In this document: one piece after another, positions 1-64,000 of the stretch
Layout: each line of letters opens with the position of its first letter
How positions within the stretch are numbered: the first letter of the stretch is position 1
IMG/VR virus record: IMGVR_UViG_3300030108_006260
Span: 70,855-134,854 of that record
Reading direction: 5' to 3' (one strand)
Source: a virus
DNA: 64,000 bases
Translations under genes and position numbers: made by a program
The notes under the pieces: generated by a model
The model's input: the letters and a program-made list of their open reading frames with translations, nothing else
Databases searched by the model: none
What the model was told of the DNA's origin: nothing

Positions 1-63
1 AAGCCATACCGTCCTATTAGTGTCATATCTCACTCCTACAAGTAGGAATAAGATAACGGACAG

Positions 64-315
64 ATGCATCATAAAAGAACTAAAGTATTATCTACTTGTA
101 TGATTTCTCCGGATGCAAAACCAGAACTAGTAAGGCTCCTAAATACGTACCTAGAAACGAACGAGAGTGATAAAAGAGTTCGTCTCTGCAAACTAATGGG
201 ATGCAGAGACGAACTCATCACAAGGTGGGCTAAGGGGGAATCAAGACCAGACGGTGTAAACTATAGATACCTAGTTGGAATTCTCAGAACAGAAATAGAG
301 CGAGAAAAAGCCTAG
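64..315 (+). CDS. Small hypothetical protein, possible DNA-binding
   Basis: Unrecognised 83-residue protein and the only plausible plus-strand gene in the window. The C-terminal half (residues about 40-75, LCKLMGCRDELITRWAKGES) has the spacing of a Cro-like helix-turn-helix, but this is inference. It converges on the HNH gene and overlaps its last 4 bases. No clear Shine-Dalgarno precedes the ATG. A short palindrome, cctacaagtagg, lies about 20 bases upstream. It could be a chance ORF. Confidence 0.45.
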   Translation: MHHKRTKVLSTCMISPDAKPELVRLLNTYLETNESDKRVRLCKLMGCRDELITRWAKGESRPDGVNYRYLVGILRTEIEREKA

Positions 316-839
316 TCCTGTTCAAGCTCTCCGTGCCAGTAAGTCCAGTTTACCCACTGCTCAGGAAGAGACATGTGAGGTTCAAGCCTAAATACTATAG
401 CAGGAAGGTACTTGGGCTTAATTGGAACCTTTCGTAGCTTCATTCCTGCTTGTTCAGGCGTCTTACTTCCCTTGCGGTCGTTGCAAGGATAGCAACACAT
501 GACTATGTTCTCCCAGTTGGTAGCTCCTCCTCTAGAACGCGGAACTACGTGGTCGTAGGTGAGTTTCTTAAGCGGAAGAGAATCACCACAGTACTGACAT
601 GAGTAGTCGTCCCTCAGTGCTACGTTTACCCTACTGAACCTTATGGGTCGCTTCTTCCTGCGCACTTTACGAAGTAGACGCACTACGGCAGGCATCTTGA
701 TTGTAATGGACACAGACCTAATATCCTCGTCATACTCCTCAAGGATCTCGATCTTGTCCTCAAAAAACATGCAAATAGCCCTCTGCCAAGAAATGACGCG
801 GTGAGGCTGGTAGGACTGATCTAATACTAAGGTACGCAT
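312..839 (-). CDS. HNH endonuclease
   Basis: 175-residue HNH nuclease. The core runs from CQYCG (about residue 99) through LTYDHVVPRSRGG and NWENIVMCCYPCNDRKG. This gives the DH catalytic pair, the asparagine, and two CxxC pairs that bind structural zinc. The N-terminal half resembles the basic region found in many bacterial and phage HNH proteins of this size. Such proteins cut double-stranded DNA and are often free-standing mobile nucleases, though some act in packaging. It sits downstream of the GGDEF-EAL gene. Which role applies cannot be told from the sequence. Confidence 0.85.
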   Translation of the reverse strand: MRTLVLDQSYQPHRVISWQRAICMFFEDKIEILEEYDEDIRSVSITIKMPAVVRLLRKVRRKKRPIRFSRVNVALRDDYSCQYCGDSLPLKKLTYDHVVPRSRGGATNWENIVMCCYPCNDRKGSKTPEQAGMKLRKVPIKPKYLPAIVFRLEPHMSLPEQWVNWTYWHGELEQD

Positions 840-869
840 GACGCTCTCCGTTTGCTAGGGTTATTATGA

Positions 870-2870
870 TTATGGTTTTATTTGATGAGGAAATCCAAGG
901 TAGTATCCTTGACCTAGAGTAACTCCTAGGCTCAGAAGAACTTTAATGTCCTCTTCCGAGTTTACGCCTTCTGCAATGCAGTAAGCTCCTTGGGAGTCAA
1001 CAGCGGCCACTAACCTAGACAACCTTTCCTTTTTCCATGGAGTAGAAGAAACATTCTCCACCCATATGCGATCTAGCTTTACAACATCAGGAGCTAGAAC
1101 GATTACTGCGTTTATGGATGCATAGCCTGACCCCAAGTCATCCATGGCTAACTTTATTCCGTACTTTCGTGCTGTATTTCGTACATCGATATAGTTAGAA
1201 TAACTTTCCAGAACTTGCTTCTCGCTAAGCTCAAGGCACACATTCATACCTTCAAGAGAAGAAAGAAATTCTTCTGTAAGAGACCCGAAAGTAGCGGGGT
1301 AGAGATTCACAGAAGCATGCATAAGACCCTCTTTTTTGGCTGCCCCTATACAAGTGTCTAATGCTATCAAATCTACCTTATTCAGGATACCGGCTGAAGA
1401 AGCCGACCTGAACAGTATGTCGGGGTTGGTGAATACCTTATGACGAACAAGATATTCTCCCCCAATAACTTCTCTCGTATTCAAATCAACAATAGGCTGT
1501 ACTACTGCATAGTACAAAGAAGGGTCGAGTAGGCTCTCCTCCGTCTCAGAACCAGGGTAGTCATATGGAGTACCTATTACAACTCTATTTTTACCCGATG
1601 CCTTTGCTTTCAACAAGTGAGGAGAAGAGAGCCTGATAAGGTCATCAATACTTGTAATGTCGGGTGTAAGTTCTATAAGAGCAGCACTGGCCGTGATGGG
1701 AAGTTCGTGCTCTTCTTGCCTTATGACCTTCTCAGATAGTCTAGAGGTGAAAGCAGTACACATCAACTCTGCCTGCGCAAGATTATTGGCAAGGAACAGT
1801 ACTAGGAATTCATCCCCTCCTATCCTAGAAACCCACGCAGGTCTTCCCATAACAGAACGAAGACACTCAGCTGTGTCTCGTAGAACCCTGTCACCTCCCG
1901 CTGTTCCAAGTAAATTATTAAGTTTCTTGAATCCATCCAGGTCCAGCAGCAGAGACCATCCCCTCTGTGGAGAGGCAGTAACAAGACCATGAAGCTGGTC
2001 TAAAGCGTTAGCCAGTCCTGCCCGGTTTAGGGCCTTTGTCAGGGGGTCTATGTGAACCATGTGCTCCAGCCTGGACCTCATGGATTTTATCTTTTTTAGA
2101 GAAGATTCTGCCTCACTAGCCTGGGCAGACACTCTTTGTATGTAGAATATGGATATGCCTACAGCAATAGAAAGAGCGGAACCAAAAGAGAACAGAACAA
2201 AAACAAGACTTGTTTTAACGCCAGAGGACAGTAGAGCTATACTGAAGGCTAGAACTATGGATAGAGAGGCGAAGGGTACAATGTAATGAAATCCTTTGTA
2301 CTCGTTCCTACTTCTTATCCAGTAAGACGCAGTAGAGTAAATAGAGACCAAAAAGAAGTTAGTAGCAGTAGGCAAGGACATCTCATAGATGCCAGGCACC
2401 CAACTTCGGTCCCCTACAAGATATCCCAAAAGAGATGAAGTTGAAATTGCTAAAACTAAAACATATGATGTGGAAGAAAAAACGAACTTCTTACTTATGC
2501 GTAAAATGTGAGCTAACCCCATAAGCACAAAGCCTACTGAGGTTAGAGGTGCTACCTTACTTCCTATGCCAGAAATATATATGAACCCATCTCCCTGTAC
2601 AAGAGTATAAAACAGGGATAGAACACCTAATCCTACTGAAAGATAGGCCCCTACGTACGAGGATGGATTCCTTAAACTATAAACTAATACCAGTAATCCA
2701 ATTGCAGTAACAGGGTGAGTTGTAGCACCTTGGCCAACAAATGCCAAAAGATAGCTAATACCAAACACCCACCCCAACAAGGTCCCCAAAGAGGTTAGTG
2801 CAACATACAACTGAACTACTGTGGCGACCTTACTCAGTAGATTTTCAAAATGTGTAGTCTCTTTATCCAC
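870..2870 (-). CDS. Membrane GGDEF-EAL cyclic-di-GMP protein
   Basis: 666-residue protein predicted to make and/or break cyclic-di-GMP at the inner membrane. Residues about 15-245 hold seven or eight hydrophobic segments, followed by a short coiled linker. The GGDEF domain (about 270-430) has an intact active-site motif (RIGGDEF, 349-355) but lacks the inhibitory RxxD site, which here reads RPAW. The EAL domain (about 450-666) has EYL for EAL (E472), N522, ELSE (547-550), DD 577-578, KLD (K598), AEG (E634) and Q654. Every residue normally needed for phosphodiesterase activity is therefore present. It starts with GTG and has no clear ribosome site. It follows the tRNA island. This is an unusual phage cargo, possibly used to alter host motility or biofilm state. 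Confidence 0.9.
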   Translation of the reverse strand: MDKETTHFENLLSKVATVVQLYVALTSLGTLLGWVFGISYLLAFVGQGATTHPVTAIGLLVLVYSLRNPSSYVGAYLSVGLGVLSLFYTLVQGDGFIYISGIGSKVAPLTSVGFVLMGLAHILRISKKFVFSSTSYVLVLAISTSSLLGYLVGDRSWVPGIYEMSLPTATNFFLVSIYSTASYWIRSRNEYKGFHYIVPFASLSIVLAFSIALLSSGVKTSLVFVLFSFGSALSIAVGISIFYIQRVSAQASEAESSLKKIKSMRSRLEHMVHIDPLTKALNRAGLANALDQLHGLVTASPQRGWSLLLDLDGFKKLNNLLGTAGGDRVLRDTAECLRSVMGRPAWVSRIGGDEFLVLFLANNLAQAELMCTAFTSRLSEKVIRQEEHELPITASAALIELTPDITSIDDLIRLSSPHLLKAKASGKNRVVIGTPYDYPGSETEESLLDPSLYYAVVQPIVDLNTREVIGGEYLVRHKVFTNPDILFRSASSAGILNKVDLIALDTCIGAAKKEGLMHASVNLYPATFGSLTEEFLSSLEGMNVCLELSEKQVLESYSNYIDVRNTARKYGIKLAMDDLGSGYASINAVIVLAPDVVKLDRIWVENVSSTPWKKERLSRLVAAVDSQGAYCIAEGVNSEEDIKVLLSLGVTLGQGYYLGFPHQIKP

Positions 2871-2887
2871 AAAATGAAAATAACAAA

Positions 2888-3130
2888 TTAATAGTCAAAG
2901 TATGCTGCTCTCCAACCTCCGCACAACTAGATATTTGAAAAAAGGCCTTATTCTCAAAATCTAAACTAGATCCCGCATGCACCTGCCCTACAGATGACAC
3001 ACCCTGCCGGATGTGCAAGTAGGGAGCCCCTCATTATTGATGGGTGGGAATCGAACCCTGAGTCCAGGGTGCAGTGGTCAGTTCGGCTAAAAACCCTGCC
3101 AAGGGCAGAGCAGCATACTTTGACTATCAA
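2888..3130 (-). ncRNA. Candidate structured RNA closed by a 21-bp helix
   Basis: The ends are a perfect 21-bp inverted repeat (2891-2911 against 3107-3127). It extends three more pairs if read from the minus strand, where one pair is G-U; on the plus strand that pair would be A-C. The interior holds a T-arm-like element (GGGTTCGATTCCC, about 3047-3059) but no complete tRNA cloverleaf. It lies directly 3' of tRNA-Val in the tRNA operon and 5' of the GGDEF-EAL gene. Not tmRNA: no tag reading frame and no tmRNA-type ends. Function unknown. Confidence 0.5.
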
Positions 3131-3144
3131 AAGTTTATAAATAT

Positions 3145-3218
3145 TGGTACGGGATACTGGATTCGAACCAGTGTCTCAGCCTTGTAAGGGCCGTGCTAAA
3201 CCACTCAGCTAATCCCGC
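3145..3218 (-). tRNA. tRNA-Val(UAC)
   Basis: Complete cloverleaf on the minus strand. Acceptor GCGGGAT pairs with ATCCCGT, the anticodon loop CTTACAA gives UAC, the T-loop is canonical and CCA is encoded. It is the last tRNA of the first array. Confidence 0.95.
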
Positions 3219-3246
3219 TCTTGTATTTCTTCTTTTACAGAATAGG

Positions 3247-3319
3247 CGGAGGTAGAAGGGATCGAACCTACGACGACCCAGTTTCGAAGACTGGCGCTCT
3301 TCCTCTGAGCTATACCTCC
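3247..3319 (-). tRNA. tRNA-Arg(UCG)
   Basis: Acceptor GGAGGTA/TACCTCC, anticodon loop CTTCGAA, canonical D- and T-arms. The 3' end reads GCCT, so CCA is not fully encoded. Confidence 0.95.
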
Positions 3320-3321
3320 AG

Positions 3322-3466
3322 AGCTTGTTACTACGTGTTTGCGATTAGTTTAGAAGGTAGCTACTCCTTCTGCGTAAGCAACTCTACTCGCCGCTCTCGT
3401 TGAGATCCCGAGTTCCACTGTGCCTAACCATTGACTAGTATGATCGGCACGAGTGTAGTAACAAAC
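3322..3466 (-). ncRNA. Candidate structured RNA between two tRNA-Arg genes
   Basis: A 145-base spacer bounded by the inverted repeat ttgttactac (3325-3334) and gtagtaacaa (3455-3464). Inside are further pairings: agaagg/ccttct around 3351-3370, and GTGCC/GGCAC near the minus-strand 5' end with a D-arm-like CAATGGTTA between. No tRNA fits. Probably co-transcribed with the tRNAs. It could be a processing element or a small RNA. Confidence 0.4.
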
Positions 3467-3542
3467 TGGCAGGGGTGGCAGGGATCGAACCTGCGCAAAC
3501 CCAGTTTCGTAGACTGGTGCTCTTCCTCTGAGCTACACCCCT
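3467..3542 (-). tRNA. tRNA-Arg(ACG)
   Basis: Acceptor AGGGGTG/CACCCCT, anticodon loop CTACGAA, CCA encoded. Reading all CGN codons would need A34-to-inosine editing by a host TadA. It sits close to a second Arg tRNA (UCG). Confidence 0.95.
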
Positions 3543-3543
3543 G

Positions 3544-3614
3544 TGGAGTGGCGAGAAGGAATCAAACCTTCCTTAGCAGGGTTGCAACCTGCTTCGTTCT
3601 CAGAACATCACCAC
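3544..3614 (-). tRNA. tRNA-Cys(GCA) with a minimal D-arm
   Basis: Acceptor GTGGTGA/TCGCCAC with one G-U pair, anticodon loop TTGCAAC, T-arm GAAGG/CCTTC, CCA encoded. The D-arm is reduced to GTTC-TGA-GAAC with a 3-base loop and no GG pair, so the usual D-loop/T-loop contact is missing. Body length is only 68 bases. Confidence 0.85.
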
Positions 3615-3731
3615 AAATCGCCACAAGTAGCACCTCCCGAGCAAGGTCCAATTCTACTTGTGACTTCCCGTCTCTCCGGGCTGTCACCTGCTTTTTCCAT
3701 CCAACGGCCGCTGAGGGTTCGCGGGGATGCC
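3615..3731 (-). ncRNA. Candidate three-hairpin RNA in the tRNA array
   Basis: Spacer between tRNA-Thr and tRNA-Cys with three nested helices: cacaagtag/ctacttgtg (3622-3630 and 3654-3662); a two-part hairpin gtgac-cccg/cggg-gtcac (3660-3687); and CATCC-CCGC/GCGG-GGATG near the minus-strand 5' end. The first two share three bases, so they may be alternative folds. Far more structured than ordinary tRNA spacers. Confidence 0.4.
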
Positions 3732-3806
3732 TGGAGCCCTAGCCCAGAATCGAACTGGGGTTTCATCTTTACCAAAGATGGGTACTAACCATTGTACTAC
3801 TAGGGC
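3732..3806 (-). tRNA. tRNA-Thr(GGU)
   Basis: Acceptor GCCCTAG/CTAGGGC, anticodon loop TTGGTAA, T-arm CCCAG/CTGGG, CCA encoded. Confidence 0.95.
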
Positions 3807-3810
3807 TATT

Positions 3811-3896
3811 TGGCGGAAGGTTGAGGAGTCGAACCCCTACGCGTTAACGCACCTCCGGGTTCAAACCGGATTGCCAACCACTTAGCGGAACCTTCC
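3811..3896 (-). tRNA. tRNA-Ser(UGA)
   Basis: Class II tRNA with a long variable arm (GTGCGTTAACGCG). Acceptor GGAAGGT/ACCTTCC, anticodon loop TTTGAAC, discriminator G, CCA encoded. Confidence 0.95.
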
Positions 3897-3897
3897 T

Positions 3898-3972
3898 TGG
3901 TGGGTCCGGAGGGACTTGAACCCTCAACCGTCAGGTTAAAAGCCTGCTGCACTACCATTGTGCTACGGACCC
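3898..3972 (-). tRNA. tRNA-Lys(UUU)
   Basis: Acceptor GGGTCCG/CGGACCC, anticodon loop CTTTTAA, CCA encoded. The outermost anticodon-stem pair is mismatched. Confidence 0.93.
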
Positions 3973-4003
3973 GGTTGGGCCTTTTATAGTCGGCCAGGAC
4001 TAG

Positions 4004-4076
4004 TGGAACCAGAGGGGATCGAACCCTCAGCCTCCTGCGTGCAAGGCAGGCGCTCTCCCAGTTGAGCTATGGCCCC
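4004..4076 (-). tRNA. tRNA-Ala(UGC)
   Basis: Acceptor GGGGCCA/TGGTTCC with two G-U pairs, anticodon loop CTTGCAC, canonical arms. The 3' end reads ACTA, so CCA must be added. Confidence 0.95.
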
Positions 4077-4128
4077 TTTTTTAGAACGTATCACGTTTTC
4101 AATGAGAGTCAAGAAGATTGACTCAAAA

Positions 4129-4202
4129 TGGTACCGGGTGGGAGAATCGAACTCCCGTATTGAGGACCAAAATCTCATGTCCTACCATTAGACGAACCCG
4201 GA
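4129..4202 (-). tRNA. tRNA-Gln(UUG)
   Basis: Acceptor TCCGGGT/ACCCGGT with an open first pair (U1-U72; tRNA-Gln normally has a weak first pair), anticodon loop TTTTGGT, CCA encoded. An inverted repeat, gagtcaa/ttgactc, lies between it and tRNA-Ala at about 4106-4124. Confidence 0.92.
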
Positions 4203-4203
4203 A

Positions 4204-4290
4204 TGGCGGAAGGAACTGGAGTCGAACCAGATACCACGAGTGTACCAACGGCTTAGCAGGCCGCGCTAGTCCCAGACTAGGTTTCCTTCC
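4204..4290 (-). tRNA. tRNA-Ser(GCU)
   Basis: Class II tRNA with a long variable arm. Acceptor GGAAGGA/TCCTTCC, anticodon loop CTGCTAA, CCA encoded. One base separates it from tRNA-Gln. Confidence 0.95.
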
Positions 4291-4293
4291 ATT

Positions 4294-4368
4294 TGGAGCG
4301 CCTGGAGGGAGTTGAACCCTCGCTTCTTGCTTGGCAAGCAAACGTGCCACCACCAACACTTCAGGCGC
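4294..4368 (-). tRNA. tRNA-Gly(GCC)
   Basis: Acceptor GCGCCTG/CAGGCGC, anticodon loop TTGCCAA, canonical T-loop, CCA encoded. Confidence 0.95.
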
Positions 4369-4372
4369 AAAA

Positions 4373-4450
4373 TGGTGGGAATGGGGAGACTCGAACTCCC
4401 TATCTCACGGGCCACAACCGTGTGCTTCGACCACTTTAGCTTCAGTCCCC
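4373..4450 (-). tRNA. tRNA-His(GUG)
   Basis: Anticodon loop TTGTGGC, acceptor GGGACTG/CATTCCC with one C-U mismatch, and an extra 5' G consistent with the G-1 identity base. The discriminator appears to be A rather than the bacterial C. CCA encoded. Confidence 0.9.
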
Positions 4451-4471
4451 ATAAAGACACAATAGTGCCGG

Positions 4472-4555
4472 TGGAGCGTGAAGGAATCGAACCTCATAGT
4501 ACATAGACACTCGGTTTACAGCCGAGGGCAGGTCCCAGCCTGCTATTCACGCTCC
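4472..4555 (-). tRNA. tRNA-Tyr(GUA)
   Basis: Class II tRNA with a long variable arm, acceptor GGAGCGT/ACGCTCC, anticodon loop CTGTAAA. The 3' end reads ACCG, so CCA is incomplete. Its 5' end overlaps the last 9 bases of the upstream gene. Confidence 0.95.
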
Positions 4556-5101
4556 GGAATTCACGAAGTCCAAAATAACCTCGTTTAGGTAGGAAAGAAC
4601 TCGTGGGTCTTTCTCGTCCCACTTATGCAGCATTAGAACGGAAAGGAGTTCATGGTTTCCCCAATTTTCAATGGCCTCAATGGCTGCTTCCCTTACAGCG
4701 GGATACTCTGATTTTAGTGCAGGTACTGCGAGTCTCTTGTGCCATGACTCGATGCCTTCCATACGTCCCATCAAACGAAGGAAATCAGCAGCCACATGAA
4801 TGTTTACGTCAGAGGGTAGTTCCTCCCAAAAAAGCAAGGTGGCACTCTTTAGGAAGTGAGACGAGAAAGTACCTGTAACGTGCAAACGAAGAGTATCCTC
4901 CATGCAATGACTTTTCCCATCGAATACAGGGTACTCGTGAAGGCTGGAAAGAAAAGAAGAAAAAGAAGAGTCTGTATCGTCTTCTTCATCGTGAAGTAGG
5001 CGATGAAGTTTTTCATTCATTAGTCGCTGCCTTACGAGAGCTTTCTTAGATAGGGATTTAATGGAATCCAGGGACAACTTAGTCTTTTCTTCTTCAGTCA
5101 T
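4547..5101 (-). CDS. Hypothetical protein with HEAT-like helices
   Basis: Unrecognised 184-residue protein. An acidic, serine-rich stretch (about 38-50) is followed by a helical C-terminal half. There VPALKSEYPAVREAAIEAIE (about 126-145) has the shape of a HEAT repeat, a helical repeat used for protein binding. A clear Shine-Dalgarno (AGGA) precedes the ATG by 6 bases. It is embedded in the tRNA array and its 3' end overlaps tRNA-Tyr, so processing of that tRNA would cut the message. Function unknown. Confidence 0.8.
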   Translation of the reverse strand: MTEEEKTKLSLDSIKSLSKKALVRQRLMNEKLHRLLHDEEDDTDSSFSSFLSSLHEYPVFDGKSHCMEDTLRLHVTGTFSSHFLKSATLLFWEELPSDVNIHVAADFLRLMGRMEGIESWHKRLAVPALKSEYPAVREAAIEAIENWGNHELLSVLMLHKWDEKDPRVLSYLNEVILDFVNSGA

Positions 5102-5241
5102 ATGTATCCTGATGACAAAGGGCCGAGAGGACCCTCACGAGTAGTCTAGCGTCCATCCCCAATGGGGATCTTTGCGGACGCTTGCTTGCGCGTCGGCTTC
5201 AATCACATACATTAGTTCACCCTACTGTACTCTAGGTTACT
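5102..5241 (-). ncRNA. Structured spacer between tRNA-Asp and an unknown gene
   Basis: Contains a strong two-part hairpin, gcgtcc-atcccc/ggggat-ggacgc (5149-5181), and a weaker aggg/ccct hairpin at about 5118-5136. It could be a 5' leader of the gene starting at 5101, a tRNA-processing element or a small RNA. Confidence 0.35.
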
Positions 5242-5315
5242 TGGCGGAACGTACGGGGATCGAACCCGTCTCACCCGATAGACAGTCGGGCCGCATCCCA
5301 GATGCGCAACGCTCC
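5242..5315 (-). tRNA. tRNA-Asp(GUC)
   Basis: Acceptor GGAGCGT/ACGTTCC with one G-U pair, anticodon loop CTGTCTA, CCA encoded. Confidence 0.95.
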
Positions 5316-5316
5316 T

Positions 5317-5394
5317 TGGTGGACAGTTACGGAGTCGAACCGTAGTCCTAGTGAGGTCTTTCGATTTAACACTAGTCGAACCCTTCTACTGCCC
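5317..5394 (-). tRNA. Atypical tRNA, anticodon undetermined
   Basis: Good acceptor (GGGCAGT/ACTGTCC), discriminator A and encoded CCA, with a perfect T-arm (TACGG-TTCGACT-CCGTA). The 43 bases between have the right length for a tRNA but no normal D- and anticodon-arms. The best fold is one hairpin, TTCGA/TCGAA, with an 11-base loop. Alternatively CTAGTG pairs with CACTAG around a 16-base loop. It sits one base from tRNA-Asp and two from tRNA-Ile. It may be a degenerate or specialised tRNA. Confidence 0.6.
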
Positions 5395-5396
5395 GT

Positions 5397-5472
5397 TGGT
5401 ACTGCTGGAAAGAATCGAACTTTCGTTTCCTGTGTATCAGACAGGTGCCCTAAACCATTGGACGACAGCAGC
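5397..5472 (-). tRNA. tRNA-Ile(GAU)
   Basis: Acceptor GCTGCTG/CAGCAGT with a G-U first pair, anticodon loop CTGATAC, canonical T-loop, CCA encoded. First tRNA of this array in the direction of transcription. Confidence 0.94.
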
Positions 5473-5477
5473 AAAAT

Positions 5478-6089
5478 CTATTTAAGTAGCCTGTATTTGT
5501 GACGAATCAAGGACACTGCAACATTGTAGTCATGAGCCTTGTCTTTGAGCAGAGCATGGGATACCTTTTCCGCAAAAGGAGCATCCTTTACAAAGGACCA
5601 GAAAGCGTATGGCCAAACTCCTCTAACATCCAGTGAGCAGCAAAAAGACAAAAGCTTCGCGTCTAGAGAGGAAAGGGAATCTCTAGGAAAAATATAGTGT
5701 GATAGAAGAGAGAATGATGCGTTCTTTGACCACTCATCTGCCTTCTCAGACCCTTCCACGACGTAATATGTATAGTTATAACTTGAGGATTTTGTTTCGT
5801 ATGGAGGCTCTCCAACCACAGAGGTACACCCGGATAGAGTTCCTTTTAAACGATCATGAAATATAAATAGATAGTAGTCTTTTCCTGGGGAGAAAGAGAT
5901 AGGAAAGGGGTCTACTCCCCTTACAAGACCATCTTCCAACATCGAAGGTAGAAACCTAACACTGTCATGTCGACCGCAAGTTCCCCGAAGGGTTTCTCCG
6001 GTTTGAATTACAGAAGATCCTCGTACTACAGGAAAATCCTCAGTAGGATAACTTCCTTCAAATCCTACTACTGTTGGTTGATCACTCAT
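5478..6089 (-). CDS. Hypothetical protein
   Basis: Unrecognised 203-residue protein, rich in Ser, Tyr and Phe, with no obvious motif, signal peptide or membrane segment. It ends five bases before tRNA-Ile and is probably co-transcribed with the tRNA array. The downstream-coded neighbour at 6102 has similar length and composition, so both may belong to one phage-specific set. Confidence 0.75.
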   Translation of the reverse strand: MSDQPTVVGFEGSYPTEDFPVVRGSSVIQTGETLRGTCGRHDSVRFLPSMLEDGLVRGVDPFPISFSPGKDYYLFIFHDRLKGTLSGCTSVVGEPPYETKSSSYNYTYYVVEGSEKADEWSKNASFSLLSHYIFPRDSLSSLDAKLLSFCCSLDVRGVWPYAFWSFVKDAPFAEKVSHALLKDKAHDYNVAVSLIRHKYRLLK

Positions 6090-6101
6090 ATCTCTGAAGA
6101 T

Positions 6102-6665
6102 TTACAGTAGGCGACACAGCTTAGGTGCGTAATCATAGTTACTCTCCACTAAAAGTGCAGTAAGTTCTGACAAGTATGTATCTTTCTCTTCTTGTGACTC
6201 CAGGTTAGTCACAAAGTAAGTCACATCTGTAGACTGTGTGTGAATAAGTAGGTCGTAAGAGTAGGTATTGAAAAAAACTCGTGTGACCTTCTTCTCATTA
6301 GGGGTAGCTAGCGGTACCTTCTCTGCGAGAGGGTAACCATTAGAAATTTCTTCCATATGAGTGTATTCTTCTGAGTACACCGGGTAGAACTTGAAGTAGT
6401 TAGGAGGGTAAGACCTTGCATATCTTGATGTAGGAAACCACTCGTTCTTCATGAACTCAATAAGGTCTACTGCGTCACTTGCGTAATATACTACTTTATT
6501 TACCCTATCTATGACTACAAAAAATCGATCGTATTCACCTACTACCGTGGGTGATTTAAGTGGTAGGAACCTGTCCTCAAAGTATACTACGAAGGGTAGG
6601 TATAGGTACTTCCTATAACAACCTAGAACGGTATCCTTTGCTTTTTCAAAGTAAGTTTTCATTTT
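6102..6665 (-). CDS. Hypothetical protein
   Basis: Unrecognised protein of 187 residues if started at the ATG at 6665, which has an AGG ribosome site five bases upstream. The frame stays open to a TTG at 6773, but that extension would cover a tRNA-like gene with encoded CCA (6696-6771), so the shorter start is preferred. The sequence is Tyr- and Phe-rich, with no known motif. Acidic and aromatic residues alternate in a beta-like pattern in the middle (about 20-60). Confidence 0.7.
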   Translation of the reverse strand, partial: KMKTYFEKAKDTVLGCYRKYLYLPFVVYFEDRFLPLKSPTVVGEYDRFFVVIDRVNKVVYYASDAVDLIEFMKNEWFPTSRYARSYPPNYFKFYPVYSEEYTHMEEISNGYPLAEKVPLATPNEKKVTRVFFNTYSYDLLIHTQSTDVTYFVTNLESQEEKDTYLSELTALLVESNYDYAPKLCRLL

Positions 6666-6695
6666 ACCTATGGTACTTTCATAGAAAGTAATGCT

Positions 6696-6771
6696 TGGTA
6701 CTCCCGGCTGGTTATGCTCCAGCTTGACGTCTTTATAAGAAACGCATCCTAACTGATTAGATGACGGGAGC
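6696..6771 (-). tRNA. tRNA-Ile(UAU)-like with an atypical T-loop
   Basis: Acceptor GCTCCCG/CGGGAGT, D-stem ATCT/GGAT, anticodon stem CGTTT/AGACG with loop CTTATAA (anticodon UAU), T-stem GCTGG/CCAGC, discriminator A and encoded CCA all fit a tRNA. The T-loop reads AGCATAA instead of TTCRANN, so standard scanners may miss it. If real it decodes AUA. It overlaps the longest reading of the next gene. Confidence 0.6.
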
Positions 6772-6786
6772 AAAATTTACTTCTTA

Positions 6787-6838
6787 AGTCCCCTAATATG
6801 AGGTCTCCGTAAATGAGTACGGACTGAGCTACGGGAGC
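6787..6838 (-). pseudogene. tRNA remnant or tRNA-like small RNA
   Basis: Starts GCTCCCGTAGCTCAG like a tRNA 5' half, with the same acceptor strand as the adjacent tRNA-Ile(UAU)-like gene. It has a TCCGT/ACGGA hairpin whose loop contains CAT, and a 3' strand (GGGGACT) that only partly pairs with the 5' end. There is no D-loop and no T-arm. It begins within a few bases of a predicted transcription start. Confidence 0.4.
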
Positions 6839-6846
6839 GTGGAAAG

Positions 6847-6876
6847 GTTCTAGCACGAGAACCTTTCGTAAGTCAA
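6847..6876 (-). promoter_or_regulatory. Sigma-70-like promoter
   Basis: The -35 is TTGACT (6871-6876) and the -10 is TAGAAC (6847-6852), with an 18-base spacer ending TCGTGC. It shares TTGACTT and GTGCTAG with the promoter near 49.9 kb. It overlaps a 10-bp hairpin (gaaaggttct/agaacctttc) and points at the tRNA-like sequences at 6838 and 6771. Confidence 0.5.
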
Positions 6877-6884
6877 GAGAAAAG

Positions 6885-7871
6885 TTAGAAAGAATCCAAC
6901 TGGGACTTGAAGAAGTCGCGTCCCAAGGTCATTACTTTCTTATTTACATCCTTGTAAGTCAATCCACTCTCTTCTAAATCTAGAGTACATTCTTTTTGAA
7001 TGTCGTTTGCGAGCCACTTTAGAAAGGTTCCTGTGGAGGTGACATCCAGAGGATGCCCTTCTTCTTTTAGAAAGAAGATTCCCTGCGCAAGGCGTGCCTT
7101 ACTGACTGCGTACTTTACAAAGGCATCAACCGATTCCAGTTTTTCCGGAGACATCTGTGGACCCTTCTTCCGGGGTGCCACCATCTTGTGCTTTTCCCCT
7201 TTCGACTTGAAGGGCAGCACTGGATTTCCAAAGTGCTCCCACATAGGAGTCCATACAACTCCTTCTCCGGTTCCTCTGATCCCAAAGTTTTCGCCCCAGG
7301 GGCAACAATCTTCCACATTGGCAGTAATAGACATTACTTCTTCCATGAAGGAAGATCTGCTTTCGCTACTGCTGAAGTCGACACGGAGTGTGTACGAAGG
7401 AACAGCTAGGATAGAGTGGATCAATCCAGGAGAGGTCACGATTGCGTCAAGTGCTGGAACAGGTACGAGAGGCTGTCCCTTCTCTACCTCTGCATGAACA
7501 GAGAAAAGAACCCACTGCCGCTCGGGTAGACTGTTTACAGCTACCCCTTTCTGGATTCCAGGGCCTACCCACTCCCCAAACAGAACAATGTCAAACTCTG
7601 GGTCGATGGAAAGTTCCCGTCGAACAGAATCCTCGATCTTACGAATCGACTTTTCGTGCTTTGATACAAAGGTAGCAAAACCAAAAGAATCGTTTCGTTC
7701 CTTTGTACGAGACTGAGGGATTAGTTCGCTAGGCGTACATCGTACTCCCGCGTTCGTACCATGAAGCTTCACTGTTCCACGGTACGTAACAACACTACGT
7801 GGTAGCTGACCAGACTTGTCTAGGTACCTAGCTACCTGATAAAAAGAATCGATTGATGGAAACTTGTGCAT
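6885..7871 (-). CDS. RNA ligase, T4 Rnl2 family
   Basis: 328-residue ATP-dependent RNA ligase. The nucleotidyl-transferase motifs are in order: motif I KLHGTN with the adenylated lysine at K35, FGEWVGPGIQKG (about residue 98-109), motif IV EGVVWTP (about 203), and motif V FKSKGEKHK (about 221). The length matches the Rnl2 family. These enzymes seal nicked RNA, and in T4-like phages they repair tRNAs cut by host defence nucleases. The gene lies between the two tRNA arrays, which fits that role. AGGAG precedes the ATG by about 10 bases. Confidence 0.9.
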   Translation of the reverse strand: MHKFPSIDSFYQVARYLDKSGQLPRSVVTYRGTVKLHGTNAGVRCTPSELIPQSRTKERNDSFGFATFVSKHEKSIRKIEDSVRRELSIDPEFDIVLFGEWVGPGIQKGVAVNSLPERQWVLFSVHAEVEKGQPLVPVPALDAIVTSPGLIHSILAVPSYTLRVDFSSSESRSSFMEEVMSITANVEDCCPWGENFGIRGTGEGVVWTPMWEHFGNPVLPFKSKGEKHKMVAPRKKGPQMSPEKLESVDAFVKYAVSKARLAQGIFFLKEEGHPLDVTSTGTFLKWLANDIQKECTLDLEESGLTYKDVNKKVMTLGRDFFKSQLDSF

Positions 7872-7904
7872 TTATTTTTTTCTCCTGAAGGAACAGTGTC
7901 CCTC

Positions 7905-7988
7905 GTTGCTCTCTACCATAAGAAGGGTTGTATCTTCCCTCAACCCAGAGGCTAAGCACCTTGTTGCTCTCTACCATGAGAAGGGTTG
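7905..7988 (-). repeat. Two 26-bp direct repeats upstream of the RNA ligase
   Basis: Copies at 7905-7930 and 7963-7988 start 58 bases apart and differ at one base. Minus-strand core: CAACCCTTCTyATGGTAGAG. A 15/16 match to the first 16 bases (AACCCTTCTCATAGTA) is present at about 14313-14328. They lie between tRNA-Phe and the RNA ligase, so they may be operators, promoters or RNA-binding sites. Confidence 0.65.
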
Positions 7989-8018
7989 AAACAAGTATGT
8001 AGAGGCAGTTTATTATAG

Positions 8019-8093
8019 TGGTGCCCCGAACAGGAATCGAACCTGTGACCACCGGGCTTCAACCGGCCGCTCTACCAACTGAGCTATCGGGGC
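8019..8093 (-). tRNA. tRNA-Phe(GAA)
   Basis: Acceptor GCCCCGA/TCGGGGC, anticodon loop TTGAAGC, canonical D- and T-arms, CCA encoded. Last tRNA of the second array. Confidence 0.95.
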
Positions 8094-8094
8094 G

Positions 8095-8169
8095 TGGCAG
8101 GCCACTAAGGACTTGAACCCTAACTAACGAATTTGGAATTCGTTGTGCTACCAATTACACTAGTGACCT
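8095..8169 (-). tRNA. tRNA-Trp(CCA)
   Basis: Acceptor AGGTCAC/GTGGCCT with one G-U pair, anticodon loop TTCCAAA, discriminator G, CCA encoded. Confidence 0.95.
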
Positions 8170-8170
8170 A

Positions 8171-8246
8171 TGGCGGGAGATGCAGGGTTTGAACCTGCGA
8201 CAATTGAGTTAACAGCTCACCGCTCTACCAACTGAGCTAATCTCCC
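8171..8246 (-). tRNA. tRNA-Asn(GUU), copy 1
   Basis: Acceptor GGGAGAT/ATCTCCC, anticodon loop CTGTTAA, canonical arms, CCA encoded. Confidence 0.95.
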
Positions 8247-8248
8247 TT

Positions 8249-8325
8249 TGGCGGGCCCTGCAAGAATCGAACTTGCCTTATTCTGGTTAACAGCCAGGCG
8301 CACTCACCAGAGGTGCTAAGGACCC
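8249..8325 (-). tRNA. tRNA-Asn(GUU), copy 2
   Basis: Acceptor GGGTCCT/AGGGCCC with one G-U pair, anticodon loop CTGTTAA, CCA encoded. The sequence differs widely from copy 1, so this is not a recent duplication. A gcaggga/tccctgc hairpin follows at 8330-8349. Confidence 0.93.
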
Positions 8326-8376
8326 ATTGTGCAGGGAAGCCACTCCCTGCGGACAAATACGTATTCAGTTTTCAAG

Positions 8377-8451
8377 TGGATCGGGAGGCTGGGTTTGAAC
8401 CAGCGACATACGGAATCAGAACCCGTCGTTCTACCACTGAACTACTCCCGA
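8377..8451 (-). tRNA. tRNA-Gln(CUG)
   Basis: Acceptor TCGGGAG/CTCCCGA, anticodon loop TTCTGAT, discriminator U, CCA encoded. Complements the UUG isoacceptor in the first array. Confidence 0.94.
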
Positions 8452-8452
8452 A

Positions 8453-8528
8453 TGGTGGATCTGTGGGGAATCGAACCCCAAATCGTCCGGTTAAGAGCCG
8501 GCTGCTTTACCATTGAAGCTACAGATCC
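8453..8528 (-). tRNA. tRNA-Lys(CUU)
   Basis: Acceptor GGATCTG/CAGATCC, anticodon loop CTCTTAA, CCA encoded. First tRNA of the second array. It starts about 25 bases past a terminator, so it is either read through or has its own start. Confidence 0.95.
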
Positions 8529-8551
8529 AGTACGAGCCTAAGATATAAAGA

Positions 8552-8586
8552 ACAAAAAAACCGCCGAGGCTAGTGCCTGGGCGGTT
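8552..8586 (-). terminator. Rho-independent terminator
   Basis: On the minus strand, AACCGCC-CAGGC-ACTA-GCCT-CGGCGGTT is followed by seven Ts. A textbook intrinsic terminator closing the small RNA unit at 8552-8745. Confidence 0.9.
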
Positions 8587-8745
8587 CAAAGTAACACTTT
8601 GTCGTTTTACGACAGGGTGGAACCGCACACACCCGTTGAAATATTGGTAGACTGCACATCAAAAGAAAACGCAGCAATACTGTCCCGGCGATACGAGCGC
8701 CAAGCAGAGCTAAGTTTTATATTTTGATGACGTGTCTTCATGACT
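8552..8745 (-). ncRNA. Stand-alone structured small RNA
   Basis: About 190 bases between a consensus-like promoter (8751-8779) and a strong terminator, with no convincing ORF. Predicted helices in order: CAUCAAAA/UUUUGAUG closing a long arm that continues with AAAAC/GUUUU and a GGCG/CGCC hairpin; GGGUG/CACCC; UGUCG/CGACA; AAAGU/ACUUU; then the terminator stem. Size and the long interrupted arm recall 6S RNA, but no 6S-specific feature is established. It lies between the DHH gene and the second tRNA array. Confidence 0.65.
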
Positions 8746-8750
8746 TAGAG

Positions 8751-8779
8751 AGTATGAGGTATGAGTAGATACATGTCAA
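8751..8779 (-). promoter_or_regulatory. Sigma-70 promoter of the small RNA
   Basis: The -35 is a perfect TTGACA (8774-8779), the spacer is 17 bases and the -10 is CATACT (8751-8756). Start expected at about 8743-8745. Confidence 0.75.
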
Positions 8780-8820
8780 GAAAAAAGTTACTAAGTTGTA
8801 GAGAAAGTTAAACTACAACC
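8780..8820 (-). terminator. Probable terminator after the DHH gene
   Basis: Hairpin gttgtag/ctacaac (8795-8801 and 8813-8819), followed on the minus strand by TTAGTAACTTTTTT. The T-tract is eight bases from the stem, so it is a weak example. It separates the DHH gene from the small RNA promoter. Confidence 0.45.
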
Positions 8821-9642
8821 CTAAAGTGCCCAAGGACCTTCTTCTGACGTGAACCCGGCCGAGTTCCAATGACCGCCTCCTCCTAGAGATCTTGCGAGAG
8901 AAGACACATCAAAGTTAGACCCCTCTTCATCGGAACGCAAGGAGTAAACGAACAATCCGTTGTTTATCTGCCTCCAGCCTACACTGAACAGGCTGTCTTT
9001 AGCCAAGGAGTTTAGTAGCTCTGACACAGCATAGAAAGGTGCGTTCACAACTGGGATGTCTGAGTATCCCTTGAAGGTCGAGTTAATAGCCTGTAGCTTC
9101 ATCTGTTCAACGTAGGAACCCTTGGCACGGAGTATAGCCTCCCCTTCACTACAAACAACTCCTGGATTTGTAGAAAGGCGATGGTCCAAAAGGTTCCAGT
9201 TATCGAAGCTAAAGGTATAGCTGGTGACTACGGCATTGATCTCGACCGACTTCGGCACAGAAAACCTCCACAAATCCCTATCCTCCACACAGTCAACCAA
9301 AAGAGGTCTCTTAGTGTTCGGATGGAAAAAGTCCCAAGACATTCCGGCACCCGACCTATCCATGTCGAAAAAGCAACCGGGCATACCTTCAAGGTCGTCT
9401 TTTGCAGTTAGGTGGTGGTCCAGCACTGTCAAACTTCGTGCCATGTCCGAAAGGAGCATAAGGTCGTCTCTTTTATAAGAGAAGTCAAGGATATAAACGT
9501 CCTTGTCTGTGACATCCGGAATTTCTAGGTCAGAGTAGTTAACGGATTTGTAGTCTGCTCGGTCACCAAACTTCTTGTAAGCAGCCCACGCAGAGGTGAA
9601 CCCGTCGGGACAATCCCCATGGTATAAGACTAAAGTATCCAT
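8821..9642 (-). CDS. DHH/DHHA1-family phosphoesterase
   Basis: 273-residue phosphoesterase of the NrnA/GdpP-like DHH superfamily. LYHGDCPDGFTSAW (about 6-19) gives motif I, ILDFSYKRDD motif II, LDHH (about 74-77) the name motif, and VEDRDLWRF motif IV. The C-terminal GGGGHWNSAGF (about 255-265) is the DHHA1 substrate-binding motif. Family members use two Mn ions to degrade short oligonucleotides, pAp, or pGpG/pApA from cyclic dinucleotides. With a GGDEF-EAL protein nearby, clearing pGpG is a possible role but is inference. A metabolic or nanoRNase role is equally likely. Confidence 0.88.
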   Translation of the reverse strand: MDTLVLYHGDCPDGFTSAWAAYKKFGDRADYKSVNYSDLEIPDVTDKDVYILDFSYKRDDLMLLSDMARSLTVLDHHLTAKDDLEGMPGCFFDMDRSGAGMSWDFFHPNTKRPLLVDCVEDRDLWRFSVPKSVEINAVVTSYTFSFDNWNLLDHRLSTNPGVVCSEGEAILRAKGSYVEQMKLQAINSTFKGYSDIPVVNAPFYAVSELLNSLAKDSLFSVGWRQINNGLFVYSLRSDEEGSNFDVSSLARSLGGGGHWNSAGFTSEEGPWAL

Positions 9643-9651
9643 AGTAAATTA

Positions 9652-9855
9652 TTAGTTTTCCTTGCTGTTCCACACAGCAATAAAAGAATCAATTATAGGG
9701 TTAGAGTTATTCCTTGCATCATCTAAGTTCTTTGCAGGAACGATGATCTTTAGAAGAAGCTTCTTTCGGGGTCGAATAAGAAACACTCTAACTTCGGAAA
9801 GGTGGTCATCCCCTGGCGAGATGTAGTGTACACTGAGGTCCTGAGTAGTAAGCAT
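9652..9855 (-). CDS. Hypothetical protein
   Basis: Unrecognised 67-residue protein with alternating hydrophobic and basic strands (VRVFLIRPRKKLLLKIIVPAK). AGAGG lies nine bases before the ATG. It is in the same cluster as the DHH gene downstream and the 9868 gene upstream, with short spacing. Confidence 0.65.
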   Translation of the reverse strand: MLTTQDLSVHYISPGDDHLSEVRVFLIRPRKKLLLKIIVPAKNLDDARNNSNPIIDSFIAVWNSKEN

Positions 9856-9867
9856 AATAATAAACCT

Positions 9868-10380
9868 CTAGTGAAAAGTGTCTGGGTCAGTAGTTCCACT
9901 ATCAGAATCAGTATCATCATCTTCTTCTGAGTAGTTTCCCCCAGTAGAAATGGAGTCTTGCATAATTGATGCTATCCCAAGCTTTCTTGCTGCTGCCAAC
10001 GCCTGATAGGCTGTTACACATAGACGGGCATACCGTACACTAGATGTCGTTCCCTCCAGCATGTAGTTGTCACCGTACATAAAACGGTTGATTTCATCGT
10101 CAGTGGCACCTGCCGACTCCAGATCTTTCTGGATAAAGTTAAACATTTTGCCTTGAAAGGTCATGTTCTCTTCTGTCGAAGAGGCTGTCATTCGAACGTG
10201 AGATAATGCTGTCTCTTGTAACGAATGAGCGAGTACCTGAGACAGTACTAGGTCTCTAGTAACTAGTTTAAGTGCACCGAGGACATCCTCCTTGGTGGCA
10301 TCTTCTGTCACTAGCTTATCGATTCGATTATCTACGATAGAGTCTAAAAGATCAGTAGGATCTACAGTTTCGTCACTCAT
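9868..10380 (-). CDS. Hypothetical acidic helical protein
   Basis: Unrecognised 170-residue protein, mostly helical, with an acidic Ser/Thr/Asp tail (EEDDDTDSDSGTTDPDTF) of the kind often seen on phage virion or DNA-mimic-like proteins. AAGGA precedes the ATG by about six bases. No catalytic motif or membrane segment seen. Confidence 0.7.
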   Translation of the reverse strand: MSDETVDPTDLLDSIVDNRIDKLVTEDATKEDVLGALKLVTRDLVLSQVLAHSLQETALSHVRMTASSTEENMTFQGKMFNFIQKDLESAGATDDEINRFMYGDNYMLEGTTSSVRYARLCVTAYQALAAARKLGIASIMQDSISTGGNYSEEDDDTDSDSGTTDPDTFH

Positions 10381-10406
10381 TATTTTCCTTACTAAGAAGA
10401 ACAGGG

Positions 10407-10928
10407 CTACTTTACAAGTCTCTTCTTTTTCTTAGCAGCGAGTCTCTTGTTTTTTGCTTCAATCTTTTCCCACTCCCGCCACCTACGATGGGAGTTTATG
10501 ATCCGGTCCAGTTTCTGTTTCTCAAATTTTTCTGCTCTTGAGAAATCTGGATGGCGTACTTCTAGGCACTTAAACCTATCATCGTGAGGGTAAGCATATT
10601 TGTCGCAATCAAACTGGCGGGGGCCCATATGGAGATGCAGCATCTCATGGTAAAGAACGAAGTCAAGGTACCACAGAGGAACTCTTTTGTCATCCAATAT
10701 AGAGTTTATTTTCAAGAACCTTTCCCTAAACACACAAAGAGCAAGAGATAAGTTAGAGTTGTTACGTCCCAGAGGGAAAGTTCGCCAGCCCACTCCCCCG
10801 CACACCATGCCTGAAAATTGGACCAGGTTGACCTTATCAAACCTCTGTATAAGTCGAGTCTTCCTAAACTTAGGTTTGGGGGGCTTTCTGACAGACACTG
10901 TAATTTCCTCCACTAGAGAAATAACCAC
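10407..10928 (-). CDS. SprT-like zinc metalloprotease
   Basis: 173-residue protein with the zincin motif in DFVLYHEMLHLHMGP (about 89-103): HEMLH gives two histidines and the glutamate base. A later histidine in RHPDF could supply the third ligand, as in SprT/WSS1-like proteases. The C-terminal tail is very basic (AAKKKKRLVK) and could bind DNA. The annotated GTG has AGGGG five bases upstream. An internal GTG at 10898 has a better site (GGAGG, 8 bases), so the protein may lack the first ten residues. The substrate is unknown; DNA-protein crosslink repair is the known role of this family. Confidence 0.7.
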   Translation of the reverse strand: MVISLVEEITVSVRKPPKPKFRKTRLIQRFDKVNLVQFSGMVCGGVGWRTFPLGRNNSNLSLALCVFRERFLKINSILDDKRVPLWYLDFVLYHEMLHLHMGPRQFDCDKYAYPHDDRFKCLEVRHPDFSRAEKFEKQKLDRIINSHRRWREWEKIEAKNKRLAAKKKKRLVK

Positions 10929-10979
10929 ACAGGCCCCTGGCAGTAACCTTACTTTAATTTTTACAACTATACAATAATA

Positions 10980-11141
10980 TTATATGCTTCTAAGGAAGAA
11001 CCACCAAGAATCGGGTAGGAAGTCCAAAATCTCAAACCATAGTATATCTAAAATATCATCCAGTATAAAAAACAGGAAAAATCCAGATAAACAGCCACAT
11101 AGGAAACAAAAAGGACCTGTAGCTATTACTGGTAGCTTCAC
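10980..11141 (-). CDS. Small hydrophobic protein, translationally coupled
   Basis: 53 residues from a GTG that overlaps the stop codon of the deformylase gene (TAGTG). It is strongly hydrophobic and aromatic: two segments (about 4-27 and 32-50) rich in Phe, Leu, Ile and Trp, with DDILD between. Likely a one- or two-helix membrane peptide. Short enough to be missed by standard calling. Size and charge would allow a holin or an antiholin, but nothing proves it. Confidence 0.5.
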   Translation of the reverse strand: MKLPVIATGPFCFLCGCLSGFFLFFILDDILDILWFEILDFLPDSWWFFLRSI

Positions 11142-11665
11142 TATTTCTGAAAGCCTGTATACCGTAAGTTCTTCCTCTTTTTCCTCTTCTTGATGTCAGA
11201 AGTAATGAACCTACGTGACGACCTATTTAGGTGGTCAGTGAAAACTTTTCCGTTGAGGTGGTCCAATTCGTGTTGGAAGCACTGGGCAGATAAATCTGAC
11301 AAGGACATTTCGAATTCGTTGAATTCCGTATCCTTACCTCTGACCAGGATAGAAGTATCCCGAGACACAGGTTCAGAATACCCAGGAAAAGAAAGGCATC
11401 CTTCGTCAGCCGGGGCACTCACACCAGACACACAGACGATCTCAGGATTTAAAAATACAAGAGGACTCTCTCCCTCAGTAACATCCATGACAAAAACCCT
11501 CTTCAGGACATTTATCTGTGGTGCCGCCAAGCCAATCCCACTGTACGCGTACATTGTTTCCAGCAGGTCGTTTACCAGGGCAGAAACGTTATCCTCCTTC
11601 TCAACAGGAAGGCACGGCTCCCTAAGAGAAGGGTGGGGGTAGACTAGTATCTCACGAATAGCCAT
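11141..11665 (-). CDS. def: Peptide deformylase
   Basis: 174-residue peptide deformylase, removing the formyl group from the N-terminal Met of new proteins. All three family motifs are intact: GIGLAAPQ (43-50), EGCLSFPG (88-95, metal-binding Cys) and QHELDHLNG (131-139, two metal His and the catalytic Glu). A basic tail follows. Length is normal for the family. Marine and other large phages often carry this gene, possibly to sustain host protein turnover during infection. Its stop codon overlaps the start of a small hydrophobic ORF. Confidence 0.95.
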   Translation of the reverse strand: MAIREILVYPHPSLREPCLPVEKEDNVSALVNDLLETMYAYSGIGLAAPQINVLKRVFVMDVTEGESPLVFLNPEIVCVSGVSAPADEGCLSFPGYSEPVSRDTSILVRGKDTEFNEFEMSLSDLSAQCFQHELDHLNGKVFTDHLNRSSRRFITSDIKKRKKRKNLRYTGFQK

Positions 11666-11666
11666 G

Positions 11667-12101
11667 TCAGGAACAAAACCCTAGGATAAAGTTATCGGGA
11701 TCTAGGCTTTTACTGTTCCCATCAATAAATGATACAACTTCTCCGTCACGAAGGAGGCGTCCCAATTTTGACTCCAGTACATATTGAGAAATTGGGACCT
11801 TGGAGGAGAAGCTCATACCCTGGTGCTCTAAAACAAAGCACCATTTCTGTAGCTTCTTGTCCCATACTGTTCTCTTGATACGGTAGGAGGCGTAAGGAGA
11901 AACAGCTGCTACATCCATTTCCACTGCCGAGTTCCTACTGGACACCCCTCTATGCTCCTTCCTGTACTCGTTTGCGCAGTAGCGGGAGCAAAACGTCTGA
12001 TTCCTAGATCTGATGACAGAGAAAGTAAACTCACAACGAGGGCAGACAGAAAGAACCCTTCCGGGGGATATCTCAGAAATAATTATAGGCTCAGGAGTCA
12101 C
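11667..12101 (-). CDS. Zinc-ribbon protein with a degenerate HNH-like tail
   Basis: 144 residues. The N-terminus has a zinc ribbon, CPRCEFTF and FCSRYC (about 19-42). The C-terminus, LGRLLRDGEVVSFIDGN followed by DPDNF, has the layout of a phage HNH nuclease (normally GEVVHHIDGN...DPDNL), but the paired histidines are replaced by Ser-Phe. It is therefore probably not a working HNH nuclease and may keep only the DNA-binding shape. GTG start overlapping the previous stop (GTGA). Confidence 0.65.
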   Translation of the reverse strand: MTPEPIIISEISPGRVLSVCPRCEFTFSVIRSRNQTFCSRYCANEYRKEHRGVSSRNSAVEMDVAAVSPYASYRIKRTVWDKKLQKWCFVLEHQGMSFSSKVPISQYVLESKLGRLLRDGEVVSFIDGNSKSLDPDNFILGFCS

Positions 12102-12457
12102 TTTTTGTTTTTCTTTCTTCTTCTTTTACGGGCTTTCTTCCTGGCGGCAGCACTGGGTCCCTTCTTTCTGAGGAGGGGCACCACGGACCTAGGAAGGGGG
12201 CCATCGAGTAGCCTATCAGGGCTTTTCTCTAAGGATATTCCGTCCCACCTGTGAACCGATTTTACGTGTTCCCAAAGTTCTCCAGGAGAGCTTGCGTGAA
12301 ATACACTTCTGTTGCATGGTGACTTGCAAGGTACCTCTACTAATCCGTTTGGTGTGTTATACAAAGAGTAACACACTTTCTCAACGGAACAAGGCTTACA
12401 GTAAGGACAAGGCCATACACCTTTGTGGTCTGAGTTTCCTGTACATAAGGGGCTCAT
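12098..12457 (-). CDS. Cys-rich zinc-finger-like protein with basic tail
   Basis: Unrecognised 119-residue protein. The N-terminal 65 residues hold several Cys pairs (CPYCKPC, VCYS, CKSPC) and an HVKSVH segment resembling a C2H2-type finger. The last 25 residues are almost all Lys/Arg/Ala (KKARKRRRKKNKK). Nucleic-acid binding is likely from composition only. The stop overlaps the next start. Confidence 0.65.
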   Translation of the reverse strand: MSPLCTGNSDHKGVWPCPYCKPCSVEKVCYSLYNTPNGLVEVPCKSPCNRSVFHASSPGELWEHVKSVHRWDGISLEKSPDRLLDGPLPRSVVPLLRKKGPSAAARKKARKRRRKKNKK

Positions 12458-12506
12458 GATAAGTAAAGGCGTAAGACCTTAGTATCTCCTTCTGGTTTAT
12501 GAAAAC

Positions 12507-12899
12507 TCACTGATCCTCAACTTCTTTCTGTAGATTTTTTAGATTTTCTATTATGGGGTCGAGATCCGTTTTGAGGATCCTTTCAAGAAGGTACCCATCA
12601 ATAGACTTCTCCTGTGCAGGAGGACCTACCCTTTCTAGGTGGGGAGCACGTCTGTAGAGACGAATAAACACAAGGGGACAGTATTCGTCTCCCTGAGACA
12701 TTCCACGGTCAACTAGACCTGGATAGTTAAACATGTCTTCGGGGTAAAGGACCCTTCGATCTACCCTAAATACTTTCCATATATTCAAAGAAGGGAAATC
12801 AAGCTGGTTTACCACCAGGTCCCCCTTTTTTATAGAAGGGTCCCACTGCTTAGAAGCAATGACGGAAACATTTCCCCTATTCCTCTGCTTCTTGTTCAC
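12507..12899 (-). CDS. Hypothetical protein
   Basis: Unrecognised 130-residue soluble protein. The first part resembles a small beta-barrel (KKGDLVVNQLDFPS...WKVFRV), a pattern seen in SH3-like domains. It ends in a helix (DLDPIIENLKNLQKEVED). GTG start coupled to the previous stop. Confidence 0.65.
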   Translation of the reverse strand: MNKKQRNRGNVSVIASKQWDPSIKKGDLVVNQLDFPSLNIWKVFRVDRRVLYPEDMFNYPGLVDRGMSQGDEYCPLVFIRLYRRAPHLERVGPPAQEKSIDGYLLERILKTDLDPIIENLKNLQKEVEDQ

Positions 12900-13468
12900 T
12901 TATAGATTACCTCACAGCTAACAGATGCAACATCTTCCTTGAGGTCTACATTAACTTGAAGAACCTGTACTGATTCAAACAATCCTGTTCCTGATACAGC
13001 AGGGTCTAGGCAGTAGGCTGAGAATGTTTCTTTTAACTTAGAAACTGTCCAAGTAGCCTCGGGATTCGGAGGAATTCTCAAATCCTCCAAAGGTCCTGAG
13101 CACTTAAGTGTAACTACACCGTGGCCCGAAAAAGACGGTCGGAGATCGGATGAAACTTCCCAAGTGAAAATCCTCTCAGCGACTTTCTTAAGGTGAGGAG
13201 TGAGATCATGGGCCGGACTAACTAAAACAGGTTTAGCTACACATACTCTAGTGTCTGTCGCAGACACTGGCTTAAACTTGTATCTAGGGTCTTTGAGGAG
13301 GCTCTTTTTAAGTGATGATAGCTTCTTCCACTCTTTCGACCTAATACTCAACCCCTGAGTCTTAATGAGCGCCTGTAGACGAGTTAGTTCTTTTTCCACG
13401 TCAGTAGGAAATGAATACTCCTCGAAAGACAAGTTCCCAAACTCACTGTCAGGGACCTTAGGATCCAC
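12896..13468 (-). CDS. Hypothetical protein
   Basis: Unrecognised 190-residue protein. An N-terminal helical, Lys-rich half (LTRLQALIKTQGLSIRSKEW) is followed by a beta-rich half. GTG start with GGAG seven bases upstream. Part of a run of small coupled unknown genes between 11.6 and 15 kb, likely one operon. Confidence 0.65.
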   Translation of the reverse strand: MDPKVPDSEFGNLSFEEYSFPTDVEKELTRLQALIKTQGLSIRSKEWKKLSSLKKSLLKDPRYKFKPVSATDTRVCVAKPVLVSPAHDLTPHLKKVAERIFTWEVSSDLRPSFSGHGVVTLKCSGPLEDLRIPPNPEATWTVSKLKETFSAYCLDPAVSGTGLFESVQVLQVNVDLKEDVASVSCEVIYK

Positions 13469-13889
13469 TCGAAAACTCCATGAGCTTTGATTTCAACAGG
13501 TCCTTATCCCATGAAGGTAGGTTCGTTACAGCTACCATAAATCCCAGGGAACACGGAAGAGATACCGAGTACCATCCCTCCAAAGAAGAAAGAAAGGAAG
13601 AAAGAGAGACAGCGTCCTCCTTAACTGCAACCCGAAAAACTTCTGTGATTCTGGCGTCTGTGGAAGTGTCTTCCGTAGAGTGGGACTCAAGGTTAGATTC
13701 AATACTCACTAAATATCCATCTTTCTTCATAGCACAAACTAGACGATCCCACGTATCATTAAACGTGGGAGTAGGAACCAAGCTTCCTCCGCAAACAGCA
13801 TCACGAAAAGCAACAAATGATTCGTTTACCTTCCTAACTACTTTAGTTTCGGGAGTTACTTTTTCTGTAGAACTGTCTGTGTGTTCCAA
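13458..13889 (-). CDS. Hypothetical protein
   Basis: Unrecognised 143-residue protein, rich in Ser, Val and Asp, with no known motif. Starts at TTG with AGGTG eight bases upstream. Its end overlaps the next gene by 11 bases. The pattern DTWDRLVCAMKKDGYLVSIE looks alpha/beta. Confidence 0.6.
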   Translation of the reverse strand: MEHTDSSTEKVTPETKVVRKVNESFVAFRDAVCGGSLVPTPTFNDTWDRLVCAMKKDGYLVSIESNLESHSTEDTSTDARITEVFRVAVKEDAVSLSSFLSSLEGWYSVSLPCSLGFMVAVTNLPSWDKDLLKSKLMEFSSGS

Positions 13890-13892
13890 TTT

Positions 13893-14312
13893 CTACACCT
13901 TTCTAAATAGAGGGAGGCACAGCCCCCGTAAGAGATCACGAAAAGAGTCCATACTCTCAGGGTGGAGAGACAGCACAGTGCTTCCTGACATAACAGCCTT
14001 ATCTGACCTATCGAAATCTTCAATAAGTCCAGATAAAAAAGAAAGGTGCTTGAAAACTTTATCTGAAGACCCTGGGTCAAGAAGGTCTTCTACCATCTGA
14101 GACACCTCTTCATCCAGCCTCTCACGTACAACCGTGCGTAACTCGTGCCTTAGATAAAAAGGAAACCCGCTTATGAAGGGTATGGACTTAGCACCGCAGA
14201 CTGGGCAGCTGTCTCCACCTGCATTAATAGTGGAGCATGCAGTACAACAGTAGTATCGTGGCGAACTATTTGTTTCTTCTGTAGTGTTCATAGGTTTCTT
14301 GCCTACCAACAT
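13893..14312 (-). CDS. Zinc-ribbon hypothetical protein
   Basis: 139 residues. A rubredoxin-like zinc ribbon sits near the N-terminus (YCCTACSTI...CPVCGAK, about 22-43), followed by helices. An alternative ATG at residue 8 is possible. Zinc ribbons of this type serve in nucleic-acid or protein binding; no activity can be assigned. A copy of the repeat motif found at 7.9 kb overlaps its upstream region. Confidence 0.65.
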   Translation of the reverse strand: MLVGKKPMNTTEETNSSPRYYCCTACSTINAGGDSCPVCGAKSIPFISGFPFYLRHELRTVVRERLDEEVSQMVEDLLDPGSSDKVFKHLSFLSGLIEDFDRSDKAVMSGSTVLSLHPESMDSFRDLLRGLCLPLFRKV

Positions 14313-14330
14313 TACTATGAGAAGGGTTTA

Positions 14331-14795
14331 CTAGTCCCAGTCTGCCTCCCACTCGTCGGAGTCTTCTCCCGAGGAGATGTCTATTTCAGGCGGAGGGCCT
14401 GGAAGTATAACTTCTTCTTTTGGAAGGGAGGGACGGGAGGAATTTGATGCTGCCACTGCATCTTTGTCAGACGTAGAAGGTGAGGGAGCAGAGGACGAAG
14501 TTGACGGCTTAGGTGAAGTTGAGGAAGGCGAGCCGGAGTTAAACTTTGCGGGTGTTCTCTTCTTCCTTTTCTTGGTATCCGTCTTTTTCTTTTTTCTCAG
14601 GGGCTCTGCACCTTCGTCAAAATCAAAGGATAGAGAGTTATCCAGACCCAAAACAACCTCAAATCCGAGTATCATTCCTCTTATCTGATCCTGGTTGAGG
14701 GCTTGTCCTCCTACGTACACTTTTCCATTACCCCTAATGAGTATTGTTGTCAACTTTTCTCTATCTTGCTTCAGCCTTGTCTTAGACACAGCCAT
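14331..14795 (-). CDS. Hypothetical protein with disordered tail
   Basis: 154 residues. The first 60 resemble a compact basic domain (LTTILIRGNGKVYVGGQALN). A Lys-rich stretch, a Ser/Pro/Thr-rich low-complexity region (about 85-120) and an acidic end (EDSDEWEADWD) follow. AGGAG precedes the ATG by seven bases. The alternating basic then acidic layout suggests a nucleic-acid or virion-associated protein; this is inference. Confidence 0.65.
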   Translation of the reverse strand: MAVSKTRLKQDREKLTTILIRGNGKVYVGGQALNQDQIRGMILGFEVVLGLDNSLSFDFDEGAEPLRKKKKTDTKKRKKRTPAKFNSGSPSSTSPKPSTSSSAPSPSTSDKDAVAASNSSRPSLPKEEVILPGPPPEIDISSGEDSDEWEADWD

Positions 14796-14805
14796 AAAAC
14801 TACTC

Positions 14806-14952
14806 CTACTCCCTAGACCCCTCGTCAGATGATAGTATCTTCCTGAGCTTCTTTACAAGACGAAGGACTTTCTGGGTACCTTTGTATCCTACAGAGCGCA
14901 AGTTTGATTCTAGCTCGTCTAAAATCTTCTCAGGGTCCTTAAGGTCTGGCAT
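14806..14952 (-). CDS. Small basic helical protein
   Basis: 48 residues starting MPDLKDPEKILDELESNL. A strong Shine-Dalgarno, AAAGGAG, sits nine bases before the ATG, and the gene is placed directly ahead of the 14795 gene, so it is probably real despite its size. Amphipathic helical pattern with a Lys/Arg cluster (VLRLVKKLRKIL). Function unknown. Confidence 0.65.
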   Translation of the reverse strand: MPDLKDPEKILDELESNLRSVGYKGTQKVLRLVKKLRKILSSDEGSRE

Positions 14953-15027
14953 GACTACTGACTCCTTTTCGAAGGAAAGGGCAGTATTCTTAATTTATTA
15001 AGTTTATATTCTACCGTAGAATTTAAT

Positions 15028-15063
15028 AGAAAAAAGGCCATGTTATAATATAACATAACCTTT
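15028..15063 (-). terminator. Terminator of the tRNA-Pro unit
   Basis: A 7-bp AT-rich stem (atgttat/ataacat) flanked by AAGG/CCTT pairs and followed on the minus strand by TTTTTT. It also separates the tRNA from the 14.95 kb operon, whose upstream region holds a ttctac/gtagaa palindrome at about 15010-15022. Confidence 0.75.
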
Positions 15064-15069
15064 ATTAGA

Positions 15070-15144
15070 TGGTCGGAGCGACAGGGATCGAACCTGCGAT
15101 TTCTGGTTCCCAAAACCAGCGACTTACCACTAGCCTACACTCCG
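15070..15144 (-). tRNA. tRNA-Pro(UGG)
   Basis: Acceptor CGGAGTG/CGCTCCG with one G-U pair, anticodon loop TTTGGGA, CCA encoded. Isolated from the arrays, with its own promoter and terminator. A strong aggaccc-type hairpin (about 15152-15177) sits just upstream of its 5' end. Confidence 0.95.
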
Positions 15145-15220
15145 TCTGTTTAGGACCCGAGCGTAGACTCGGATCCTATCTGGGATCTATTGGTGTATGA
15201 TTTTTACTCATTACTCCTAT

Positions 15221-15248
15221 AGTATAACACACTACTAAAGACATGCAA
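15221..15248 (-). promoter_or_regulatory. Promoter of the tRNA-Pro unit
   Basis: The -35 is TTGCAT (15243-15248), the spacer is 16 bases and the -10 is TATACT (15221-15226). It lies just past the HD-hydrolase stop codon and points at tRNA-Pro. Confidence 0.55.
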
Positions 15249-15254
15249 GTACTT

Positions 15255-16010
15255 CTATGAGCTTTTTCTTGATGCTGCTATTGAACCGTAGTTAACAACT
15301 ATATCTCCACGGGACTTTAGGGATGCGATTATGTCGTCAAGTCCTGACACAGGCACACCCATGTCGGAAAGATGAAAAGACATAGTTGATGCTGACTGTG
15401 GACCACTTGAAAGGTAAGTAAGGACATGATCCTCTATGTGAGGAACAACATCACCCTCGTATAGTTCATAAAACCTAGACAGAAAAGCAGCTTCTGCTTC
15501 CACAGGAGTCATAGTAGGAGTTTTAGAGTTGTACACTTCAACATCGTCAAAGGGTTCGTCTTCTATTCCCCACTTCTTCATAAGGTCTGCGCCGTAAGGA
15601 AGAAGGTCCCTTGCTTCCGTAACTAGAACCTGATTGTCTACTTCGTGGACCTCCTTGGGAAGCTCCGTAGGTAATCCAAACCTAGGAGCAATGGCCCTTC
15701 GGTAAAGCTCATCTTCCATAGAAGTGTAATCAGGCATAAATACCTTGATAGGTCTTATTAAGTCGCCTACGTAAGCCTCGGTAGCGTCGTGAAGGAGAGC
15801 CGCAAGCTCAAATCCGCTAGCCACTTTTTGTGAGCAAATAACACTGTGTTGAGCTACGCTATAAAAGGTAGCACAATGACCGTTGTACCTGCATATGTGT
15901 GACAAAGCCCGCGAGATGTTTCCTATGAAAACAGATTCTGGCTTAGGGTCAAATGGATAAAAAGGCTTACCACTTGCTAGGGTGAACCAACTTTCCTTAC
16001 GGGATATCAT
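15255..16010 (-). CDS. HD-domain phosphohydrolase
   Basis: 251 residues. The N-terminal two thirds match YfbR/YedJ-like HD hydrolases common in phages: YSVAQHSV (about 50-57), ALLHDATEAYVGDLIRPIK (about 70-88, the metal HD pair) and a distal D in VDNQ. These enzymes dephosphorylate deoxynucleotide monophosphates or other phosphoesters. The last 55 residues (STMSFHLSDMGVPVSGLDDI...) look like a small winged-helix extension, not usual for the family. GGAG precedes the ATG. Confidence 0.85.
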   Translation of the reverse strand: MISRKESWFTLASGKPFYPFDPKPESVFIGNISRALSHICRYNGHCATFYSVAQHSVICSQKVASGFELAALLHDATEAYVGDLIRPIKVFMPDYTSMEDELYRRAIAPRFGLPTELPKEVHEVDNQVLVTEARDLLPYGADLMKKWGIEDEPFDDVEVYNSKTPTMTPVEAEAAFLSRFYELYEGDVVPHIEDHVLTYLSSGPQSASTMSFHLSDMGVPVSGLDDIIASLKSRGDIVVNYGSIAASRKSS

Positions 16011-16013
16011 ACA

Positions 16014-17324
16014 CTACTCCATGTCTTCAGGCCACCGTACGTAATCAAAAACGTATGCCATAGGCTTGTATGCCAAGACCGCATTCAACTTAGACAGGGG
16101 CACATCGAACTCTTCGGAAGCTTCTTTTGCAGAAACACCAACAGTGTATGATGTCCTACAATAAGCTTTCCAAATTCTCTGAGCCTCCTCGTCCTTTTCT
16201 ATAAATGAACGAATAGACTCTACGTCGTCAGGATCAGCTCCTTCTGACACTGCTGTTTTACAAGAAGAGTTCCACTTCCTAGTTTTAACTAGTCCACACA
16301 GACGGGCGCAGGCCATTCTTGAAAATGCGTAAGGAACGTCACCTTCACTAGTGGAGGTGTCTATCTTTTCTAGAGTAGAAACAAGGGGGTAACCGGAAGA
16401 CATAGAAGATTCCTTTTGAGCTTTAGTAAGTAACTTTTTATCAATAGTTGAGCGAGGAGGAGTAGAAGAAACAGAGGGACCACCTTTCATTTTTTGTAAG
16501 CGAGTTGCTTCCTGAGAGGGTGTTTTCTTCCTCTTCTTCCTCTTCTTTTTTACAACAAGAGGGGTATCCCTAGGATTTCTGGAATACTTGAGGTCTTCTC
16601 TTGATCCCAGAACCTTTACAATATATTGAAGGTCTTTCAGGTCTGCCCCGAATTGGGCTGACGCGTCCTTTACAGGAACTCCGCCTTCGTTTACTTCATA
16701 CCAAGACCGCCAGAGAGAATCACTGGCTGTCTCTATGTACCGCTCCAACTCGGCTATCTTCTCCACTGCCATGCCGGAGGAGAGAGCTTTTTTCTGACAG
16801 CGAGATACCCAGCTACGTTTCGGAAGCGCCCCTGCTAGGTACAGACATGCGTTCTCTTCGAAGTCGTCCGGAAGACCTTCGTGGGAGAGTACTCCCTTCA
16901 TAAGGGTACGGAACCTGATCTCTGAGGAAAGATCAGATAGGGCCTTTTTTGCGTCTTCTGTGAGGGAAAATGAGCCTTCCATAGTCAAGGCGTCGTTTAA
17001 GTCCTCTTTGGGTAGAATCACTTTCCTGAATCCTGGGAGGCCCTCTTCTCGATGAGCATCCAAAATTCTAACCCCGTGTATTGATTCCATTGCCTCGGGT
17101 TCATCGAATAGAAGAATAGAATGAATTCCTTCTACGTCCTGGACACGAGCTAGGTCTCGTACTGACGTAACAAGAACAACGGGGAGCCTTTCGTCTTCCA
17201 TCTGAAGAAAAGAATGAAGCTCACTTGGCCTCTTCTGATAAAAGTGTACGCGAAACTTACTTCGGTCACAGACCATTACAGCAATCTGTGGGGAGGTAAA
17301 AGCGAGTCCAATTAGGTTTGTCAT
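16014..17324 (-). CDS. Hypothetical protein with a duplicated helical module
   Basis: 436 residues, no known family. Two diverged copies of a module of about 70 residues flank a basic, disordered linker (KKKRKKRKK, about 255-265). Copy 1 includes LWRSWYEVNEGGVPVKDASAQFGADL. Copy 2 includes IWKAYCRTSYTVGVSAKEASEEFDVPL. Each looks like a helix-turn-helix (VKDASAQFGADLKDLQYI and AKEASEEFDVPLSKLNAVL). A third related copy is in the 21064 gene. The N-terminal 100 residues are alpha/beta. It is coupled to the Rad50-like gene; a DNA-binding role is inference. Confidence 0.7.
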   Translation of the reverse strand: MTNLIGLAFTSPQIAVMVCDRSKFRVHFYQKRPSELHSFLQMEDERLPVVLVTSVRDLARVQDVEGIHSILLFDEPEAMESIHGVRILDAHREEGLPGFRKVILPKEDLNDALTMEGSFSLTEDAKKALSDLSSEIRFRTLMKGVLSHEGLPDDFEENACLYLAGALPKRSWVSRCQKKALSSGMAVEKIAELERYIETASDSLWRSWYEVNEGGVPVKDASAQFGADLKDLQYIVKVLGSREDLKYSRNPRDTPLVVKKKRKKRKKTPSQEATRLQKMKGGPSVSSTPPRSTIDKKLLTKAQKESSMSSGYPLVSTLEKIDTSTSEGDVPYAFSRMACARLCGLVKTRKWNSSCKTAVSEGADPDDVESIRSFIEKDEEAQRIWKAYCRTSYTVGVSAKEASEEFDVPLSKLNAVLAYKPMAYVFDYVRWPEDME

Positions 17325-17328
17325 TAAA

Positions 17329-19614
17329 TCAGTCCAAATACAATCTAGATCGGTGGTTCTTCATCTTTACAGTCCATATACGGTCATACTTTCGGGAGGA
17401 CTGTAGATCCTGGTCATGGGCAGTTACTAGAATGGTACCAATGTCCAGGTCCCGTAGAAGCTCGTAACAAGCATGTCTACCCTTTTTGTCCAGATGAGTA
17501 AAAGGCTCATCAGCAATAAGGAGATTTGACGTTCTTTTACCCATCTTAGCAAAGGCAAAAATAATTGCTATACCTACACGCTTAGACTGGCCTCCACTTA
17601 TGGATTTCAGTGGAATAGATTGTCCGCCCTTCTGAAATAGTAGGTCGAACCCGTCAGCCTTATCAGTTACTCTGAGTGAAACATCTCCCTGTGGGAACAG
17701 CTGCTTGAGGTACACAGGAAGAACTTGAGTCAAAAGCTCGGTACTCTCCCTGAGACCCAATTTCTTTAACTCTTTGAGAGTAAAGTTGACATAAGTCAGA
17801 GCCTGGTGCCTGTTCTTCTCCTTGGAAGATCCTTCCAAGGCACCTTCCAAGGATACTTTCTGTTCCTGGAAAGAGTTCCAGCGAGTTACCTTGTCAGATA
17901 AAGATAAAAGATCTTCGCTCACTTCTTCCAAAAAGGATTCCTTATAAAGGATGGATCCACGGGTCCGTTGTAGGGCGCTAGGGTCGTATTCGCTATCAGC
18001 ATGCTGTAGTGCGAAGCGGTGCGCGGACTCTAACTTGTCTATCCTGTCTTTTATTTTGGAAAATCGAGAGCTGAGCTTGTCTGCCGAGACGGTAGAGGGT
18101 GTCAAGTCCTGAAGGCGTGCCTGGAGAGATGCCGCCTTTACCAAAGTACTGGACAGGGCCTTCAGCCTCTTCTTCTCTTTAAGGAGAGAGTCCATTTTCT
18201 CTTCAAGGGAGTCCACGTCCCCCGAAGGAAGGTCAATAATTTTAGAGTTAAGTTCTCTATATTCTCTAGCTTCATCTATCCTCTTAGTGAGAGAACGAAT
18301 AGACTTTCCTATTTTGACTAAGCGATCTTGAATCGTAGAGATCTTTTCCTCTCGAACAGAAAGAAGGTCAGAAATCTCGCTTCCGTCTATCTGCCTCTGA
18401 CATGTAGGGCATACTTCAGAACCTATTGATTTTAGGTTAGATACCTGCTGCTCGTACACAGCTAACTTCTTGCTGGCAGTATCCTTCTTGCTTAGATGAG
18501 ATTCCTTCTTAGAAGATAGTGCTTCCGGATCGTCTTCCGACGCACCAGGCGGCAAAGAAGAAAGCTCAAGTTCAAGTAGAGACCTCTCCTTGACACGGGA
18601 TATAAGAGGAGACAACTCCTCTTCTGCCGATAGAATGGAGGATAGCTCCTCTTGTACCTCGTCGTAGGTTAGGTCAGTATTGACTCCTAAGTCCTCTAGC
18701 TTTCTTGTAAGGTCAAGAAATAGTTCTTGATCGTCAATAGCTCTTTTTGTTGAAGAAAGCTTGTTACGTAGGGATTCTATCTCTTTTTTAATAGGACCAG
18801 CAGATAGTTTCAGTCCTATTTTTGACAGCCTCTTTATCCATTTATTCCGGACCTCTTCAACTTCACGAGCTTTTTCTAGCTTGTTTTCCTCTACTCGGAG
18901 AACTACAAGCTCCTTTTGTACTTTCTTCTGGTCTTCCTTCTTACGGAGAAGTTCTTCTTTTATAGGTCCTATGTCACCTAATGCGTCTAACTCCTCCTTT
19001 ACGTGGCCCAACATCTCTTTAATATGAGTCTCATTGGGAAGAGGAACAGCAGATATACGTCTGCTTGATTCCGTTATCATTGCGTCAATGGAATCTAGAC
19101 CAAAGTACCTGCTCAAGTAAGCCTGCTTTTCAGATGGCTTACCTTCGATCATTGTATGCGTGTGCTTTTGACTTAGGTATACAGACCCAAGAAACTCTCT
19201 CCATAGAAACCCAGAATATTTTTGGGCAGCAGATTGTGCATTGTCATACCCATCAGGAGCAATGTTGTTAGGAGAGTCTCCTAATCTTATTTCTATGGAA
19301 GTACCCTTCTCAGAATGCTTACGGTACTGGTCGACAGTATAAAGCACGTCCCTCTTAAACCTGACACTGGTGTGATAGTTCTTGGGCTCTATAGCGTTAA
19401 GAAGGTCATTCTTCCGAGTCTCCTTAGAAGTCTTACCAAAAAGGGTGTGGGCAAGAAGCTCAAAAAGAGTAGTCTTACCAGATCCGTTACTATCTCCTTC
19501 ATCAAGGTTCTGCCCCTGGATGCATACCAGTCCCTGATCCTCTAAGGGCATTTCTGCCTCTTGGATACATCCGGCGTTCTCTGCACGGAACGATTTAAAT
19601 TCTGTCTTACTCAT
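17329..19614 (-). CDS. SbcC/Rad50-like ATPase (T4 gp46 family)
   Basis: 761 residues. Walker A GDSNGSGKTT (about 41-50) lies near the N-terminus. Two long coiled coils flank a zinc hook, CPTCQ (about 405). The C-terminus has the ABC signature SISGGQSKRV, Walker B LLIADEPFTHLD and a switch His in VTAHD. This is the layout of the Rad50/SbcC/gp46 subunit, which with a Mre11/gp47 nuclease resects DNA ends for recombination-dependent replication. No gp47 partner is visible in the window. It is ATGA-coupled to the next gene and close to the clamp loader. Confidence 0.92.
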   Translation of the reverse strand: MSKTEFKSFRAENAGCIQEAEMPLEDQGLVCIQGQNLDEGDSNGSGKTTLFELLAHTLFGKTSKETRKNDLLNAIEPKNYHTSVRFKRDVLYTVDQYRKHSEKGTSIEIRLGDSPNNIAPDGYDNAQSAAQKYSGFLWREFLGSVYLSQKHTHTMIEGKPSEKQAYLSRYFGLDSIDAMITESSRRISAVPLPNETHIKEMLGHVKEELDALGDIGPIKEELLRKKEDQKKVQKELVVLRVEENKLEKAREVEEVRNKWIKRLSKIGLKLSAGPIKKEIESLRNKLSSTKRAIDDQELFLDLTRKLEDLGVNTDLTYDEVQEELSSILSAEEELSPLISRVKERSLLELELSSLPPGASEDDPEALSSKKESHLSKKDTASKKLAVYEQQVSNLKSIGSEVCPTCQRQIDGSEISDLLSVREEKISTIQDRLVKIGKSIRSLTKRIDEAREYRELNSKIIDLPSGDVDSLEEKMDSLLKEKKRLKALSSTLVKAASLQARLQDLTPSTVSADKLSSRFSKIKDRIDKLESAHRFALQHADSEYDPSALQRTRGSILYKESFLEEVSEDLLSLSDKVTRWNSFQEQKVSLEGALEGSSKEKNRHQALTYVNFTLKELKKLGLRESTELLTQVLPVYLKQLFPQGDVSLRVTDKADGFDLLFQKGGQSIPLKSISGGQSKRVGIAIIFAFAKMGKRTSNLLIADEPFTHLDKKGRHACYELLRDLDIGTILVTAHDQDLQSSRKYDRIWTVKMKNHRSRLYLD

Positions 19615-19967
19615 GGATTTGGTACGGGTACTATGGGGCCGTACTTTAACTGTGCCCCTATCCGGGCGTCCGTCCTACAAGAATAGAGAACACAAACACG
19701 GGGACGTACGTCATACGTTGAGCACCCTTTTCCGTGAACATAGTATACGCAGTACCCATCTTCTCTTCTTTTAAGAACTTTAGAGGTACGATTTTGAAAA
19801 GTAGCCTCCTGCCACTCAAATGTCTCAGTCTCTTTTTCTGTAAGCTCTACTAGAAGCTGACAGCATGGAGACCTGCAATAACTGCAATCTGTCTTAGCGT
19901 CCTCAGCGTTTGCTAGAAGGGTATTTCCTGCCATTTCCGATATAGTAGGTAGTTTAAGTTTAGGCAT
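19611..19967 (-). CDS. YkgJ-like Cys-cluster protein
   Basis: 118 residues. The Cys pattern CSYCRSPCCQL (about 28-38), then GYCVYYVHGKGCSTYDVRPRVC and YSC, matches the YkgJ/UPF0153 family, thought to chelate zinc or an Fe-S cluster. Biochemical role unknown. It overlaps both neighbours by a few bases and sits between the clamp loader and Rad50-like genes, suggesting a link to DNA metabolism by context only. Confidence 0.8.
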   Translation of the reverse strand: MPKLKLPTISEMAGNTLLANAEDAKTDCSYCRSPCCQLLVELTEKETETFEWQEATFQNRTSKVLKRREDGYCVYYVHGKGCSTYDVRPRVCVLYSCRTDARIGAQLKYGPIVPVPNP

Positions 19968-21060
19968 CTAGTCTACCATGGGTAATAACTCGTGACTTTA
20001 GGACAGTAAAATCCGCCACGTCTACGGCCGAAGACCCCGACTCGATTTTAGATATAGCCTCCATATGTAGTCCCAATAGAGACACCAGATCTTCATAAGA
20101 AGGATGAGAAGAGGATCCTACAGTACTTTTTACAAACTTTGCAGTCTTGTCTTCGAGCATACCAGGAGATGCAAGGTACACACAGTAGTCCTTAAGAAAT
20201 TGAACTACAACTTTCATGAAATACCCAATGTTATCTACTTTACGGAAACAAACCATAGAGCTTAGGTTGCCTTCAACAAGAAACCTAACGTATTTTGGAA
20301 CTAAGCTGTGTGGTGATGCACCTAGAATCTTTGCAGCGAGTTCTGGAAGCTGCTTCTTTGCGTCATCAACGGATGCTTCCGGAGAAGAGGACGCCAACTG
20401 ATCCAACAAAGTAAGGGCGTCTCTGACGTGCCCTTCCGACATATCCGCTATGTGCTCATAGACGCCTTTATCGAAACCTAAGTTCTCCTTCTCAGCTACC
20501 TTGGAAAGGTATCTTGTCATCTCACGATCAGATACTGTAGAGAACTTGATATGGACAGTCCTAGACAGGATGGTCTTAAGTAGTTTGTGAGGATCTGTAG
20601 TAACAAGTATAAATGTTACGTGAGGAGGGGGTTCCTCCAGAGCCTTAAGGAAAGACTGTGCGGCTGTAGCAGTGAGCTGATGTATCTCATCCAGTATGAA
20701 TACTCTAGATTCGTATCTAGGACTAAAATGAGCAGTCTCTATGATTTGACGAACCTGGTCAATTCCCCTGGCCTCAGCAGCATTTATCTCCGTTATGTCC
20801 GGATGTGTGTCAATAGTAAGGCGACAGGAAGAACACTTACCACACGCAGCAAAAGGACCCTTCTCAGTACAGTTTAGGGATTTAGCTATAATACGACCAA
20901 CTGTTGTTTTACCTGTGCCGTAGGGGCCAGAAAGAAGGAGAGTATTTCCCTTTACCTTGTTCTCTTTTAGGAGCCCATCTACCTGTGATCGTGCAGACCG
21001 TTGGCCTGCCACCATACCAAGTCTACGGGGACGATATTTGTCAACGAATCGTTTTGACAT
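19960..21060 (-). CDS. dnaX: Clamp-loader ATPase, DnaX-like
   Basis: 366-residue homologue of bacterial DNA polymerase III gamma/tau. KYRPRRLGMVAGQ starts the AAA+ core. Walker A is GPYGTGKTT (about 45-53), a four-Cys zinc module follows (CTEKGPFAACGKCSSC), then Walker B VFILDEIHQL, the sensor 1 region and SRTVHIKF with the arginine finger. It ends shortly after domain III, like the short gamma form. It loads the sliding clamp at primer ends. Bacterial-type rather than T4 gp44-type, so probably acquired from a bacterium. Confidence 0.93.
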   Translation of the reverse strand: MSKRFVDKYRPRRLGMVAGQRSARSQVDGLLKENKVKGNTLLLSGPYGTGKTTVGRIIAKSLNCTEKGPFAACGKCSSCRLTIDTHPDITEINAAEARGIDQVRQIIETAHFSPRYESRVFILDEIHQLTATAAQSFLKALEEPPPHVTFILVTTDPHKLLKTILSRTVHIKFSTVSDREMTRYLSKVAEKENLGFDKGVYEHIADMSEGHVRDALTLLDQLASSSPEASVDDAKKQLPELAAKILGASPHSLVPKYVRFLVEGNLSSMVCFRKVDNIGYFMKVVVQFLKDYCVYLASPGMLEDKTAKFVKSTVGSSSHPSYEDLVSLLGLHMEAISKIESGSSAVDVADFTVLKSRVITHGRLDA

Positions 21061-21063
21061 ATG

Positions 21064-22149
21064 TTACTTTACTTTTTTGTATAGAGCGTATCTTGCTTTT
21101 AGATCGTTTACAGCCTCGGAAGTAGGAACGTCCAAGAACTCACACAGCAACTTTACTAGCTTACTTGGGGTAGAAAGAAGACTATCTACTGTGGTCGAGT
21201 AATTATCGAACAGGAACTTTTCGAACTCAGGCCCAGGGTCAGCACTAACAAAAAGGTCCATAACACGAGCAGCAGGCTTGCTAAGTCCCTCTCGCATAAA
21301 AGAAACGAAGGAGTCCTGGCTGACATCATTAAGGCAATCTCCTGTAGCCTGTAGGCCCTGTATAGGCAGGGAATCTTCCTGTGTAGATAGTCCCTGGATG
21401 CTCAAGGTAGTTGCCCTATAGTCAGCTACAGAATGCCTACAACTCTGAGGCTTGTCCGTGAGACAGAAAATGCAAGTACCACAGCCCTTTGTATTGTTTA
21501 CAACGCGAGCACGAGAAGCACTGGTGTAGTATTGAATCAGGTTTACTGCGTGATTACTGATACCCCTCTTAGCGTAGTTCTGAATCTTGGCTACCTCTCC
21601 ACAATTCTCATAAATTCTAACTACTTGTATTCCTCGCGCGAGTAATTCTGCTGACAGGTCTTCCAGATCAAACAACCGGTCATTGTCACTGAGAAAGCGG
21701 AGCTTTAGGTACGCTACCTTCTTGCAATACTTCTCAAGGTTCTTGACTATGGAAGAAAAATCTTCGTCAGAAAGAAAACCTAGCTCCTCTTCCTGGGCCT
21801 TCTTCTCGATGGACCTCTTCTCGGAAGCAGTAAGGTTGTCCCAAACGAAAGAGCATGACTCCGCGTCTACCTCGAATCTAGAGGCAGCCTCCTCTATGGA
21901 TGCTTCTGATGAGGAATGAAGGTATAGAGACCTCCATACCTTTTTTGCGTCAAAAGAAGTCCTAATAAGGTCCCTAACTTCTGAGTAGAACAAGGTATAC
22001 AGGGAGGGGCTGGCCTCCTTTATAAGGCATCTGTACTCCTTGTAGTCAGAGAACATGATAAGGTGACTGACAGCGTGCTTAAGGAGAGAACGTTCTCCCT
22101 GATCTGTTGTATGTGCTAGAAAATCTAGGATCCTATCTTTCAAATTCAT
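21064..22149 (-). CDS. Hypothetical Cys-rich protein, possibly sigma-like
   Basis: 361 residues, not assigned. The middle (about 160-235, SDNDRLFDLEDLSAELLARG...YAKRGISNHAVNLIQYY) loosely resembles sigma factor region 2. It is followed by a four-Cys cluster, GCGTCIFCLTDKPQSC. Residues about 68-105 (VWRSLYLHSSSEASIEEAASRFEVD) match the module duplicated in the 16014 protein. Dense Cys and this module suggest a zinc-bound nucleic-acid protein. The sigma link is weak. Coupled between an unknown and the clamp loader. Confidence 0.65.
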   Translation of the reverse strand: MNLKDRILDFLAHTTDQGERSLLKHAVSHLIMFSDYKEYRCLIKEASPSLYTLFYSEVRDLIRTSFDAKKVWRSLYLHSSSEASIEEAASRFEVDAESCSFVWDNLTASEKRSIEKKAQEEELGFLSDEDFSSIVKNLEKYCKKVAYLKLRFLSDNDRLFDLEDLSAELLARGIQVVRIYENCGEVAKIQNYAKRGISNHAVNLIQYYTSASRARVVNNTKGCGTCIFCLTDKPQSCRHSVADYRATTLSIQGLSTQEDSLPIQGLQATGDCLNDVSQDSFVSFMREGLSKPAARVMDLFVSADPGPEFEKFLFDNYSTTVDSLLSTPSKLVKLLCEFLDVPTSEAVNDLKARYALYKKVK

Positions 22150-22156
22150 ACGTTTT

Positions 22157-22615
22157 TTATCTTTCGCTGTGATAAGGAGGACGGTAGTACTTGTCTCCTA
22201 GGAAATCAGAGAACCGGTCACTACAGGTTAGGTTAGGTGCTGCCGTTTGATAGAAGTGATGCAGGATACGTGCTTCATACAGTATGTTCAAGGTCGGATT
22301 AGATGCAGCAAAATCTATTTTATACTCGTCAAGGAAGTACCCAGACTCAGCAGTAGTCAAAAAGTGGAGCCCGTGCATCTTGTACAGCTTACGCCACGTT
22401 ACCAGAGAAAACATAGTCCTAGAAAGGTCACCATACCACCGGGAGGATGTGCCAGAGAACTCCATTATTATGTTGCTACCGTCCGATCCTACAGTACGAA
22501 TAACGAACACGTCTTTAGAGGGAGTACTTGATACTCCCATACTTCCTTTATCCTCCAAGGGAAAGGAAGGAGACAACACAGGAGACTGACACTCTTTCTT
22601 TACGTCTAGTATCAA
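22157..22615 (-). CDS. Hypothetical protein
   Basis: Unrecognised 152-residue protein with aromatic-rich beta/alpha pattern and no motif. TTG start overlapping the stop of the MoxR-like ATPase gene, so its translation is probably coupled. It may belong to the MoxR/VWA operon. Confidence 0.65.
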   Translation of the reverse strand: MILDVKKECQSPVLSPSFPLEDKGSMGVSSTPSKDVFVIRTVGSDGSNIIMEFSGTSSRWYGDLSRTMFSLVTWRKLYKMHGLHFLTTAESGYFLDEYKIDFAASNPTLNILYEARILHHFYQTAAPNLTCSDRFSDFLGDKYYRPPYHSER

Positions 22616-23838
22616 GAGGACTTACCTGACATAGTTCCTGACAAGAACTTCTTCACCAGCAAAGTTAAACTTCCGTGGCTGGAATCTAGATTCCCAACAT
22701 CAGCCGGAAGAACTGTATCTGAATTTTTCAGGAAAGTAATGAAGCACGTATGAGCTAGCATATTGTACTCGTCGGGGGTAATATCTTCAAATTCTCCCAA
22801 GTTCTTAATGAACTCAAGAAGGACGGAGGACGAAGAGTCGTCACATGCGTCCCTCATAGACGCAAGCCAAAAGGGCCTGTCCTCTTTGCGAAGAGTGTCC
22901 GATGACAACACTACATTAGGGTCATTAGAAAAGTAGTCAGGATCAAGTTCAAGACTAGCTAGAGATTCACGTAAGAACGCACGAATAGTAGAGTAGTCTA
23001 CTTTCTCTCTGCACACACCAAAAAGTTCGGGTATCTTGGAAAGTATGACATCAGCACGGGCAGCTATGTCTACGGTATAGCCACACATTTCAAGCTTCCT
23101 AAGGGAGAAAAGTAAGTGCACTATGGATCTTATTTCTCTCGGCTGAACAGCAATGCCCTTCCGGAGTAGAGATCCCACTACCATGGTAACCTGACTTGCT
23201 ATAGCTTTCTTGTCGGCCACTGTCAAGGACTTTTTCCGGGCAGAAAAAATTAAAGACCGAAGCTTGTCACCTGAAGAAGCGGCTTTTCCTCCCGTACTGA
23301 ATAACGAAACAATGTCACCTATGTGGTCATCCGTAGCTAGATCTTCTGTAGAGGGTACTCTGCATATGGAGAACCGGGATGCTAGAGCAGGATCAAGATA
23401 TGAGGTACTGTACGCTCCTGGAGGATTTAGGGATCCAAATACGTATTGAACCTTGGTCTTAAGTCCCATCACGGTCTTCTCTCTCACAAGCTCCATGGCT
23501 TTTGACGCTACCATGGGATTTACACGGTTTATTTCATCGATCAAAACTGCGTCCGCATTCCATATTGAAATGGCTGTAGGTATGTGAGTGACTGTGCCCT
23601 TCATGAGAGAAGAAGGATCAGCGTATCCTAAGAAGTCGTCCTGACGAAGAAACCTAAGATCATATTTTCTATACTCGCATTCCGGACCTATAAGCTCTTC
23701 TGAGAGAATACGGGCTCCATCTGTCTTGTTGCATCCGTGTAATCCTACGAATAGAATAGGATGATAGCAAGTAAGGCTGGAGAGTATTACAGGTTCTATA
23801 CTGTCCCACCCAATAAACCCCAATGAGGATAAAATCAA
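22612..23838 (-). CDS. MoxR-family AAA+ ATPase
   Basis: 408 residues. The AAA core shows Walker A as GLHGCNKTD (32-40), departing from GxxGxGKT by Asn before Lys. It also shows the MoxR loop region (DDFLGYADPSSLMKGTVTHI), Walker B VLIDEINRV, sensor 1 FGSLNPPGAYSTSYLDPALASRF and a helical C-terminus. MoxR ATPases act with a VWA-domain protein to insert metals or remodel protein complexes, and here the next gene in the operon (23848) is exactly such a protein. Starts at TTG with AGGAC eight bases upstream. Confidence 0.85.
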   Translation of the reverse strand: MILSSLGFIGWDSIEPVILSSLTCYHPILFVGLHGCNKTDGARILSEELIGPECEYRKYDLRFLRQDDFLGYADPSSLMKGTVTHIPTAISIWNADAVLIDEINRVNPMVASKAMELVREKTVMGLKTKVQYVFGSLNPPGAYSTSYLDPALASRFSICRVPSTEDLATDDHIGDIVSLFSTGGKAASSGDKLRSLIFSARKKSLTVADKKAIASQVTMVVGSLLRKGIAVQPREIRSIVHLLFSLRKLEMCGYTVDIAARADVILSKIPELFGVCREKVDYSTIRAFLRESLASLELDPDYFSNDPNVVLSSDTLRKEDRPFWLASMRDACDDSSSSVLLEFIKNLGEFEDITPDEYNMLAHTCFITFLKNSDTVLPADVGNLDSSHGSLTLLVKKFLSGTMSGKSS

Positions 23839-23847
23839 AGCAATGTC

Positions 23848-25215
23848 CTATGGTTCAAAGAAGTTAGTAGATATAGTAGCAATAGAATCGAAGCCGTGAG
23901 GAAAGTGCTGTGAAGGAGATGAGGTAAAAACAAGGTACAAAAAGTCCAAGTTACTTTTAAGTAAAGAATGTAGGTTCTTAGATATGGAATCCGTATTGTC
24001 TGTGACAACAACAACCCGCCTAAACTTGTTATCGAGTATGTGAGAGGCTACAGAGTCGTAGGAAGTTCCGTTTGTGGAGTGAATACGATTATCCTCAGGA
24101 GAAACTTTAACTACTTCAGTACTAAACTGAAAAAACTCATCGCAATATTTATCAAAAGCGAGGGAGAGGGGTCGAGCAAGGGACCAATACTCTTTCATAG
24201 ATCCACTTACGTCAATATACATCTTCATAGGTTCTTGAGGAGCAGGAAAAACATCTACGCTCCAAAACAAAGGGATAGACCCTGAGGATAAGTACATGGC
24301 CTCAGAAGACCCTATGCTTTCCATGAACAATGATCTATCTTGCATAGGCTCATCCTCTGAGTAGTAATCTACCAGAATAGTATCAATGTCAGGACTTCTT
24401 AGAAACTTGTCAAGGCACTCCTCAAAAGAGGGAATCATAATCTCAGTTCCCAAAGGAAGCTCTTCTGGCTCAAATGAGGAAAGGATCTTACTTTCTAGGT
24501 CAGATATGGGCCCAGTGTTCCCGTCTTCATGACCGTGGGTACCTATAGTAAGGTAGGAATCGTAATCTTCACCTTTGGAGTCCGCTTCCTCCATCAAAAG
24601 ACCAAAGCGCATCCACGTAGGATAAGCAATGTTATGTAATTTACCTTCTGCTAGAATTTCTAGTACAAGAGGAAAACTCGAAGCATGAAAAGAAAGCCAG
24701 TCTCTGTTCTTTTTGTACCATGCTCTAGCATCCTGTTGTATAAGAAGATCAAACCTTCCTTCCGCGTCCTTATAAAACCTTTCAACAAAATCGGTCGAAA
24801 TGAAACGTAGAACAAGGTAGTTGATGTATATGTCCTCCCACAGGTTTCCGAAAGAGGCGCTTTTAAAAGAAAACATCTCAGATCCAAAAGACCTGGATAT
24901 TAAAACGTGACCCCTTTCATGCAAGAGAACAAAAAATAAGTCCGTCCAGGAGTTTACTTTTTCTAAGAAGAAATCAATTCCTATTTCAAGGGATCCTGTC
25001 TTCAGATCAATCTGTGCCGTAGGGCACTCGTGTGAAAAAGAAACACTCTTAACGAAGAAAAATAAGTTCAATCCTCTCTTTTTGTTCTTAGAACAAGATC
25101 TCCACGCAGAAAGTGACTCTGCTTCAAACAATGAGGAGAGTAGCTCTTTTTTAGCTTGAAGATGAAACCCTTCCCGAAGAAGAGATTTAACCTTTTCTAG
25201 GGAACCTGACCTCAC
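23848..25215 (-). CDS. VWA-domain protein with zincin-like N-terminus
   Basis: 455 residues. The C-terminal VWA domain (from about 329) has the metal-ion site IDVSGSM (334-340), NGTSYDS and VVTDNTD. The N-terminal half has VLLHERGHVLI (HERGH 99-103) and an acidic NLWEDIYINY 25 residues on, as in DUF2201-type predicted metallopeptidases joined to VWA. Partner of the MoxR ATPase encoded 9 bases downstream. Probably a phage-borne remodelling or metal-insertion machine of unknown target. GTG start with AGGG upstream. Confidence 0.85.
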   Translation of the reverse strand: MRSGSLEKVKSLLREGFHLQAKKELLSSLFEAESLSAWRSCSKNKKRGLNLFFFVKSVSFSHECPTAQIDLKTGSLEIGIDFFLEKVNSWTDLFFVLLHERGHVLISRSFGSEMFSFKSASFGNLWEDIYINYLVLRFISTDFVERFYKDAEGRFDLLIQQDARAWYKKNRDWLSFHASSFPLVLEILAEGKLHNIAYPTWMRFGLLMEEADSKGEDYDSYLTIGTHGHEDGNTGPISDLESKILSSFEPEELPLGTEIMIPSFEECLDKFLRSPDIDTILVDYYSEDEPMQDRSLFMESIGSSEAMYLSSGSIPLFWSVDVFPAPQEPMKMYIDVSGSMKEYWSLARPLSLAFDKYCDEFFQFSTEVVKVSPEDNRIHSTNGTSYDSVASHILDNKFRRVVVVTDNTDSISKNLHSLLKSNLDFLYLVFTSSPSQHFPHGFDSIATISTNFFEP

Positions 25216-25221
25216 AGTACC

Positions 25222-25695
25222 CTAGTATAGAAAGGGATGAACAAGGAAGTCTAGTCCCGTAAGGTAGCATACACCGTTATCCGTATGGATACGTAGCGGA
25301 TCTTCGTATATCTCGTACTCTGAAGAGTCCTTGAATGAAACCACGCGGGCTCTATAGAAAGATCGTGTCTGAGCGCACAGAAGAACTAGGCCCCTGCTAT
25401 AATCCTGGGACAAGGACCCCAGCTCGGCACATGTTACTAACATGTCCGCTGTCTGTGCCTCCAGAGTAATCTCGGCAGTAAAATTATCAAAGGTAGAAAA
25501 GTCATACCCATTTAGGTATGAACAACTACCCTTACTCCTCAAGAATAAAGCCGAGGGAGGAGCAGGTAGTTCAAGCGAAACATGTGTCTGAGTAAGAAGC
25601 TCTTTATAGAGAGGTATTAAAAACTCAAATATGTTTTCGTAGTCAAATTGTAGTGCCCTGGAAAAAGGGGACTCTTTTAGAGAAAAGTGCTGCAT
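25222..25695 (-). CDS. Hypothetical protein
   Basis: Unrecognised 157-residue beta-rich protein with paired Leu/Tyr strands. ATG at 25695 preferred over an adjacent upstream TTG. It lies directly upstream of the VWA gene with six bases between, so it may be a third member of that operon. Confidence 0.65.
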   Translation of the reverse strand: MQHFSLKESPFSRALQFDYENIFEFLIPLYKELLTQTHVSLELPAPPSALFLRSKGSCSYLNGYDFSTFDNFTAEITLEAQTADMLVTCAELGSLSQDYSRGLVLLCAQTRSFYRARVVSFKDSSEYEIYEDPLRIHTDNGVCYLTGLDFLVHPFLY

Positions 25696-25707
25696 CAAAC
25701 CTCGGAA

Positions 25708-26028
25708 CTAGTCCGAGATTTTTACAAGACGGAAAAGGGTTGATGCATTCTCCAGTTTACGAAGCATCTTCTTTTGTACCTCATTCGGCCAAATGAAGCT
25801 CTTTGAGAGAGACTTGTTCCTTGATACAACCGTAAACTTAGGCTCAGAAAACTTTTTCTGCCTGGGATCCCACACTATATTTGATACGGGGGCGCCGTTT
25901 AGGTATGTCCTAAAATGGTTCTTTCCGTAAACATCGTCTCCGATGTACACTACAGCGTAATGCCTATCGTCTATAGTAGCCTGGACTGCTACAATGCGTA
26001 GGGATATGGGGCGAATATCAGAGGACAT
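25708..26028 (-). CDS. Hypothetical protein
   Basis: Unrecognised 106-residue basic protein. RIVAVQATIDDRHYAVVYIGDDVYGKNHFRTYL suggests a small beta-barrel, followed by a basic helix. AAGG precedes the ATG. No known motif. Confidence 0.6.
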   Translation of the reverse strand: MSSDIRPISLRIVAVQATIDDRHYAVVYIGDDVYGKNHFRTYLNGAPVSNIVWDPRQKKFSEPKFTVVSRNKSLSKSFIWPNEVQKKMLRKLENASTLFRLVKISD

Positions 26029-26048
26029 TTGAACCTTAAATAACAGGG

Positions 26049-26507
26049 TTAGCGACGACTATAAACCTTTGACAGTACAAGTCTCTTAACATAGTCCTGT
26101 ATTGTTACCTTTTTACCATCAATACGCAAGTCTGCAACATATTGCTTTAGCCTGGCGTAGTCACTTGCAGGCATAGGTATTTCCATAGTCACTTCTTCTC
26201 TGTGTAGACCCATTTCCTTTGCTTGTTGGCTAGCTAAAACCTCTGCATTAACAACAGACCAGAAACGTTGCCTCATAGCAGGAGAGGGGTATGCCCTCAT
26301 AGCTAAATCCTGAGCATGGCCTTTCCGGCCAGTCTTGACAAAGGTAGCAGCTCTGTGCACCATAGAGTGAGCATTTGCACATAGCCAAGCAAGGTTTTCG
26401 TCCAGATCAGAACCTCCGGCGTGCTGAGGATTCAAGTGGTGACGGTGACACGCATCTCTGGGATACCTCTTACCCTCTATGTAGCATATGACGGAATCTG
26501 GAGTCAC
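26049..26507 (-). CDS. HNH endonuclease
   Basis: 152 residues. HNH core HRHHLNPQHAGGSDLDENL (about 22-40) followed by WLCANAHSMVH, without the CxxC zinc pairs. The C-terminus carries a helical, basic segment (DYVKRLVLSKVYSRR) like a ribbon-helix-helix DNA-binding piece. It lies just past the tape-measure gene and is likely a free-standing homing nuclease. GTG start coupled to the previous stop. Confidence 0.82.
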   Translation of the reverse strand: MTPDSVICYIEGKRYPRDACHRHHLNPQHAGGSDLDENLAWLCANAHSMVHRAATFVKTGRKGHAQDLAMRAYPSPAMRQRFWSVVNAEVLASQQAKEMGLHREEVTMEIPMPASDYARLKQYVADLRIDGKKVTIQDYVKRLVLSKVYSRR

Positions 26508-26743
26508 TTAGTGGATGGGGTGATAGATAGAAGCTGACGACTGAAGAGGTCCTTCAGGTTCACGGAAGCCCTAAGTTGTTTGACGGTGGCCTCTTTTAGA
26601 AGGTCACGGGACTCTCCAGGGCGTATAACCCTGTGTTGCATAACCTTGCGATCATCCCTCCAGTATACTATCACCTCGCTCCTGGAAGTGTTAGTGACAT
26701 TACAGTTACCCTTAGCAAGAGCCTTAAGTAGTTTAGCAGACAT
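26504..26743 (-). CDS. Hypothetical protein after the tape measure
   Basis: Unrecognised 79-residue protein with a beta-rich middle (SEVIVYWRDDRKVMQHRVI). AGGA lies nine bases before the ATG. Its position right after the tape measure is where small tail or baseplate proteins are coded, but no homology was recognised. Confidence 0.6.
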   Translation of the reverse strand: MSAKLLKALAKGNCNVTNTSRSEVIVYWRDDRKVMQHRVIRPGESRDLLKEATVKQLRASVNLKDLFSRQLLSITPSTK

Positions 26744-26775
26744 ATTTGTGTTTCCTATAGTATCGGTATTAGTAC

Positions 26776-29154
26776 CTAATTTGTGTTTCCTACGATATTT
26801 TGGTTGACCTGCGCTTGCGCAACAACTTCGTCAACATTTTCGACTTCTAGTCTCATGTTAATATAAGACCTTCCGTCAGCACCTACCTCAAAGGCTCCCC
26901 TTCCATTTGCTTGTAGGTTAGAGGGGTCAGAGGGTGTCCCTGCTCTTCTTGAACTAGACTGCCTCGCTGGTTGCTGTGCAGCCTGCTGTATTACAGGAGC
27001 ACCCGACTGTTCTTGTCGATCAAACCGGGAAGTAAGCTCACTAGCTAGTACTGAGGCTCCTGTAGCCAAGGCAGATCTGTCGTCCTCCCTCTGCTGTTCT
27101 GTTACAGGGGCCACTCGCATCCCCGACGTAATTTCAGCATACCTCTTTGCGAGTTCACTAGCCTCTTCCTCTACGTCAGACAATGATGTATTCACAGTAG
27201 CAATAGTGGCCTGTAGAGACTCTCTTTCTTCTTGTGATTCTGTACGCCTAAGCTCTGTGCTGGCCTCGTCTCTCTGCTTAAGTAAGTCAGAGTGGCGCTG
27301 CTGTATGTCAGTCAGCTGAGTACGAATACCTTCAATCTCCTGGTTACCCTGGTTTCCTAGGAGTCTGTTCGCAAACTGCCTAGCTCCCGAAAAGAAGTTA
27401 GTGTCGAGAAAGCGGTCTAAAAGACCGCCTATAGTAGTGACGCTTATCACCAGAGACTTTAGAAGGTCTTTTATATTAAAAAGCTCGTTTACAGGATCCT
27501 TAAGAGCCAAAACAGAGGTCAGTGCACTTTTCTGTAGGTCAGCGGTAGTCTGTACTTTATTCCTGGACTCTGACTCTATAGATCTAATCTCGGACACAAC
27601 GTCAGACGCACGGCCATCCCTGATCATACGAGCAAATCTTCTCTGCTCAAACTGCTGTAGGTTCTTGAAAGAAGAAAACTGTCCTCCTAGAATTTGAGTA
27701 AGAGCACTTATGTCCTCAACATTACCAAAGAGCCTACGGTTGGAGTTTAGTACAGATTCCATAACTCCTGGGAGAGACCCAAGCATTTCTACTACAGCAG
27801 GGCCACCTAATCCGTCGTTCAGAGCCCTAATAGATTCGTCAAGACGTGCATACATTTCCTCATTGAGGTCCCCTTCACCTCCAAGACGGTCAAAGAGCTT
27901 CTCTTGGACCATTCTCTGCTGTTCTGACGTCATGCCACTGTATCCAGGGGCATCCTCTCCTATAATTTCTCTAATGTAGGAAAGCTGTTCTGATATCTGA
28001 GATTTTATTTCATCTCCAGCAAGCATGGTTTGCGGGGTTATGCCTCCTCCAAAAACCACTTCTCCGAACGCCTTCGCAACACGTGAGGCCCCTTGAGAAC
28101 TTGCTCCAAACTCTACTGCCTTCTTAGCAGCAAACTGATAAGCCGCTGCTACGTTCTGTAGGTCAGTTACCTGTGCGCCAAACTGCCTGTGTGCTTCCAT
28201 CATAGCAGCAACAAAATCAGATCTCAAAGCAAAAGAAAATGCCTTACCTTCAAAACGAGTTCCCTTTAGGGAATCTCTCATCATGTCTGCCATCTGACTA
28301 AACTGTACGGCCTGCCTCCCCGCTTCGTCTAGCGATATTCCTACCTCCTGGTACCTCTCTGCTGCATATCTGGCTCCCTCCTCACCTGACAATCCCGCTA
28401 CTGTCTTTAGATACAGAAGCTGATCTGCCAACTCCTCTACTTGTTCTGTTCCGTATTTTATGTCAAGCTTTGATGCTTCAAGTATAGTCTTACCTAGTTT
28501 CTGAGCTGCTTTGTCAGTAAGGTTATACCGTGTGTTCAGTCCTTCAAGTGCAGTGTCTAACTTTTGCATTGACTCATAGTATGAGTACACAGTAGGTACG
28601 GCCTCTGCTGTGTTAGACACAAAAGTCTTAATAGTGTTGCCAACCTGAAGGGCTGCTCCTGCGAACCCAGCAACAGAAGAAGTTGCCCTATCTATCGAAG
28701 TATTAACTCCCTCTAGTTGCTGCTGAGCAACGGGAAGATCTCCTCGCATCAAGAGATTATCGATACCGTCCTTGTACCCTCGCATGAGGGTACCAAGAAC
28801 AGTTCCAGTGTCATCAGAGTCTTCTCTTATTTCTGCGAGGCTCTGCTTTACTTCCTCGTACCTAGCAGCAAGAGATTTAGATCTGCGCATTTCTTCTTCG
28901 TGCGAAGATTTGCGTACCTTATCGAGGTTGGAAAGAGCTACTCCCTGCTGGTCTAGTAAAGAGGATGTCTTTCCTATAGCTGCGTTCTGTTGACCAATTG
29001 CAGCAGTTGCAGCAGCTGCTCTTTCAGCAGAAGCTGCTCCCACCTGCTTTTCTAGGCCAAGGAGCCTCTTCAACTCATTAGAGTAAGACCGAAGGGCACG
29101 GGCGTCGGATCTAATACTTTGAGAGTTTCCTCCTTTAAATGGGTCTCTTGGCAT
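26776..29154 (-). CDS. Tail tape measure protein
   Basis: 792 residues, mostly helical. An N-terminal coiled coil (about 15-130, Ala/Gln/Glu rich) is followed by a hydrophobic stretch (SSVAGFAGAALQVGNTIKTF). A long region rich in Ala, Gln and Glu and a second coiled coil (LTDIQQRHSDLLKQRDEAST...) follow. Composition, length and position directly after the tail assembly chaperone pair are diagnostic of tape measure proteins, which set tail length and help DNA entry. AGGAG precedes the ATG by six bases. Confidence 0.82.
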   Translation of the reverse strand: MPRDPFKGGNSQSIRSDARALRSYSNELKRLLGLEKQVGAASAERAAAATAAIGQQNAAIGKTSSLLDQQGVALSNLDKVRKSSHEEEMRRSKSLAARYEEVKQSLAEIREDSDDTGTVLGTLMRGYKDGIDNLLMRGDLPVAQQQLEGVNTSIDRATSSVAGFAGAALQVGNTIKTFVSNTAEAVPTVYSYYESMQKLDTALEGLNTRYNLTDKAAQKLGKTILEASKLDIKYGTEQVEELADQLLYLKTVAGLSGEEGARYAAERYQEVGISLDEAGRQAVQFSQMADMMRDSLKGTRFEGKAFSFALRSDFVAAMMEAHRQFGAQVTDLQNVAAAYQFAAKKAVEFGASSQGASRVAKAFGEVVFGGGITPQTMLAGDEIKSQISEQLSYIREIIGEDAPGYSGMTSEQQRMVQEKLFDRLGGEGDLNEEMYARLDESIRALNDGLGGPAVVEMLGSLPGVMESVLNSNRRLFGNVEDISALTQILGGQFSSFKNLQQFEQRRFARMIRDGRASDVVSEIRSIESESRNKVQTTADLQKSALTSVLALKDPVNELFNIKDLLKSLVISVTTIGGLLDRFLDTNFFSGARQFANRLLGNQGNQEIEGIRTQLTDIQQRHSDLLKQRDEASTELRRTESQEERESLQATIATVNTSLSDVEEEASELAKRYAEITSGMRVAPVTEQQREDDRSALATGASVLASELTSRFDRQEQSGAPVIQQAAQQPARQSSSRRAGTPSDPSNLQANGRGAFEVGADGRSYINMRLEVENVDEVVAQAQVNQNIVGNTN

Positions 29155-29687
29155 CAGCGTCTCCTGGAGTTAAATCCCCTCAAGGGACCTTCCTGAAATC
29201 CGGTAGCAGGAGCGTTAGATCTATCGTATACACTACCAGAGTCATCGTCCCCAAAACCAGCTGGAGCAGGGCTAGCTCCCATCCTCTTAAGGAATTCTTC
29301 CTTAGATAGGCTAGATAGACTGATTGCGGAGTCTGGGACATGAGGCATGTTATTTTTGCTCTTTGTTCCCCCAGGCAAGACCCGATCTTTAAGCTGCTCT
29401 ATGAGTTCGGGACGGATAAGAAGACTAAGAGGGAACCTTGTCTTTTCGTTCGGACCCATAGGAGTTCTAATAGGTGCGTTACCTTCCGCATTTTCCTCTG
29501 CGGAGGCTGCGCTCTTAGCTAGGCTTTGTAGGTCACTTTCAGTCCACACTAGGCCTAACATATAATCCCATCTACTAAAAAACGACTCCTCTTCATGACG
29601 AATAAAGAGTAAGGAAGCCTCTAACTCTGAAAGGGAGGCGTCTTTAATAGACGGATCACTTATTGGAACACGACACTTAGCGGCCAC
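29154..29687 (-). CDS. Tail assembly chaperone, frameshift extension
   Basis: As an independent frame this is 177 residues from a GTG with no good ribosome site. The frame is open further upstream through SPDRIQQLDWELWVRGT to the slippery heptamer at 29738-29744 in the preceding gene. It is therefore best read as the C-terminal half of a -1 frameshift product, like lambda gpGT, made in small amounts and needed for tape-measure folding and tube assembly. It shares one base with the tape-measure ATG. Confidence 0.75.
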   Translation of the reverse strand: MAAKCRVPISDPSIKDASLSELEASLLFIRHEEESFFSRWDYMLGLVWTESDLQSLAKSAASAEENAEGNAPIRTPMGPNEKTRFPLSLLIRPELIEQLKDRVLPGGTKSKNNMPHVPDSAISLSSLSKEEFLKRMGASPAPAGFGDDDSGSVYDRSNAPATGFQEGPLRGFNSRRR

Positions 29688-29713
29688 TGTTCCCCGAACC
29701 CACAGCTCCCAAT

Positions 29714-30514
29714 CTAGCTGCTGGATTCGGTCTGGGGAAAAGGGACCGAATCTTCCTCCAATGGAGTCTCTTTTTGCTCCTTTGGCTTGTAGTAGTATCC
29801 CTCGTCTACTTCTCGCTCATACGCCTTGTATAGCTCCTCCACCAAATCAAAGAAGGAAGACTGGAGTTCTTCGAGGAAAGCCTCAGCAGCAAGAATACGA
29901 AGACCTAGGTGGGGATACATAGGGTCTTTTACGTCTTCAGGTTTCTCGGGGTCAAATCCAAGGGCTTCCCATATAGGAGTACCGTCAATGTGGGCTACTC
30001 CCATGCTGCAAACTGCCAGCATCCATCCGAAAGAAGAGAATTGAGGATTCTGGGTAAGTTCGTAGGCTTTAGCTACAACAAACTGGTAATCCTCGTAGCC
30101 CAGGCCCCTGAACCCAAAGGTCATTGTTATCGGCTCGTCCGGATTGTGTGGATTTCTTCGAGTTACTGTAGCCTCAGGAGTGTCTACCCTTTTGAGTCCA
30201 AAAGTCTCTCTGAACTTTTTCAGTAGTTTAGTCTCTTTTCTGGTAGGCTTTGACGGAGGCGGCACAGGACGTTTACCTGTGTGAACGGATGCGGGTGCCT
30301 CCTCCTTAGTTTCTTTAGGTACATCCTGGGGAGTTCTACTTTGGGTCTGTCCCCCCGACGCAGTTCCCGTGGCTTGCTCGGACGAGAAGGGGGCATCAGG
30401 ACTCTCACCATCTGCCCATGGGTCAAAACCTTGCGGGTGAGGCAAAGGCATGCCTACTCCTCCCACAGGGACACGTTCACCAAGATCAAACTTAGGCTTG
30501 GGATCTTCACTCAT
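29714..30514 (-). CDS. Tail assembly chaperone (gpG-like)
   Basis: 266 residues. A disordered, Pro/Gln-rich first third is followed by a folded acidic domain (about 110-235: FGFRGLGYEDYQFVVAKAYELT...AAEAFLEELQSSFFDLVEELYKAY). No catalytic motif. It precedes the tape measure, and its last ten codons hold a C_CCT_TTT slippery sequence that can shift ribosomes into the 29154-29687 frame. That layout is conserved in tail assembly chaperones of long-tailed phages even when sequence is not. GGAG lies nine bases before the ATG. Confidence 0.75.
   Translation of the reverse strand: MSEDPKPKFDLGERVPVGGVGMPLPHPQGFDPWADGESPDAPFSSEQATGTASGGQTQSRTPQDVPKETKEEAPASVHTGKRPVPPPSKPTRKETKLLKKFRETFGLKRVDTPEATVTRRNPHNPDEPITMTFGFRGLGYEDYQFVVAKAYELTQNPQFSSFGWMLAVCSMGVAHIDGTPIWEALGFDPEKPEDVKDPMYPHLGLRILAAEAFLEELQSSFFDLVEELYKAYEREVDEGYYYKPKEQKETPLEEDSVPFPQTESSS
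29738..29744 (-). promoter_or_regulatory. Programmed -1 frameshift slippery site
   Basis: Minus-strand C_CCT_TTT in the zero frame fits X_XXY_YYZ. Slipping one base back gives CCC TTT, and the new frame reads on without a stop into the 177-residue ORF. The zero-frame stop is 24 bases further on. Confidence 0.7.
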
Positions 30515-30541
30515 CTAATAATACTCCATAATAGGTCTTAA

Positions 30542-30580
30542 GTAAATAGACCCTAACAAAAGATGCTAGGGTCTATTTAC
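30542..30580 (-). terminator. Strong intergenic hairpin, possible terminator
   Basis: A 13-bp perfect stem (gtaaatagaccct/agggtctatttac) with a 13-base loop, between the acidic-repeat gene and the tail chaperone gene. No U-tract follows, so it may be a processing or attenuation element. A second small hairpin (gcctt/aaggc) lies at 30591-30606. Confidence 0.5.
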
Positions 30581-30630
30581 AGAAACAACGCCTTTTATTT
30601 AAGGCTATGTTTACTAAAGAAAATCAATAC

Positions 30631-31860
30631 TTACTTGCTGGCCTTCTTTAGGAGAGCAGCGACACGTCGTGCTGCGTCCTTGTTGCCCTTGTTCCATAGA
30701 GCCTTGGCGAGACGAGCAACTTTTTTCTTGTCCTCTTTCGAAGAGATAGAGAAGGCACCGAGGGAAGCTTCCTTTTCCATGTCCATATCCATGTCTTCTT
30801 CATCATCTTCCATGTCCATATCCATGTCTTCTTCAGAGTCCTCAGCGTCCTCTTCGTCTTCCATGTCCATATCCATGTCTTCTTCGTCGTCACTCATGTC
30901 CATGTCGTCCTCGTCGCCCATCTCAAGAGCGTCAAGGTCGAGGTCATCAGGATCCTCATCAGCCTCATACATGCGGCTAGCAGCCTCGGAATCCTCGTCG
31001 TCATCCATGCCCATTGCTTCCATCATAGCAGCAAGCTCGTCGTCAGCTTCGTCTTCCTCAGAGTCGTCTTCCATGTCGAGGTCCATGTCTTCGTCGTCTT
31101 CCGAGTCTTCCATGTCGAGGTCCATGTCTTCGTCGTCTTCCGAATCTTCCATGTCATCCTCGTCTCCATCTTCGAGGTCCATGTCTAGATCCATGTCTAG
31201 GTCATCGTCGGAATCTTCGTCATCACCATCTTCTAGATCCATGTCGAGATCCATGTCTTCTTCGTCGGAAGGGTCTTCCATAGCAAGACGAATGAGGTCA
31301 CCTAGGGAACTCGCAAAAGCTTCCTTCTTCTCACTGTCTCCAAAAGGAAATCCTTCACCCTCTGCGTAGGGATCATCGGTGTGAGGGTCGCTGTCACCGG
31401 ATGTCTCGGGCATGTTGTCCTTATCACGGTTATACTGCTTGGAAGCATCTCCCTTGTGATCTGGCTCAGAGTGCCCGTTCTCTGAAGAGTATTCGTACTC
31501 TTCCTCAAGGTCTGCGGCGATCTTGCTTACTTCAAGAGCAGCATGCTTGTCTCCACTCTTATGTAGTTCGCGAGCGATAGAGTCAAGCTCTTCTACCTGA
31601 GCACGAGCAATACGACGCATGGCAGCAGCAATTCTCTGCTTGTTGCGTGCGCGTGTAGCTCCGGCAGACTTGCGGTTCTTTTTAGAACGACGAGTGTTCT
31701 TGCGGGACTTAGCTGTGCGCTTGGCCTTCTTAGGAGAGGAGAGAAGCTCAGCGGAGCACTCGTCAACAAGGGTAGCCAAATCAGCATTTCCTGTCTTCTC
31801 TAGCTCAACAGCAAGCTGGTCTAGATCAGCAAGGATAGGGTTATCTTTCATAGACGCCAT
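30631..31860 (-). CDS. Highly acidic repeat protein of the virion module
   Basis: 409 residues. The centre (about 215-370) is almost entirely Asp, Glu and Met in tandem DMDLDMEDSEDD-like units, giving an extreme negative charge. The N-terminal 130 residues hold two helical pairs (LDQLAVELEKTGNADLATLV and LDSIARELHKSGDKHAALEV) separated by a Lys/Arg-rich stretch. The C-terminus holds a related unit (VARLAKALWNKGNKDAARRVAALL). Likely abundant and structural, or a DNA or protein mimic; not assigned. GAGG precedes the ATG. The long open frame on the opposite strand is a by-product of the repeats. Confidence 0.78.
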   Translation of the reverse strand: MASMKDNPILADLDQLAVELEKTGNADLATLVDECSAELLSSPKKAKRTAKSRKNTRRSKKNRKSAGATRARNKQRIAAAMRRIARAQVEELDSIARELHKSGDKHAALEVSKIAADLEEEYEYSSENGHSEPDHKGDASKQYNRDKDNMPETSGDSDPHTDDPYAEGEGFPFGDSEKKEAFASSLGDLIRLAMEDPSDEEDMDLDMDLEDGDDEDSDDDLDMDLDMDLEDGDEDDMEDSEDDEDMDLDMEDSEDDEDMDLDMEDDSEEDEADDELAAMMEAMGMDDDEDSEAASRMYEADEDPDDLDLDALEMGDEDDMDMSDDEEDMDMDMEDEEDAEDSEEDMDMDMEDDEEDMDMDMEKEASLGAFSISSKEDKKKVARLAKALWNKGNKDAARRVAALLKKASK

Positions 31861-31874
31861 GGTAATATACCTCT

Positions 31875-32201
31875 TTATTTTGATTTTTTATTTTTTATTT
31901 TATTAGAGCCGTCAGCCAGACGCCGAATAGCACGCCTAGCATCTGCTAAGCCCGAAGCAGCCTGCTTTATAAGCGAGGCTTGTTCCGGACTAAAGTAATT
32001 AAGCGCATCTGTAGATGATATGTCAGTAAAGAAGTGACTAAGTTCATCTAGAGAAAGGTAGTGCGCCTCAACCGAAGTACGAAGACGTTCTTTTTGTCTA
32101 CGAGAACGAGCAGGAGTAACATCACTAGCACTAGAGCTAGCTGCTTTCTCTCGGATGAGGAAAGCGATTTCGGACATTCGTTTCTCTTGCTCAGAAGACA
32201 T
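31875..32201 (-). CDS. Hypothetical helical protein
   Basis: Unrecognised 108-residue helical protein with a basic region (SRRQKERLR) and basic tail. The stop of the tail tube gene overlaps its start (TAATG). Could be a tail-assembly accessory by position. Confidence 0.65.
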   Translation of the reverse strand: MSSEQEKRMSEIAFLIREKAASSSASDVTPARSRRQKERLRTSVEAHYLSLDELSHFFTDISSTDALNYFSPEQASLIKQAASGLADARRAIRRLADGSNKIKNKKSK

Positions 32202-32719
32202 TAAACAGCACGTTGACGAGATACAAAGGCGATTTCAGCAGACAATTTGATCTGAGCATCACCGTCAGCGGAGAAAGAGTCCTCATTACGGCTCTTAAAC
32301 CAACACCCACTGTATAGCCAAACGCGGTACACGGTGGATCCCCTGAACAAGTATTCTTGAATACTGAATGGTCTGTTCTGATCAATAAGGTCGGCCCAGA
32401 CAGCAGGATAACCTAGCGCAACCTCAAATTCCTGATTCCAAACCTCTACACGGTTACAGCTAATCTCATACCCACGGTTTACAGAAGGAACATAATCCAC
32501 AGCCCTACCGAAAGTAAGATGGTTTAGCTCCCATACGTGGTTACCGTCCCTGGAGTACATCTTTGGGCTCCAAGAGTTAATTCTACCTACAATCCTTCCA
32601 TTGACAACAATGGAAAGACCATGGTAAGTCTTAATAGTGGGAGCGCCGGGTGCGTCCAAGTCAAGGGGACGAACTCTTACTCCGTGGGGGTTAGCCCCAA
32701 ATGGTACGGGGGATGCCAT
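32201..32719 (-). CDS. Probable tail tube protein
   Basis: 172 residues, mostly beta, with patterns seen in gp19-like tube subunits: IVVNGRIVGRINSWSPKM near the N-terminus and YEISCNRVEVWNQEFEVALGY before a PFSIQEYL strand. Single-domain size and its place between the sheath and the tape measure fit a tube subunit, which stacks in hexamers inside the sheath. A strong AGGAGA precedes the ATG. Not confirmed by search. Confidence 0.65.
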   Translation of the reverse strand: MASPVPFGANPHGVRVRPLDLDAPGAPTIKTYHGLSIVVNGRIVGRINSWSPKMYSRDGNHVWELNHLTFGRAVDYVPSVNRGYEISCNRVEVWNQEFEVALGYPAVWADLIDQNRPFSIQEYLFRGSTVYRVWLYSGCWFKSRNEDSFSADGDAQIKLSAEIAFVSRQRAV

Positions 32720-32733
32720 GTATTATCTCCTAT

Positions 32734-33201
32734 TCAGTGTGTCTCTTCAGTAGACGCTCTATATATAGCCGCTATCTTCTTGATCTTTAGGTGGCGTCTC
32801 TGCTCAGACTCTGTAAGAGAAGGTATTGTATCTAATATAGCGGAAGCTTCTGCTCTATTGTATAGTTCCTTAGAAGCAGAGAGAAGGTTGGCGCGAGAAA
32901 CTGAAGACATTCCCTGTACAAAATAGTAAGACCTTGGATCACTTTTATTTGATACATCTTTATAAGATAAACTGGGATCAGACTGTTTTGCCCACTGGTT
33001 TATGGGCATGAAACCTTCAGTTCTCAAGTATCTAAGGTACAGCTGTACCATCCTTACTGCTGACTTTACATCAGATACAAGAAGACCTCGACTAAGATGA
33101 TCCTGGTCTCGGTTGTAGAGTATTATTCCACCGTCCTGATACTTAGCGTTCAAGGAGGACCTCTCCAAAAGAGAGGAGAGCTTACTTTCAAGGTCTGCCA
33201 T
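32734..33201 (-). CDS. Hypothetical virion-module protein
   Basis: Unrecognised 155-residue helical protein (SAVRMVQLYLRYLRTEGFMP and SRANLLSASKELYNRAEASA). Overlaps the end of the 33188 gene. Placed between sheath and tube, so probably structural or an assembly factor. Confidence 0.65.
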   Translation of the reverse strand: MADLESKLSSLLERSSLNAKYQDGGIILYNRDQDHLSRGLLVSDVKSAVRMVQLYLRYLRTEGFMPINQWAKQSDPSLSYKDVSNKSDPRSYYFVQGMSSVSRANLLSASKELYNRAEASAILDTIPSLTESEQRRHLKIKKIAAIYRASTEETH

Positions 33202-34051
33202 CTGCCACGTCTTTCAAAACACGGTCAAGTCTACGCTCCATCTCCAAGGATCTGTCAGATGCCTCAGAAGGTATAAGAGAATCTAGGACCGAATACATGT
33301 CAGTGTCTTCTACCCAAGTCGAAGAGTACTTTATGTAAATAATATTTTCTTTTATAGAAGGAGCAGACCTACTGGTTTGGTTAGTACTTCGGGTCAAGGT
33401 GTTAAGTACCCGAACAGCATCTCTAGAGGAAAAGAAAATAGCTTCACGATAGGGGTCATCCACATCTTGAGAGGCAGATGAGTTAAGCACATACCAAGCA
33501 GGCTTTCCCGTCTCTTTGTCAGTTATCTGCCATGCCCTCTTGCCATCTTTAAAGGTTCTTTCAACCTTGTATCTACGGTCACTAAGACTGCGAGTATCCG
33601 TAGTAATGATCTTCAAAGAAGGGGAGGCTCCACCAATCCTTGATTTAAGAGCGGACACTAAGCTGGGAACCGACTCTACCTCTCCTGACAACCCGCTGTC
33701 AGATAGAGGGTCCCTGCGGGACCCAGAAGTGAGTACGACCATAGATCCAGAGGATTCCCTTAGGGTAATAGGTCCTATGAAAAGATCAGATCTAATAGCG
33801 GACCCATTCCCAGGAACGTAGGTCCTGCTTGCTGTAGCTTTAGCTAAAGCTGCTTCTTTAGCTCTGAAATCTTTAGAGGGAGATAAGTAAGAAGTAACCT
33901 TAGAAAGGTTGCCACTCAAAGCAGTGTCTAAAAGAGGCCCAGCTTTAGAAACGTCAAGCTGCCTCCTGACTGCTTTTTGAACACGGATAGCTAGCTTCTG
34001 TAGAAAGCCAGCTATATGAACCCGTTCCTCTAAAGAAAATAAGTCAAACAT
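33188..34051 (-). CDS. Hypothetical virion-module protein
   Basis: 287 residues from the ATG at 34051, chosen because an upstream TTG would overlap the neighbouring gene. The N-terminus is helical and basic (LQKLAIRVQKAVRRQLDVSK). The rest is mixed alpha/beta with KVERTFKDGKRAWQITDKET, resembling a small beta domain. No known family. Confidence 0.65.
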   Translation of the reverse strand: MFDLFSLEERVHIAGFLQKLAIRVQKAVRRQLDVSKAGPLLDTALSGNLSKVTSYLSPSKDFRAKEAALAKATASRTYVPGNGSAIRSDLFIGPITLRESSGSMVVLTSGSRRDPLSDSGLSGEVESVPSLVSALKSRIGGASPSLKIITTDTRSLSDRRYKVERTFKDGKRAWQITDKETGKPAWYVLNSSASQDVDDPYREAIFFSSRDAVRVLNTLTRSTNQTSRSAPSIKENIIYIKYSSTWVEDTDMYSVLDSLIPSEASDRSLEMERRLDRVLKDVADGRP

Positions 34052-34058
34052 TTTATAA

Positions 34059-34949
34059 TTAGAGTCGAATGTTCTTAGCAGCAAGGTTTATAAGAACCTC
34101 TGCGCGCTTTAGCTCACGGTCAAACTTGTCAACAATCTGTACGTGCTCAGCAACATAAGCAAAGCGCGTTGAGGCAACACGGGGATCCATCTTCTTGTGA
34201 ACAAGCCTGATTGTCTTTCCAAGCGCAGACATTTCCTGCATCTTGTTCTTGGCCTTTGCTTGGATCTTAGCCAAAAGCATGGATAGGGAAGCACGAATCT
34301 TAGATTGATCGTTGCTCATAATGGCGTCTTCTAGAGTCTCGTTTAGAGAAGCAAGGTCTTCTGCCTCACGCCCAAATAGGAGAGGAACCTTCTCTTTGAT
34401 CATCTGGTACACCTTGAAGGCGTTTACTCGGTCAGATTTGCTGGCTTTCTGGTCCTGCCTGTTACCTCCCGGCATAACGTCAGCTTTTTTAGCTGAAGCT
34501 GACTCTTCTTCGGAGGCCTCTTCTTCCTCAGAATCAGTGTCTTCCTCTTCTACAGGAAAAGAGGCAAGAGACTTCTTTAGTTCAGCAATTCTCTTCTTCC
34601 TCCAAGCACGTCGTTCTTCCACAGAAGCATGACGAGGAGATGTAATCTTGGTCATGTCCTTTTTAGCTGTGTCCAATGCTTTCTTCTGAGAAACCGACTT
34701 TCTCTTCTTCTTTTTACTCTTCTTCTTTTTCTCGACCTTGGGTTGAGTCAGCTCAGACAGCTCTTCCTTAGCGATTTCAAGGGCCTTACTTTCTGAAGAT
34801 TTACCTTTTTCCTTTTTAGAAGGAGAAGTAAGGTCATTCATGTCCTTTTTAGCTTTACCTACTGCCTTCTCACCAGATAGGTCTGACGAGATCTTCTTCA
34901 TAAAAATTCTGCGAGCTTCGCGGGGTGATAGCTTTGTTTTTCTGGACAT
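34059..34949 (-). CDS. Lys-rich protein with three internal repeats
   Basis: 296 residues. Three tandem units share K-A-L-x-x-A-K-K-D-M-x-x-L-T-S-P: KAVGKAKKDMNDLTSP, KALEIAKEELSELTQP and KALDTAKKDMTKITSP, separated by Lys-rich linkers. An acidic segment (EEEDTDSEEEEASEEE) and a long helical C-terminus follow. Charge and repeats suggest a DNA- or tail-associated structural protein. Function unknown. Confidence 0.7.
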   Translation of the reverse strand: MSRKTKLSPREARRIFMKKISSDLSGEKAVGKAKKDMNDLTSPSKKEKGKSSESKALEIAKEELSELTQPKVEKKKKSKKKKRKSVSQKKALDTAKKDMTKITSPRHASVEERRAWRKKRIAELKKSLASFPVEEEDTDSEEEEASEEESASAKKADVMPGGNRQDQKASKSDRVNAFKVYQMIKEKVPLLFGREAEDLASLNETLEDAIMSNDQSKIRASLSMLLAKIQAKAKNKMQEMSALGKTIRLVHKKMDPRVASTRFAYVAEHVQIVDKFDRELKRAEVLINLAAKNIRL

Positions 34950-35097
34950 ATCGTTCTTTCGAATAAGAATAAGAACCCAACAGGGTAGTTTGCTTGGAGG
35001 TGAGTGAATGTAGGGACTTAGGTGTCACACCTACTCGAATAATATAAGAACAAAAGGAAAAAGTAGAAAGTGGATCTAACCTTAAGAATAAAAGAAC

Positions 35098-36966
35098 CTA
35101 GGACAAAACAGTAAGTTCCCACTTGGCCTGACCACAATCCCACAGTTTGACTAGCCCATGCTCGTATCCAGTCTTTCCTGGATATCTCAGGCGGTGAAAA
35201 ACGGAGGTAAAATCAGTCCAACCGAAAGACACACCCTCTCGTACAAAGGACCATCCCTGCATCGGGAGGTGAGACCCAGTCCCGTATCTTCGATCTATAA
35301 AGGTTTGAATCTTATCAGGTTTCTCCTTTTCGATTACTCTCTTTACAAGGCGTGACCACCCACCTACTACAGAAATACCTTTAGAAGTACAAAATCTAGA
35401 AATATCCAATACACGTTTTCCGGTACCCGGAACCCACTTTACCTGAATAGCTGCCACGGTATGGCCCTCGTAGTCTAAAGAATAGATCCTACCAGAACCT
35501 TTCCCCATCAAATGGTTCTCCTCAAAGAACGAAGGAAGAGACGTAGAATGTGAGCACTTACGTGCATATACTTTACGAGAAAGTCCTAGGGCATTTGAGA
35601 TAATGCTTTGACATACCTCAGGCTTTGATATAATTTCGTCCTTACGAAAAGCAAGATGACGATAACCAGCTTTTTCAAGTGTGTCTCTTTTATTTATATG
35701 GTAATTCTTATCTCTCTTCAGCTCCGAATGCCAATATAGGCCATCACACTCAATGGCCACCATTGCTGAGGGTATAACGAAATCGGGCCTTACTCCACTA
35801 ACAAAAGAGTTGAACTCGTAGTCTATCCCCAACGAATTAATCCAGGATTCTACAGTTGCCTCAATTCCTGTACGTTTCATTATGAGTTTCCCATCAACGA
35901 AACGATCTACGTTAGAGGCTATTACGCGACAAGGGCTTTCTTTAAGGAGACATAAAAGAGAGGCCCCTTCTTTGACAAATTCCTCGTCGTTAATTAGATC
36001 CTTGACCTGGATAAGGTGAGATACGCTTGATACAGCTCCAGAGTCCGTAAGAGATTTCTTTGTATCGATGTGGTCAACTACCAGAAATCGTCCTGGCAAA
36101 ATATCGTCGAGAGCTTTTTGATAGTACTCAGGTACTGGAATATCTAGCCTAAAATTGTAGTTAGGATCCTCTTTTAGCCTAGCCTGTAGGTTATACGCGC
36201 TGTATGAGAATTCGTAGTCTTCCCTAGAATCTAATATTCGGAAGCGGTATCCAGAAACAGGACAGTTATGCTCAAGAAATAGAATATTAAGGTGACTTGC
36301 CCCCAATTTATTGACCTTCTTCTGCCACTTGTGTACAGGGTCATCAGTCAAAGACTCCTCAAATCTGTGCCGAGGGTTTTTTCTAAGAGAAGAGCGTAGA
36401 TGCGGCCACCCTACCTTAATCTCGTCGTCCTCTAAGGAGTCATAACAACAAATTAGAGGACGTCCTCCCGTGCTACCCACAACGCGTACATCACTAAATC
36501 TGTCAGGAGCTAACTTCTCTATCTTTGATGCCCACTTAGCGTTTTCATCCAAGACACTCGTAAATGTACGTACCGGATCTTTTTCTAGTTCATTCAAAAG
36601 CTGGTGAACCGACTTGTATGTGAACTCGTACCCATACCTAGTGTCCTCAATAACACAAAAGCCCTTTTTCACTCTCTTTGGGACTAGATGCGGGTATTTT
36701 TCCAGCGCGTGTTCCCATTTGGAAACTCCCTTAAGTCGAGAAGATGTGGGCCTGAATCTATGTCCTGGGTCCTTTTTGAGGATATGCTTCATGGAAGCGT
36801 AGTTGTATACGAACTCGATTCCGCGATGAGTGTCCTGGAAAAGAAACTTGTATATGGTCTGCTTTTTCCTGAGGACTTCATGAAGAGAAACGATCTTATA
36901 CCTATCACCAAAACCAGACTGGTTTAGGTCCTCTTGATACTTCTCTACGATCTCGGAATCTGTCAT
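35098..36966 (-). CDS. EDxHD homing endonuclease with tandem DNA-binding repeats
   Basis: 622 residues. The catalytic part (about 375-455) resembles Vsr-like EDxHD nucleases such as I-Bth0305I: RPDFVIPSAMVAIECDGLYW, then H-x-x-K-R-D and a C-terminal basic strand. At least four N-terminal units of about 75 residues share L-x-x-D-P-x-x-x-F followed by K-W-x-x-x-L/I (about residues 60, 130, 200, 275), likely DNA-reading modules. The 160-residue tail (FFEENHLMG...DISRFCTSKG) is the domain often found after such nucleases. Inserted between sheath and tube genes, consistent with a mobile free-standing gene. Confidence 0.82.
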   Translation of the reverse strand: MTDSEIVEKYQEDLNQSGFGDRYKIVSLHEVLRKKQTIYKFLFQDTHRGIEFVYNYASMKHILKKDPGHRFRPTSSRLKGVSKWEHALEKYPHLVPKRVKKGFCVIEDTRYGYEFTYKSVHQLLNELEKDPVRTFTSVLDENAKWASKIEKLAPDRFSDVRVVGSTGGRPLICCYDSLEDDEIKVGWPHLRSSLRKNPRHRFEESLTDDPVHKWQKKVNKLGASHLNILFLEHNCPVSGYRFRILDSREDYEFSYSAYNLQARLKEDPNYNFRLDIPVPEYYQKALDDILPGRFLVVDHIDTKKSLTDSGAVSSVSHLIQVKDLINDEEFVKEGASLLCLLKESPCRVIASNVDRFVDGKLIMKRTGIEATVESWINSLGIDYEFNSFVSGVRPDFVIPSAMVAIECDGLYWHSELKRDKNYHINKRDTLEKAGYRHLAFRKDEIISKPEVCQSIISNALGLSRKVYARKCSHSTSLPSFFEENHLMGKGSGRIYSLDYEGHTVAAIQVKWVPGTGKRVLDISRFCTSKGISVVGGWSRLVKRVIEKEKPDKIQTFIDRRYGTGSHLPMQGWSFVREGVSFGWTDFTSVFHRLRYPGKTGYEHGLVKLWDCGQAKWELTVLS

Positions 36967-36995
36967 GTCCAGGTAGTAATATTACTAGGGTTTAA

Positions 36996-37029
36996 AGAAA
37001 AAGAGGAGACTAACGTCTCCTCTTTTTCT
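36996..37029 (-). terminator. Bidirectional intrinsic terminator after the sheath gene
   Basis: Perfect 13-bp stem aaaaagaggagac/gtctcctcttttt with loop taac, with A- and T-tracts on both sides. Ends sheath transcription before the homing endonuclease. Confidence 0.9.
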
Positions 37030-37047
37030 CTTTTACAGGTACGAATA

Positions 37048-40000
37048 CTATACTGATTGACCGAAGAACTTACGGTCAACAGAGTATAGACCGAAGAGCC
37101 TCTTGATCGGGTATCTTCCATGCCAGAAATACTTGAAGTTATACAACGTTCTCTGGTCCTTAGCTCGGAACACCTCTACGTCAGAGTTGGGATCGAGGGG
37201 ACGGTCGTTACCTGCATCATCCTGGAAGGCTCCAATGATTCCGCGAGCAACAAGAGAGGCCAACTTTTCAACTAGGAAGCTCTGTATAATGGCCACACCT
37301 GCCTGCTCGGAAGGAGGAACAACACCAATAATAGCGCTGTCCATAGAGTCACGAATCTCTCGGGTAACAAACTGCTTCTGGTTGATAGCAACAGAAATCT
37401 CGTTGTTATCATCACTAGACCGGTCTACAGTAGTAGACTCTTCGATACGGAAAACAGGTGCGTCATCTGTACCTTGGTTACTAACCCAAATGATAGAAGC
37501 TGCGTTGAGCCTGAGTTCTTCGGGCTCCTCATACGTCTTCATAGAGTCAAACCCGAAGAGGTTCTTACGTAGAAGAGTCTCACCTGGATCATCGAACGAA
37601 GCATTTCGGCCAGCGATAGCCGCTGCAATGAAGGAACCGTCAAGTGTTACTTCAATAGCGGTTCCATCTGTTAGACTAATGGTCTTAGTAGCCTCAGTGT
37701 TTCCAACGAGGACACGAGTACCGTGTGCAGGGTTTTCTCCGAACACCTGAAGGGTCCTCTGAGAAAGGTACACTAGGGTGCCTGGAATGTTCCCATCGCC
37801 TATCTGAGTCCCGATTGGTGTACCCACCCAGAGAGCACGTTCACCACGCTCGAAGGGATCGTTCATCTTTTCGTTGTTCTCTAGGGATTTGGAAAGAGAT
37901 GCAAAGCTGTTAAGAACAGTAATGTCAGTTAGATCTCTTACGTCCTCGGTTGCCTCTATAGCATTGTTGATGTCTAAAGTAGAGATAACTCCGTCACCGT
38001 CCGAGTCATATGCCTGGGAGAAGTAGGCTCCGAACGCATTGTTGTCGTTAAGGATAAGCTCAGCAGCAATGAGTAGGTCGTTAGTAGTAGCGGACGGACC
38101 CAGTAGGTCCTGTGCTTCCTCAAAAGAGAATACCTTCTGTGGGGTGTTGTACAGGCTGGCCTCGCGAACGATGTTTGCCGTTACGTTGTACAGCGCGGAA
38201 GGAGAAGGCTCTCTACCGATATGCTCGTAGTAAACCTCAATCGGATTGGTAGGAGGGGTAGCAAAAGCAATGTAGGGCTGATTAGGGAAAGTGGAGAAGG
38301 ACGAAATCAGCGCGCCAGTAACAGTGTCTCGTATGTATAGAACCTGTGTGGCAATGTTATCAAGGACGATGTATCTAAGGCCCACTGTCCCTGTAATGAC
38401 GCCTAAAGTGTCAGTAAACAGCTGAGTAGGAATGTCGATTATTTCACTCTCTCGGGTAGTGAGAGACCAGTCGATTACATCCTCATTAACAGTGCTAAAT
38501 GTCCACTGATCATTGATAGCAAAACGGTTTGCAAGAGTAGACTGAGAACCTACGTTACGTAGCCATAGAGTTACGTTACCAGGAAGAGGAAGGCTTCCAG
38601 CGGGTCCTACACTCTGAACCAAATCAAACCCGCCCTCAGGGGTTCCTGTCTGATATTGAACTGTTACGGTGTTAGCGCTTCCAGAAGTACCTACAGCAGA
38701 AACATCAATAACATAATCCCTGTCGTCCTTTGCCGTAACAAAGAGACGGTCTGCCGTGGCCTGGAACCAGAAGGCATCGTTTACGGTAAAGTTACCTGTA
38801 CCGAAGTCAAAGGATAAGAGAACTCCGTTTCCAAGCGAAATGTTTTCGTTGGTAGTAGTTGCCTCATTGATAGTAAAGGTACGACTAGAACCGTTGTACT
38901 CAAGGTCAGGTACTTCTCCCCATGCTTGCCATACGAAACTTGCTGTACGAGAGCCGGGAGCACCTGCTGAAGCCGTGCAGACCAGTAGATATCTACGATT
39001 ACGGGTACCCGTATAGACGGCGTCTGCACGCAGGCTTGGAACACCAGTTCCTGCTGCACCCGATGCCATAGAAACGGACCATGAAGGCGACCCGGTACGG
39101 GTAAGAACACCATCTCCTACAGCAGAGAAGGAAGCATGTTGTTCAGTGTTTCCAAGGGCTGAGTCAAGCTCAATGGATGCAGGGCCTAGTCCCGTAACCT
39201 CGAAGACCTCACCTCCTACAATAGAGGAAGAATCGTCGTCTAGAATAAATTCTATAAGGTCACCTGTAACATCTGTGAACTCCACAGTAGTAACAGACCC
39301 TACTCCTCCAGTAAACTCTACGTCCGTTCCCAATCCAGCAGAAACGTTAGTACTGTGGAGAGGAAGCTGGGGCTGAGTACCTACTGCGGTTGGTCCCATA
39401 AGAGCGCTTGCTGCAATAGAAGCACCCGCAGCCACTTCTGGGAACGAAGCACCCGAATCCTGTATCACAGTAATAGTAGCAGGGATGTCTCCTGCCGCAG
39501 GCGCTCCTAGAGTAACTCTATATCGTCTGTTGTAGGGGTGAGCGGAACCAGAGGTTGATGCAACTCCCATAGCAGCAGGGGATACGACTCCAGACACGGG
39601 CCTGACGTACCCAGCGGAGGTGAATCCAGCAATAACCATGGGGGCTGTAGGAAACTGGGCGCTAGCTAGACCTAGGATTGCATTAGCCGTTCCCGCGTTT
39701 ACCTCAACCGCAGAAATACCAGGGTCATTGCTGTCTGACCGGATAGTAATGAAGTCGGTGGGACTCTCCACAGCCAATCCATCGGATGAAATAACTGCGT
39801 TTATGGCGGCAGCTACTAGTGCAGCAGTGGTATCTGTAGAGGCAAAGGTAACGGAGTAGTTTGTTCCATTGATGTCAAGGTCCAAAACCTCACCGCCGAC
39901 AAATGCGTAGGGAGCAGCGTTTGTTGTGGTAACCTGTGCGGGCTCAAACCCTACAGAAGTAGAAGAGGAGAACGCGTTAGACAGATCTGGCTCAGGATCT

Positions 40001-40527
40001 GTAGTAGCAACAGGCAAGTAATAGTGAACAAACTCCTCGTAAAGCTCCTGGTTCTCAGTATCCCCTACGAAGCGGATTTCTCTTACGTCATCAAAGGGAA
40101 GTTCATCCTGAATGGTACGGGACGTGGACTGGTAACTAAGAGTGTAGGTAGCACTAATGTCGAATGCTTCAGGAAGCAGAAGAATCTGGTTGAACACCCC
40201 AGAATCGGGGGTACTTTCAACGAAGCGCCACTTAGACGCAGGAACAATTCGACCAGTGCTGTCGAAAAGCTGAGCAATCGTCTGATCATTTAACGCAGGC
40301 TGAGCCAAGGTCACAAGGTGAGGGGAGGTACTCGGGAAAGGCACGAGTACGTCACTCAAGTAACTGCGGCGGAGGGGGGCGTTGAACACAGTACGCAGAC
40401 GGCTCCCCCTTCCTACACAGCAAGGAAGTCTAACAAATCCTGTGAGACCAGTGGGGGTTGGGCGATTAATCCTTCCGATGTAAACGCCGGGCTTTACAAC
40501 TCGGGTAGTGACTAGAACGTCTGGCAT
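37048..40527 (-). CDS. Tail sheath protein
   Basis: 1159 residues. The start, VVKPGVYIGRINRP, is the typical sheath N-terminus. The C-terminal 250 residues have sheath-like features (VNQKQFVTREIRDSMDSAI-type helix, LASLVARGIIGAFQD), ending with a strand of the kind that links neighbouring subunits. Large central insertions are beta-rich (Thr/Ser/Gly/Val) and may be surface domains, including DINGTNYSVTFASTDTT, similar to flagellin-like accessory domains. Longer than T4 gp18 (about 660), as in some jumbo phages. Contracts to drive the tube. GAGG precedes the ATG. Confidence 0.82.
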   Translation of the reverse strand: MPDVLVTTRVVKPGVYIGRINRPTPTGLTGFVRLPCCVGRGSRLRTVFNAPLRRSYLSDVLVPFPSTSPHLVTLAQPALNDQTIAQLFDSTGRIVPASKWRFVESTPDSGVFNQILLLPEAFDISATYTLSYQSTSRTIQDELPFDDVREIRFVGDTENQELYEEFVHYYLPVATTDPEPDLSNAFSSSTSVGFEPAQVTTTNAAPYAFVGGEVLDLDINGTNYSVTFASTDTTAALVAAAINAVISSDGLAVESPTDFITIRSDSNDPGISAVEVNAGTANAILGLASAQFPTAPMVIAGFTSAGYVRPVSGVVSPAAMGVASTSGSAHPYNRRYRVTLGAPAAGDIPATITVIQDSGASFPEVAAGASIAASALMGPTAVGTQPQLPLHSTNVSAGLGTDVEFTGGVGSVTTVEFTDVTGDLIEFILDDDSSSIVGGEVFEVTGLGPASIELDSALGNTEQHASFSAVGDGVLTRTGSPSWSVSMASGAAGTGVPSLRADAVYTGTRNRRYLLVCTASAGAPGSRTASFVWQAWGEVPDLEYNGSSRTFTINEATTTNENISLGNGVLLSFDFGTGNFTVNDAFWFQATADRLFVTAKDDRDYVIDVSAVGTSGSANTVTVQYQTGTPEGGFDLVQSVGPAGSLPLPGNVTLWLRNVGSQSTLANRFAINDQWTFSTVNEDVIDWSLTTRESEIIDIPTQLFTDTLGVITGTVGLRYIVLDNIATQVLYIRDTVTGALISSFSTFPNQPYIAFATPPTNPIEVYYEHIGREPSPSALYNVTANIVREASLYNTPQKVFSFEEAQDLLGPSATTNDLLIAAELILNDNNAFGAYFSQAYDSDGDGVISTLDINNAIEATEDVRDLTDITVLNSFASLSKSLENNEKMNDPFERGERALWVGTPIGTQIGDGNIPGTLVYLSQRTLQVFGENPAHGTRVLVGNTEATKTISLTDGTAIEVTLDGSFIAAAIAGRNASFDDPGETLLRKNLFGFDSMKTYEEPEELRLNAASIIWVSNQGTDDAPVFRIEESTTVDRSSDDNNEISVAINQKQFVTREIRDSMDSAIIGVVPPSEQAGVAIIQSFLVEKLASLVARGIIGAFQDDAGNDRPLDPNSDVEVFRAKDQRTLYNFKYFWHGRYPIKRLFGLYSVDRKFFGQSV

Positions 40528-40660
40528 GTTTTACCTCAGGTGCACACTCAGTAGAACTGTAGATGCACGTGGTTTTAGAATAAAAAGAGTAAGCTAAGCT
40601 AAGAAAGTTTAGTAAGATATATGGTCAGTGAGACCAATGGTGACACAGACCGGCAAAAGC

Positions 40661-41143
40661 TTAGGAGTCTAACTCAAGAGCGATATTATCTAGAGCATCC
40701 TCTTCTGAAAGAGAAGGGTCAGTGGCGTCGGAAGGATCAGGTGAGTCTTGTCCCTCCTCTGTGGACATATCCGAGTTTCCTTCAGGGTCCATCCTGTTCG
40801 CCGCCATGTCCCGGAGCTTCATATAAAACTCGTGAAGCTCTCTTTCGTGCTTTTCTGCTGAAGAAATGAGCTTCTTAACCATTTTGACCTGCTCGGAGTC
40901 AGCTCCGTAAGTATCAATAAAGATATAAGCAAGGTTCTGACCACGGTTGTTATTCCACCAGTTCAGGAAGTCAGGCCAGCTCTCAATTTCAATCTGGTCT
41001 CCCTTAGCAGCGTGACGCTGGCGCTGGAGATTTGCCCGGACTTCACGGGCTATAGCTGTAGCAGAGTAACTGAGGTCGTCTTGTCCTCGTCGCTCGCACT
41101 CACTAGCCAATTTCATCAGTCCAGATAGGATCTTGTTACTCAT
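40661..41143 (-). CDS. Hypothetical protein with acidic tail
   Basis: 160 residues from the ATG at 41143 (a TTG lies 12 bases upstream). The N-terminal LSGLMKLASECERRGQDDLSYSATAI has the same two-helix pattern as units in the 30631 acidic protein. The C-terminus is acidic and Ser/Asp-rich. Likely a virion protein, transcribed ahead of the sheath. No motif seen. Confidence 0.65.
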   Translation of the reverse strand: MSNKILSGLMKLASECERRGQDDLSYSATAIAREVRANLQRQRHAAKGDQIEIESWPDFLNWWNNNRGQNLAYIFIDTYGADSEQVKMVKKLISSAEKHERELHEFYMKLRDMAANRMDPEGNSDMSTEEGQDSPDPSDATDPSLSEEDALDNIALELDS

Positions 41144-41224
41144 AGAAAAACTCAATAATAAAAATAGGTCAAAAGGGGCAAAAGTAGATAAGTATTATGC
41201 TTTATAGCAAGAATATGTACATGT

Positions 41225-41263
41225 AAAAAAAGTTAGTAACTACTAAACCTAGCAGTTACTAAC
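41225..41263 (-). terminator. Rho-independent terminator
   Basis: 10-bp perfect stem gttagtaact/agttactaac followed on the minus strand by seven Ts. Ends the methyltransferase/membrane-protein transcript. A possible -10 (CATAAT) about 40 bases further on may restart transcription toward the sheath. Confidence 0.9.
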
Positions 41264-41276
41264 TTCTGAAAAAGAT

Positions 41277-41948
41277 TTACATGGGGCGTTCGAACTCTCC
41301 CTCAGGAGTATTCAAGTCATCTTCCCTCTGTTCTTCCCTGAGTTGATACCAGCTCTGGCCGTTGCCAAATAGGTTTGTCTGAGAGTAGGCAGACCGCTCG
41401 TGCTCTGAATCCCTATAGGCAATATCAACAAAGAGATGTCGCATGAAGGAAAAGAATCTCTTGTGTTTCTTTCCTTCCTGTGGATATCTAGCGTTATGGC
41501 CGAACCTAAGAAGAGCAGTAATGAAGTTAGTTACCTGCCAGAAACCACCAGATAGCCATATAACAGCGCCTAGTCCCCAGTCTCCTGTGTGGTAGGTGAC
41601 GTAGCATCCGAGTAAGAAGCTAAGGAACATGTTATCCTCGACCTGCCACACGTGAATTCTTTCGTGCTTTTCAAGTCTTTCGTCTAACGAGTCCTGTGCG
41701 TCGCGGGAGCCCGGGTAGAAAATAACAGCTCTTCCTATGGTTGTGCTATACTTCCAAAACTTAGCAAACCATGGACGCCACTCAGCCGTAACAATGCCCG
41801 CATCTTCCCAACGAAGAGTTCTGTAGTCTGCGGTCCAGAAAAGAAAGCAGTTCAAGACGGCCCAAAGCCAACCTAATAGAGACCAGGGAGCCGTAAAGGC
41901 AAACCGGATCCATGCCATAACTAAACGTGTCATATTTCCTCTGTTCAT
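41277..41948 (-). CDS. Membrane protein with HExxH motif
   Basis: 223 residues. Hydrophobic segments at about 10-38 and 108-145 flank a soluble stretch holding EKHERIHVWQ (HERIH about 93-97), a zincin signature. The rest is polar. Could be a membrane-linked metalloprotease acting on the envelope, or a motif by chance in an unknown family. An ATGA overlap with the methyltransferase gives one start; an ATG five codons in has a better ribosome site (GAGG). Confidence 0.6.
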   Translation of the reverse strand: MNRGNMTRLVMAWIRFAFTAPWSLLGWLWAVLNCFLFWTADYRTLRWEDAGIVTAEWRPWFAKFWKYSTTIGRAVIFYPGSRDAQDSLDERLEKHERIHVWQVEDNMFLSFLLGCYVTYHTGDWGLGAVIWLSGGFWQVTNFITALLRFGHNARYPQEGKKHKRFFSFMRHLFVDIAYRDSEHERSAYSQTNLFGNGQSWYQLREEQREDDLNTPEGEFERPM

Positions 41949-42799
41949 AACGTGTGATATTCTACCGGGGCAGGTAAACCGGATTCGTACTTAGCTAACC
42001 TTTCCTGAGTCACCTTTAAAGACTCTGGGTTCTTATCAACCAAAATAAACTCTCTGCCAAGCCTAACAGCAGCCTCGCCTGTGGACCCGCTTCCTGCGAA
42101 TGGGTCCAAAATTACACCAGAAGGGGGACTGCTAGCTTTTATTATTCTCTCTATGATTCCTAGAGGCTTTTGTGTCGGGTACCCTGTTTTCTCTTTTCCT
42201 GTAGGGGATACAATCGTATGCCACCAGCAAGAAGTTACCTTCTTGCCTCTTTCTGCTTTTTCCTTAGATACCATGCCAGGTGCCATGTAAGGAATCCTCG
42301 CAACTTCTTCGTCGTTCCAGTAGTACTTAGATTTATCCTTTACCCAAAAAAGAATATTATCATGCTTAGCAGGCCATCTTGTTTTTGGTTTTCCGCCATA
42401 ATCATACGCCCAGATGATCTCATTTAGGAAGTTCTCTCTCCCAAAGATAAAGTCTCCCAAAATACGAGCATACGGGGATTCACGATAGTCTAAGTGGAGA
42501 TAAAAAGATCCTGTTGGCTTTAGAACACGGTGAATCTCTGCTATTCTAGGAGCAATAAAAGACTCGAAATCAGAAAAACTATCGTCGTAGCTAAGAGCCT
42601 CACTTACGCTAGTTACTTTGTACTTTTTATCCTGAAATCCCGTCTGAGTTCCAGTGGATGACTGCACGGCTTTCTTGTTCTGACGAACCCTCTTCTTACC
42701 TGTGTTAAATGGAGGATCCGTGTACACAAGGTCTACGGAGTTGTCCGGTATAGATTTAAGAGCTACAAGATTGTCGGATAGATAAAACTTATTTGTCAT
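41945..42799 (-). CDS. DNA adenine-type methyltransferase
   Basis: 284 residues from the ATG at 42799 (TAATG overlap). Catalytic motif IV is YTDPPFNTG (about 26-34). The SAM-binding motif I, LDPFAGSGSTGEAA, lies near the C-terminus (about 235), so the motif order is that of beta-class N6-adenine or N4-cytosine methyltransferases. It may protect phage DNA from host restriction. No nuclease partner is next to it. The longer frame start would overlap the previous gene by 27 bases and is not favoured. Confidence 0.92.
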   Translation of the reverse strand: MTNKFYLSDNLVALKSIPDNSVDLVYTDPPFNTGKKRVRQNKKAVQSSTGTQTGFQDKKYKVTSVSEALSYDDSFSDFESFIAPRIAEIHRVLKPTGSFYLHLDYRESPYARILGDFIFGRENFLNEIIWAYDYGGKPKTRWPAKHDNILFWVKDKSKYYWNDEEVARIPYMAPGMVSKEKAERGKKVTSCWWHTIVSPTGKEKTGYPTQKPLGIIERIIKASSPPSGVILDPFAGSGSTGEAAVRLGREFILVDKNPESLKVTQERLAKYESGLPAPVEYHTL

Positions 42800-43920
42800 T
42801 ATGAAAGTGTCACTTGTACTTCCCATGTTCGAATGGGGGAAGGTCCGTTAGGTGTTCTAGAGTCCATTAGGTGAACCTTAAATATTCCCGGCCTACGTGG
42901 AACTATGGAACATGTAGTTACATCAATCAGTGCAATACGAGGGTTATCACTAACAAAATATCCCCAAGCAGGCATCCAATCGAGTTCAATAGGTGTGTTT
43001 TGGTTTATCTTTACACTCTCAGGAACTCGAATTGCGTCCAGAGTAGGAGAAGAAGTAGCTAGTGGAACACACTTTCCGTCCGAAGTCCTGAATCCCATAG
43101 GATCCACTCCCATGTACTGATCGCTTATCTGGTAGTTCAGAGATAGCCTGTCGGCGGTTCCGGCTCCAACACCTACGCTTATGGGTTTACCGTCAGCTAG
43201 CCTATTAGCCTGTACCTGCCTGTCAAATATGACAGCAGATATTCCCTCAAAGACCATCTCTAGGGACAAGGTGGCCGTCCAGAAGGAGTCTTTAGGGTCG
43301 TCTGTTACGTTCCTACGCTCAAGACCAGAAGAGGTCTCTGTTAGGGGTATACGTACTTCCCATTTATCTTCAGGTCTGTCGGATCTAATAACGTGACCCT
43401 TGTTAAGGTGAGTAAGTACTCCGAATATGTATTCTAAAGCATCACGCAAGTCACTACAGGTAGTAGCATCCATTGATGCAATCTGTAGTTCAATGGGAAC
43501 TGTGGCCAACATGGATAGTTCTACCTGAGACAGTGAATCATTAATCTGACGAGAATCTGTTATTCCACCCAGACCCGTAGTCTCTCTTGAAAATCCAGTG
43601 TCAACTATCAATATAGCCGGAAGCTTTTGGCGTAGCTCTGTCCAGTACCTCTCTAACTGGACCTGATAAATAGTAGGATCCTCGTTATCCCTAGGACCAG
43701 ATATACGAGTCTCGTAGTTGACAGTGAACCCGGCTGTAAGGGTTAACTGCTCCCGGTGGACTCCTCTAGGGTCAAAATACCTACCAAGATAGGACTGTAG
43801 CGCGGACTTAATGGTCTCTGTGACCCTAGCCTCTGCTGTCCTAGCTATCTTTTCTTTCTTGGTCCTAGGTATGTTTGAGAATATGAATTCTTCGGGCTTT
43901 TCTATAGGGTCTTCTGCCAT
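42799..43920 (-). CDS. Hypothetical virion protein
   Basis: 373 residues. A helical, basic N-terminus is followed by beta-rich sequence and a C-terminal domain (about 285-373, RVPESVKINQNTPIELDWMP...HLMDSRTPNG) shaped like an Ig/BIG fold. Upstream of the sheath, so it may be a neck, tail-terminator or baseplate protein. No family recognised. Confidence 0.65.
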   Translation of the reverse strand: MAEDPIEKPEEFIFSNIPRTKKEKIARTAEARVTETIKSALQSYLGRYFDPRGVHREQLTLTAGFTVNYETRISGPRDNEDPTIYQVQLERYWTELRQKLPAILIVDTGFSRETTGLGGITDSRQINDSLSQVELSMLATVPIELQIASMDATTCSDLRDALEYIFGVLTHLNKGHVIRSDRPEDKWEVRIPLTETSSGLERRNVTDDPKDSFWTATLSLEMVFEGISAVIFDRQVQANRLADGKPISVGVGAGTADRLSLNYQISDQYMGVDPMGFRTSDGKCVPLATSSPTLDAIRVPESVKINQNTPIELDWMPAWGYFVSDNPRIALIDVTTCSIVPRRPGIFKVHLMDSRTPNGPSPIRTWEVQVTLS

Positions 43921-43941
43921 GTTCCCAAATAACCTAAGTTA

Positions 43942-44379
43942 TTAATCTTGGGTAGCAGACTCCAGCAGCGATGAAAAGTCATCAGGAGACTCGACATCAT
44001 CTGCGGACTTGGCAAAAGAAAGATATCCAACCATGTCGTGTACGGAGATGTAGGAAGCGTGACCCTTGTTACCTGGGTGATTAATCACAAAGTGATTAAG
44101 GTCTGGGTAATCCACCACTAGCTTTCTGCACATCTTCAGGAGTGATTGCTGAAGAACAGAACCGTCGTCCCGGTACCTTCTTGTCAACTCGTACACTTTA
44201 GAAGCTGCATCAGGGTTCCTAAGCCAGCAAAACCTCTCTGCTGCCTCCTTGCTGGTGAAGAGCAAAACACCTCGGTTACCTGTAGTAACATCAAGTTCGA
44301 CGGCAGGAATATGGTCTGCATTATCGGTTCTAATGGTCCAGAGCGACCCATCCAGATTTAGTTTATTTTTACTGTCCAT
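43942..44379 (-). CDS. Hypothetical protein
   Basis: Unrecognised 145-residue soluble alpha/beta protein. GGAG precedes the ATG by about nine bases. Three bases from the lytic transglycosylase gene. Confidence 0.65.
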   Translation of the reverse strand: MDSKNKLNLDGSLWTIRTDNADHIPAVELDVTTGNRGVLLFTSKEAAERFCWLRNPDAASKVYELTRRYRDDGSVLQQSLLKMCRKLVVDYPDLNHFVINHPGNKGHASYISVHDMVGYLSFAKSADDVESPDDFSSLLESATQD

Positions 44380-44382
44380 GAC

Positions 44383-45141
44383 TTAGTTCTCCCGTACAGC
44401 AGGAGTAACTCCTGCCCACCTAACAAGGTTCTGATACCACCTTTTTACATTAGAGTAATAGCGATAGTTAAACCACCTTCCTCCAGTATTGTGAGCAACC
44501 CAGTAAGCTTTATCACACCCAAGGCGGTAGTTGATAGTGGTACCAGAACGGGTCTGGTATGTTCCGGTGAATCTCGGCACGGAATCACAGACGTCCAAGT
44601 AGGAAATCATAGAGTCAGCTAGTAGAGATATATTTTGTTCTGCATCTAATAGGTCAGAAGGGGAGTCCAGGTTTGAGGATAAAACTCCTGGCCATCTAAA
44701 CTGGGAGAGACCAGCATCAATGGAGAAAGATCCCAGTCTTCGACGTAGGCCAGGACTCTCAAGTACTCTCACAATGTCAGATTCCCTTACACCACGATTA
44801 TGCCTACGTCTGTAGTAGTCTCTGATCTCTCTGTGCAAGGAAGTAGCACACCGATTAAAGCTACTTTCCTGTGCTACAATAGCTGCTCCCATGAACGGGT
44901 CAAACCTTCCATCCCTGTGATACTCTTCTACTAGAAACTGGGCATATTCCCTTGCTCTGGATAGTGCCTCCTCTCCCCGAATAAAAGAGCCGCACTCCCT
45001 CCACCTGAGAGTGCCGCTTGCGCCTGTCTTAGCCCTGTATATGGAAGAAGTTAGCGTATCTACGCTAACATAAGGAAGGGACTGGGAATAGGCGGTGGAG
45101 GACGTACCAACGACAAAAATTACTATAAGTGAACGAATCAT
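44383..45141 (-). CDS. Exported lytic transglycosylase (SLT-like)
   Basis: 252 residues. Signal peptide MIRSLIVIFVVGTSSTAYSQ. The SLT fold is indicated by MGAAIVAQESSFN (catalytic E92) and DAGLSQFRWPG, matching the usual ES-S-F and GLMQ blocks, with an aromatic C-terminal part. It would cut peptidoglycan from the periplasm. Could be the lysis enzyme or a DNA-entry enzyme; the signal peptide favours lysis or remodelling by the Sec route. Confidence 0.82.
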   Translation of the reverse strand: MIRSLIVIFVVGTSSTAYSQSLPYVSVDTLTSSIYRAKTGASGTLRWRECGSFIRGEEALSRAREYAQFLVEEYHRDGRFDPFMGAAIVAQESSFNRCATSLHREIRDYYRRRHNRGVRESDIVRVLESPGLRRRLGSFSIDAGLSQFRWPGVLSSNLDSPSDLLDAEQNISLLADSMISYLDVCDSVPRFTGTYQTRSGTTINYRLGCDKAYWVAHNTGGRWFNYRYYSNVKRWYQNLVRWAGVTPAVREN

Positions 45142-45143
45142 AA

Positions 45144-46181
45144 TTAGCTATAAAATGAAGAAACAGAATGGCATAGAAAGAATTTATTACCTTCTTCTAC
45201 AATCTCTATGCATGCGTCGGAACCTTGATCTAGATTTAAAGGGGTTCCTGTTTTAGGACATAGGTAATCTTGCTCCTCTGCCTGCCTTAGTATGGAGGAG
45301 GGGGAAGCAAAAGGGAACCTGGACGACAGACGAGAATAACTATCGCTGGGCTCGTACTTCCCTGGTAGCGACGGTTTCCCCGGAAAATCAGAAGGAATTC
45401 TAACGGTGTCAGCAGCAGAATTAAACCTGATACCGTAGTAATAGGATAGGTCGTGAAATGCGCCTTTTCTTCCTAGTGCTCGGTCACACTGTTCTGCTGT
45501 AACTGACCCATTCTCGTACATGGACTTTACCTTGCACCACCTATGGTAGTCGTAAGACCTAGCCTCGTTAAAAAGACCATGTGAAACTAGTCTAGATACT
45601 TTGTCTTGTAGAGAAAACCGGTCAGTAAGAGTGCCCAGATAAAGATCTGGAAGAATCTTTAGGGACTCTTGTTCAGATGGGTGAAGGTCTTTTGAGGAAT
45701 CCTCATCAAGACCTAGTCTCATGATCCTTATTACTCTTCCTCCAAGGGACCGAATAAAACTCTCCTCGTTTAAAAATCTCAAATCTGGTACCAGTACGTT
45801 ATCCTTACCCTCAATGGAAGACTTAATTTGATCGAACCAAAAAGAGTCACGAGAAGACCTCACATACTCCGTTCCGAAAAATTGTAGGATCTCTCTTGGG
45901 GACCTGGCTATCTTGTTCTGAGGGTATATCTGTATCCCTGTTACCCTTGACATAGAGTCACAGTAGTCATCCATGGAAACGGGGTCCAGGGACTCCACTT
46001 TTCCTTCCTGTGTGTACACCTGATCCTTCGTTAGACCAAATATTTCCATAGCCATGATTTTCAGGGAGCCAGCAAAGTGATCTACGTACCAAGAAACGTC
46101 AGGGTTTGCATTGCAAACTAGCTGAGCGAAAGTGTCCTTGCCGTGTCCCTTGAATCCGGCTATCCCATAGAGTAACCCCAT
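45144..46181 (-). CDS. Deoxynucleoside monophosphate kinase (T4 gp1-like)
   Basis: 345 residues from the ATG at 46181 (AGGGA upstream; an upstream TTG is not favoured). P-loop GFKGHGKDTFA (residues 8-18 of this start), REILQFFGTEYVR and VPDLRFLNE match the phage dNMP kinase family, which makes dNDPs for DNA synthesis. The family is usually about 240 residues. Here about 100 extra residues end in a zinc-like cluster (LCPKTGTPLNLD...FFLCH) of unknown purpose. Confidence 0.85.
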   Translation of the reverse strand: MGLLYGIAGFKGHGKDTFAQLVCNANPDVSWYVDHFAGSLKIMAMEIFGLTKDQVYTQEGKVESLDPVSMDDYCDSMSRVTGIQIYPQNKIARSPREILQFFGTEYVRSSRDSFWFDQIKSSIEGKDNVLVPDLRFLNEESFIRSLGGRVIRIMRLGLDEDSSKDLHPSEQESLKILPDLYLGTLTDRFSLQDKVSRLVSHGLFNEARSYDYHRWCKVKSMYENGSVTAEQCDRALGRKGAFHDLSYYYGIRFNSAADTVRIPSDFPGKPSLPGKYEPSDSYSRLSSRFPFASPSSILRQAEEQDYLCPKTGTPLNLDQGSDACIEIVEEGNKFFLCHSVSSFYS

Positions 46182-46186
46182 AACTA

Positions 46187-48355
46187 TCAATTCCCTAGTA
46201 AGTTCCAACAGTATTCGAGCTGTCCTTCTCTAAGGAGAGAGACCGCCTTTTTTAGTGAGACAATGTCTCCCTTGCCAGACTTTACAAGAACAAAGTTACG
46301 GTCCCCTATCACGTATAGGTTTCCAGTAAAATCAAAAGTTCCGTCCTTAGAAATGGAGGGAGATTTTCCTGTACTGTCGTACAGAGCTGATCCAGGAGAA
46401 AGACTAAGTACCCTAAGCGTGTTGTCTAGAGGGGACCTTGTGCTCCTAACAAAAGGACGAGTAGACTTAATATCGCTACCTGGCATCATAATACCATTGT
46501 TATCTGAAATAAAGTACAGGTCTCCGCCAGGATAAATTCCTGCACATGATTGTATAACTTTCGTGTCCTTTATAAGGTTGAACTTCTTCTTTGATCCTGC
46601 CGGGTGTTTTACTACAACATATCTGTTGTCCGCGTTGAGGACAGCAAAAGACGTACATGAGTCAGAAATTATACCAACAACATCTGAGGAGGGAGAATGT
46701 TCTGTCAGATAGGAACTTGTTAGAACCTCTGCATTGTTGTTCTGGTATACAGCTGTAACAAATGCCTTAGTCTCTACGATTAGGTCAAATCTGTTTCGCC
46801 TGCTAGGCGGCTCCTGTATTCTCGATATCTTGGAGTTTTTTGACATTACCCAGGAGGATGCTTCTGACATGTCAAGAGTGGGAGAGGGACAATCATCCGA
46901 TAGCACTGTCCCTCTGTCGTCGGAGAAAGGTAAAAGCTCTTTTAGATGCTTAACTATTACCCCATCTATGTCAGAAAGGGAGTCTTTTATGGAGTAAAGC
47001 TCTTCTTTTATGCCAGAGATACTCTCAGACACCTCATCCTTGTTCATTAGAGCAAGTCGATGAACTTTCATGTTCAAAACATGCTGAGCCTGTTCCTCGC
47101 TAATGGACAAGGCAGAAGACATAGCCTCCCTCATCGCAGATAGGGAGGAATGCGAGGACCGTAGCACTTCATATACGTGGTCCAGATTTTTAATTGCAGA
47201 TAGTACAGCCCTGGCCTTAAGAAGTTTTTCTTTAGCCAAAGAAAACTCCCTGCGCAGCCTCAACTTCTCTACTGTTCTCCTAAAAGAGACGAACTCCTCA
47301 AACAGTCTAAATAGTCCTCCTTGAAAAAGGTTATCCTCGCAGAGGGAATTGTCCTCCTCTTCTTTTTGAACTACGTAGAAACTGTAGTTCTGAGTAGTGT
47401 GAAGTTCTGGAATTACTCTATCCCGTATAACTACAGGATCCTTGAATCCTATGTACACTCGGACACCCGAAGACGAAGTAGCATCTGAGCAAAATTCGAT
47501 GAGACTATCGTCAGCAAGTGACCTCATTTTCTTGAGGAAAGATGATAGGTTGAATCCGGGAGCCAGGTCGTTTACAACAAGAAGAGGAGTGTCTTCTGTG
47601 TAATCAAAAGAGTAGTTACACCTGTAGTGTAGAGTCCCTTTCCCGGTTTTATACAGATCCGTAACGTCCTCAGAGGAAGACAATAAAACTCCCTGTCCGT
47701 AATCAGGGCCAGGCATGTTCTTTACTATCGATCCGATCCTAGGATTTTCCTTCTTAATAAAATAGATCAGGCATCGAACAAGTTCGCGTAAGTTGTGAGG
47801 AGGTACCGAAGCACGTAGACCTACTCCAATACCGGAAGATCCATTAAGAAGTAGAAGAGGAATACGTGAGGGTAAAACCAGTGGCTCTTTTCTATCACCC
47901 GAGTAGTTGTCTATAAGACTAGCAACTTCTATGTCCTTAAATAGAGAAGAAGCTAAGGGACTCAGGCGAGCTTCTGTATACCTCATAGAGGCAGCCGAAT
48001 CTGTAGGACCTCCGAAGTTTCCGTGTCCCTCCACAAGAGGGTATCTATCTCCAACCATGTTAACCATGGTCTGATAAATCGAGGCATCACCGTGCGGATG
48101 GAAGTTACCCATCACATCGCCAACGATCTTAGCACTTTTCTTGAAACCCGTAGACAGTCTAAGCTCGTGCATTGCCCAGAGTATCCTACGCTGTACAGGC
48201 TTCAGACCATCCCTGACATCCGCCACAGCGCGATCCAAAATGACATAGGATCCATAGGTCTTCATAGCCTCAGATGAGAATGAAGAAACGTCGGAAGACC
48301 TGATTATTCCGACGTTTCTTTTGTTGTTGCGGCGCTTACGTTTACGTCCTGCCAT
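46187..48355 (-). CDS. Type IIA topoisomerase subunit A (ParC/GyrA-like)
   Basis: 722 residues. The breakage-reunion domain carries [29 protein letters not shown] and the active Tyr in [11 protein letters not shown] (about 125). A coiled coil follows, and then a short C-terminal beta-propeller-like part. It cuts both DNA strands and passes another duplex. Its ATPase partner is at 50560, about 2 kb upstream in transcription. Phage topoisomerases help origin firing and untangling of long replicating DNA. The basic N-terminus ([14 protein letters not shown]) is unusual. Confidence 0.93.
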
Positions 48356-48384
48356 ACACTTTACTATGCCTAGGGTTAAAAGTA

Positions 48385-48416
48385 AGCTACCTCTTCCTAC
48401 TAAAGGAAGGGTAGCT
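48385..48416 (-). terminator. Intergenic hairpin, probable terminator
   Basis: Imperfect 12-bp stem agctacctcttcc/ggaagggtagct followed on the minus strand by TACTTTTAAC. Lies between the hydroxylase-like gene and the topoisomerase A gene. Confidence 0.55.
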
Positions 48417-48437
48417 GTTCTGTTATCGGAAAGGCGA

Positions 48438-48950
48438 CTACCGGCGAGGCGTTGGCCTGCCGTCCTTACTGTAGTTATACTTTACACGAGTACCTAGAAT
48501 GTAATCCCAGAGAGGAACAACCACATTATAGTTAGCGTGCTGGTTTGTTCCCATGTGGTGATCATAGTGCCATCGAAGGTACTTCTTAGCCCATTTAGGA
48601 TGAGTATGGGCATAGTGATGAACTAGGTAATACACTATGGTCCACAGAACCATTCCTGCATACACCCATGGAAAAACAAAGAACACAGGTGAAAAGACAA
48701 CAACAAGTAGAGTAAGACCAAGAACTTCTTTTACCCTACTATTCCAAGTAAAAAAAGAATCCGAATAATCTTTGTCGAAGAATCCGTTTTTACGGGAGCT
48801 TCTATGATGACTGTGCCAGTGAAAAGAAAAAGGACTTCCCTTCCTCATCCCCCACGCATGTAGAAAGTACTTATGAGCAACCCACTCTACTAGGTTACCA
48901 GAAATCATACCAACAAATAGACAAAAAATAGGCCAATAAAACGTATCCAT
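48438..48950 (-). CDS. Fatty acid hydroxylase / sterol desaturase family
   Basis: 170-residue membrane di-iron enzyme. His boxes: H26-x4-H31, HWHSHH (44-49), then HHYAHTHP and [10 protein letters not shown], all typical of the family, with hydrophobic helices at about 5-25 and 78-108. Family members hydroxylate or desaturate lipids, including carotenoids and sphingolipid or lipid A chains. The size fits short bacterial forms. An unusual phage gene that suggests alteration of host lipids. AGGAG lies about ten bases before the ATG. Confidence 0.85.
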
Positions 48951-49592
48951 TCAGTATACTCCTAGAAATGCCTGCTGTATGGCTACTAGCCATTTATTCC
49001 ATTCCTTCGATTGGTCTTCAGAGTTAGTTTTACGCACACCTATAGTAAAAAGTATGTGCTTATCTACAGACCCCGACTCTCTAAAGTAGTTGTAGAGAGA
49101 AGGTTCTGTTATGAGGTGACGAAGGCTGCGTACGTAGTCTGTGTCCCTGACGTAGAATCCAATATAGCCCTGAGACTGGGATGTGCCTGCCTCTTCCCAG
49201 AACGATTCGTAGTTTTCCCAGGGAATCCTATAGTCTTTGTTTTTAAATAAAAACTTCTCTCCCGTCTCTACGTCAGATACGGGTAGCCCACGAGTTCGTA
49301 TCACTTCAGAATCAGAAGATATCTTCTTCCATATAGGCTCAAATTCTTCTACAGAGGAAAAATGTCCCTCACAAGAGGGAGTTGTGCTTATTCTTCTAAG
49401 GTGAAGGTAATCAACCAGGGGCTGTAGGGCAGGATCTACTGTTTTGTCAAAATCAGGGGATAGATTTGGTACCACCCTCTTGCGTGGACCATGATAATAC
49501 CATGATTCGTCTTTGTTAGAGTAGTACCATCGTCTACTTGGATATCTCCTAGTAGGAATGACAGAGGCACTTAGATTTGACCGTGTTTTCAC
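48951..49592 (-). CDS. Hypothetical protein
   Basis: Unrecognised 213-residue protein. The N-terminal 40 residues are Arg/Tyr/Trp-rich and basic (RRYPSRRWYYSNKD). The rest is alpha/beta with a STTPSCEGHF motif. GTG start. Directly upstream of the hydroxylase-like gene with no gap, so probably in the same operon. Confidence 0.65.
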   Translation of the reverse strand: MKTRSNLSASVIPTRRYPSRRWYYSNKDESWYYHGPRKRVVPNLSPDFDKTVDPALQPLVDYLHLRRISTTPSCEGHFSSVEEFEPIWKKISSDSEVIRTRGLPVSDVETGEKFLFKNKDYRIPWENYESFWEEAGTSQSQGYIGFYVRDTDYVRSLRHLITEPSLYNYFRESGSVDKHILFTIGVRKTNSEDQSKEWNKWLVAIQQAFLGVY

Positions 49593-49647
49593 TTCTTACT
49601 CTTAGTAAAGCAAAGTAACTAGCCAGGTTAAGTTGCCTTTATATTTA

Positions 49648-49722
49648 TGGAGCTTCGTATCGGAATCGAACCGATTTCTCCGGGTTACAAATCCGGTGCA
49701 TCGCCAGCAATGCTTACAAAGC
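49648..49722 (-). tRNA. tRNA-Thr(UGU)
   Basis: Acceptor GCTTTGT/ACGAAGC with one G-U pair, anticodon loop TTTGTAA, CCA encoded. It stands alone, far from the tRNA island. Confidence 0.95.
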
Positions 49723-49731
49723 AGTAGTGTA

Positions 49732-49881
49732 CTAAATTCCGTAGGACCTAGTACCAGAAATAATAGATCTATCTATGTACGCCTTTTTGTTACCTAGGAT
49801 AACTACGGACCTCTTTTTAGAAGTGATCCGGGAAGGAGAGTACAGAGACATTAACATAAGGTGCTGAAAAGGTTTACGCAT
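49732..49881 (-). CDS. Small basic hypothetical ORF
   Basis: 49 residues (MRKPFQHLMLMSLYSPSRIT...). No Shine-Dalgarno. The ATG would lie only about five bases after the predicted transcription start of the 49.9 kb promoter, so it could be leaderless or non-coding. It lies just before tRNA-Thr. Apart from this, 49723-49928 holds only the promoter. Confidence 0.35.
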   Translation of the reverse strand: MRKPFQHLMLMSLYSPSRITSKKRSVVILGNKKAYIDRSIISGTRSYGI

Positions 49882-49893
49882 GAGTATCAGGAA

Positions 49894-49923
49894 ATCCTAG
49901 CACAAGGTAGCCCTTGAAGTCAA
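49894..49923 (-). promoter_or_regulatory. Sigma-70-like promoter
   Basis: The -35 is TTGACT (49918-49923), the spacer is 18 bases ending TTGTGC, and the -10 is TAGGAT (49894-49899). Very similar to the promoter at 6847-6876. Drives the small ORF and tRNA-Thr. Confidence 0.6.
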
Positions 49924-49928
49924 GTACT

Positions 49929-50555
49929 TTAATCGTGATACAGGCTTCTAAGAAGGGCCCTATCGTGGTCAGAGACCCTAAGCCTAGAAAAGTACCCTGA
50001 AGATGAAGTCGTAGGATACATGGCTGATGCCTCATAGGGATCATGGTCTAGACCGAGAGCGTGGTACATCTCGTGAGTAAGAACTTTGTCTAACATTTCC
50101 AGTGTACCCGTATTCCAAGTAGTAACCATGCACCTTAAAGATCCTCCAGAGTCACGGTAGTGACTTGCCCCTCCGTTAGAATCCGTCATCCAGGTACCAG
50201 ACTCAGATGCACCTGCTATCTCTACAGTTATTGCAGGGTCTAGTGCGTCTGAATAAATCAATGCCTGAAATCCAAGTCGGTTGTTAATCAGATCAATAAC
50301 AGAACGAGTAGCTTCCTCCGGATTTGCAGGAGGATAGGGGTTGCTCGTATCTGCGTACACTGTGAGGGGGAACTGATCCCTATCCCATGTAACAGGGGAG
50401 CAGTCCTTCGTGTAATCTAGTGATCCCGTAGGTGTTTCACAAGCAGTAAGAAGACCCGGCTCTTCATGAGTGGATATACCTACCACAAGTAAAATTACGG
50501 CAGCTAAAACAACAGCAGCAGCCAGAGCATACATTATTTTATTTCTAGTAGTCAT
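49929..50555 (-). CDS. Matrixin-like secreted or membrane-anchored metalloprotease
   Basis: 208 residues. N-terminal signal anchor (about 8-28), then a periplasmic or secreted domain with the full metzincin zinc motif HEMYHALGLDH (161-171) and a Met-turn in SAMYP (M179), as in matrixins. It probably cuts an outside protein. No propeptide cysteine switch was seen. In phages such proteases are rare. It may act on host envelope or secreted proteins. Coupled to the topoisomerase B gene by a short overlap region. Confidence 0.87.
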   Translation of the reverse strand: MTTRNKIMYALAAAVVLAAVILLVVGISTHEEPGLLTACETPTGSLDYTKDCSPVTWDRDQFPLTVYADTSNPYPPANPEEATRSVIDLINNRLGFQALIYSDALDPAITVEIAGASESGTWMTDSNGGASHYRDSGGSLRCMVTTWNTGTLEMLDKVLTHEMYHALGLDHDPYEASAMYPTTSSSGYFSRLRVSDHDRALLRSLYHD

Positions 50556-50559
50556 ATCA

Positions 50560-52419
50560 TTACCTAAGTCCTAAAAGCTCCTTACGAGAGGAAGAATCTG
50601 AGCCCATTAAAGACATAATGAACTCTGGATCTCTTTCTGTTAGGGAAATTTTCCAAAGCTTACGAGTGGACGGGTCCATGGCATAATGCCTAAGTTCGGG
50701 AGCAGATGCCTCTCCGTGTCCCTTAAGTCTACTTACACTGAGCTTATCCCTGGAAAGTCCGGACTGAGAAATAAGGTCGTCTATAGAGTGGGCGTAAAAT
50801 CTACTGTCCTTATGGGTTCCCACGAAAAGGGGGCTATCCACTACATAGACGTGTCCGTTTTCAATGAGTTCGGGTATCCATCGTACAATAAAGGTAAGTA
50901 CAAGGCTCACAATGTGTTGACCATCGGGATCTGCATCCATCAAGAGAAGGAGCCTCCCCACACGCATAGAAGACAAGTCTGCTTTCTTAGTCTTCGGGTC
51001 AATGTGAACTCCTAAAGCAATGAGTAGGGACGATATTTCCTCATTACCTAGAAGCTTAGCTAGAGTCCACTGCGCTGCGTTTGGTATTTTTCCTCGTAGA
51101 GGGAGAATTTCTTGATAGTCAGCATCCCGTGCTGACTTCGCGGATCCACCTGCCGAATCTCCCTCCACCACGAAAAGCTCACGGTCCTGAGGGGAACAGT
51201 GCATGCTCTCCACTAGCTTATCTGGAAGAATACCTCGCGCCGTTTTTTTCTTTGGGGCGGCTTTATTGGCAGCTGCTCGTAGCTTTTTATAGCTCTCACG
51301 AGCCTTTCTTAGCTGTAGAGCCCTAGAAACAAGAGATTCTGCCAACTTCTTGTTAGCATCAAAGTGTGCTTTTAGTCTAGGGTACAGGAATTCGTAAACT
51401 GAGTCGCGTACGTCAGAGTTGAGCAGCTTCTCTTTTGTTTGGCTCTTAAACTGAGGCTCAGATACAAGAACATGAATGCTAGCACACAGACCATCCACTA
51501 AATCCTTTTTATCAAGCTTCTTGGACTTGGAATAGGGTCTCAGAACTGCGTCAATTGCCTTAAGTGCACCATCAACATGAGTACCTCCTTCTCTAGTAGA
51601 AGAAGCGTTACATGCACTAAACCAGTTGTCACCAGCCGAATCATTGTCCGCCCACAAGAAAGCAGCAGTGATCGACTTATCCTCAGAGGAGAACTCTACA
51701 ACATCACTTAGAGGAGGAAGTTCCCCTGCTCTTTCTTCTACCATAGAAGAAAGACCTTTGCTAGTGAAGATTTTTTCCACTCCGTCAACAGACAGGTTGA
51801 TCTTTAACCCCGGACAAAGATGACTAGTCTCAGACAGCCACTGAGTTACATCAGCAACTGATATTACACTTTTACCAAAAATCTTGGTATCTGGCTTAAA
51901 CTCTATTCGAGTGCCGGACTTACCTCTTTTATTCAACTCCTTCTGTGGGGAAGGTTTAGAAGACGCAGGTGTTCCTCTCCCAAAGTCTACAGAGTAAGCC
52001 TTTCCTTTACGCCATACGGTAACACGTAGCCACTCACTCAGGGCATTCGTGGCTTTGAGACCTACTCCATGCAGGCCAGCAGAAACAGCGTAAGACTGTT
52101 TATTGAACTTTCCTCCTGCCTGTAGATTAGTAAAAACTGTTATTAAGGTGCTCTCTCCAGTCTTAGGATGTTTCTCTACAGGTATTCCTCTACCATCATC
52201 CTCTACAACAAAGGTCTGGGACCTTGTGTCAATTCCTATAGAAACAACAGAAGCGTGTCCCTCAAGGTGCTCATCTATGACGTTATCAACTACTTCTTTA
52301 AGTATCTGACGTACACCATCATGGTCCTGAGACCCGATGTACATTCCGGGCCGTTTCCTTACGTGCTCAAGATCCTCAAGGACTTGTATGCTGCTTGCGC
52401 TGTAGCTCTTTTTGGTCAT
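50560..52419 (-). CDS. Type IIA topoisomerase subunit B (ParE/GyrB-like)
   Basis: 619 residues. GHKL ATPase: RPGMYIG, DNVIDEHLEG, VEDDGRGIPV, GLHGVGLKATNALS and QTKEKLLNSDV with the catalytic Lys. TOPRIM: VEGDSAGGSAKSARD, PLRGKIPNAA and LLLMDADPDGQHI, which bind the metal ions. Length and lack of the GyrB insert resemble ParE. Works with the A subunit at 46187. Overlaps the SGNH gene stop by four bases. Confidence 0.94.
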   Translation of the reverse strand: MTKKSYSASSIQVLEDLEHVRKRPGMYIGSQDHDGVRQILKEVVDNVIDEHLEGHASVVSIGIDTRSQTFVVEDDGRGIPVEKHPKTGESTLITVFTNLQAGGKFNKQSYAVSAGLHGVGLKATNALSEWLRVTVWRKGKAYSVDFGRGTPASSKPSPQKELNKRGKSGTRIEFKPDTKIFGKSVISVADVTQWLSETSHLCPGLKINLSVDGVEKIFTSKGLSSMVEERAGELPPLSDVVEFSSEDKSITAAFLWADNDSAGDNWFSACNASSTREGGTHVDGALKAIDAVLRPYSKSKKLDKKDLVDGLCASIHVLVSEPQFKSQTKEKLLNSDVRDSVYEFLYPRLKAHFDANKKLAESLVSRALQLRKARESYKKLRAAANKAAPKKKTARGILPDKLVESMHCSPQDRELFVVEGDSAGGSAKSARDADYQEILPLRGKIPNAAQWTLAKLLGNEEISSLLIALGVHIDPKTKKADLSSMRVGRLLLLMDADPDGQHIVSLVLTFIVRWIPELIENGHVYVVDSPLFVGTHKDSRFYAHSIDDLISQSGLSRDKLSVSRLKGHGEASAPELRHYAMDPSTRKLWKISLTERDPEFIMSLMGSDSSSRKELLGLR

Positions 52420-52991
52420 AAAAGGGAGATGAATGGGTTTAATACTTCTTCTGTAAGTCTACTATAGGAAGGGTAGGTTAAGTGAACACCATCACGAAAC
52501 CGGTAGCGTCGTGACCTTACCGTACGACGGTACAAGTTAATCCAAGGAATGTTTAGTTCATCGAATATAACAGACTGTGCGTCTGATGTCCAAGAATGCC
52601 TAGTGTTTACTGGGGATCTGGATGACCAGAGAGGACCTATCCATACTATCTTCTTGGTTCCATAGGATCTCAAAAGCAAAACAAATCTAACTATACGATC
52701 TCTATATGCTTCGTAGTTAAGGTTACGATTGTTTCCTCCAAGAATAACAATAACTGTGTCATATCCTCGGGGGATGACATCGGGACGAGAGATGAAAGAA
52801 GAGGTGGACCACCCTGGTCTCGATTCTACTCGGGCACCAGGTAAAGACGAAGACTCTAAGAAATTACCAAGAGCCTGTACATGAGAGTCCCCTATTACCA
52901 AAGTAGAGGACCCAGACTGCTCTACCTGACCCGATACCTGGCAAGGAACTAATAGAATGCAGACTACGCATAGTTGCCGTAAGAATAACAA
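52416..52991 (-). CDS. Exported SGNH/GDSL hydrolase
   Basis: 191 residues. Signal peptide MLFLRQLCVVCILLVPCQVSG. Block I LVIGDSHVQ (nucleophile S36), block III GGNNRN (about 85) and block V DGVHLTYPS (about 167, catalytic D and H). SGNH enzymes remove acyl groups from lipids, sugars or polysaccharides, so this may act on an outer surface or periplasmic glycan. TTG start. Confidence 0.83.
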   Translation of the reverse strand: MLFLRQLCVVCILLVPCQVSGQVEQSGSSTLVIGDSHVQALGNFLESSSLPGARVESRPGWSTSSFISRPDVIPRGYDTVIVILGGNNRNLNYEAYRDRIVRFVLLLRSYGTKKIVWIGPLWSSRSPVNTRHSWTSDAQSVIFDELNIPWINLYRRTVRSRRYRFRDGVHLTYPSYSRLTEEVLNPFISLL

Positions 52992-53006
52992 AGTACTATC
53001 AATTCT

Positions 53007-56000
53007 CTAGTCTTCCACTTGAAATTCTGGACTAGTTTCAGCAATAACGTGCCAGGGAGTCCCAGATTGAAGCATGGAGTCCCACTCTTTACACCTATCA
53101 AAGATTGGCCTAAGTCCACTACCTACTCCATCCCACCCCAGCATGTGACCCCATCGTACACCAAAGTCGTAATCAATTTCCATGGGGACAATCATGTCAA
53201 TACCGAATTCCTCTTTAAGGAAAGAAGGAACTTGGTCTACCATCTTTTCCTGGAGAACGGATACTACCTCCTGAACCATGTCAAAGTCCATAGGAACTTC
53301 CATTGTGATAGCATCATGAACGCAGTTAATAATCTTATAGGGTCGATCATTTCTCTCTATCCAGTCCTGGATGGCCCAGGCACACAAAGCGGTAGTATCA
53401 CTACTCACTGCCTGTATGGGACTGTTACGTGCTCTTCTCTTAGCTCCATTCTCGTCCTGTTCAAACAGGTCTCTCAAGTGCCTAACTCTACCCATAGGAG
53501 TAGAAACGAACCCCATAGACTCAGCTTCTCGTTCGATGTCACTAAGCCACTGGCCTGCTCTCTCAAATTCATTAACGAAGGTACCCTGTAGCTTTAGGGC
53601 TTCGTCGGGTGTAATGCCCAGAAGAGAAGCCAGGGTCTTAAAGTGCTGACCATAGATAGATCCGAAACACAAACTCTTTGCCCTCTTACGTTCATCCCCC
53701 GTTACATCATAAACAGACTTCTGAAACATGATCGAGGCCACCTTCTTATGTATATCGGCCTCTGCTTTTACTCGATTACCTAGTTCTTCGTCCCCTGTAA
53801 GTTTATATTCGTCACGAAGATTTTTCATTTCGTGGAACAACCGGGCATACTGAGTGTCACCCGCAAGCTGAGCCCACCAACGAACCTCTGCCTGACCAAA
53901 GTCGCACTCTACAAGGATATGTCCAGGCGAAGCGCCATAAATAGACCTAATAGCTGCTTTGGCGTTGTTACCCTTTCCCTTGGGGAGCTGCTGGAGGTTT
54001 GGGTCCGAAGAATTGTGCACTACAATTCCATCTACAAGGAATGACCTAGTAGCAGGAACCTCTAGGTCGTACACCTTCTGTGCTCCCAACGATTCCACTC
54101 TAATGATTTCAAATGACTTCGAATTTGATTCTAACGCCCAGTGAACAAATTCAGCGGACTCGCCGTGCTCTGGCCCAACTGCCGAAGTTACTAGGGACTG
54201 TACCTTCCTGGTGATCCTAGCCGTCTTTCTGTTTCGGGCTTTATGTAATCTATGATAATCAGGTGAGGAGCACCCTTTTCTTCCGATCAAGTTATGATGA
54301 ATCTTAACAGGCTTCCAAAATGAGTCAAAGTCAAACCAGGAGGGCTTGAATACACCAAGGTGAATGGAATGCTTACGAATCTGATCTCTTTTTAGAGAGG
54401 ACCAAAAAAGCCATGAAAGATCTTGGTCATTAGATACCAACACTGAGTACTTCGTACTGTTACGGTCGGGCCTCTTACTACTGGATATAGAATGGTGAAT
54501 TCCCAAGCTAGAAAGGAGCAAACCTACTCCCTCTGCAAGTTGCCTGCTCTCGGTAGAAAGTCTAGGATCTCCAGATGAAGACCCCGCGTCCCCTTCAAAT
54601 AGACCCTTCAAAAAGGATCGTCTCTCAGACAAACCAGAAGAGAAAACAGATTCAGGAACTAAAGCATTCCTAGACTTGTACCCAAAACCGTTCTCGACTA
54701 GCCAACGAGATAAATCAACAGAACTACATTCCAGGGTAGGGGAACCGTTCTCGTAGTAAGAAAACTCTACCCCAAAGACTTCCTTCCACTCTGACGTGAG
54801 AAAATCTCTCAGGGGTTTTTCATCCCATCCCAGGGCAATGATAACCTTAGATGGAACCTTTCCCTTCCTGTTAGGTTCTTTCTTTGTTGGTCGTAGATTG
54901 TTGTATCCTATACACCCCTCAGCAACAAAGTGTCCGAGAAGGAATGCAACTCTGCTGTCCATAGTGGAGGGGAAGGTAGGAGTGTTGGATCGTCCTACAA
55001 TAGTAGAAGGGGGTGATAGAGTAGAATGATTTGATACATCAGGTCCCTCTCTACCAGAAATGTAGAGGTCGTCACCCTCTTTCAGGTTCTGTGCCTCCGT
55101 CCACTTTCCATCTGAGAATACACGATGAAGGGGTGAACATCGGAGCTTTTTCCCGTTAGATAAAGTGAATTCAAGTATTTCTTTAGTTCCAGCTTCCCAA
55201 GCAGACTTAACTTCTTGAATCCCACGATCAGTTTGTATCAGATCCCCAGGAACTACCTTTTCAATAGGAACGAGACCAGAGTCCGTAGCTATTCTTGTTC
55301 CAGCAGGAAGACAAGCCAAGCGCCCCGTTACTGTGCGAGTAGCATGGAATCTTGCGTGTATCTTACCGTCTTGTTTGTTATCTGGTTTGGATACCAATAT
55401 GTCGCTAACAGAGTCCAGGTACGAAGAGATCAGCTTATCTAGACCCGTATACTCCTTGTATAGAGAAACTACCGGATGTTTCTTGTAATGGTCAAGGTAG
55501 GCTTTATCAATCTGAGGCTCGTCCGTCTTCTTTGAAAAAGATATAGGCTCCAGTCCGCAAGCATCTACAAACAAACGAAGCTTGTGCTCCTTTTTACGGA
55601 GGGAGAAAACCCATGGCTTCTTTCCAAAAAGAGGAGTCATCCCTGCTGTCTTACTGTCCTTCTCAAGAAGGATCTCATTCGCTTTCTTGGCCTCTTCGGA
55701 AGCCTTTATTAAACCAGGTATCTCATTGTACCTTGAAATAATAGGAGAATCTTCTGACTTTAGATAGGACAACTGATCTACATCAGTAGCAAACCCATTT
55801 ATGCTCATCTTCGTAAGAAGATGAAAAATACGGCTATAAAACTTTTTAGCGAAAGGAACAGCTGAAGAGTACCCCTGCCTCTCTAGCCAGAGTCGGTAGA
55901 AGTCGAAGATCCTTCTCGTGATGTAGGCGTCTGTTCCTCCGTATTCAGAAAGACGGTCGAGAGAAAGATTCCAAAGGCTACCACCAGAGGCGCCAGAACG

Positions 56001-57155
56001 AGCAGCAATGGCATCAGATAACTCCGTATCATATGTATAAAAACCAAGAAGCTCACGTGCCAAAGTTTTAAGTGCAAAACTGGTGAATACTGCGGACTTC
56101 TTGCCTCCGTCATCATCACCACACTGATTCTCGTCCTGTAGGTAGGCCAAGAACATCGTGTCAACTACTGGCTTTGCGATCTTTTTTAGCTTAAGGAAGT
56201 TGAATGTGATACCTCCATCGAACTGCGCGTTGTGCATCAGCCAGAAAGGTATCTTTGTCTTTCTACTTCCCAGGAGGCGTCTAAGACGCTTCCTTACGTG
56301 TCTAAGTTCTTCTTTAGACCAAGGGGACTCCCAGTGCTGAAGAGGAATAACGTGTGCTTTATCGTTTGAAGCAGAAAACTGGATAGTAGCTACACGGTTC
56401 CGCGCAACATGATTTAGGTTTTCTGTCTCATAGTCGAGGGACACATATGTATCGCAGTCCTGCTCATACCAGTCCATCAACTCATTGAATCTGTCCAGAT
56501 CCAATATTGTCTCAATTTCTCCTTTAGCAGAGAAAGAGGTAGTCTTACCGGAAGCGAACCTTCCTGCTGACCTCATGTGCCTATAGAAGCGTCTCCTCTG
56601 CGTGGCAGACTCGCTTCTTAGGTAGGTAGAGGGAGGAAGCGTAACAAGATGGGTACGCCCGCTTTTAGTGATGTAAGCGTGCCCTCGTAGAGATCCTACG
56701 TTTACTTTTTCCCATTCTGGGTTCTCGTTCAAAACCCTTAGTGTAGTGTTGCCCATCATAACGACAACTTTTGGGTTAAGGGCCTCTATGTCCTGCTTGA
56801 TATAGTTAGAACATGCGGAAATCTCTTCTGTGGTAGGAGGCCTGTTAGACCCGTCATCAGCCACAGGACGACAACGTACTAGATTTGCCAGTGCGTAGGA
56901 CCCATCACTACCAGCTCTCTTTAAAGCAGAGAATATTTCCTTGCCACTAGACCCTGCGAATGGCATACCTAGAACATCCTCTGTCCTACTGGGCATGTCA
57001 CCTATGACCATAACGTCTACTTCGGGTGTTTTCTCGTCAGGACCTACCCTATCATAAACAACGTCAGTAGGTATGTACTGTTTTCGTACACGCTTTGATC
57101 TGTATAGGGGGCAGGCACTACAAAAGTCCTGGTCTTGATAGAGAGTGAGTCTCAT
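53007..57155 (-). CDS. UDG / exonuclease / family A DNA polymerase with intein
   Basis: 1382 residues as encoded, 948 after removal of an intein (615-1048). Residues 1-195 are a family 4/5-type uracil-DNA glycosylase (four Cys for Fe-S: C12, C15, C95, C115; motif PFAGSSGKEI). Then a DnaQ-like 3'-5' exonuclease (SLDYETENL, HNAQFD, TDAYIT), then the family A polymerase. Motif A reads VECDFGQAEVR (D1085). Motif B has KRAKSLCFGSIYGQ. Motif C is VHDAI rather than the usual VHDEL. It may remove uracil ahead of synthesis. Probably the replicative polymerase. Confidence 0.93.
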   Translation of the reverse strand: MRLTLYQDQDFCSACPLYRSKRVRKQYIPTDVVYDRVGPDEKTPEVDVMVIGDMPSRTEDVLGMPFAGSSGKEIFSALKRAGSDGSYALANLVRCRPVADDGSNRPPTTEEISACSNYIKQDIEALNPKVVVMMGNTTLRVLNENPEWEKVNVGSLRGHAYITKSGRTHLVTLPPSTYLRSESATQRRRFYRHMRSAGRFASGKTTSFSAKGEIETILDLDRFNELMDWYEQDCDTYVSLDYETENLNHVARNRVATIQFSASNDKAHVIPLQHWESPWSKEELRHVRKRLRRLLGSRKTKIPFWLMHNAQFDGGITFNFLKLKKIAKPVVDTMFLAYLQDENQCGDDDGGKKSAVFTSFALKTLARELLGFYTYDTELSDAIAARSGASGGSLWNLSLDRLSEYGGTDAYITRRIFDFYRLWLERQGYSSAVPFAKKFYSRIFHLLTKMSINGFATDVDQLSYLKSEDSPIISRYNEIPGLIKASEEAKKANEILLEKDSKTAGMTPLFGKKPWVFSLRKKEHKLRLFVDACGLEPISFSKKTDEPQIDKAYLDHYKKHPVVSLYKEYTGLDKLISSYLDSVSDILVSKPDNKQDGKIHARFHATRTVTGRLACLPAGTRIATDSGLVPIEKVVPGDLIQTDRGIQEVKSAWEAGTKEILEFTLSNGKKLRCSPLHRVFSDGKWTEAQNLKEGDDLYISGREGPDVSNHSTLSPPSTIVGRSNTPTFPSTMDSRVAFLLGHFVAEGCIGYNNLRPTKKEPNRKGKVPSKVIIALGWDEKPLRDFLTSEWKEVFGVEFSYYENGSPTLECSSVDLSRWLVENGFGYKSRNALVPESVFSSGLSERRSFLKGLFEGDAGSSSGDPRLSTESRQLAEGVGLLLSSLGIHHSISSSKRPDRNSTKYSVLVSNDQDLSWLFWSSLKRDQIRKHSIHLGVFKPSWFDFDSFWKPVKIHHNLIGRKGCSSPDYHRLHKARNRKTARITRKVQSLVTSAVGPEHGESAEFVHWALESNSKSFEIIRVESLGAQKVYDLEVPATRSFLVDGIVVHNSSDPNLQQLPKGKGNNAKAAIRSIYGASPGHILVECDFGQAEVRWWAQLAGDTQYARLFHEMKNLRDEYKLTGDEELGNRVKAEADIHKKVASIMFQKSVYDVTGDERKRAKSLCFGSIYGQHFKTLASLLGITPDEALKLQGTFVNEFERAGQWLSDIEREAESMGFVSTPMGRVRHLRDLFEQDENGAKRRARNSPIQAVSSDTTALCAWAIQDWIERNDRPYKIINCVHDAITMEVPMDFDMVQEVVSVLQEKMVDQVPSFLKEEFGIDMIVPMEIDYDFGVRWGHMLGWDGVGSGLRPIFDRCKEWDSMLQSGTPWHVIAETSPEFQVED
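54012..55313 (-). mobile_element. LAGLIDADG-type intein in the DNA polymerase
   Basis: 434 residues, from Cys615 (CLPAGTRIATDSG, block A) to His1047-Asn1048, followed by Ser. Splicing would join TGRLA to SSDPNLQQLP, restoring the conserved family A motif TGRLSSSDPNLQQ. The middle has two LAGLIDADG-like helices (FLLGHFVAEGCI about 738-749 and FLKGLFEGDAG about 848-858), suggesting an active homing domain. Block G reads VVHNS. Confidence 0.92.
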
Positions 57156-57173
57156 CTATAAGTGATTTACAAT

Positions 57174-57542
57174 CTAAACTTCAAGAAGAACCGTGCGTAG
57201 GTATCCGACCTTTACTGCACGATGAGGAAGTAGGGCGTTAAACTTTTCCAGACGAGAAGGGTCAGAAAAAACAGCCATGAGTTTTGCTTCCAAGTCTATG
57301 AGAAGCTTAGAAAAGCTTCCACGACAAGAAAGGCTAGGAAGGTAGGAAGACACAGAAAGACCCCCTCCTGTTCCCAAGGGAGCAGACAGGTAAAGTCTTC
57401 CTCCCGCTCCTATACGGACACCAGCCTCGTTTCCCAAGGCTTCCAGTCGGGTACAGATGCTTCTTTGTGGTGTTCTTGACGAGCCAGAGGACCTAGAAAT
57501 GCTAGGCTTTGTGCCTCTGCTGCCTCTACAATTACATCCCAT
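57174..57542 (-). CDS. Hypothetical protein
   Basis: 122 residues, unknown. The first 30 are basic and Ser/Arg/Gly-rich with two Cys (MGCNCRGSRGTKPS). The remainder is alpha/beta. TAAATG-type coupling to the helicase stop. Confidence 0.6.
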   Translation of the reverse strand: MGCNCRGSRGTKPSISRSSGSSRTPQRSICTRLEALGNEAGVRIGAGGRLYLSAPLGTGGGLSVSSYLPSLSCRGSFSKLLIDLEAKLMAVFSDPSRLEKFNALLPHRAVKVGYLRTVLLEV

Positions 57543-60500
57543 TTATTCCTCTGAGTAGGCGTCTAGAATAGACCTTCGATACTCAGGGTACTCTTTACAC
57601 ATTGCAGCTACTTTACGCATCGCAGCTACTTCTTTTTTAGGCCAAATCTGGTCTAGAGACAGGCCGAACTTTGCTATCTGCTGCTCAAAAGCGTCCGGAT
57701 CTTCAAGGTAATAACGCCAGATGTAAAGCCTTTTAGCGAATTTCTTTATGCTTGAGGCTGCCTCCGTTCGGGTCTGTCCCATGTACAGCCACGTCTGAGA
57801 TGAATCCCACGATTTGAATCCATGGTCCTTTAGTACAGACAGGACTCTTTCTTGAAGTCCATCCAGAGTGAAAGAAGCATCAGATATAGTAAAGCAAGGT
57901 CTCTGGGCTACCTGACTTCCACTTATAGCCCCGAGTACAGAGACTTCTAACTGGATAGGAACCCCTCCTGACAAATCCGTGTCTGTTACGCCAGGAATAG
58001 GACTGTCTTCTTTTTCGGTAGTAACTTCATTATCAACGGGGGCACTAGGAGAAGTGTTGGGCCCATCTAGCTGCTGAACAAGGATACCTTTGTGGGCTCT
58101 TATCATTGCAAAATGACGTGAGTTTTTCCAAAGCCAGGAAATGTCAAGGTCATCAGCGTCTAAGTCCAGGTACCCAAAGATCTTAGCAGCAGCAAGAGCA
58201 TGTATGGGAGTAATTTTCTTTCCACCCGCTTCATGAGCTGCTCTTTGGAGAAGAGCAAGTGATATCTGACGGTCCTCTTGAGAGGGTTGGTACCCTAGTA
58301 CTTCCTTACTGTACGTAGGGCTTGTGGGCCTGAAGTCAGAAGGAGGTGCCGCAGCAGATTTAACTAAGTTCCCGTAGTCAATAGTAGATCCTGGGAATGA
58401 GGGATCTACAGGAGCCTGGCCGTAAATCTTAGGAAGTATCTCCTGGGCGTTTACTATACGTAACGGGTGCTGTGGATGGTTCTGGATGGACTTAAGTATG
58501 TTTATTGCTTCTGCTGCGGTGGAGAAGCCTTTGTAGAAGAACCGGGTATTTGTAGTGAGTGAAAACCCTGACAGTACTCTCTTCATCTGTGGATCAAACT
58601 TGAGAGCCAGCCAGAAAGCGGAGTTGAAGTAGATAAATACAGGATTGATTAGCTGTGTTGCATACCTAGTAGGATCAATGACCCAAGGACTTAAATCCTC
58701 GTCAGAAGAAACATAGGGGGTCTCTATCTGCTCACTTCCCTCTATTTCTTCGCCTGTGGCCAATTCCTTGCTTTCGCTTCCAAAGATCTGGGGAGCTTTC
58801 TTGGCTTCTTCGATTTCCTGTTCTTGGATGCGAGAATACACATCCTGGTACACTGACATCTGTTCGAAGGTATTCTTAGTCTGCATGTTCCTGAGACTCA
58901 TACCTACAAGAGGAAATGACCGCTCAGCAGTAAAGTCGCTAGTAAGCTGACGAATCTTGTGCATCTTGGACACCATTCTCATGTACTTTGTCACCTCTGC
59001 GGTGCCTTCGGTTAGAATGAGGTCTACATGAACAACTGAGAACCTGGCAGCGTCTGGGTCGCGAGGAGGAAGACGGTAGGCTCTAGCAATAGTCTGCTCG
59101 TAGTCACCGGGGTTCCATGGAAGATCTACACGAATAATCCTATTTGCCATTTGAAGGTTCTGACCTTCTCTAATGGACTGTTCTACGGCAACAATAATCT
59201 TAACATTATCATCTTGCTTGAACTTATCAAGGTTCTTCGACTGAGAGGAGTCGTAATAAACAGCAGAAGATGCCATGTTCATATTATCAAGTATATGAGA
59301 AGCAACTTCTTTGTACTGAGTAAATATTATAACTTTTCCGTTGGATGGATCTGAGAAGTGGGAGTCTAAGATATCGTTTATCACTCCTACTTTCGGGCTT
59401 ACTTTATCCCTATCATCAAATAGGAATGTTTGACCATACTCATCTGACTGAGGATTGTTTAGGAACTTATCGACAGCAATAAACTTCTGTAAGAGTGGAA
59501 GAAAATCTTCCTCCTCCGAATCGGTAGCCTCGAACTTTTCCAGACCACGCCTAATGCGCTCCTGTGCGGCTGCGAGTGCCTTCTTTTTGTTCTCATCCTG
59601 AAGGTCGTATCTTATCTCGACCATCTCGTCTTCTCCCTCATCGTACTCTACTACAGTGGCAGAAGAAGGAGGTTGCCATGAATCGAGCTGCGCACGTGCC
59701 ACTGGGTTTGACGCATTAGCATCTCTAAGTTCTCTCTGAAGGGAAAGTCCTACCGATCCGTAAGCAGCGTCACCTAGCAGCTCCTCGTGTATGATTCTGT
59801 CCATGAGGCGTTCATAAACTACCTTTTGAGGTGCTGTTAGTTTAGCCTGGTGGTACTCTACCTGAAGCTGTGGAAGCTGACCAAGCCAAGCTGACCTACG
59901 GATAGCAAGTCCGGCAGACTTGTTTATCCTGTTCCTAATCTGCTTAATGGCGCCAGGCTTGAACTCTTCCACACGGCCGGATTTCCTCTTACCTGAGGAC
60001 TGGGACAAGGCGTACTTCTCAAGGAAAGATTTCCTGTCTCCCAGCACAGAGGGGTCCAGGAAGTTCATCTGCAAAAAGATGTCATCGGGACCAGAAGGAG
60101 CGGAGGTTCCCGTATAGCACCTTTTGAATGGTACCAGCCTGGACATCTGCATAATAGCCTGAGCCTTCTTAGACTGTTTACCAGACGACCCAATACGAAC
60201 ATTGTGGGACTCATCTAAGACAAGCATGTCCACACCTGCCCATGTCGTAAGCCACGATGCTCTACGGAAAGTAGTTCCCGACCCTGTTTCTACCTGGTCC
60301 TCAGATCCTCCACGTATCCAAGAATAGCTTGTAAGTATAATAGTGTTAGGAGGAGCAGACTGTAGAAGCTTCTTTATCTCATTTAGTCCCTTAAGAGAGT
60401 CTCCTACACCTTTCCTAGGAAGACCTGTTCTCTTTGAGACAGCACTCGGATCCATCTGCCGAACGGTGTCTGTGTTTATAACAACAAAGTTTACTCCGCC

Positions 60501-61613
60501 TCGGGTCCACTCTTCCATTTCTCTCTTCTGTTGAGACAACAGAGCATTAGGCATAACGATACAAGGGCGTCGTACCAGACCTCTTCCTAACTTGTCTAGA
60601 ACGTCGGAAAGCATCATGAGTGTCTTTCCTGCTCCTGGATCAGCATCGATCATAGCAGCCTTCTTTTCCTTTAGGAAAGAAAGTGCATATGCCTGATGAG
60701 GAAGAAACTGTACGTCAGAGCTGATGTGCGGTATCTCGGGAGCTTCATCACTATCAACGGAAAGTGACTCATCCTCTGCTGCCTTTTGTTCCTTGTAGTA
60801 CTCCGCATGTTTATCGGAAAGAAGAACAGCTGCAACAAGGTTTGCGTAGTTAGAACTAAGCTGTGAGGTCTTTCCCCCACGAGAGTGGACGGGGAGAACA
60901 CCACGAGATATTTTGTCCTCTATCTTAAGAAGCTCTGTGTCAACCCATGACCTGAAATCAGGGTTCCTGCTGTACATGAATAGAGGTATTCCTCCGTCGC
61001 GAGACAAATCGACAGAGGATATAGACTTGATCTTCTCTCTACGAGCGGATGCCTCTGGAGAGTTGTCAGAAGAGTCTACGTGGAACATCTGCTCTAAAGG
61101 AGATGGGTCCCATTTCTTCTCTTCTCCAGAGACTGTGCGGAAGGACGACGGAGCGTTTACCTTTGAGTCTAAGGTGTGGACAATCATACCAGTATTCTCA
61201 GAGAGCTGAGACACGTGGCCAATATTATGAGTGTCCAGGTAGCCTGACTTGTCTATGAAGTAGATAGTTCCGTAGTCAATGTCAGTGTAAATTATCTGGT
61301 TTCGTACAGACCGTTCCTCTATGGTAGACTCTACTTCTACCAGTGACTCTCCAGTAGAAGGGTCTGTCTTTGTTCCTATAGGAAATGTGGCTGTAGTTCT
61401 AGGGTTAACCATGCCTTCAGATGGGTGAGGAGGCACGGGAGTCTTGATCTTATAACCAGAGAAGTCTACTTTGGAAGAGTTGTTAGCTTGGCTCTTTAGA
61501 GAATGAAGGTCAATAGAAAGCTGGGACAGCAAGTCCACCCTAGGTATGTATAGAACTGTACCATAGGATCCTATAAAAAGACGGTCTAGCTTGTATTTTG
61601 ATTTAATATCCAT
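57543..61613 (-). CDS. Large SNF2-type helicase / ATPase
   Basis: 1356 residues. Superfamily 2 core in the middle third: LPHQAYALSFL (about 304-314), Walker A DADPGAGKT (323-331), DESHN box, YTGTSAP (motif III), KVIIFTQYKEVASHI, and motif VI QTIARAYRLPP. This is the SNF2/HepA-like pattern. About 300 residues before the core are beta-rich and unknown, and about 500 after are unknown. Roles could be replication-fork, recombination or transcription remodelling. It adjoins the polymerase. Confidence 0.88.
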   Translation of the reverse strand: MDIKSKYKLDRLFIGSYGTVLYIPRVDLLSQLSIDLHSLKSQANNSSKVDFSGYKIKTPVPPHPSEGMVNPRTTATFPIGTKTDPSTGESLVEVESTIEERSVRNQIIYTDIDYGTIYFIDKSGYLDTHNIGHVSQLSENTGMIVHTLDSKVNAPSSFRTVSGEEKKWDPSPLEQMFHVDSSDNSPEASARREKIKSISSVDLSRDGGIPLFMYSRNPDFRSWVDTELLKIEDKISRGVLPVHSRGGKTSQLSSNYANLVAAVLLSDKHAEYYKEQKAAEDESLSVDSDEAPEIPHISSDVQFLPHQAYALSFLKEKKAAMIDADPGAGKTLMMLSDVLDKLGRGLVRRPCIVMPNALLSQQKREMEEWTRGGVNFVVINTDTVRQMDPSAVSKRTGLPRKGVGDSLKGLNEIKKLLQSAPPNTIILTSYSWIRGGSEDQVETGSGTTFRRASWLTTWAGVDMLVLDESHNVRIGSSGKQSKKAQAIMQMSRLVPFKRCYTGTSAPSGPDDIFLQMNFLDPSVLGDRKSFLEKYALSQSSGKRKSGRVEEFKPGAIKQIRNRINKSAGLAIRRSAWLGQLPQLQVEYHQAKLTAPQKVVYERLMDRIIHEELLGDAAYGSVGLSLQRELRDANASNPVARAQLDSWQPPSSATVVEYDEGEDEMVEIRYDLQDENKKKALAAAQERIRRGLEKFEATDSEEEDFLPLLQKFIAVDKFLNNPQSDEYGQTFLFDDRDKVSPKVGVINDILDSHFSDPSNGKVIIFTQYKEVASHILDNMNMASSAVYYDSSQSKNLDKFKQDDNVKIIVAVEQSIREGQNLQMANRIIRVDLPWNPGDYEQTIARAYRLPPRDPDAARFSVVHVDLILTEGTAEVTKYMRMVSKMHKIRQLTSDFTAERSFPLVGMSLRNMQTKNTFEQMSVYQDVYSRIQEQEIEEAKKAPQIFGSESKELATGEEIEGSEQIETPYVSSDEDLSPWVIDPTRYATQLINPVFIYFNSAFWLALKFDPQMKRVLSGFSLTTNTRFFYKGFSTAAEAINILKSIQNHPQHPLRIVNAQEILPKIYGQAPVDPSFPGSTIDYGNLVKSAAAPPSDFRPTSPTYSKEVLGYQPSQEDRQISLALLQRAAHEAGGKKITPIHALAAAKIFGYLDLDADDLDISWLWKNSRHFAMIRAHKGILVQQLDGPNTSPSAPVDNEVTTEKEDSPIPGVTDTDLSGGVPIQLEVSVLGAISGSQVAQRPCFTISDASFTLDGLQERVLSVLKDHGFKSWDSSQTWLYMGQTRTEAASSIKKFAKRLYIWRYYLEDPDAFEQQIAKFGLSLDQIWPKKEVAAMRKVAAMCKEYPEYRRSILDAYSEE

Positions 61614-61939
61614 CAGTCGTCGCCTTCCTCGTCTTCTTCAAACTGCTCAGACATTAGTGTATCAGGCCAATCAGGGTCCTTAGATACTTTATCCCACAAA
61701 GAATAGGACTCGCTTCCTTTCAAATCAGGTGAAAGCTTATCAGACATCTTAATTAGGAGAGAACACAACTCTCGTCGACGTGAGGGCTCTAGACGATAAA
61801 TCTTTATAAAGTCCCACCTGACTTGACACCCGTACATGTCGGCCGCTGTAACTTCTGAGTCGGAAGATCCTGGCCTACCTGTGATGAGGTCTAGGACAGG
61901 GAGAGTAGGAACGTCTATTGAAGGAAACCAGTTTGACAT
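61613..61939 (-). CDS. Hypothetical protein
   Basis: 108-residue acidic protein, unknown, ending EEDEEGDD. The stop overlaps the helicase start codon, so it is translationally coupled and may be a partner of the helicase. Confidence 0.65.
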   Translation of the reverse strand: MSNWFPSIDVPTLPVLDLITGRPGSSDSEVTAADMYGCQVRWDFIKIYRLEPSRRRELCSLLIKMSDKLSPDLKGSESYSLWDKVSKDPDWPDTLMSEQFEEDEEGDD

Positions 61940-61950
61940 ATCATTAAAAC

Positions 61951-62580
61951 TTAAAAAGAGTAACCCTCTGATTCAAGGGCAGATTTCAGTGTATTTACAC
62001 AACGCATGCACTTGTGCCTGTTAGTATACCCCTGACTCTTAAGTACAGAAGAGAGTTCTCCTATAAGGAAAACTGACTCCTTGTGGGGTGAATATACCCT
62101 TCGAGCTAGAATCTTGAGCCTTGATAGAGTGTTTATCGACTTCTGAGCTTTGATTAGTCTAAGCTTAATATCTTTTCTCATGGCTACTCTCCGTACTAGG
62201 TCCTGTATATCAGGCACACGTCTCATTCCAGGATATGCGGGGTTTACGTCATTATAAGATAACGAAGGTTCATGTCTTCTACGAGCCACACCGGGATACC
62301 AGTGTTCGTATGTGTCTTTTGCTCGTGAAGGAGTCCTAGGCGTCTCTTTCACGTAAGGAGAAGGATTGTCCTTCTGTCCTCCGTCCCAAGGAACTCGTGA
62401 AAGGAAAGAAGGAGATACAGAATCAATGAAGGATTCGTCAGGGTGAAGAACTAAGTTTAGAACAAACCTATCTGGAACAGAAGACGGACTAACGTTTACG
62501 TACGACTCATGACCCTTACTATGGAGGAAAGAGTTTATACGTGAGGAAAGGTCATGCGCTCTATTCAAGGAGAAAGTCAT
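61951..62580 (-). CDS. Hypothetical basic protein
   Basis: 209 residues from the ATG at 62580. Rich in Arg/Ser, with a middle region (TPSRAKDTYEHWYPGVARRR) and a helical C-terminus with two Cys (KCMRC). No known family. It sits in a chain of overlapping genes from 61.6 to 64 kb. Confidence 0.65.
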   Translation of the reverse strand: MTFSLNRAHDLSSRINSFLHSKGHESYVNVSPSSVPDRFVLNLVLHPDESFIDSVSPSFLSRVPWDGGQKDNPSPYVKETPRTPSRAKDTYEHWYPGVARRRHEPSLSYNDVNPAYPGMRRVPDIQDLVRRVAMRKDIKLRLIKAQKSINTLSRLKILARRVYSPHKESVFLIGELSSVLKSQGYTNRHKCMRCVNTLKSALESEGYSF

Positions 62581-62870
62581 CAAACTATTTTCAGGGATCC
62601 GCCTGCTGTCACAGACAAAGGTATATTTAACCCAGAAGCAGACCCGCTAGACCCACTTCCCTTCACAGAAATAGTCGAACTATCCTTTACCTGTACGTAT
62701 CCTACTCCATTTACTATGGAGTGAACGACACCATTTATCTGTGCGTTGTTCTTTGGCATAGATATAACACCGGGCTGACCAGGCTTGGGGTTTTTAACAA
62801 AACGTACATGATCCCCTGGCTTGGGGTTAGCATACGAAAAGGACCCGTGGTAGTAGGAAATAGCTGTCAT
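62580..62870 (-). CDS. Hypothetical Gly/Ser-rich protein
   Basis: 96 residues, unknown. A beta-barrel-like start (HVRFVKNPKPGQPGVISM) resembles an SH3-type fold, then a Ser/Gly-rich linker. Coupled to both neighbours. Confidence 0.65.
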   Translation of the reverse strand: MTAISYYHGSFSYANPKPGDHVRFVKNPKPGQPGVISMPKNNAQINGVVHSIVNGVGYVQVKDSSTISVKGSGSSGSASGLNIPLSVTAGGSLKIV

Positions 62871-63022
62871 TTACTCAACTTCACGTAAGTTTTCTCAAGA
62901 CGGGCCAGCAAATCTAGGCACCTCTTGGAAGCCTGTAATCTTTTCTTCAGGTCTTCCCTTTTTTGATGGTTTTTACCAAGTACAGGAGACTTGGCCTGGC
63001 TTTTGTCTTTTTTAAAAGTCAT
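62867..63022 (-). CDS. Small basic helical protein
   Basis: 51 residues (MTFKKDKSQAKSPVLGKNHQ...), Lys/Leu-rich with a predicted C-terminal helix. Both ends are ATGA overlaps with neighbours (62870 and 63019), which makes a chance ORF unlikely. Function unknown. Confidence 0.65.
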   Translation of the reverse strand: MTFKKDKSQAKSPVLGKNHQKREDLKKRLQASKRCLDLLARLEKTYVKLSK

Positions 63023-63504
63023 TGATCTTCTGTAAGTGAGGAGTCAGGGGAAGGAAGGGGCGTACCTTCAGGTACCTCGGTAATTGGAAGAGAATCCAAA
63101 GTAACTATAACGCAGTATGCCTTGTTTTCCTCTGACATTATTCGCTTGTGGGTAAGTGGAAGTATCCAGTTAATACCCTGCTTTCTGGGGTATATTAGTA
63201 GCCTACCATTAACGAGCTTAACGTCATACCATCCAGGAATTAGATGAGTCAAACTATTATCGTCTACTTTCTGTAAGGGCTCTACAATAAAGCACCCCTT
63301 ATTCTGCCCGCTCTTTATCTCCTTGACAATGGTGCACCTCCAAAGTTCACCGTGCTTGGGTACCGCGTCAGGTCCGTGTTTCTGCCTAAAGTGCCTACTG
63401 ACTACAGCAATCTTTAGAAGAGTCCTGCTTATTACTTCGTTACCATCAGGAGATCCGGAGGGTTTATGACTTGTGTTTTCGAAAAATTTTAATATAGCTT
63501 CCAT
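63019..63504 (-). CDS. Hypothetical protein
   Basis: 161 residues, unknown. KHGELWRCTIVKEIKSGQNK and WILPLTHKRIMSEE suggest a mixed fold, and the C-terminus is Pro/Ser-rich. AAGG precedes the ATG. Confidence 0.65.
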   Translation of the reverse strand: MEAILKFFENTSHKPSGSPDGNEVISRTLLKIAVVSRHFRQKHGPDAVPKHGELWRCTIVKEIKSGQNKGCFIVEPLQKVDDNSLTHLIPGWYDVKLVNGRLLIYPRKQGINWILPLTHKRIMSEENKAYCVIVTLDSLPITEVPEGTPLPSPDSSLTEDQ

Positions 63505-63516
63505 GAGACATTACCT

Positions 63517-64000
63517 TTAGGGCAAAGGATCGTAAGTTATAGTGATAGACTGTACGTCAATAGAGTCTAGTTGCGGTGTTCTGAACTCTAAAGTAAGGAG
63601 GTAGGGATCACCTTCCGTAAATACGCCAGAAGCGTAATCTATTGATACTGTGTAATCTAAGAATGTAGCGGAAGGACCTAGTATGTTAGAAGATAGGGAT
63701 ACTGGGTTACCTGCTGTATCTGTTAGGTACACACGGAGTTCTGAGTTAGGGTCTATCTGTGCACGTACAGATAAGGAAAATGGACGGAACTTAGAGGAGA
63801 GTAACGGAATCCTAACAGAGGACGTCTCAAAACCAGGAGGTACAGGACCTAATCCGTCTGTTTCTACTCTAGTAACTACTGATAAGGGTGGAGTGTAACT
63901 TGAAGATACAGAAGTATTTGCTCCAACAACATCAAAGTACCCTTGTAGGGGGGACGGTAAAAAGGTAGGACTAAGTACCGATAAGTCCTCTGCTTCATTC
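63517..64000 (-). CDS. Hypothetical protein, cut by the window edge
   Basis: The frame is open from the stop at 63517 to the end of the window, so about 160 C-terminal residues are seen and the start lies beyond 64000. A GTG at 63732 is internal. Beta-rich (Val/Ser/Thr/Leu), for example FSLSVRAQIDPNSELRVYL and LDSIDVQSITITYDP, consistent with an extracellular or virion beta-sandwich. No motif. Confidence 0.7.
   Translation of the reverse strand, partial: NEAEDLSVLSPTFLPSPLQGYFDVVGANTSVSSSYTPPLSVVTRVETDGLGPVPPGFETSSVRIPLLSSKFRPFSLSVRAQIDPNSELRVYLTDTAGNPVSLSSNILGPSATFLDYTVSIDYASGVFTEGDPYLLTLEFRTPQLDSIDVQSITITYDPLP

Follow-up and report, generated by a model that had tools for sequence, protein, structure and literature searches.

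A large tailed phage encodes a diverged, probably active membrane protein with GGDEF and EAL domains

A protein of 666 residues combining a membrane region, a GGDEF domain and an EAL domain was found in the genome of a tailed phage, represented by an IMG/VR record of 240,443 bases (about 240 kb). It is a genuine phage-encoded protein that follows a known enzyme architecture and is probably active, in a setting that is uncommon for it. Sequence and structural model together point to a probable membrane-anchored enzyme candidate for making and/or destroying cyclic di-GMP (c-di-GMP). The strongest new points are the presence of a second c-di-GMP gene nearby, the catalytic residues kept by a protein that has otherwise diverged strongly, and the finding that paired c-di-GMP genes recur in other large phage records. 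The window, that is, the whole stretch of 64,000 nucleotides that was analysed, corresponds to positions 70,855-134,854 of the record, and the features of the locus are collected in Table 1.

Table 1. Features in and around the GGDEF-EAL gene (positions in the window)
Feature	Position	Strand	Description and basis
HNH nuclease gene	312..839	-	30 nt downstream of the GGDEF-EAL gene; 56% identical homologue in G001
8TM-GGDEF-EAL protein CDS (P0001)	870..2870	-	666 aa; GTG start; open reading frame without internal stop
EAL domain	897..1502	-	Residues 457-658; Pfam, alignment, model, structure comparison
Metal-binding pair of the EAL domain, DD577-578	1137..1142	-	Translation, alignment
EAL signature, spelled EYL	1449..1457	-	Residues 472-474, E472 being the metal ligand position; translation, alignment
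GGDEF domain	1587..2057	-	Residues 272-428; Pfam, alignment, model, structure comparison
GGDEF motif	1806..1820	-	Residues 351-355; translation and homologue alignment
Last membrane helix running on into linker helix	2052..2213	-	Residues 220-273, up to the GGDEF domain; model
N-terminal membrane region	2145..2867	-	Residues 2-242, eight predicted helices; hydrophobicity and low-pLDDT model
Structured leader just 5' of the start codon	2887..3130	-	24-nt inverted-repeat arms around 195 nt of hairpins
Array of 21 tRNA genes	3145..8528	-	Upstream of the leader, with protein genes interspersed

The dual-domain assignment made in the first-pass annotation was confirmed by a Pfam profile search, which placed both domains above the curated cut-offs (PF00990, 83.6 bits, E 1.7e-23, cut-off 23.8; PF00563, 110.7 bits, E 9.6e-32, cut-off 31.3). 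Structure prediction, proposed there as a check on the active sites, also yielded two confident domains matching solved GGDEF-EAL enzymes. Indeed, in an AlphaFold2 model built from 48 sequences, pLDDT was mostly above 90 from approximately residue 250 onward, and the best matches among solved structures were the GGDEF-EAL modules of RmcA (5m3c), MorA (4rnh) and RbdA (5xge). The GGDEF domain was superimposed on Dcsbis (4zmu; Z 24.2, rmsd 2.0, 164 residues) and the EAL domain, which adopts in the model the barrel fold of solved EAL enzymes, on PdeA (4hjf; Z 26.0, rmsd 2.6, 231 residues). Regarding the membrane region, six clear peaks were detected in the hydrophobicity profile, and the model shows, with low confidence, eight helices at the N-terminus, the eighth of which enters the GGDEF domain; the count of seven or eight membrane segments suggested earlier is reasonable, but not proven. 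Folded alone, this region reached a pLDDT of 47, too low for the model to be of use. Residues 1-254 gave no match to any Pfam or NCBIfam family or to plasmids, and no significant match in the loci retrieved for comparison. The N-terminal part is a putative membrane sensor with no relatives detectable by sequence.

Conservation of individual residues was read from an alignment with 47 GGDEF-EAL homologues, which had been collected through motif patterns and then ordered by their similarity. All the active-site residues listed in the first-pass annotation (GGDEF 351-355, E472, N522, D577/D578, K598, E634 and Q654) were found at their positions in this alignment. In the GGDEF domain, D310, K315, N318, D327 and K423 are also kept, occupying the positions of PleD D327, K332, N335, D344 and K442, so that the whole set of PleD residues binding metal, guanine and phosphate is retained (roles in PMC7288161). 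The EAL catalytic set is complete, with E472, N522, E547, D577, D578, K598, E634 and Q654 aligning with RocR E175, N233, E265, D295, D296, K316, E352 and Q372; E547 and E550 (RocR E265 and E268 positions) extend the earlier list. The position of RocR E355 is occupied by N637, a change that need not matter, because TBD1265 can do without the corresponding glutamate (PMC12943098). The position of PleD R446 holds a lysine (K427), as in 13 of the 47 homologues. The reported loss of the product-inhibition site was also corroborated: G342 and A345, nine residues upstream of the GGDEF motif, replace R359 and D362 of the PleD RxxD site. This inhibitory site is common in GGDEF domains, not universal. 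Losing this host-type feedback site fits a viral enzyme, but glycine or alanine also occurs in these two columns, each in 9 of the 47 homologues.

Outside these positions the protein has changed considerably, and the description "catalytically complete" holds for the first-shell residues but not for the second shell, where near-invariant positions are altered (D319N, H323T, G397A, D416S, F579L). Near-invariant columns are lost at 6 of 29 positions in the GGDEF domain and 8 of 31 in the EAL domain, and the other 47 sequences lose at most 3 and 4, respectively, a contrast somewhat inflated by the choice of the comparison set by motif patterns and similarity rank. Its end branch was the longest in a quick tree (5.75, median 0.85). 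The Pfam scores agree with strong divergence, since three other phage GGDEF-EAL proteins reach 137-154 bits for GGDEF and 204-226 bits for EAL, compared with 84 and 111 here. By these comparisons, the 666-aa protein is the most diverged among the set of 47 relatives, with its catalytic positions spared. That the catalytic residues persist in the protein with the longest branch and the greatest number of near-invariant losses suggests selection on the chemistry. Searches of viral_contigs and genome_contigs with single-sequence patterns returned no close relatives, and the pairing of the protein with L168 on the tree was flagged as long-branch attraction and set aside.

A second GGDEF gene was found by searching the record with the GGDEF-EAL protein. 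It lies outside the window, 2.5 kb from the first gene, at record positions 68,232-69,230 on the minus strand (L002:1501-2499), with a tRNA gene closely downstream. It encodes a response-regulator receiver domain (37.2 bits) followed by a canonical GGDEF domain (135.7 bits), and by inspection its inhibition site is intact (RSED). The activity of this REC-GGDEF protein is uncertain because its C-terminus is shortened, ending soon past the K442 position, and a histidine stands at the PleD R446 position. No relatives of it were confirmed in viral_contigs. Between the two c-di-GMP genes, on the opposite strand (record 69,278-70,469, +), two adjoining lipoprotein-like proteins are encoded, one of them with the metalloprotease motif HEIGHALGLAH.

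Immediately upstream of the GGDEF-EAL gene, the leader has arms that are 96% complementary and a minimum energy of -109 kcal/mol (z -5.9). A riboswitch was considered and discarded, given that Rfam yielded nothing up to a permissive E of 5 and that no other copy was found in the searched parts of this genome (G000) and of the larger phage records G001 and G002, in phage records, or in viral_contigs by arm pattern. A structured leader, a decayed tRNA remnant and a small inverted-repeat element are the candidates for this sequence.

c-di-GMP is the swim-or-settle signal in many bacteria. With moderate confidence, we favour a phage-borne, membrane-anchored c-di-GMP turnover enzyme, mainly a phosphodiesterase, that retunes the host during infection. 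An eight-helix membrane sensor would be coupled via a long helix to the GGDEF domain and then to the EAL domain, which is the ordinary design of bacterial sensor-GGDEF-EAL proteins. The main activity would reside in the EAL domain as a c-di-GMP phosphodiesterase, and the GGDEF domain would bind GTP, regulate the EAL domain and perhaps keep some cyclase activity without product inhibition. The REC-GGDEF protein, with its intact inhibition site, would offer a slot for a host kinase. Through both proteins, host c-di-GMP could be moved up or down by two inputs, biasing motility, adhesion or surface polysaccharide. Some phages use surface polysaccharides under c-di-GMP control as receptors (phage N4 receptor, PMC8669472). 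A feedback-free, membrane-gated enzyme acting with a phosphorelay-type cyclase could rewire the host's choice during replication, or change receptors to the disadvantage of competing phages.

A net phosphodiesterase, rather than a cyclase, is most likely in view of what is generally seen in GGDEF-EAL hybrids and of the cleaner EAL catalytic set. A truly bifunctional or cyclase-dominant enzyme, which would raise c-di-GMP without feedback owing to the loss of the inhibition site and push the host towards a sessile state, is an unlikely alternative. It draws on the retained PleD D327, K332, N335, D344, GGDEF and K442 positions and on the missing inhibition site (PMC7288161 for roles), but it has to accommodate the lower score of the GGDEF domain (83.6 versus 110.7 bits), the complete EAL domain, the lysine at the R446 position, and the loss of D319, H323, G397 and D416, each kept in at least 45 of the 47 homologues.

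The altered near-invariant, non-catalytic positions affect both domains, either of which could be inactive. Another alternative is a catalytically dead LapD/FimX-type receptor or scaffold, which would bind c-di-GMP and signal across the membrane. The membrane-GGDEF-EAL architecture is LapD-like, the fold also matches LapD and FimX, and the 6 of 29 and 8 of 31 altered positions speak in its favour. Nevertheless, degenerate receptors lose metal-binding residues (PMC7288161), whereas all the EAL catalytic residues are present here, and this reading is considered quite unlikely.

The phage origin of the gene, stated in the first-pass annotation, was upheld by colinearity with two large phage records and by phage genes flanking the locus on both sides. 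A 1159-aa protein of the record, which reads like a tail sheath from its N-terminus, retrieved G001 (423,825 bases) and G002 (392,328 bases) with 66-67% identity. Beyond 79.7 kb, as far as the record extends, most genes are colinear with both, and to the left of the c-di-GMP locus there are many genes with homologues in them, as is the case for the metalloprotease pair at 69.3-70.5 kb, found in both. PHROG matches in the record include an SbcC-like protein. The PF03237 terminase was not found in G000, G001 or G002, and it is therefore synteny and other genes that identify the record as a phage. The GGDEF-EAL gene itself is absent from the colinear G001 and G002. Its codon usage is close to that of genes shared with relatives (rank 18 of 128 genes) and is phage-typical.

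These data also bear on whether the gene is an unused passenger, recently picked up from a host. The EAL domain is absent from 16 other clade records, several of them fragments, and the gene sits in a variable region beside tRNAs and the HNH gene, as a passenger might. However, recent acquisition and decay are disfavoured because the 666-aa frame is intact, codon usage is phage-like and the catalytic residues are kept on an exceptionally long branch, which renders this explanation very unlikely. A role in counter-defence, in which the EAL domain would clear away a cyclic-dinucleotide alarm of host anti-phage defence instead of tuning lifestyle, has a precedent in jumbo-phage phosphodiesterases suggested to disrupt nucleotide-based defences (PMC13282480); EAL domains, however, are largely c-di-GMP specific, and a membrane sensor with an attached GGDEF domain fits regulation better than simple depletion, making such a role highly improbable. 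An assembly chimera or bacterial contamination, brought to mind by the many GGDEF/EAL matches in public phage records that look like host DNA, was rejected as scarcely credible on account of synteny with G001/G002, where genes flanking both sides, including the HNH gene and the metalloprotease pair, have homologues, and of the phage-matching codon usage.

Other features of this genome deserve mention. The variable region holding both c-di-GMP genes carries a large tRNA complement (record 45.8-78 kb and window 3145-8528). A 1382-aa DNA polymerase I-like protein (window 53007-57155, -) reads as intein-containing, its relatives aligning over approximately 670-680 residues only; the proteins at record 213,899-217,195 and 218,050-221,763 likewise show only partial alignment with relatives. 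Four endonuclease-like genes (window 35098-36966, -; record 222,618-224,855, 229,091-230,617 and 232,328-233,992) have no homologues in G001 or G002. Three of them end in the motif IWDCGQAKW or near it, the one in the window has a weak match to Vsr/MTES_1575-type nuclease profiles, and together they are probably a spreading homing-endonuclease family.

The first-pass annotation regarded cyclic-di-GMP enzymes as rare in phages. This view was supported in part: within the clade, PF00990 matched 1 of 16 other records tested and PF00563 none of the 16, many of these records being fragments, but other phages do carry GGDEF or GGDEF-EAL proteins. The single clade match (G015) is a lone GGDEF protein of 184 aa (L076:1486-2040, -) with the motif GGEEM and the inhibition site RGGD. 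Scanning 2.9 million viral contigs by motif provided 98 relatives for the GGDEF-EAL alignment, many of which are probably host DNA; most INPHARED matches to GGDEF/EAL also resemble host DNA (unannotated contigs of short length, bacterium-named records) and were excluded as phage evidence. Four GGDEF-EAL genes among these relatives nevertheless lie beside phage-type genes (for example 5'-3' exonuclease or ribonucleotide reductase), in the IMG/VR phage records G017 (543 kb), G019 (63 kb, GAF sensor), G023 (137 kb) and G027 (172 kb, protein of 671 aa), the PF03237 terminase being found in G019 and G023 among these. In G027, a distant relative, the gene for the 671-aa membrane GGDEF-EAL protein precedes one for a 425-aa membrane GGDEF protein whose GGAEF motif is possibly degenerate, and both genes (L203:5287-8846) lie among phage structural genes, after homologues of the conserved proteins of this clade. 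A second GGDEF gene occurs in G017, GGDEF and EAL are encoded by separate genes in G028, and a 497,513-base viral record has GGDEF and no EAL. Clear matches in BFVD were GGDEF proteins of uncultured Caudovirales, Bacillus phages G and SP-15 and Bordetella phage CN1, none of them named as a GGDEF-EAL protein.

The phage GGDEF-EAL proteins did not form one group on the quick tree, where the branches with strong support cannot be reconciled with fewer than two label changes, a pattern consistent with separate acquisitions. As far as these genes indicate, phage c-di-GMP enzymes are uncommon, not unprecedented, with several other large viruses having such putative enzymes. We tentatively raise the broader possibility, which we hold to be doubtful, that very large phages repeatedly and independently put together small c-di-GMP control sets to take over the motile/sessile decision of the host while infecting it. 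Such sets might comprise a sensor-GGDEF-EAL protein and a separate GGDEF (this phage, G027 and G017) or a GGDEF and a separate EAL (G028), and the present protein would then be an enzyme that evolves fast, is adapted to the phage and is gated by a membrane sensor of no known kinship. The GGDEF-EAL gene described here is a directly testable case, and the recurrence of such genes in unrelated phage records provides a comparative set.

Among known systems, the bacterial enzymes RmcA (PA0575), MorA, RbdA (PA0861) and BifA share domain order, folds and catalytic residues with the phage protein, which differs from bacterial GGDEF-EAL enzymes in its low identity to them (approximately 20-26%), its phage origin, its putative membrane sensor without detectable relatives, and unusual losses at near-invariant non-catalytic positions. 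The PHROG family phrog_11823, annotated as "unknown function", matches residues 253-661 across GGDEF and EAL (E 3.3e-42) and stops short of the membrane region. In the open literature, phages with a single GGDEF were found, but no publication on a phage GGDEF-EAL hybrid, nor any on the proteins of G017, G019, G023 and G027. Bordetella phages LK3 and CN1 (Vojvodinavirus) and Pseudomonas Yuavirus likewise encode a GGDEF enzyme (single-GGDEF genes of LK3 and Yuavirus in PMC8471281), and LK3 lysogens show hyperbiofilm and increased motility (PMC8471281); unlike the present protein, theirs have a single GGDEF and no EAL, and belong to temperate siphoviruses. GGDEF genes also occur in Bacillus phages G (BFVD Gp350), which is also very large, and SP-15, and in a Mu-like virus of the Cariaco Basin (PMC7785012), as far as seen with GGDEF only, in contrast to the GGDEF-EAL combination here. 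The proteins of G017, G019, G023 and G027 have GGDEF and EAL in one protein and phage-type neighbours as in this phage, but carry canonical, higher-scoring domains and different sensors, and are scattered over the tree.

Follow-up and report, generated by a model that had tools for sequence, protein, structure and literature searches.

Between a protein gene and six tRNA genes, the DNA of a large phage carries a gap that resembles a transcription unit, and the question arises whether this unit specifies a small RNA that acts elsewhere or a leader that controls the tRNAs behind it. The DNA analyzed is a stretch of 64 kb, in the following called the window, from an IMG/VR virus record of 240,443 bases, which was apparently derived from an uncultivated large phage and contains at least 36 tRNA genes. 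The unit and all genes and elements of the window described below are on the minus strand. The gap that houses the unit comprises 292 nt and is the largest one called in the window, the window's cut edge aside. Its upstream neighbour is a gene for a DHH-phosphoesterase-like protein (8821..9642, stop at 8821), which was used as an anchor for synteny. On the other side it is bordered by the gene for tRNA-Lys(CTT) (8453..8528), the first of the array Lys, Gln, Asn, Asn, Trp, Phe (8019-8528), which has the same orientation as the unit.

Several further features of this phage were observed. A protein of 666 aa (870-2870) contains GGDEF and EAL domains, and thus an interference with cyclic-di-GMP signalling of the host is possible. 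A protein of 1382 aa (53007-57155) combines, as judged by eye, a uracil-DNA-glycosylase-like part with a family-A DNA polymerase, and the latter is split by an intein-like segment. An intergenic hairpin of 17 bp (GTAAATAGACCCTAGCA..., 30515-30630) has a fold z-score of -7.9 and is devoid of a long U-tract. Outside the window, a group of odd tRNA-like genes that had not been called by ARAGORN was noticed on the minus strand at L007 6040-6645 (genome 46040-46645). Two of them are tRNA-like folds with about 60-70 nt inserted ahead of the T arm; the third tRNA-like fold is circularly permuted, and the long stem that closes it ends in a U-tract. Each time, a CTTACA[AC]GCA-like word precedes them.

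Promoter, fold and terminator of the predicted RNA

The near-consensus promoter that had been described in an earlier note on this DNA was verified. It is a sigma70-type promoter-like site (8751..8779) composed of TTGACA (8774-8779), a spacer of 17 bp and CATACT (8751-8756), and it matches the consensus at 10 of 12 positions. The predicted transcription start is at about 8743-8746. Sites of such quality were present in 6 of the 842 tiles of 76 nt on the unit's strand of the window (about 0.7%), and the whole 240-kb record contains only four intergenic minus-strand sites with at least 10/12 matches, including the site at 8779.

The terminated form of the predicted non-coding RNA (8555..8745) would have a length of about 185-190 nt. 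Its sequence is present in a single copy in the genome, and the minimum free energy (MFE) of the whole RNA has a z-score of -4.66, below all 200 dinucleotide shuffles. The first domain is a long imperfect rod (8657..8729) of 73 nt with 27 bp in five segments (8+5+4+3+7), small internal loops and an apical loop of 7 nt; the longest unpaired stretch inside it comprises 4 nt. The rod has a fold z-score of -4.57 (0 of 200 shuffles), and its MFE structure accounts for 54% of the ensemble. At the other end an intrinsic terminator is located (8554..8587), with an AACCGCC-AGGC stem, an ACUA loop and a tract of seven U (8554-8560). With about -20 kcal/mol and a z-score of -5.5 it ranks as the third strongest terminator found in the record, and its description as a textbook terminator was borne out. 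The segment between rod and terminator has a z-score of -0.62, which corresponds to chance stability, and forms competing folds. Of the five consecutive helices that had been proposed, the rod and the terminator were thus recovered, and the three middle ones were not. The z-scores were compared by a scan over the gaps of the record, and equal or lower values were found in other gaps, so the z-score by itself does not single out this locus.

The statement that the unit lacks an ORF is literally incorrect, because an ATG at 8741 opens 44 codons (8607..8741), which cover a large part of the RNA, but this ORF does not look coding. Its codon score of -0.217 is under the 1st percentile (-0.104) of true 44-codon gene pieces, and no plausible Shine-Dalgarno site was found by eye. 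A leader peptide encoded by this ORF was rejected on the basis of the codon score.

The sequence gives good support to a discrete transcript that is structured and non-coding and has a promoter and a terminator of its own, and it is quite probable that such a transcription unit is real, if the possibilities of an action in cis and in trans are added up. The proposed separation from both neighbours turned out to be doubtful downstream, where the tRNA array starts 25 nt past the end of the U-tract, and the earlier note overstated how self-contained the unit is.

A candidate switch ahead of the tRNA genes

Inspection of the middle segment revealed a candidate antiterminator hairpin (8581..8626) of 16 bp, which is exclusive with the terminator. 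Its core is formed by GCGGUUC (8620-8626), a perfect 7-nt complement of the 5' arm of the terminator, GAACCGC (8581-8587), and is extended by the pairs CAC/GUG and UGUCGU/ACGACA. The energies of the two hairpins are -17.9 kcal/mol (antiterminator) and -19.9 kcal/mol (terminator). In addition, a candidate anti-antiterminator hairpin, GGGUG...CACCC (8615..8634, about -7 kcal/mol), could hide the 5' strand of the antiterminator in the predicted fold; it is weak and faces competing folds.

A 7-nt complement occurred by chance in 1.05% of shuffles and in 0.9% of random genome segments, and the complements at seven other strong terminators of the phage were only 3-4 nt long in each case. The energy of segment plus arm was matched by 4% of the shuffles, the energy gain alone by 22%. 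The support for the antiterminator is therefore moderate, as the pairing was spotted post hoc and its chance level of about 1-4% is uncorrected for the search.

At equilibrium the terminator fold is favoured over the antiterminator fold by 9 kcal/mol (-36.7 versus -27.5 kcal/mol). In MFE predictions of truncated transcripts, pairing of the antiterminator type, in which the upstream strand is paired with the terminator arm or with its GGU/ACU core, prevailed from 166 to 180 nt: the 7-bp antiterminator pairing was present at 166 and 175 nt, and a related fold was obtained at 170 and 180 nt. From about 184 nt onward the terminator became the MFE structure. The modelled succession of antiterminator and terminator would be the order that an attenuator requires. 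A ligand-binding domain or a leader peptide was not recognised in the RNA.

Immediately behind the terminator, adjoining the end of its U-tract, the boxA-like element TGTTCTTTA was found (8546..8554); TGYTCTTTA occurs at no other intergenic position of the record. From its second base onward TGTTCTTTA is identical to the first eight letters of GYTCTTTAANA, which has been published as the boxA consensus of gamma-proteobacteria (PMC5725501), and only the GYTCTTTA part was matched; a boxA function is suggested by analogy to the boxA consensus of rRNA operons. In the spacer after the tRNA-Gln gene a second motif, TTGAAAACTGAATA (8362..8375), resembles an element of the 16S-23S spacer. It has one exact occurrence, and a TTGACAACTGAATA version is present in a syntenic non-coding region of two relatives. 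The joined word TGTTCTTTGAAAACTGAATA, which includes TTGAAAACTGAATA, is present in numerous genomes of bacteria. Of 84 matches that were inspected, 14 were situated 65-532 nt past the 3' end of a 16S rRNA, in the 16S-23S spacers of several bacteria, the remaining matches being unclassified. By resemblance only, TGTTCTTTA and TTGAAAACTGAATA may be regarded as rRNA-operon-like signals. As a separate observation, the word TTGA[AC]AACTGAATA was encountered repeatedly in the non-coding DNA of several phages (L097 2021-2568, window 8362-8375, L041 8892-8905, L043 8215-8228). At L097 it is present four times with small variation, once directly after a tRNA-like sequence.

The 15 tRNA arrays of the record that were examined were compared with regard to their upstream regions. 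A TTGACA site with at least 10/12 matches within 300 nt upstream was present only at two of them, namely the six-tRNA array and an array at L007 6772 (site 35 nt before the tRNA), and the 13 others were without such a leader. The other arrays are located among genes on the same strand, with which they may be co-transcribed. A co-transcript that arrived at the six-tRNA array from the DHH side would meet the terminator first, and besides the site at 8779 not a single promoter-like site of the scanned kind lies within 300 nt upstream of this array.

According to the favoured explanation, the unit acts as a structured leader that has its own promoter and gates the six-tRNA array by a choice between terminator and antiterminator; the probability of this explanation is estimated at roughly 40%. 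An upstream promoter on the same strand and an intrinsic terminator were found ahead of the tRNAs, together with a predicted exclusive antiterminator. Both the promoter and the terminator clearly stand out from the rest of the genome, and the terminator is placed between the promoter at 8779 and the tRNA-Lys gene; both facts were counted in favour of a leader. Judged from the sequence, the exclusive antiterminator, the boxA-like element and the adjacent tRNAs speak no less for a cis-acting leader or attenuator than for the RNA suggested in the earlier note. Several points count against the leader. The antiterminator was spotted post hoc and is the weaker fold at equilibrium; homologues, and with them covariation, are missing, as are a recognisable ligand-binding domain and a leader peptide; and the 13 other arrays do without such a leader. 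A boxA that is placed past the terminator would be unable to carry the polymerase through that terminator, and the tRNAs might rely on a promoter type outside the repertoire of the scan.

The promoter, the rod, the terminator, the exclusive antiterminator pairing, the boxA-like word and the order of the tRNAs can be read directly from the DNA. We infer from them transcription, read-through and switching, the latter with regard to an RNA that is without detectable relatives. On the minus strand, a host-type RNA polymerase would initiate at about 8744 and would synthesize the rod first and then the choice point. By default the more stable terminator fold would form, and a stable RNA of about 185 nt would be released. 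If the antiterminator hairpin (8581-8626) were held, the polymerase would read through, encounter the boxA-like element and transcribe the tRNAs. Possible triggers of the switch would be a protein bound to the rod, a tRNA, pausing of the polymerase, or antitermination factors.

Relatives and competing explanations

Relatives were obtained with topoisomerase and DHH alignments, and the nearest ones used had about 43-54% identity in conserved proteins. Single protein queries with the DHH protein and the RNA ligase yielded no matches. A blastn search with the RNA revealed no homologue in INPHARED or in the related phage records. A covariance model, R1, which was built from the single sequence, found no homologue in the phage's own record and seven related phage records, nor in 31 loci with a common rod-apex pattern and 80 DHH-linked loci. 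A search with a terminator-like pattern yielded one inverted-repeat match, which lies in an unrelated context and was discarded. Rfam searches at the gathering thresholds and at E<=10 returned only tRNAs and sub-threshold matches that were judged to be chance; in this covariance search, which the earlier note had proposed as a check, the RNA matched no family even at E=10.

In second place, as a tentative alternative to the leader, the unit could be an autonomous small RNA gene, whose RNA of about 185 nt acts in trans by binding a host or phage protein, or an RNA, and leaves the tRNA array to be expressed independently. It would have its own promoter, a strong terminator and a rod with a z-score of -4.6, and nearly all transcripts should terminate at equilibrium. 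On the other hand, the lack of homologues in INPHARED, in the related phage records and at the 80 DHH-linked loci argues against it, as does the middle segment, which is unstructured or switchable and adds no compact fold. Complementarity to the tRNAs and translation starts of the phage, the only sequences compared, was likewise at chance level.

It is unlikely that the gap contains no functional RNA at all and consists of the terminator of the DHH operon plus a promoter-like site and a rod that arose by chance in a spacer insulating the tRNA array. This would agree with the zero conservation in all searches, with the equal or lower fold z-scores of other gaps and with the number of promoter-like words, which over the initial 16 kb as a whole is not in excess over chance (14 observed versus 19 expected). 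However, a promoter found in about 0.7% of the tiles, a rod equalled by 0 of 200 shuffles and a top-ranking terminator come together within 230 nt and in the appropriate order, and the terminator lies about 230 nt past the DHH stop, which is far for a simple operon end.

The relatives L041 and L043 drew attention to Y RNAs. Downstream of the DHH gene, with no or two intervening ORFs, both have a promoter-like site, then a long rod and a hairpin whose end is formed by TTGACAACTGAATA, and finally a Y-RNA-like module. RNAs that resemble bacterial Y RNAs (YrlA, RF02553) occur in relatives downstream of the same DHH gene, and relatives also encode Ro60-like proteins. That the RNA of the window is a diverged Y RNA or another Ro60-associated RNA is nevertheless very improbable, and this identity was largely refuted. 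Weak RF02553 matches near the RNA (window 8066-8485) fall into the tRNA array and none into the RNA itself, a tRNA-like module and the Ro-binding motif G-N-CGAA-(N)-G are absent from it, and a Ro60 gene was not found in the record of this phage. Alignment of the RNA with the rod/Y-RNA regions of L041 and L043 was at chance level (p 0.54 and 0.72), so that the claim is limited to a positional analogy. The two-sequence alignment of the L041 and L043 rods was unreliable.

The Ro60 and Y-RNA-like genes of the relatives are a by-catch that is separate from the RNA of the window. Three large uncultivated related phages, G003, G001 and G002, encode Ro60-like proteins (L045 820-2445, L046 811-2487 and L047 742-2607) with matches to Pfam vWA_Ro60 and TROVE; a TROVE protein has been reported for a minor fraction of the jumbo phages (PMC7824862). 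The same three genomes contain several Y-RNA-like matches each, with at most 61.7 bits, under the cut-off of 69 bits. Such matches are located at L049-L051, L053-L055, L041 2341-2475 and 8725-8876, and L043 11202-11312. As seen by eye, L041 8885-8700 contains a tRNA-like module in permuted order (T arm, acceptor hairpin, D arm); its closing stem, GUGACGA/UCGUCAC, comes with GACGAAUG, which is of the Ro-binding type. Upstream of the DHH gene, L041 has a tmRNA gene (12644-13041, Rfam tmRNA 108.7 bits) with the predicted tag ANNVVSLFGNVVANDNGTAEPLPLAA.

The 6S-like, polymerase-binding RNA of the earlier note is the least credible identity of all: a size of about 185 nt, a rod-like part and an independent gene with promoter and terminator would fit, but 6S RNA (SsrS) is defined by an open central bubble that mimics an open promoter, whereas the 73-nt rod has no large central bubble and no Rfam 6S model matched at E up to 10.

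Known regulatory systems and phage tRNAs

The proposed leader shares its layout with attenuators of the trp type, T-boxes and riboswitch platforms, in which a promoter is followed by a structured 5' domain, a terminator whose 5' arm is common to the antiterminator, and then the genes. It differs from them in that the regulated genes would be phage tRNAs and in that a known ligand domain, a T-box match, a leader peptide and homologues are missing. A T-box or another known riboswitch was dismissed, as no leader family of Rfam matched. A likeness may also exist to the antitermination of rRNA and tRNA operons (boxA, NusB-S10), as the boxA-like TGTTCTTTA precedes a non-coding operon that also contains TTGAAAACTGAATA. 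In contrast to these operons, the boxA-like word of the phage is past the terminator, and a distance of about 170 nt separates it from TTGAAAACTGAATA.

Dozens of tRNAs are common in large phages, and to our knowledge little is known about how phage tRNA arrays are switched on. It is conceivable, if doubtful, that the phage times its own tRNA production by an attenuator, in which the rod would be a new sensing domain for the state of the host or of the infection, an rRNA-like, boxA-bearing tRNA operon would be freed, and the terminated leader would itself be a stable RNA. If the unit encoded an autonomous RNA instead, it would be a lineage-specific small RNA of phages without known relatives. 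A leader with a choice between terminator and antiterminator would make the regulation of phage tRNAs testable by simple mutation.
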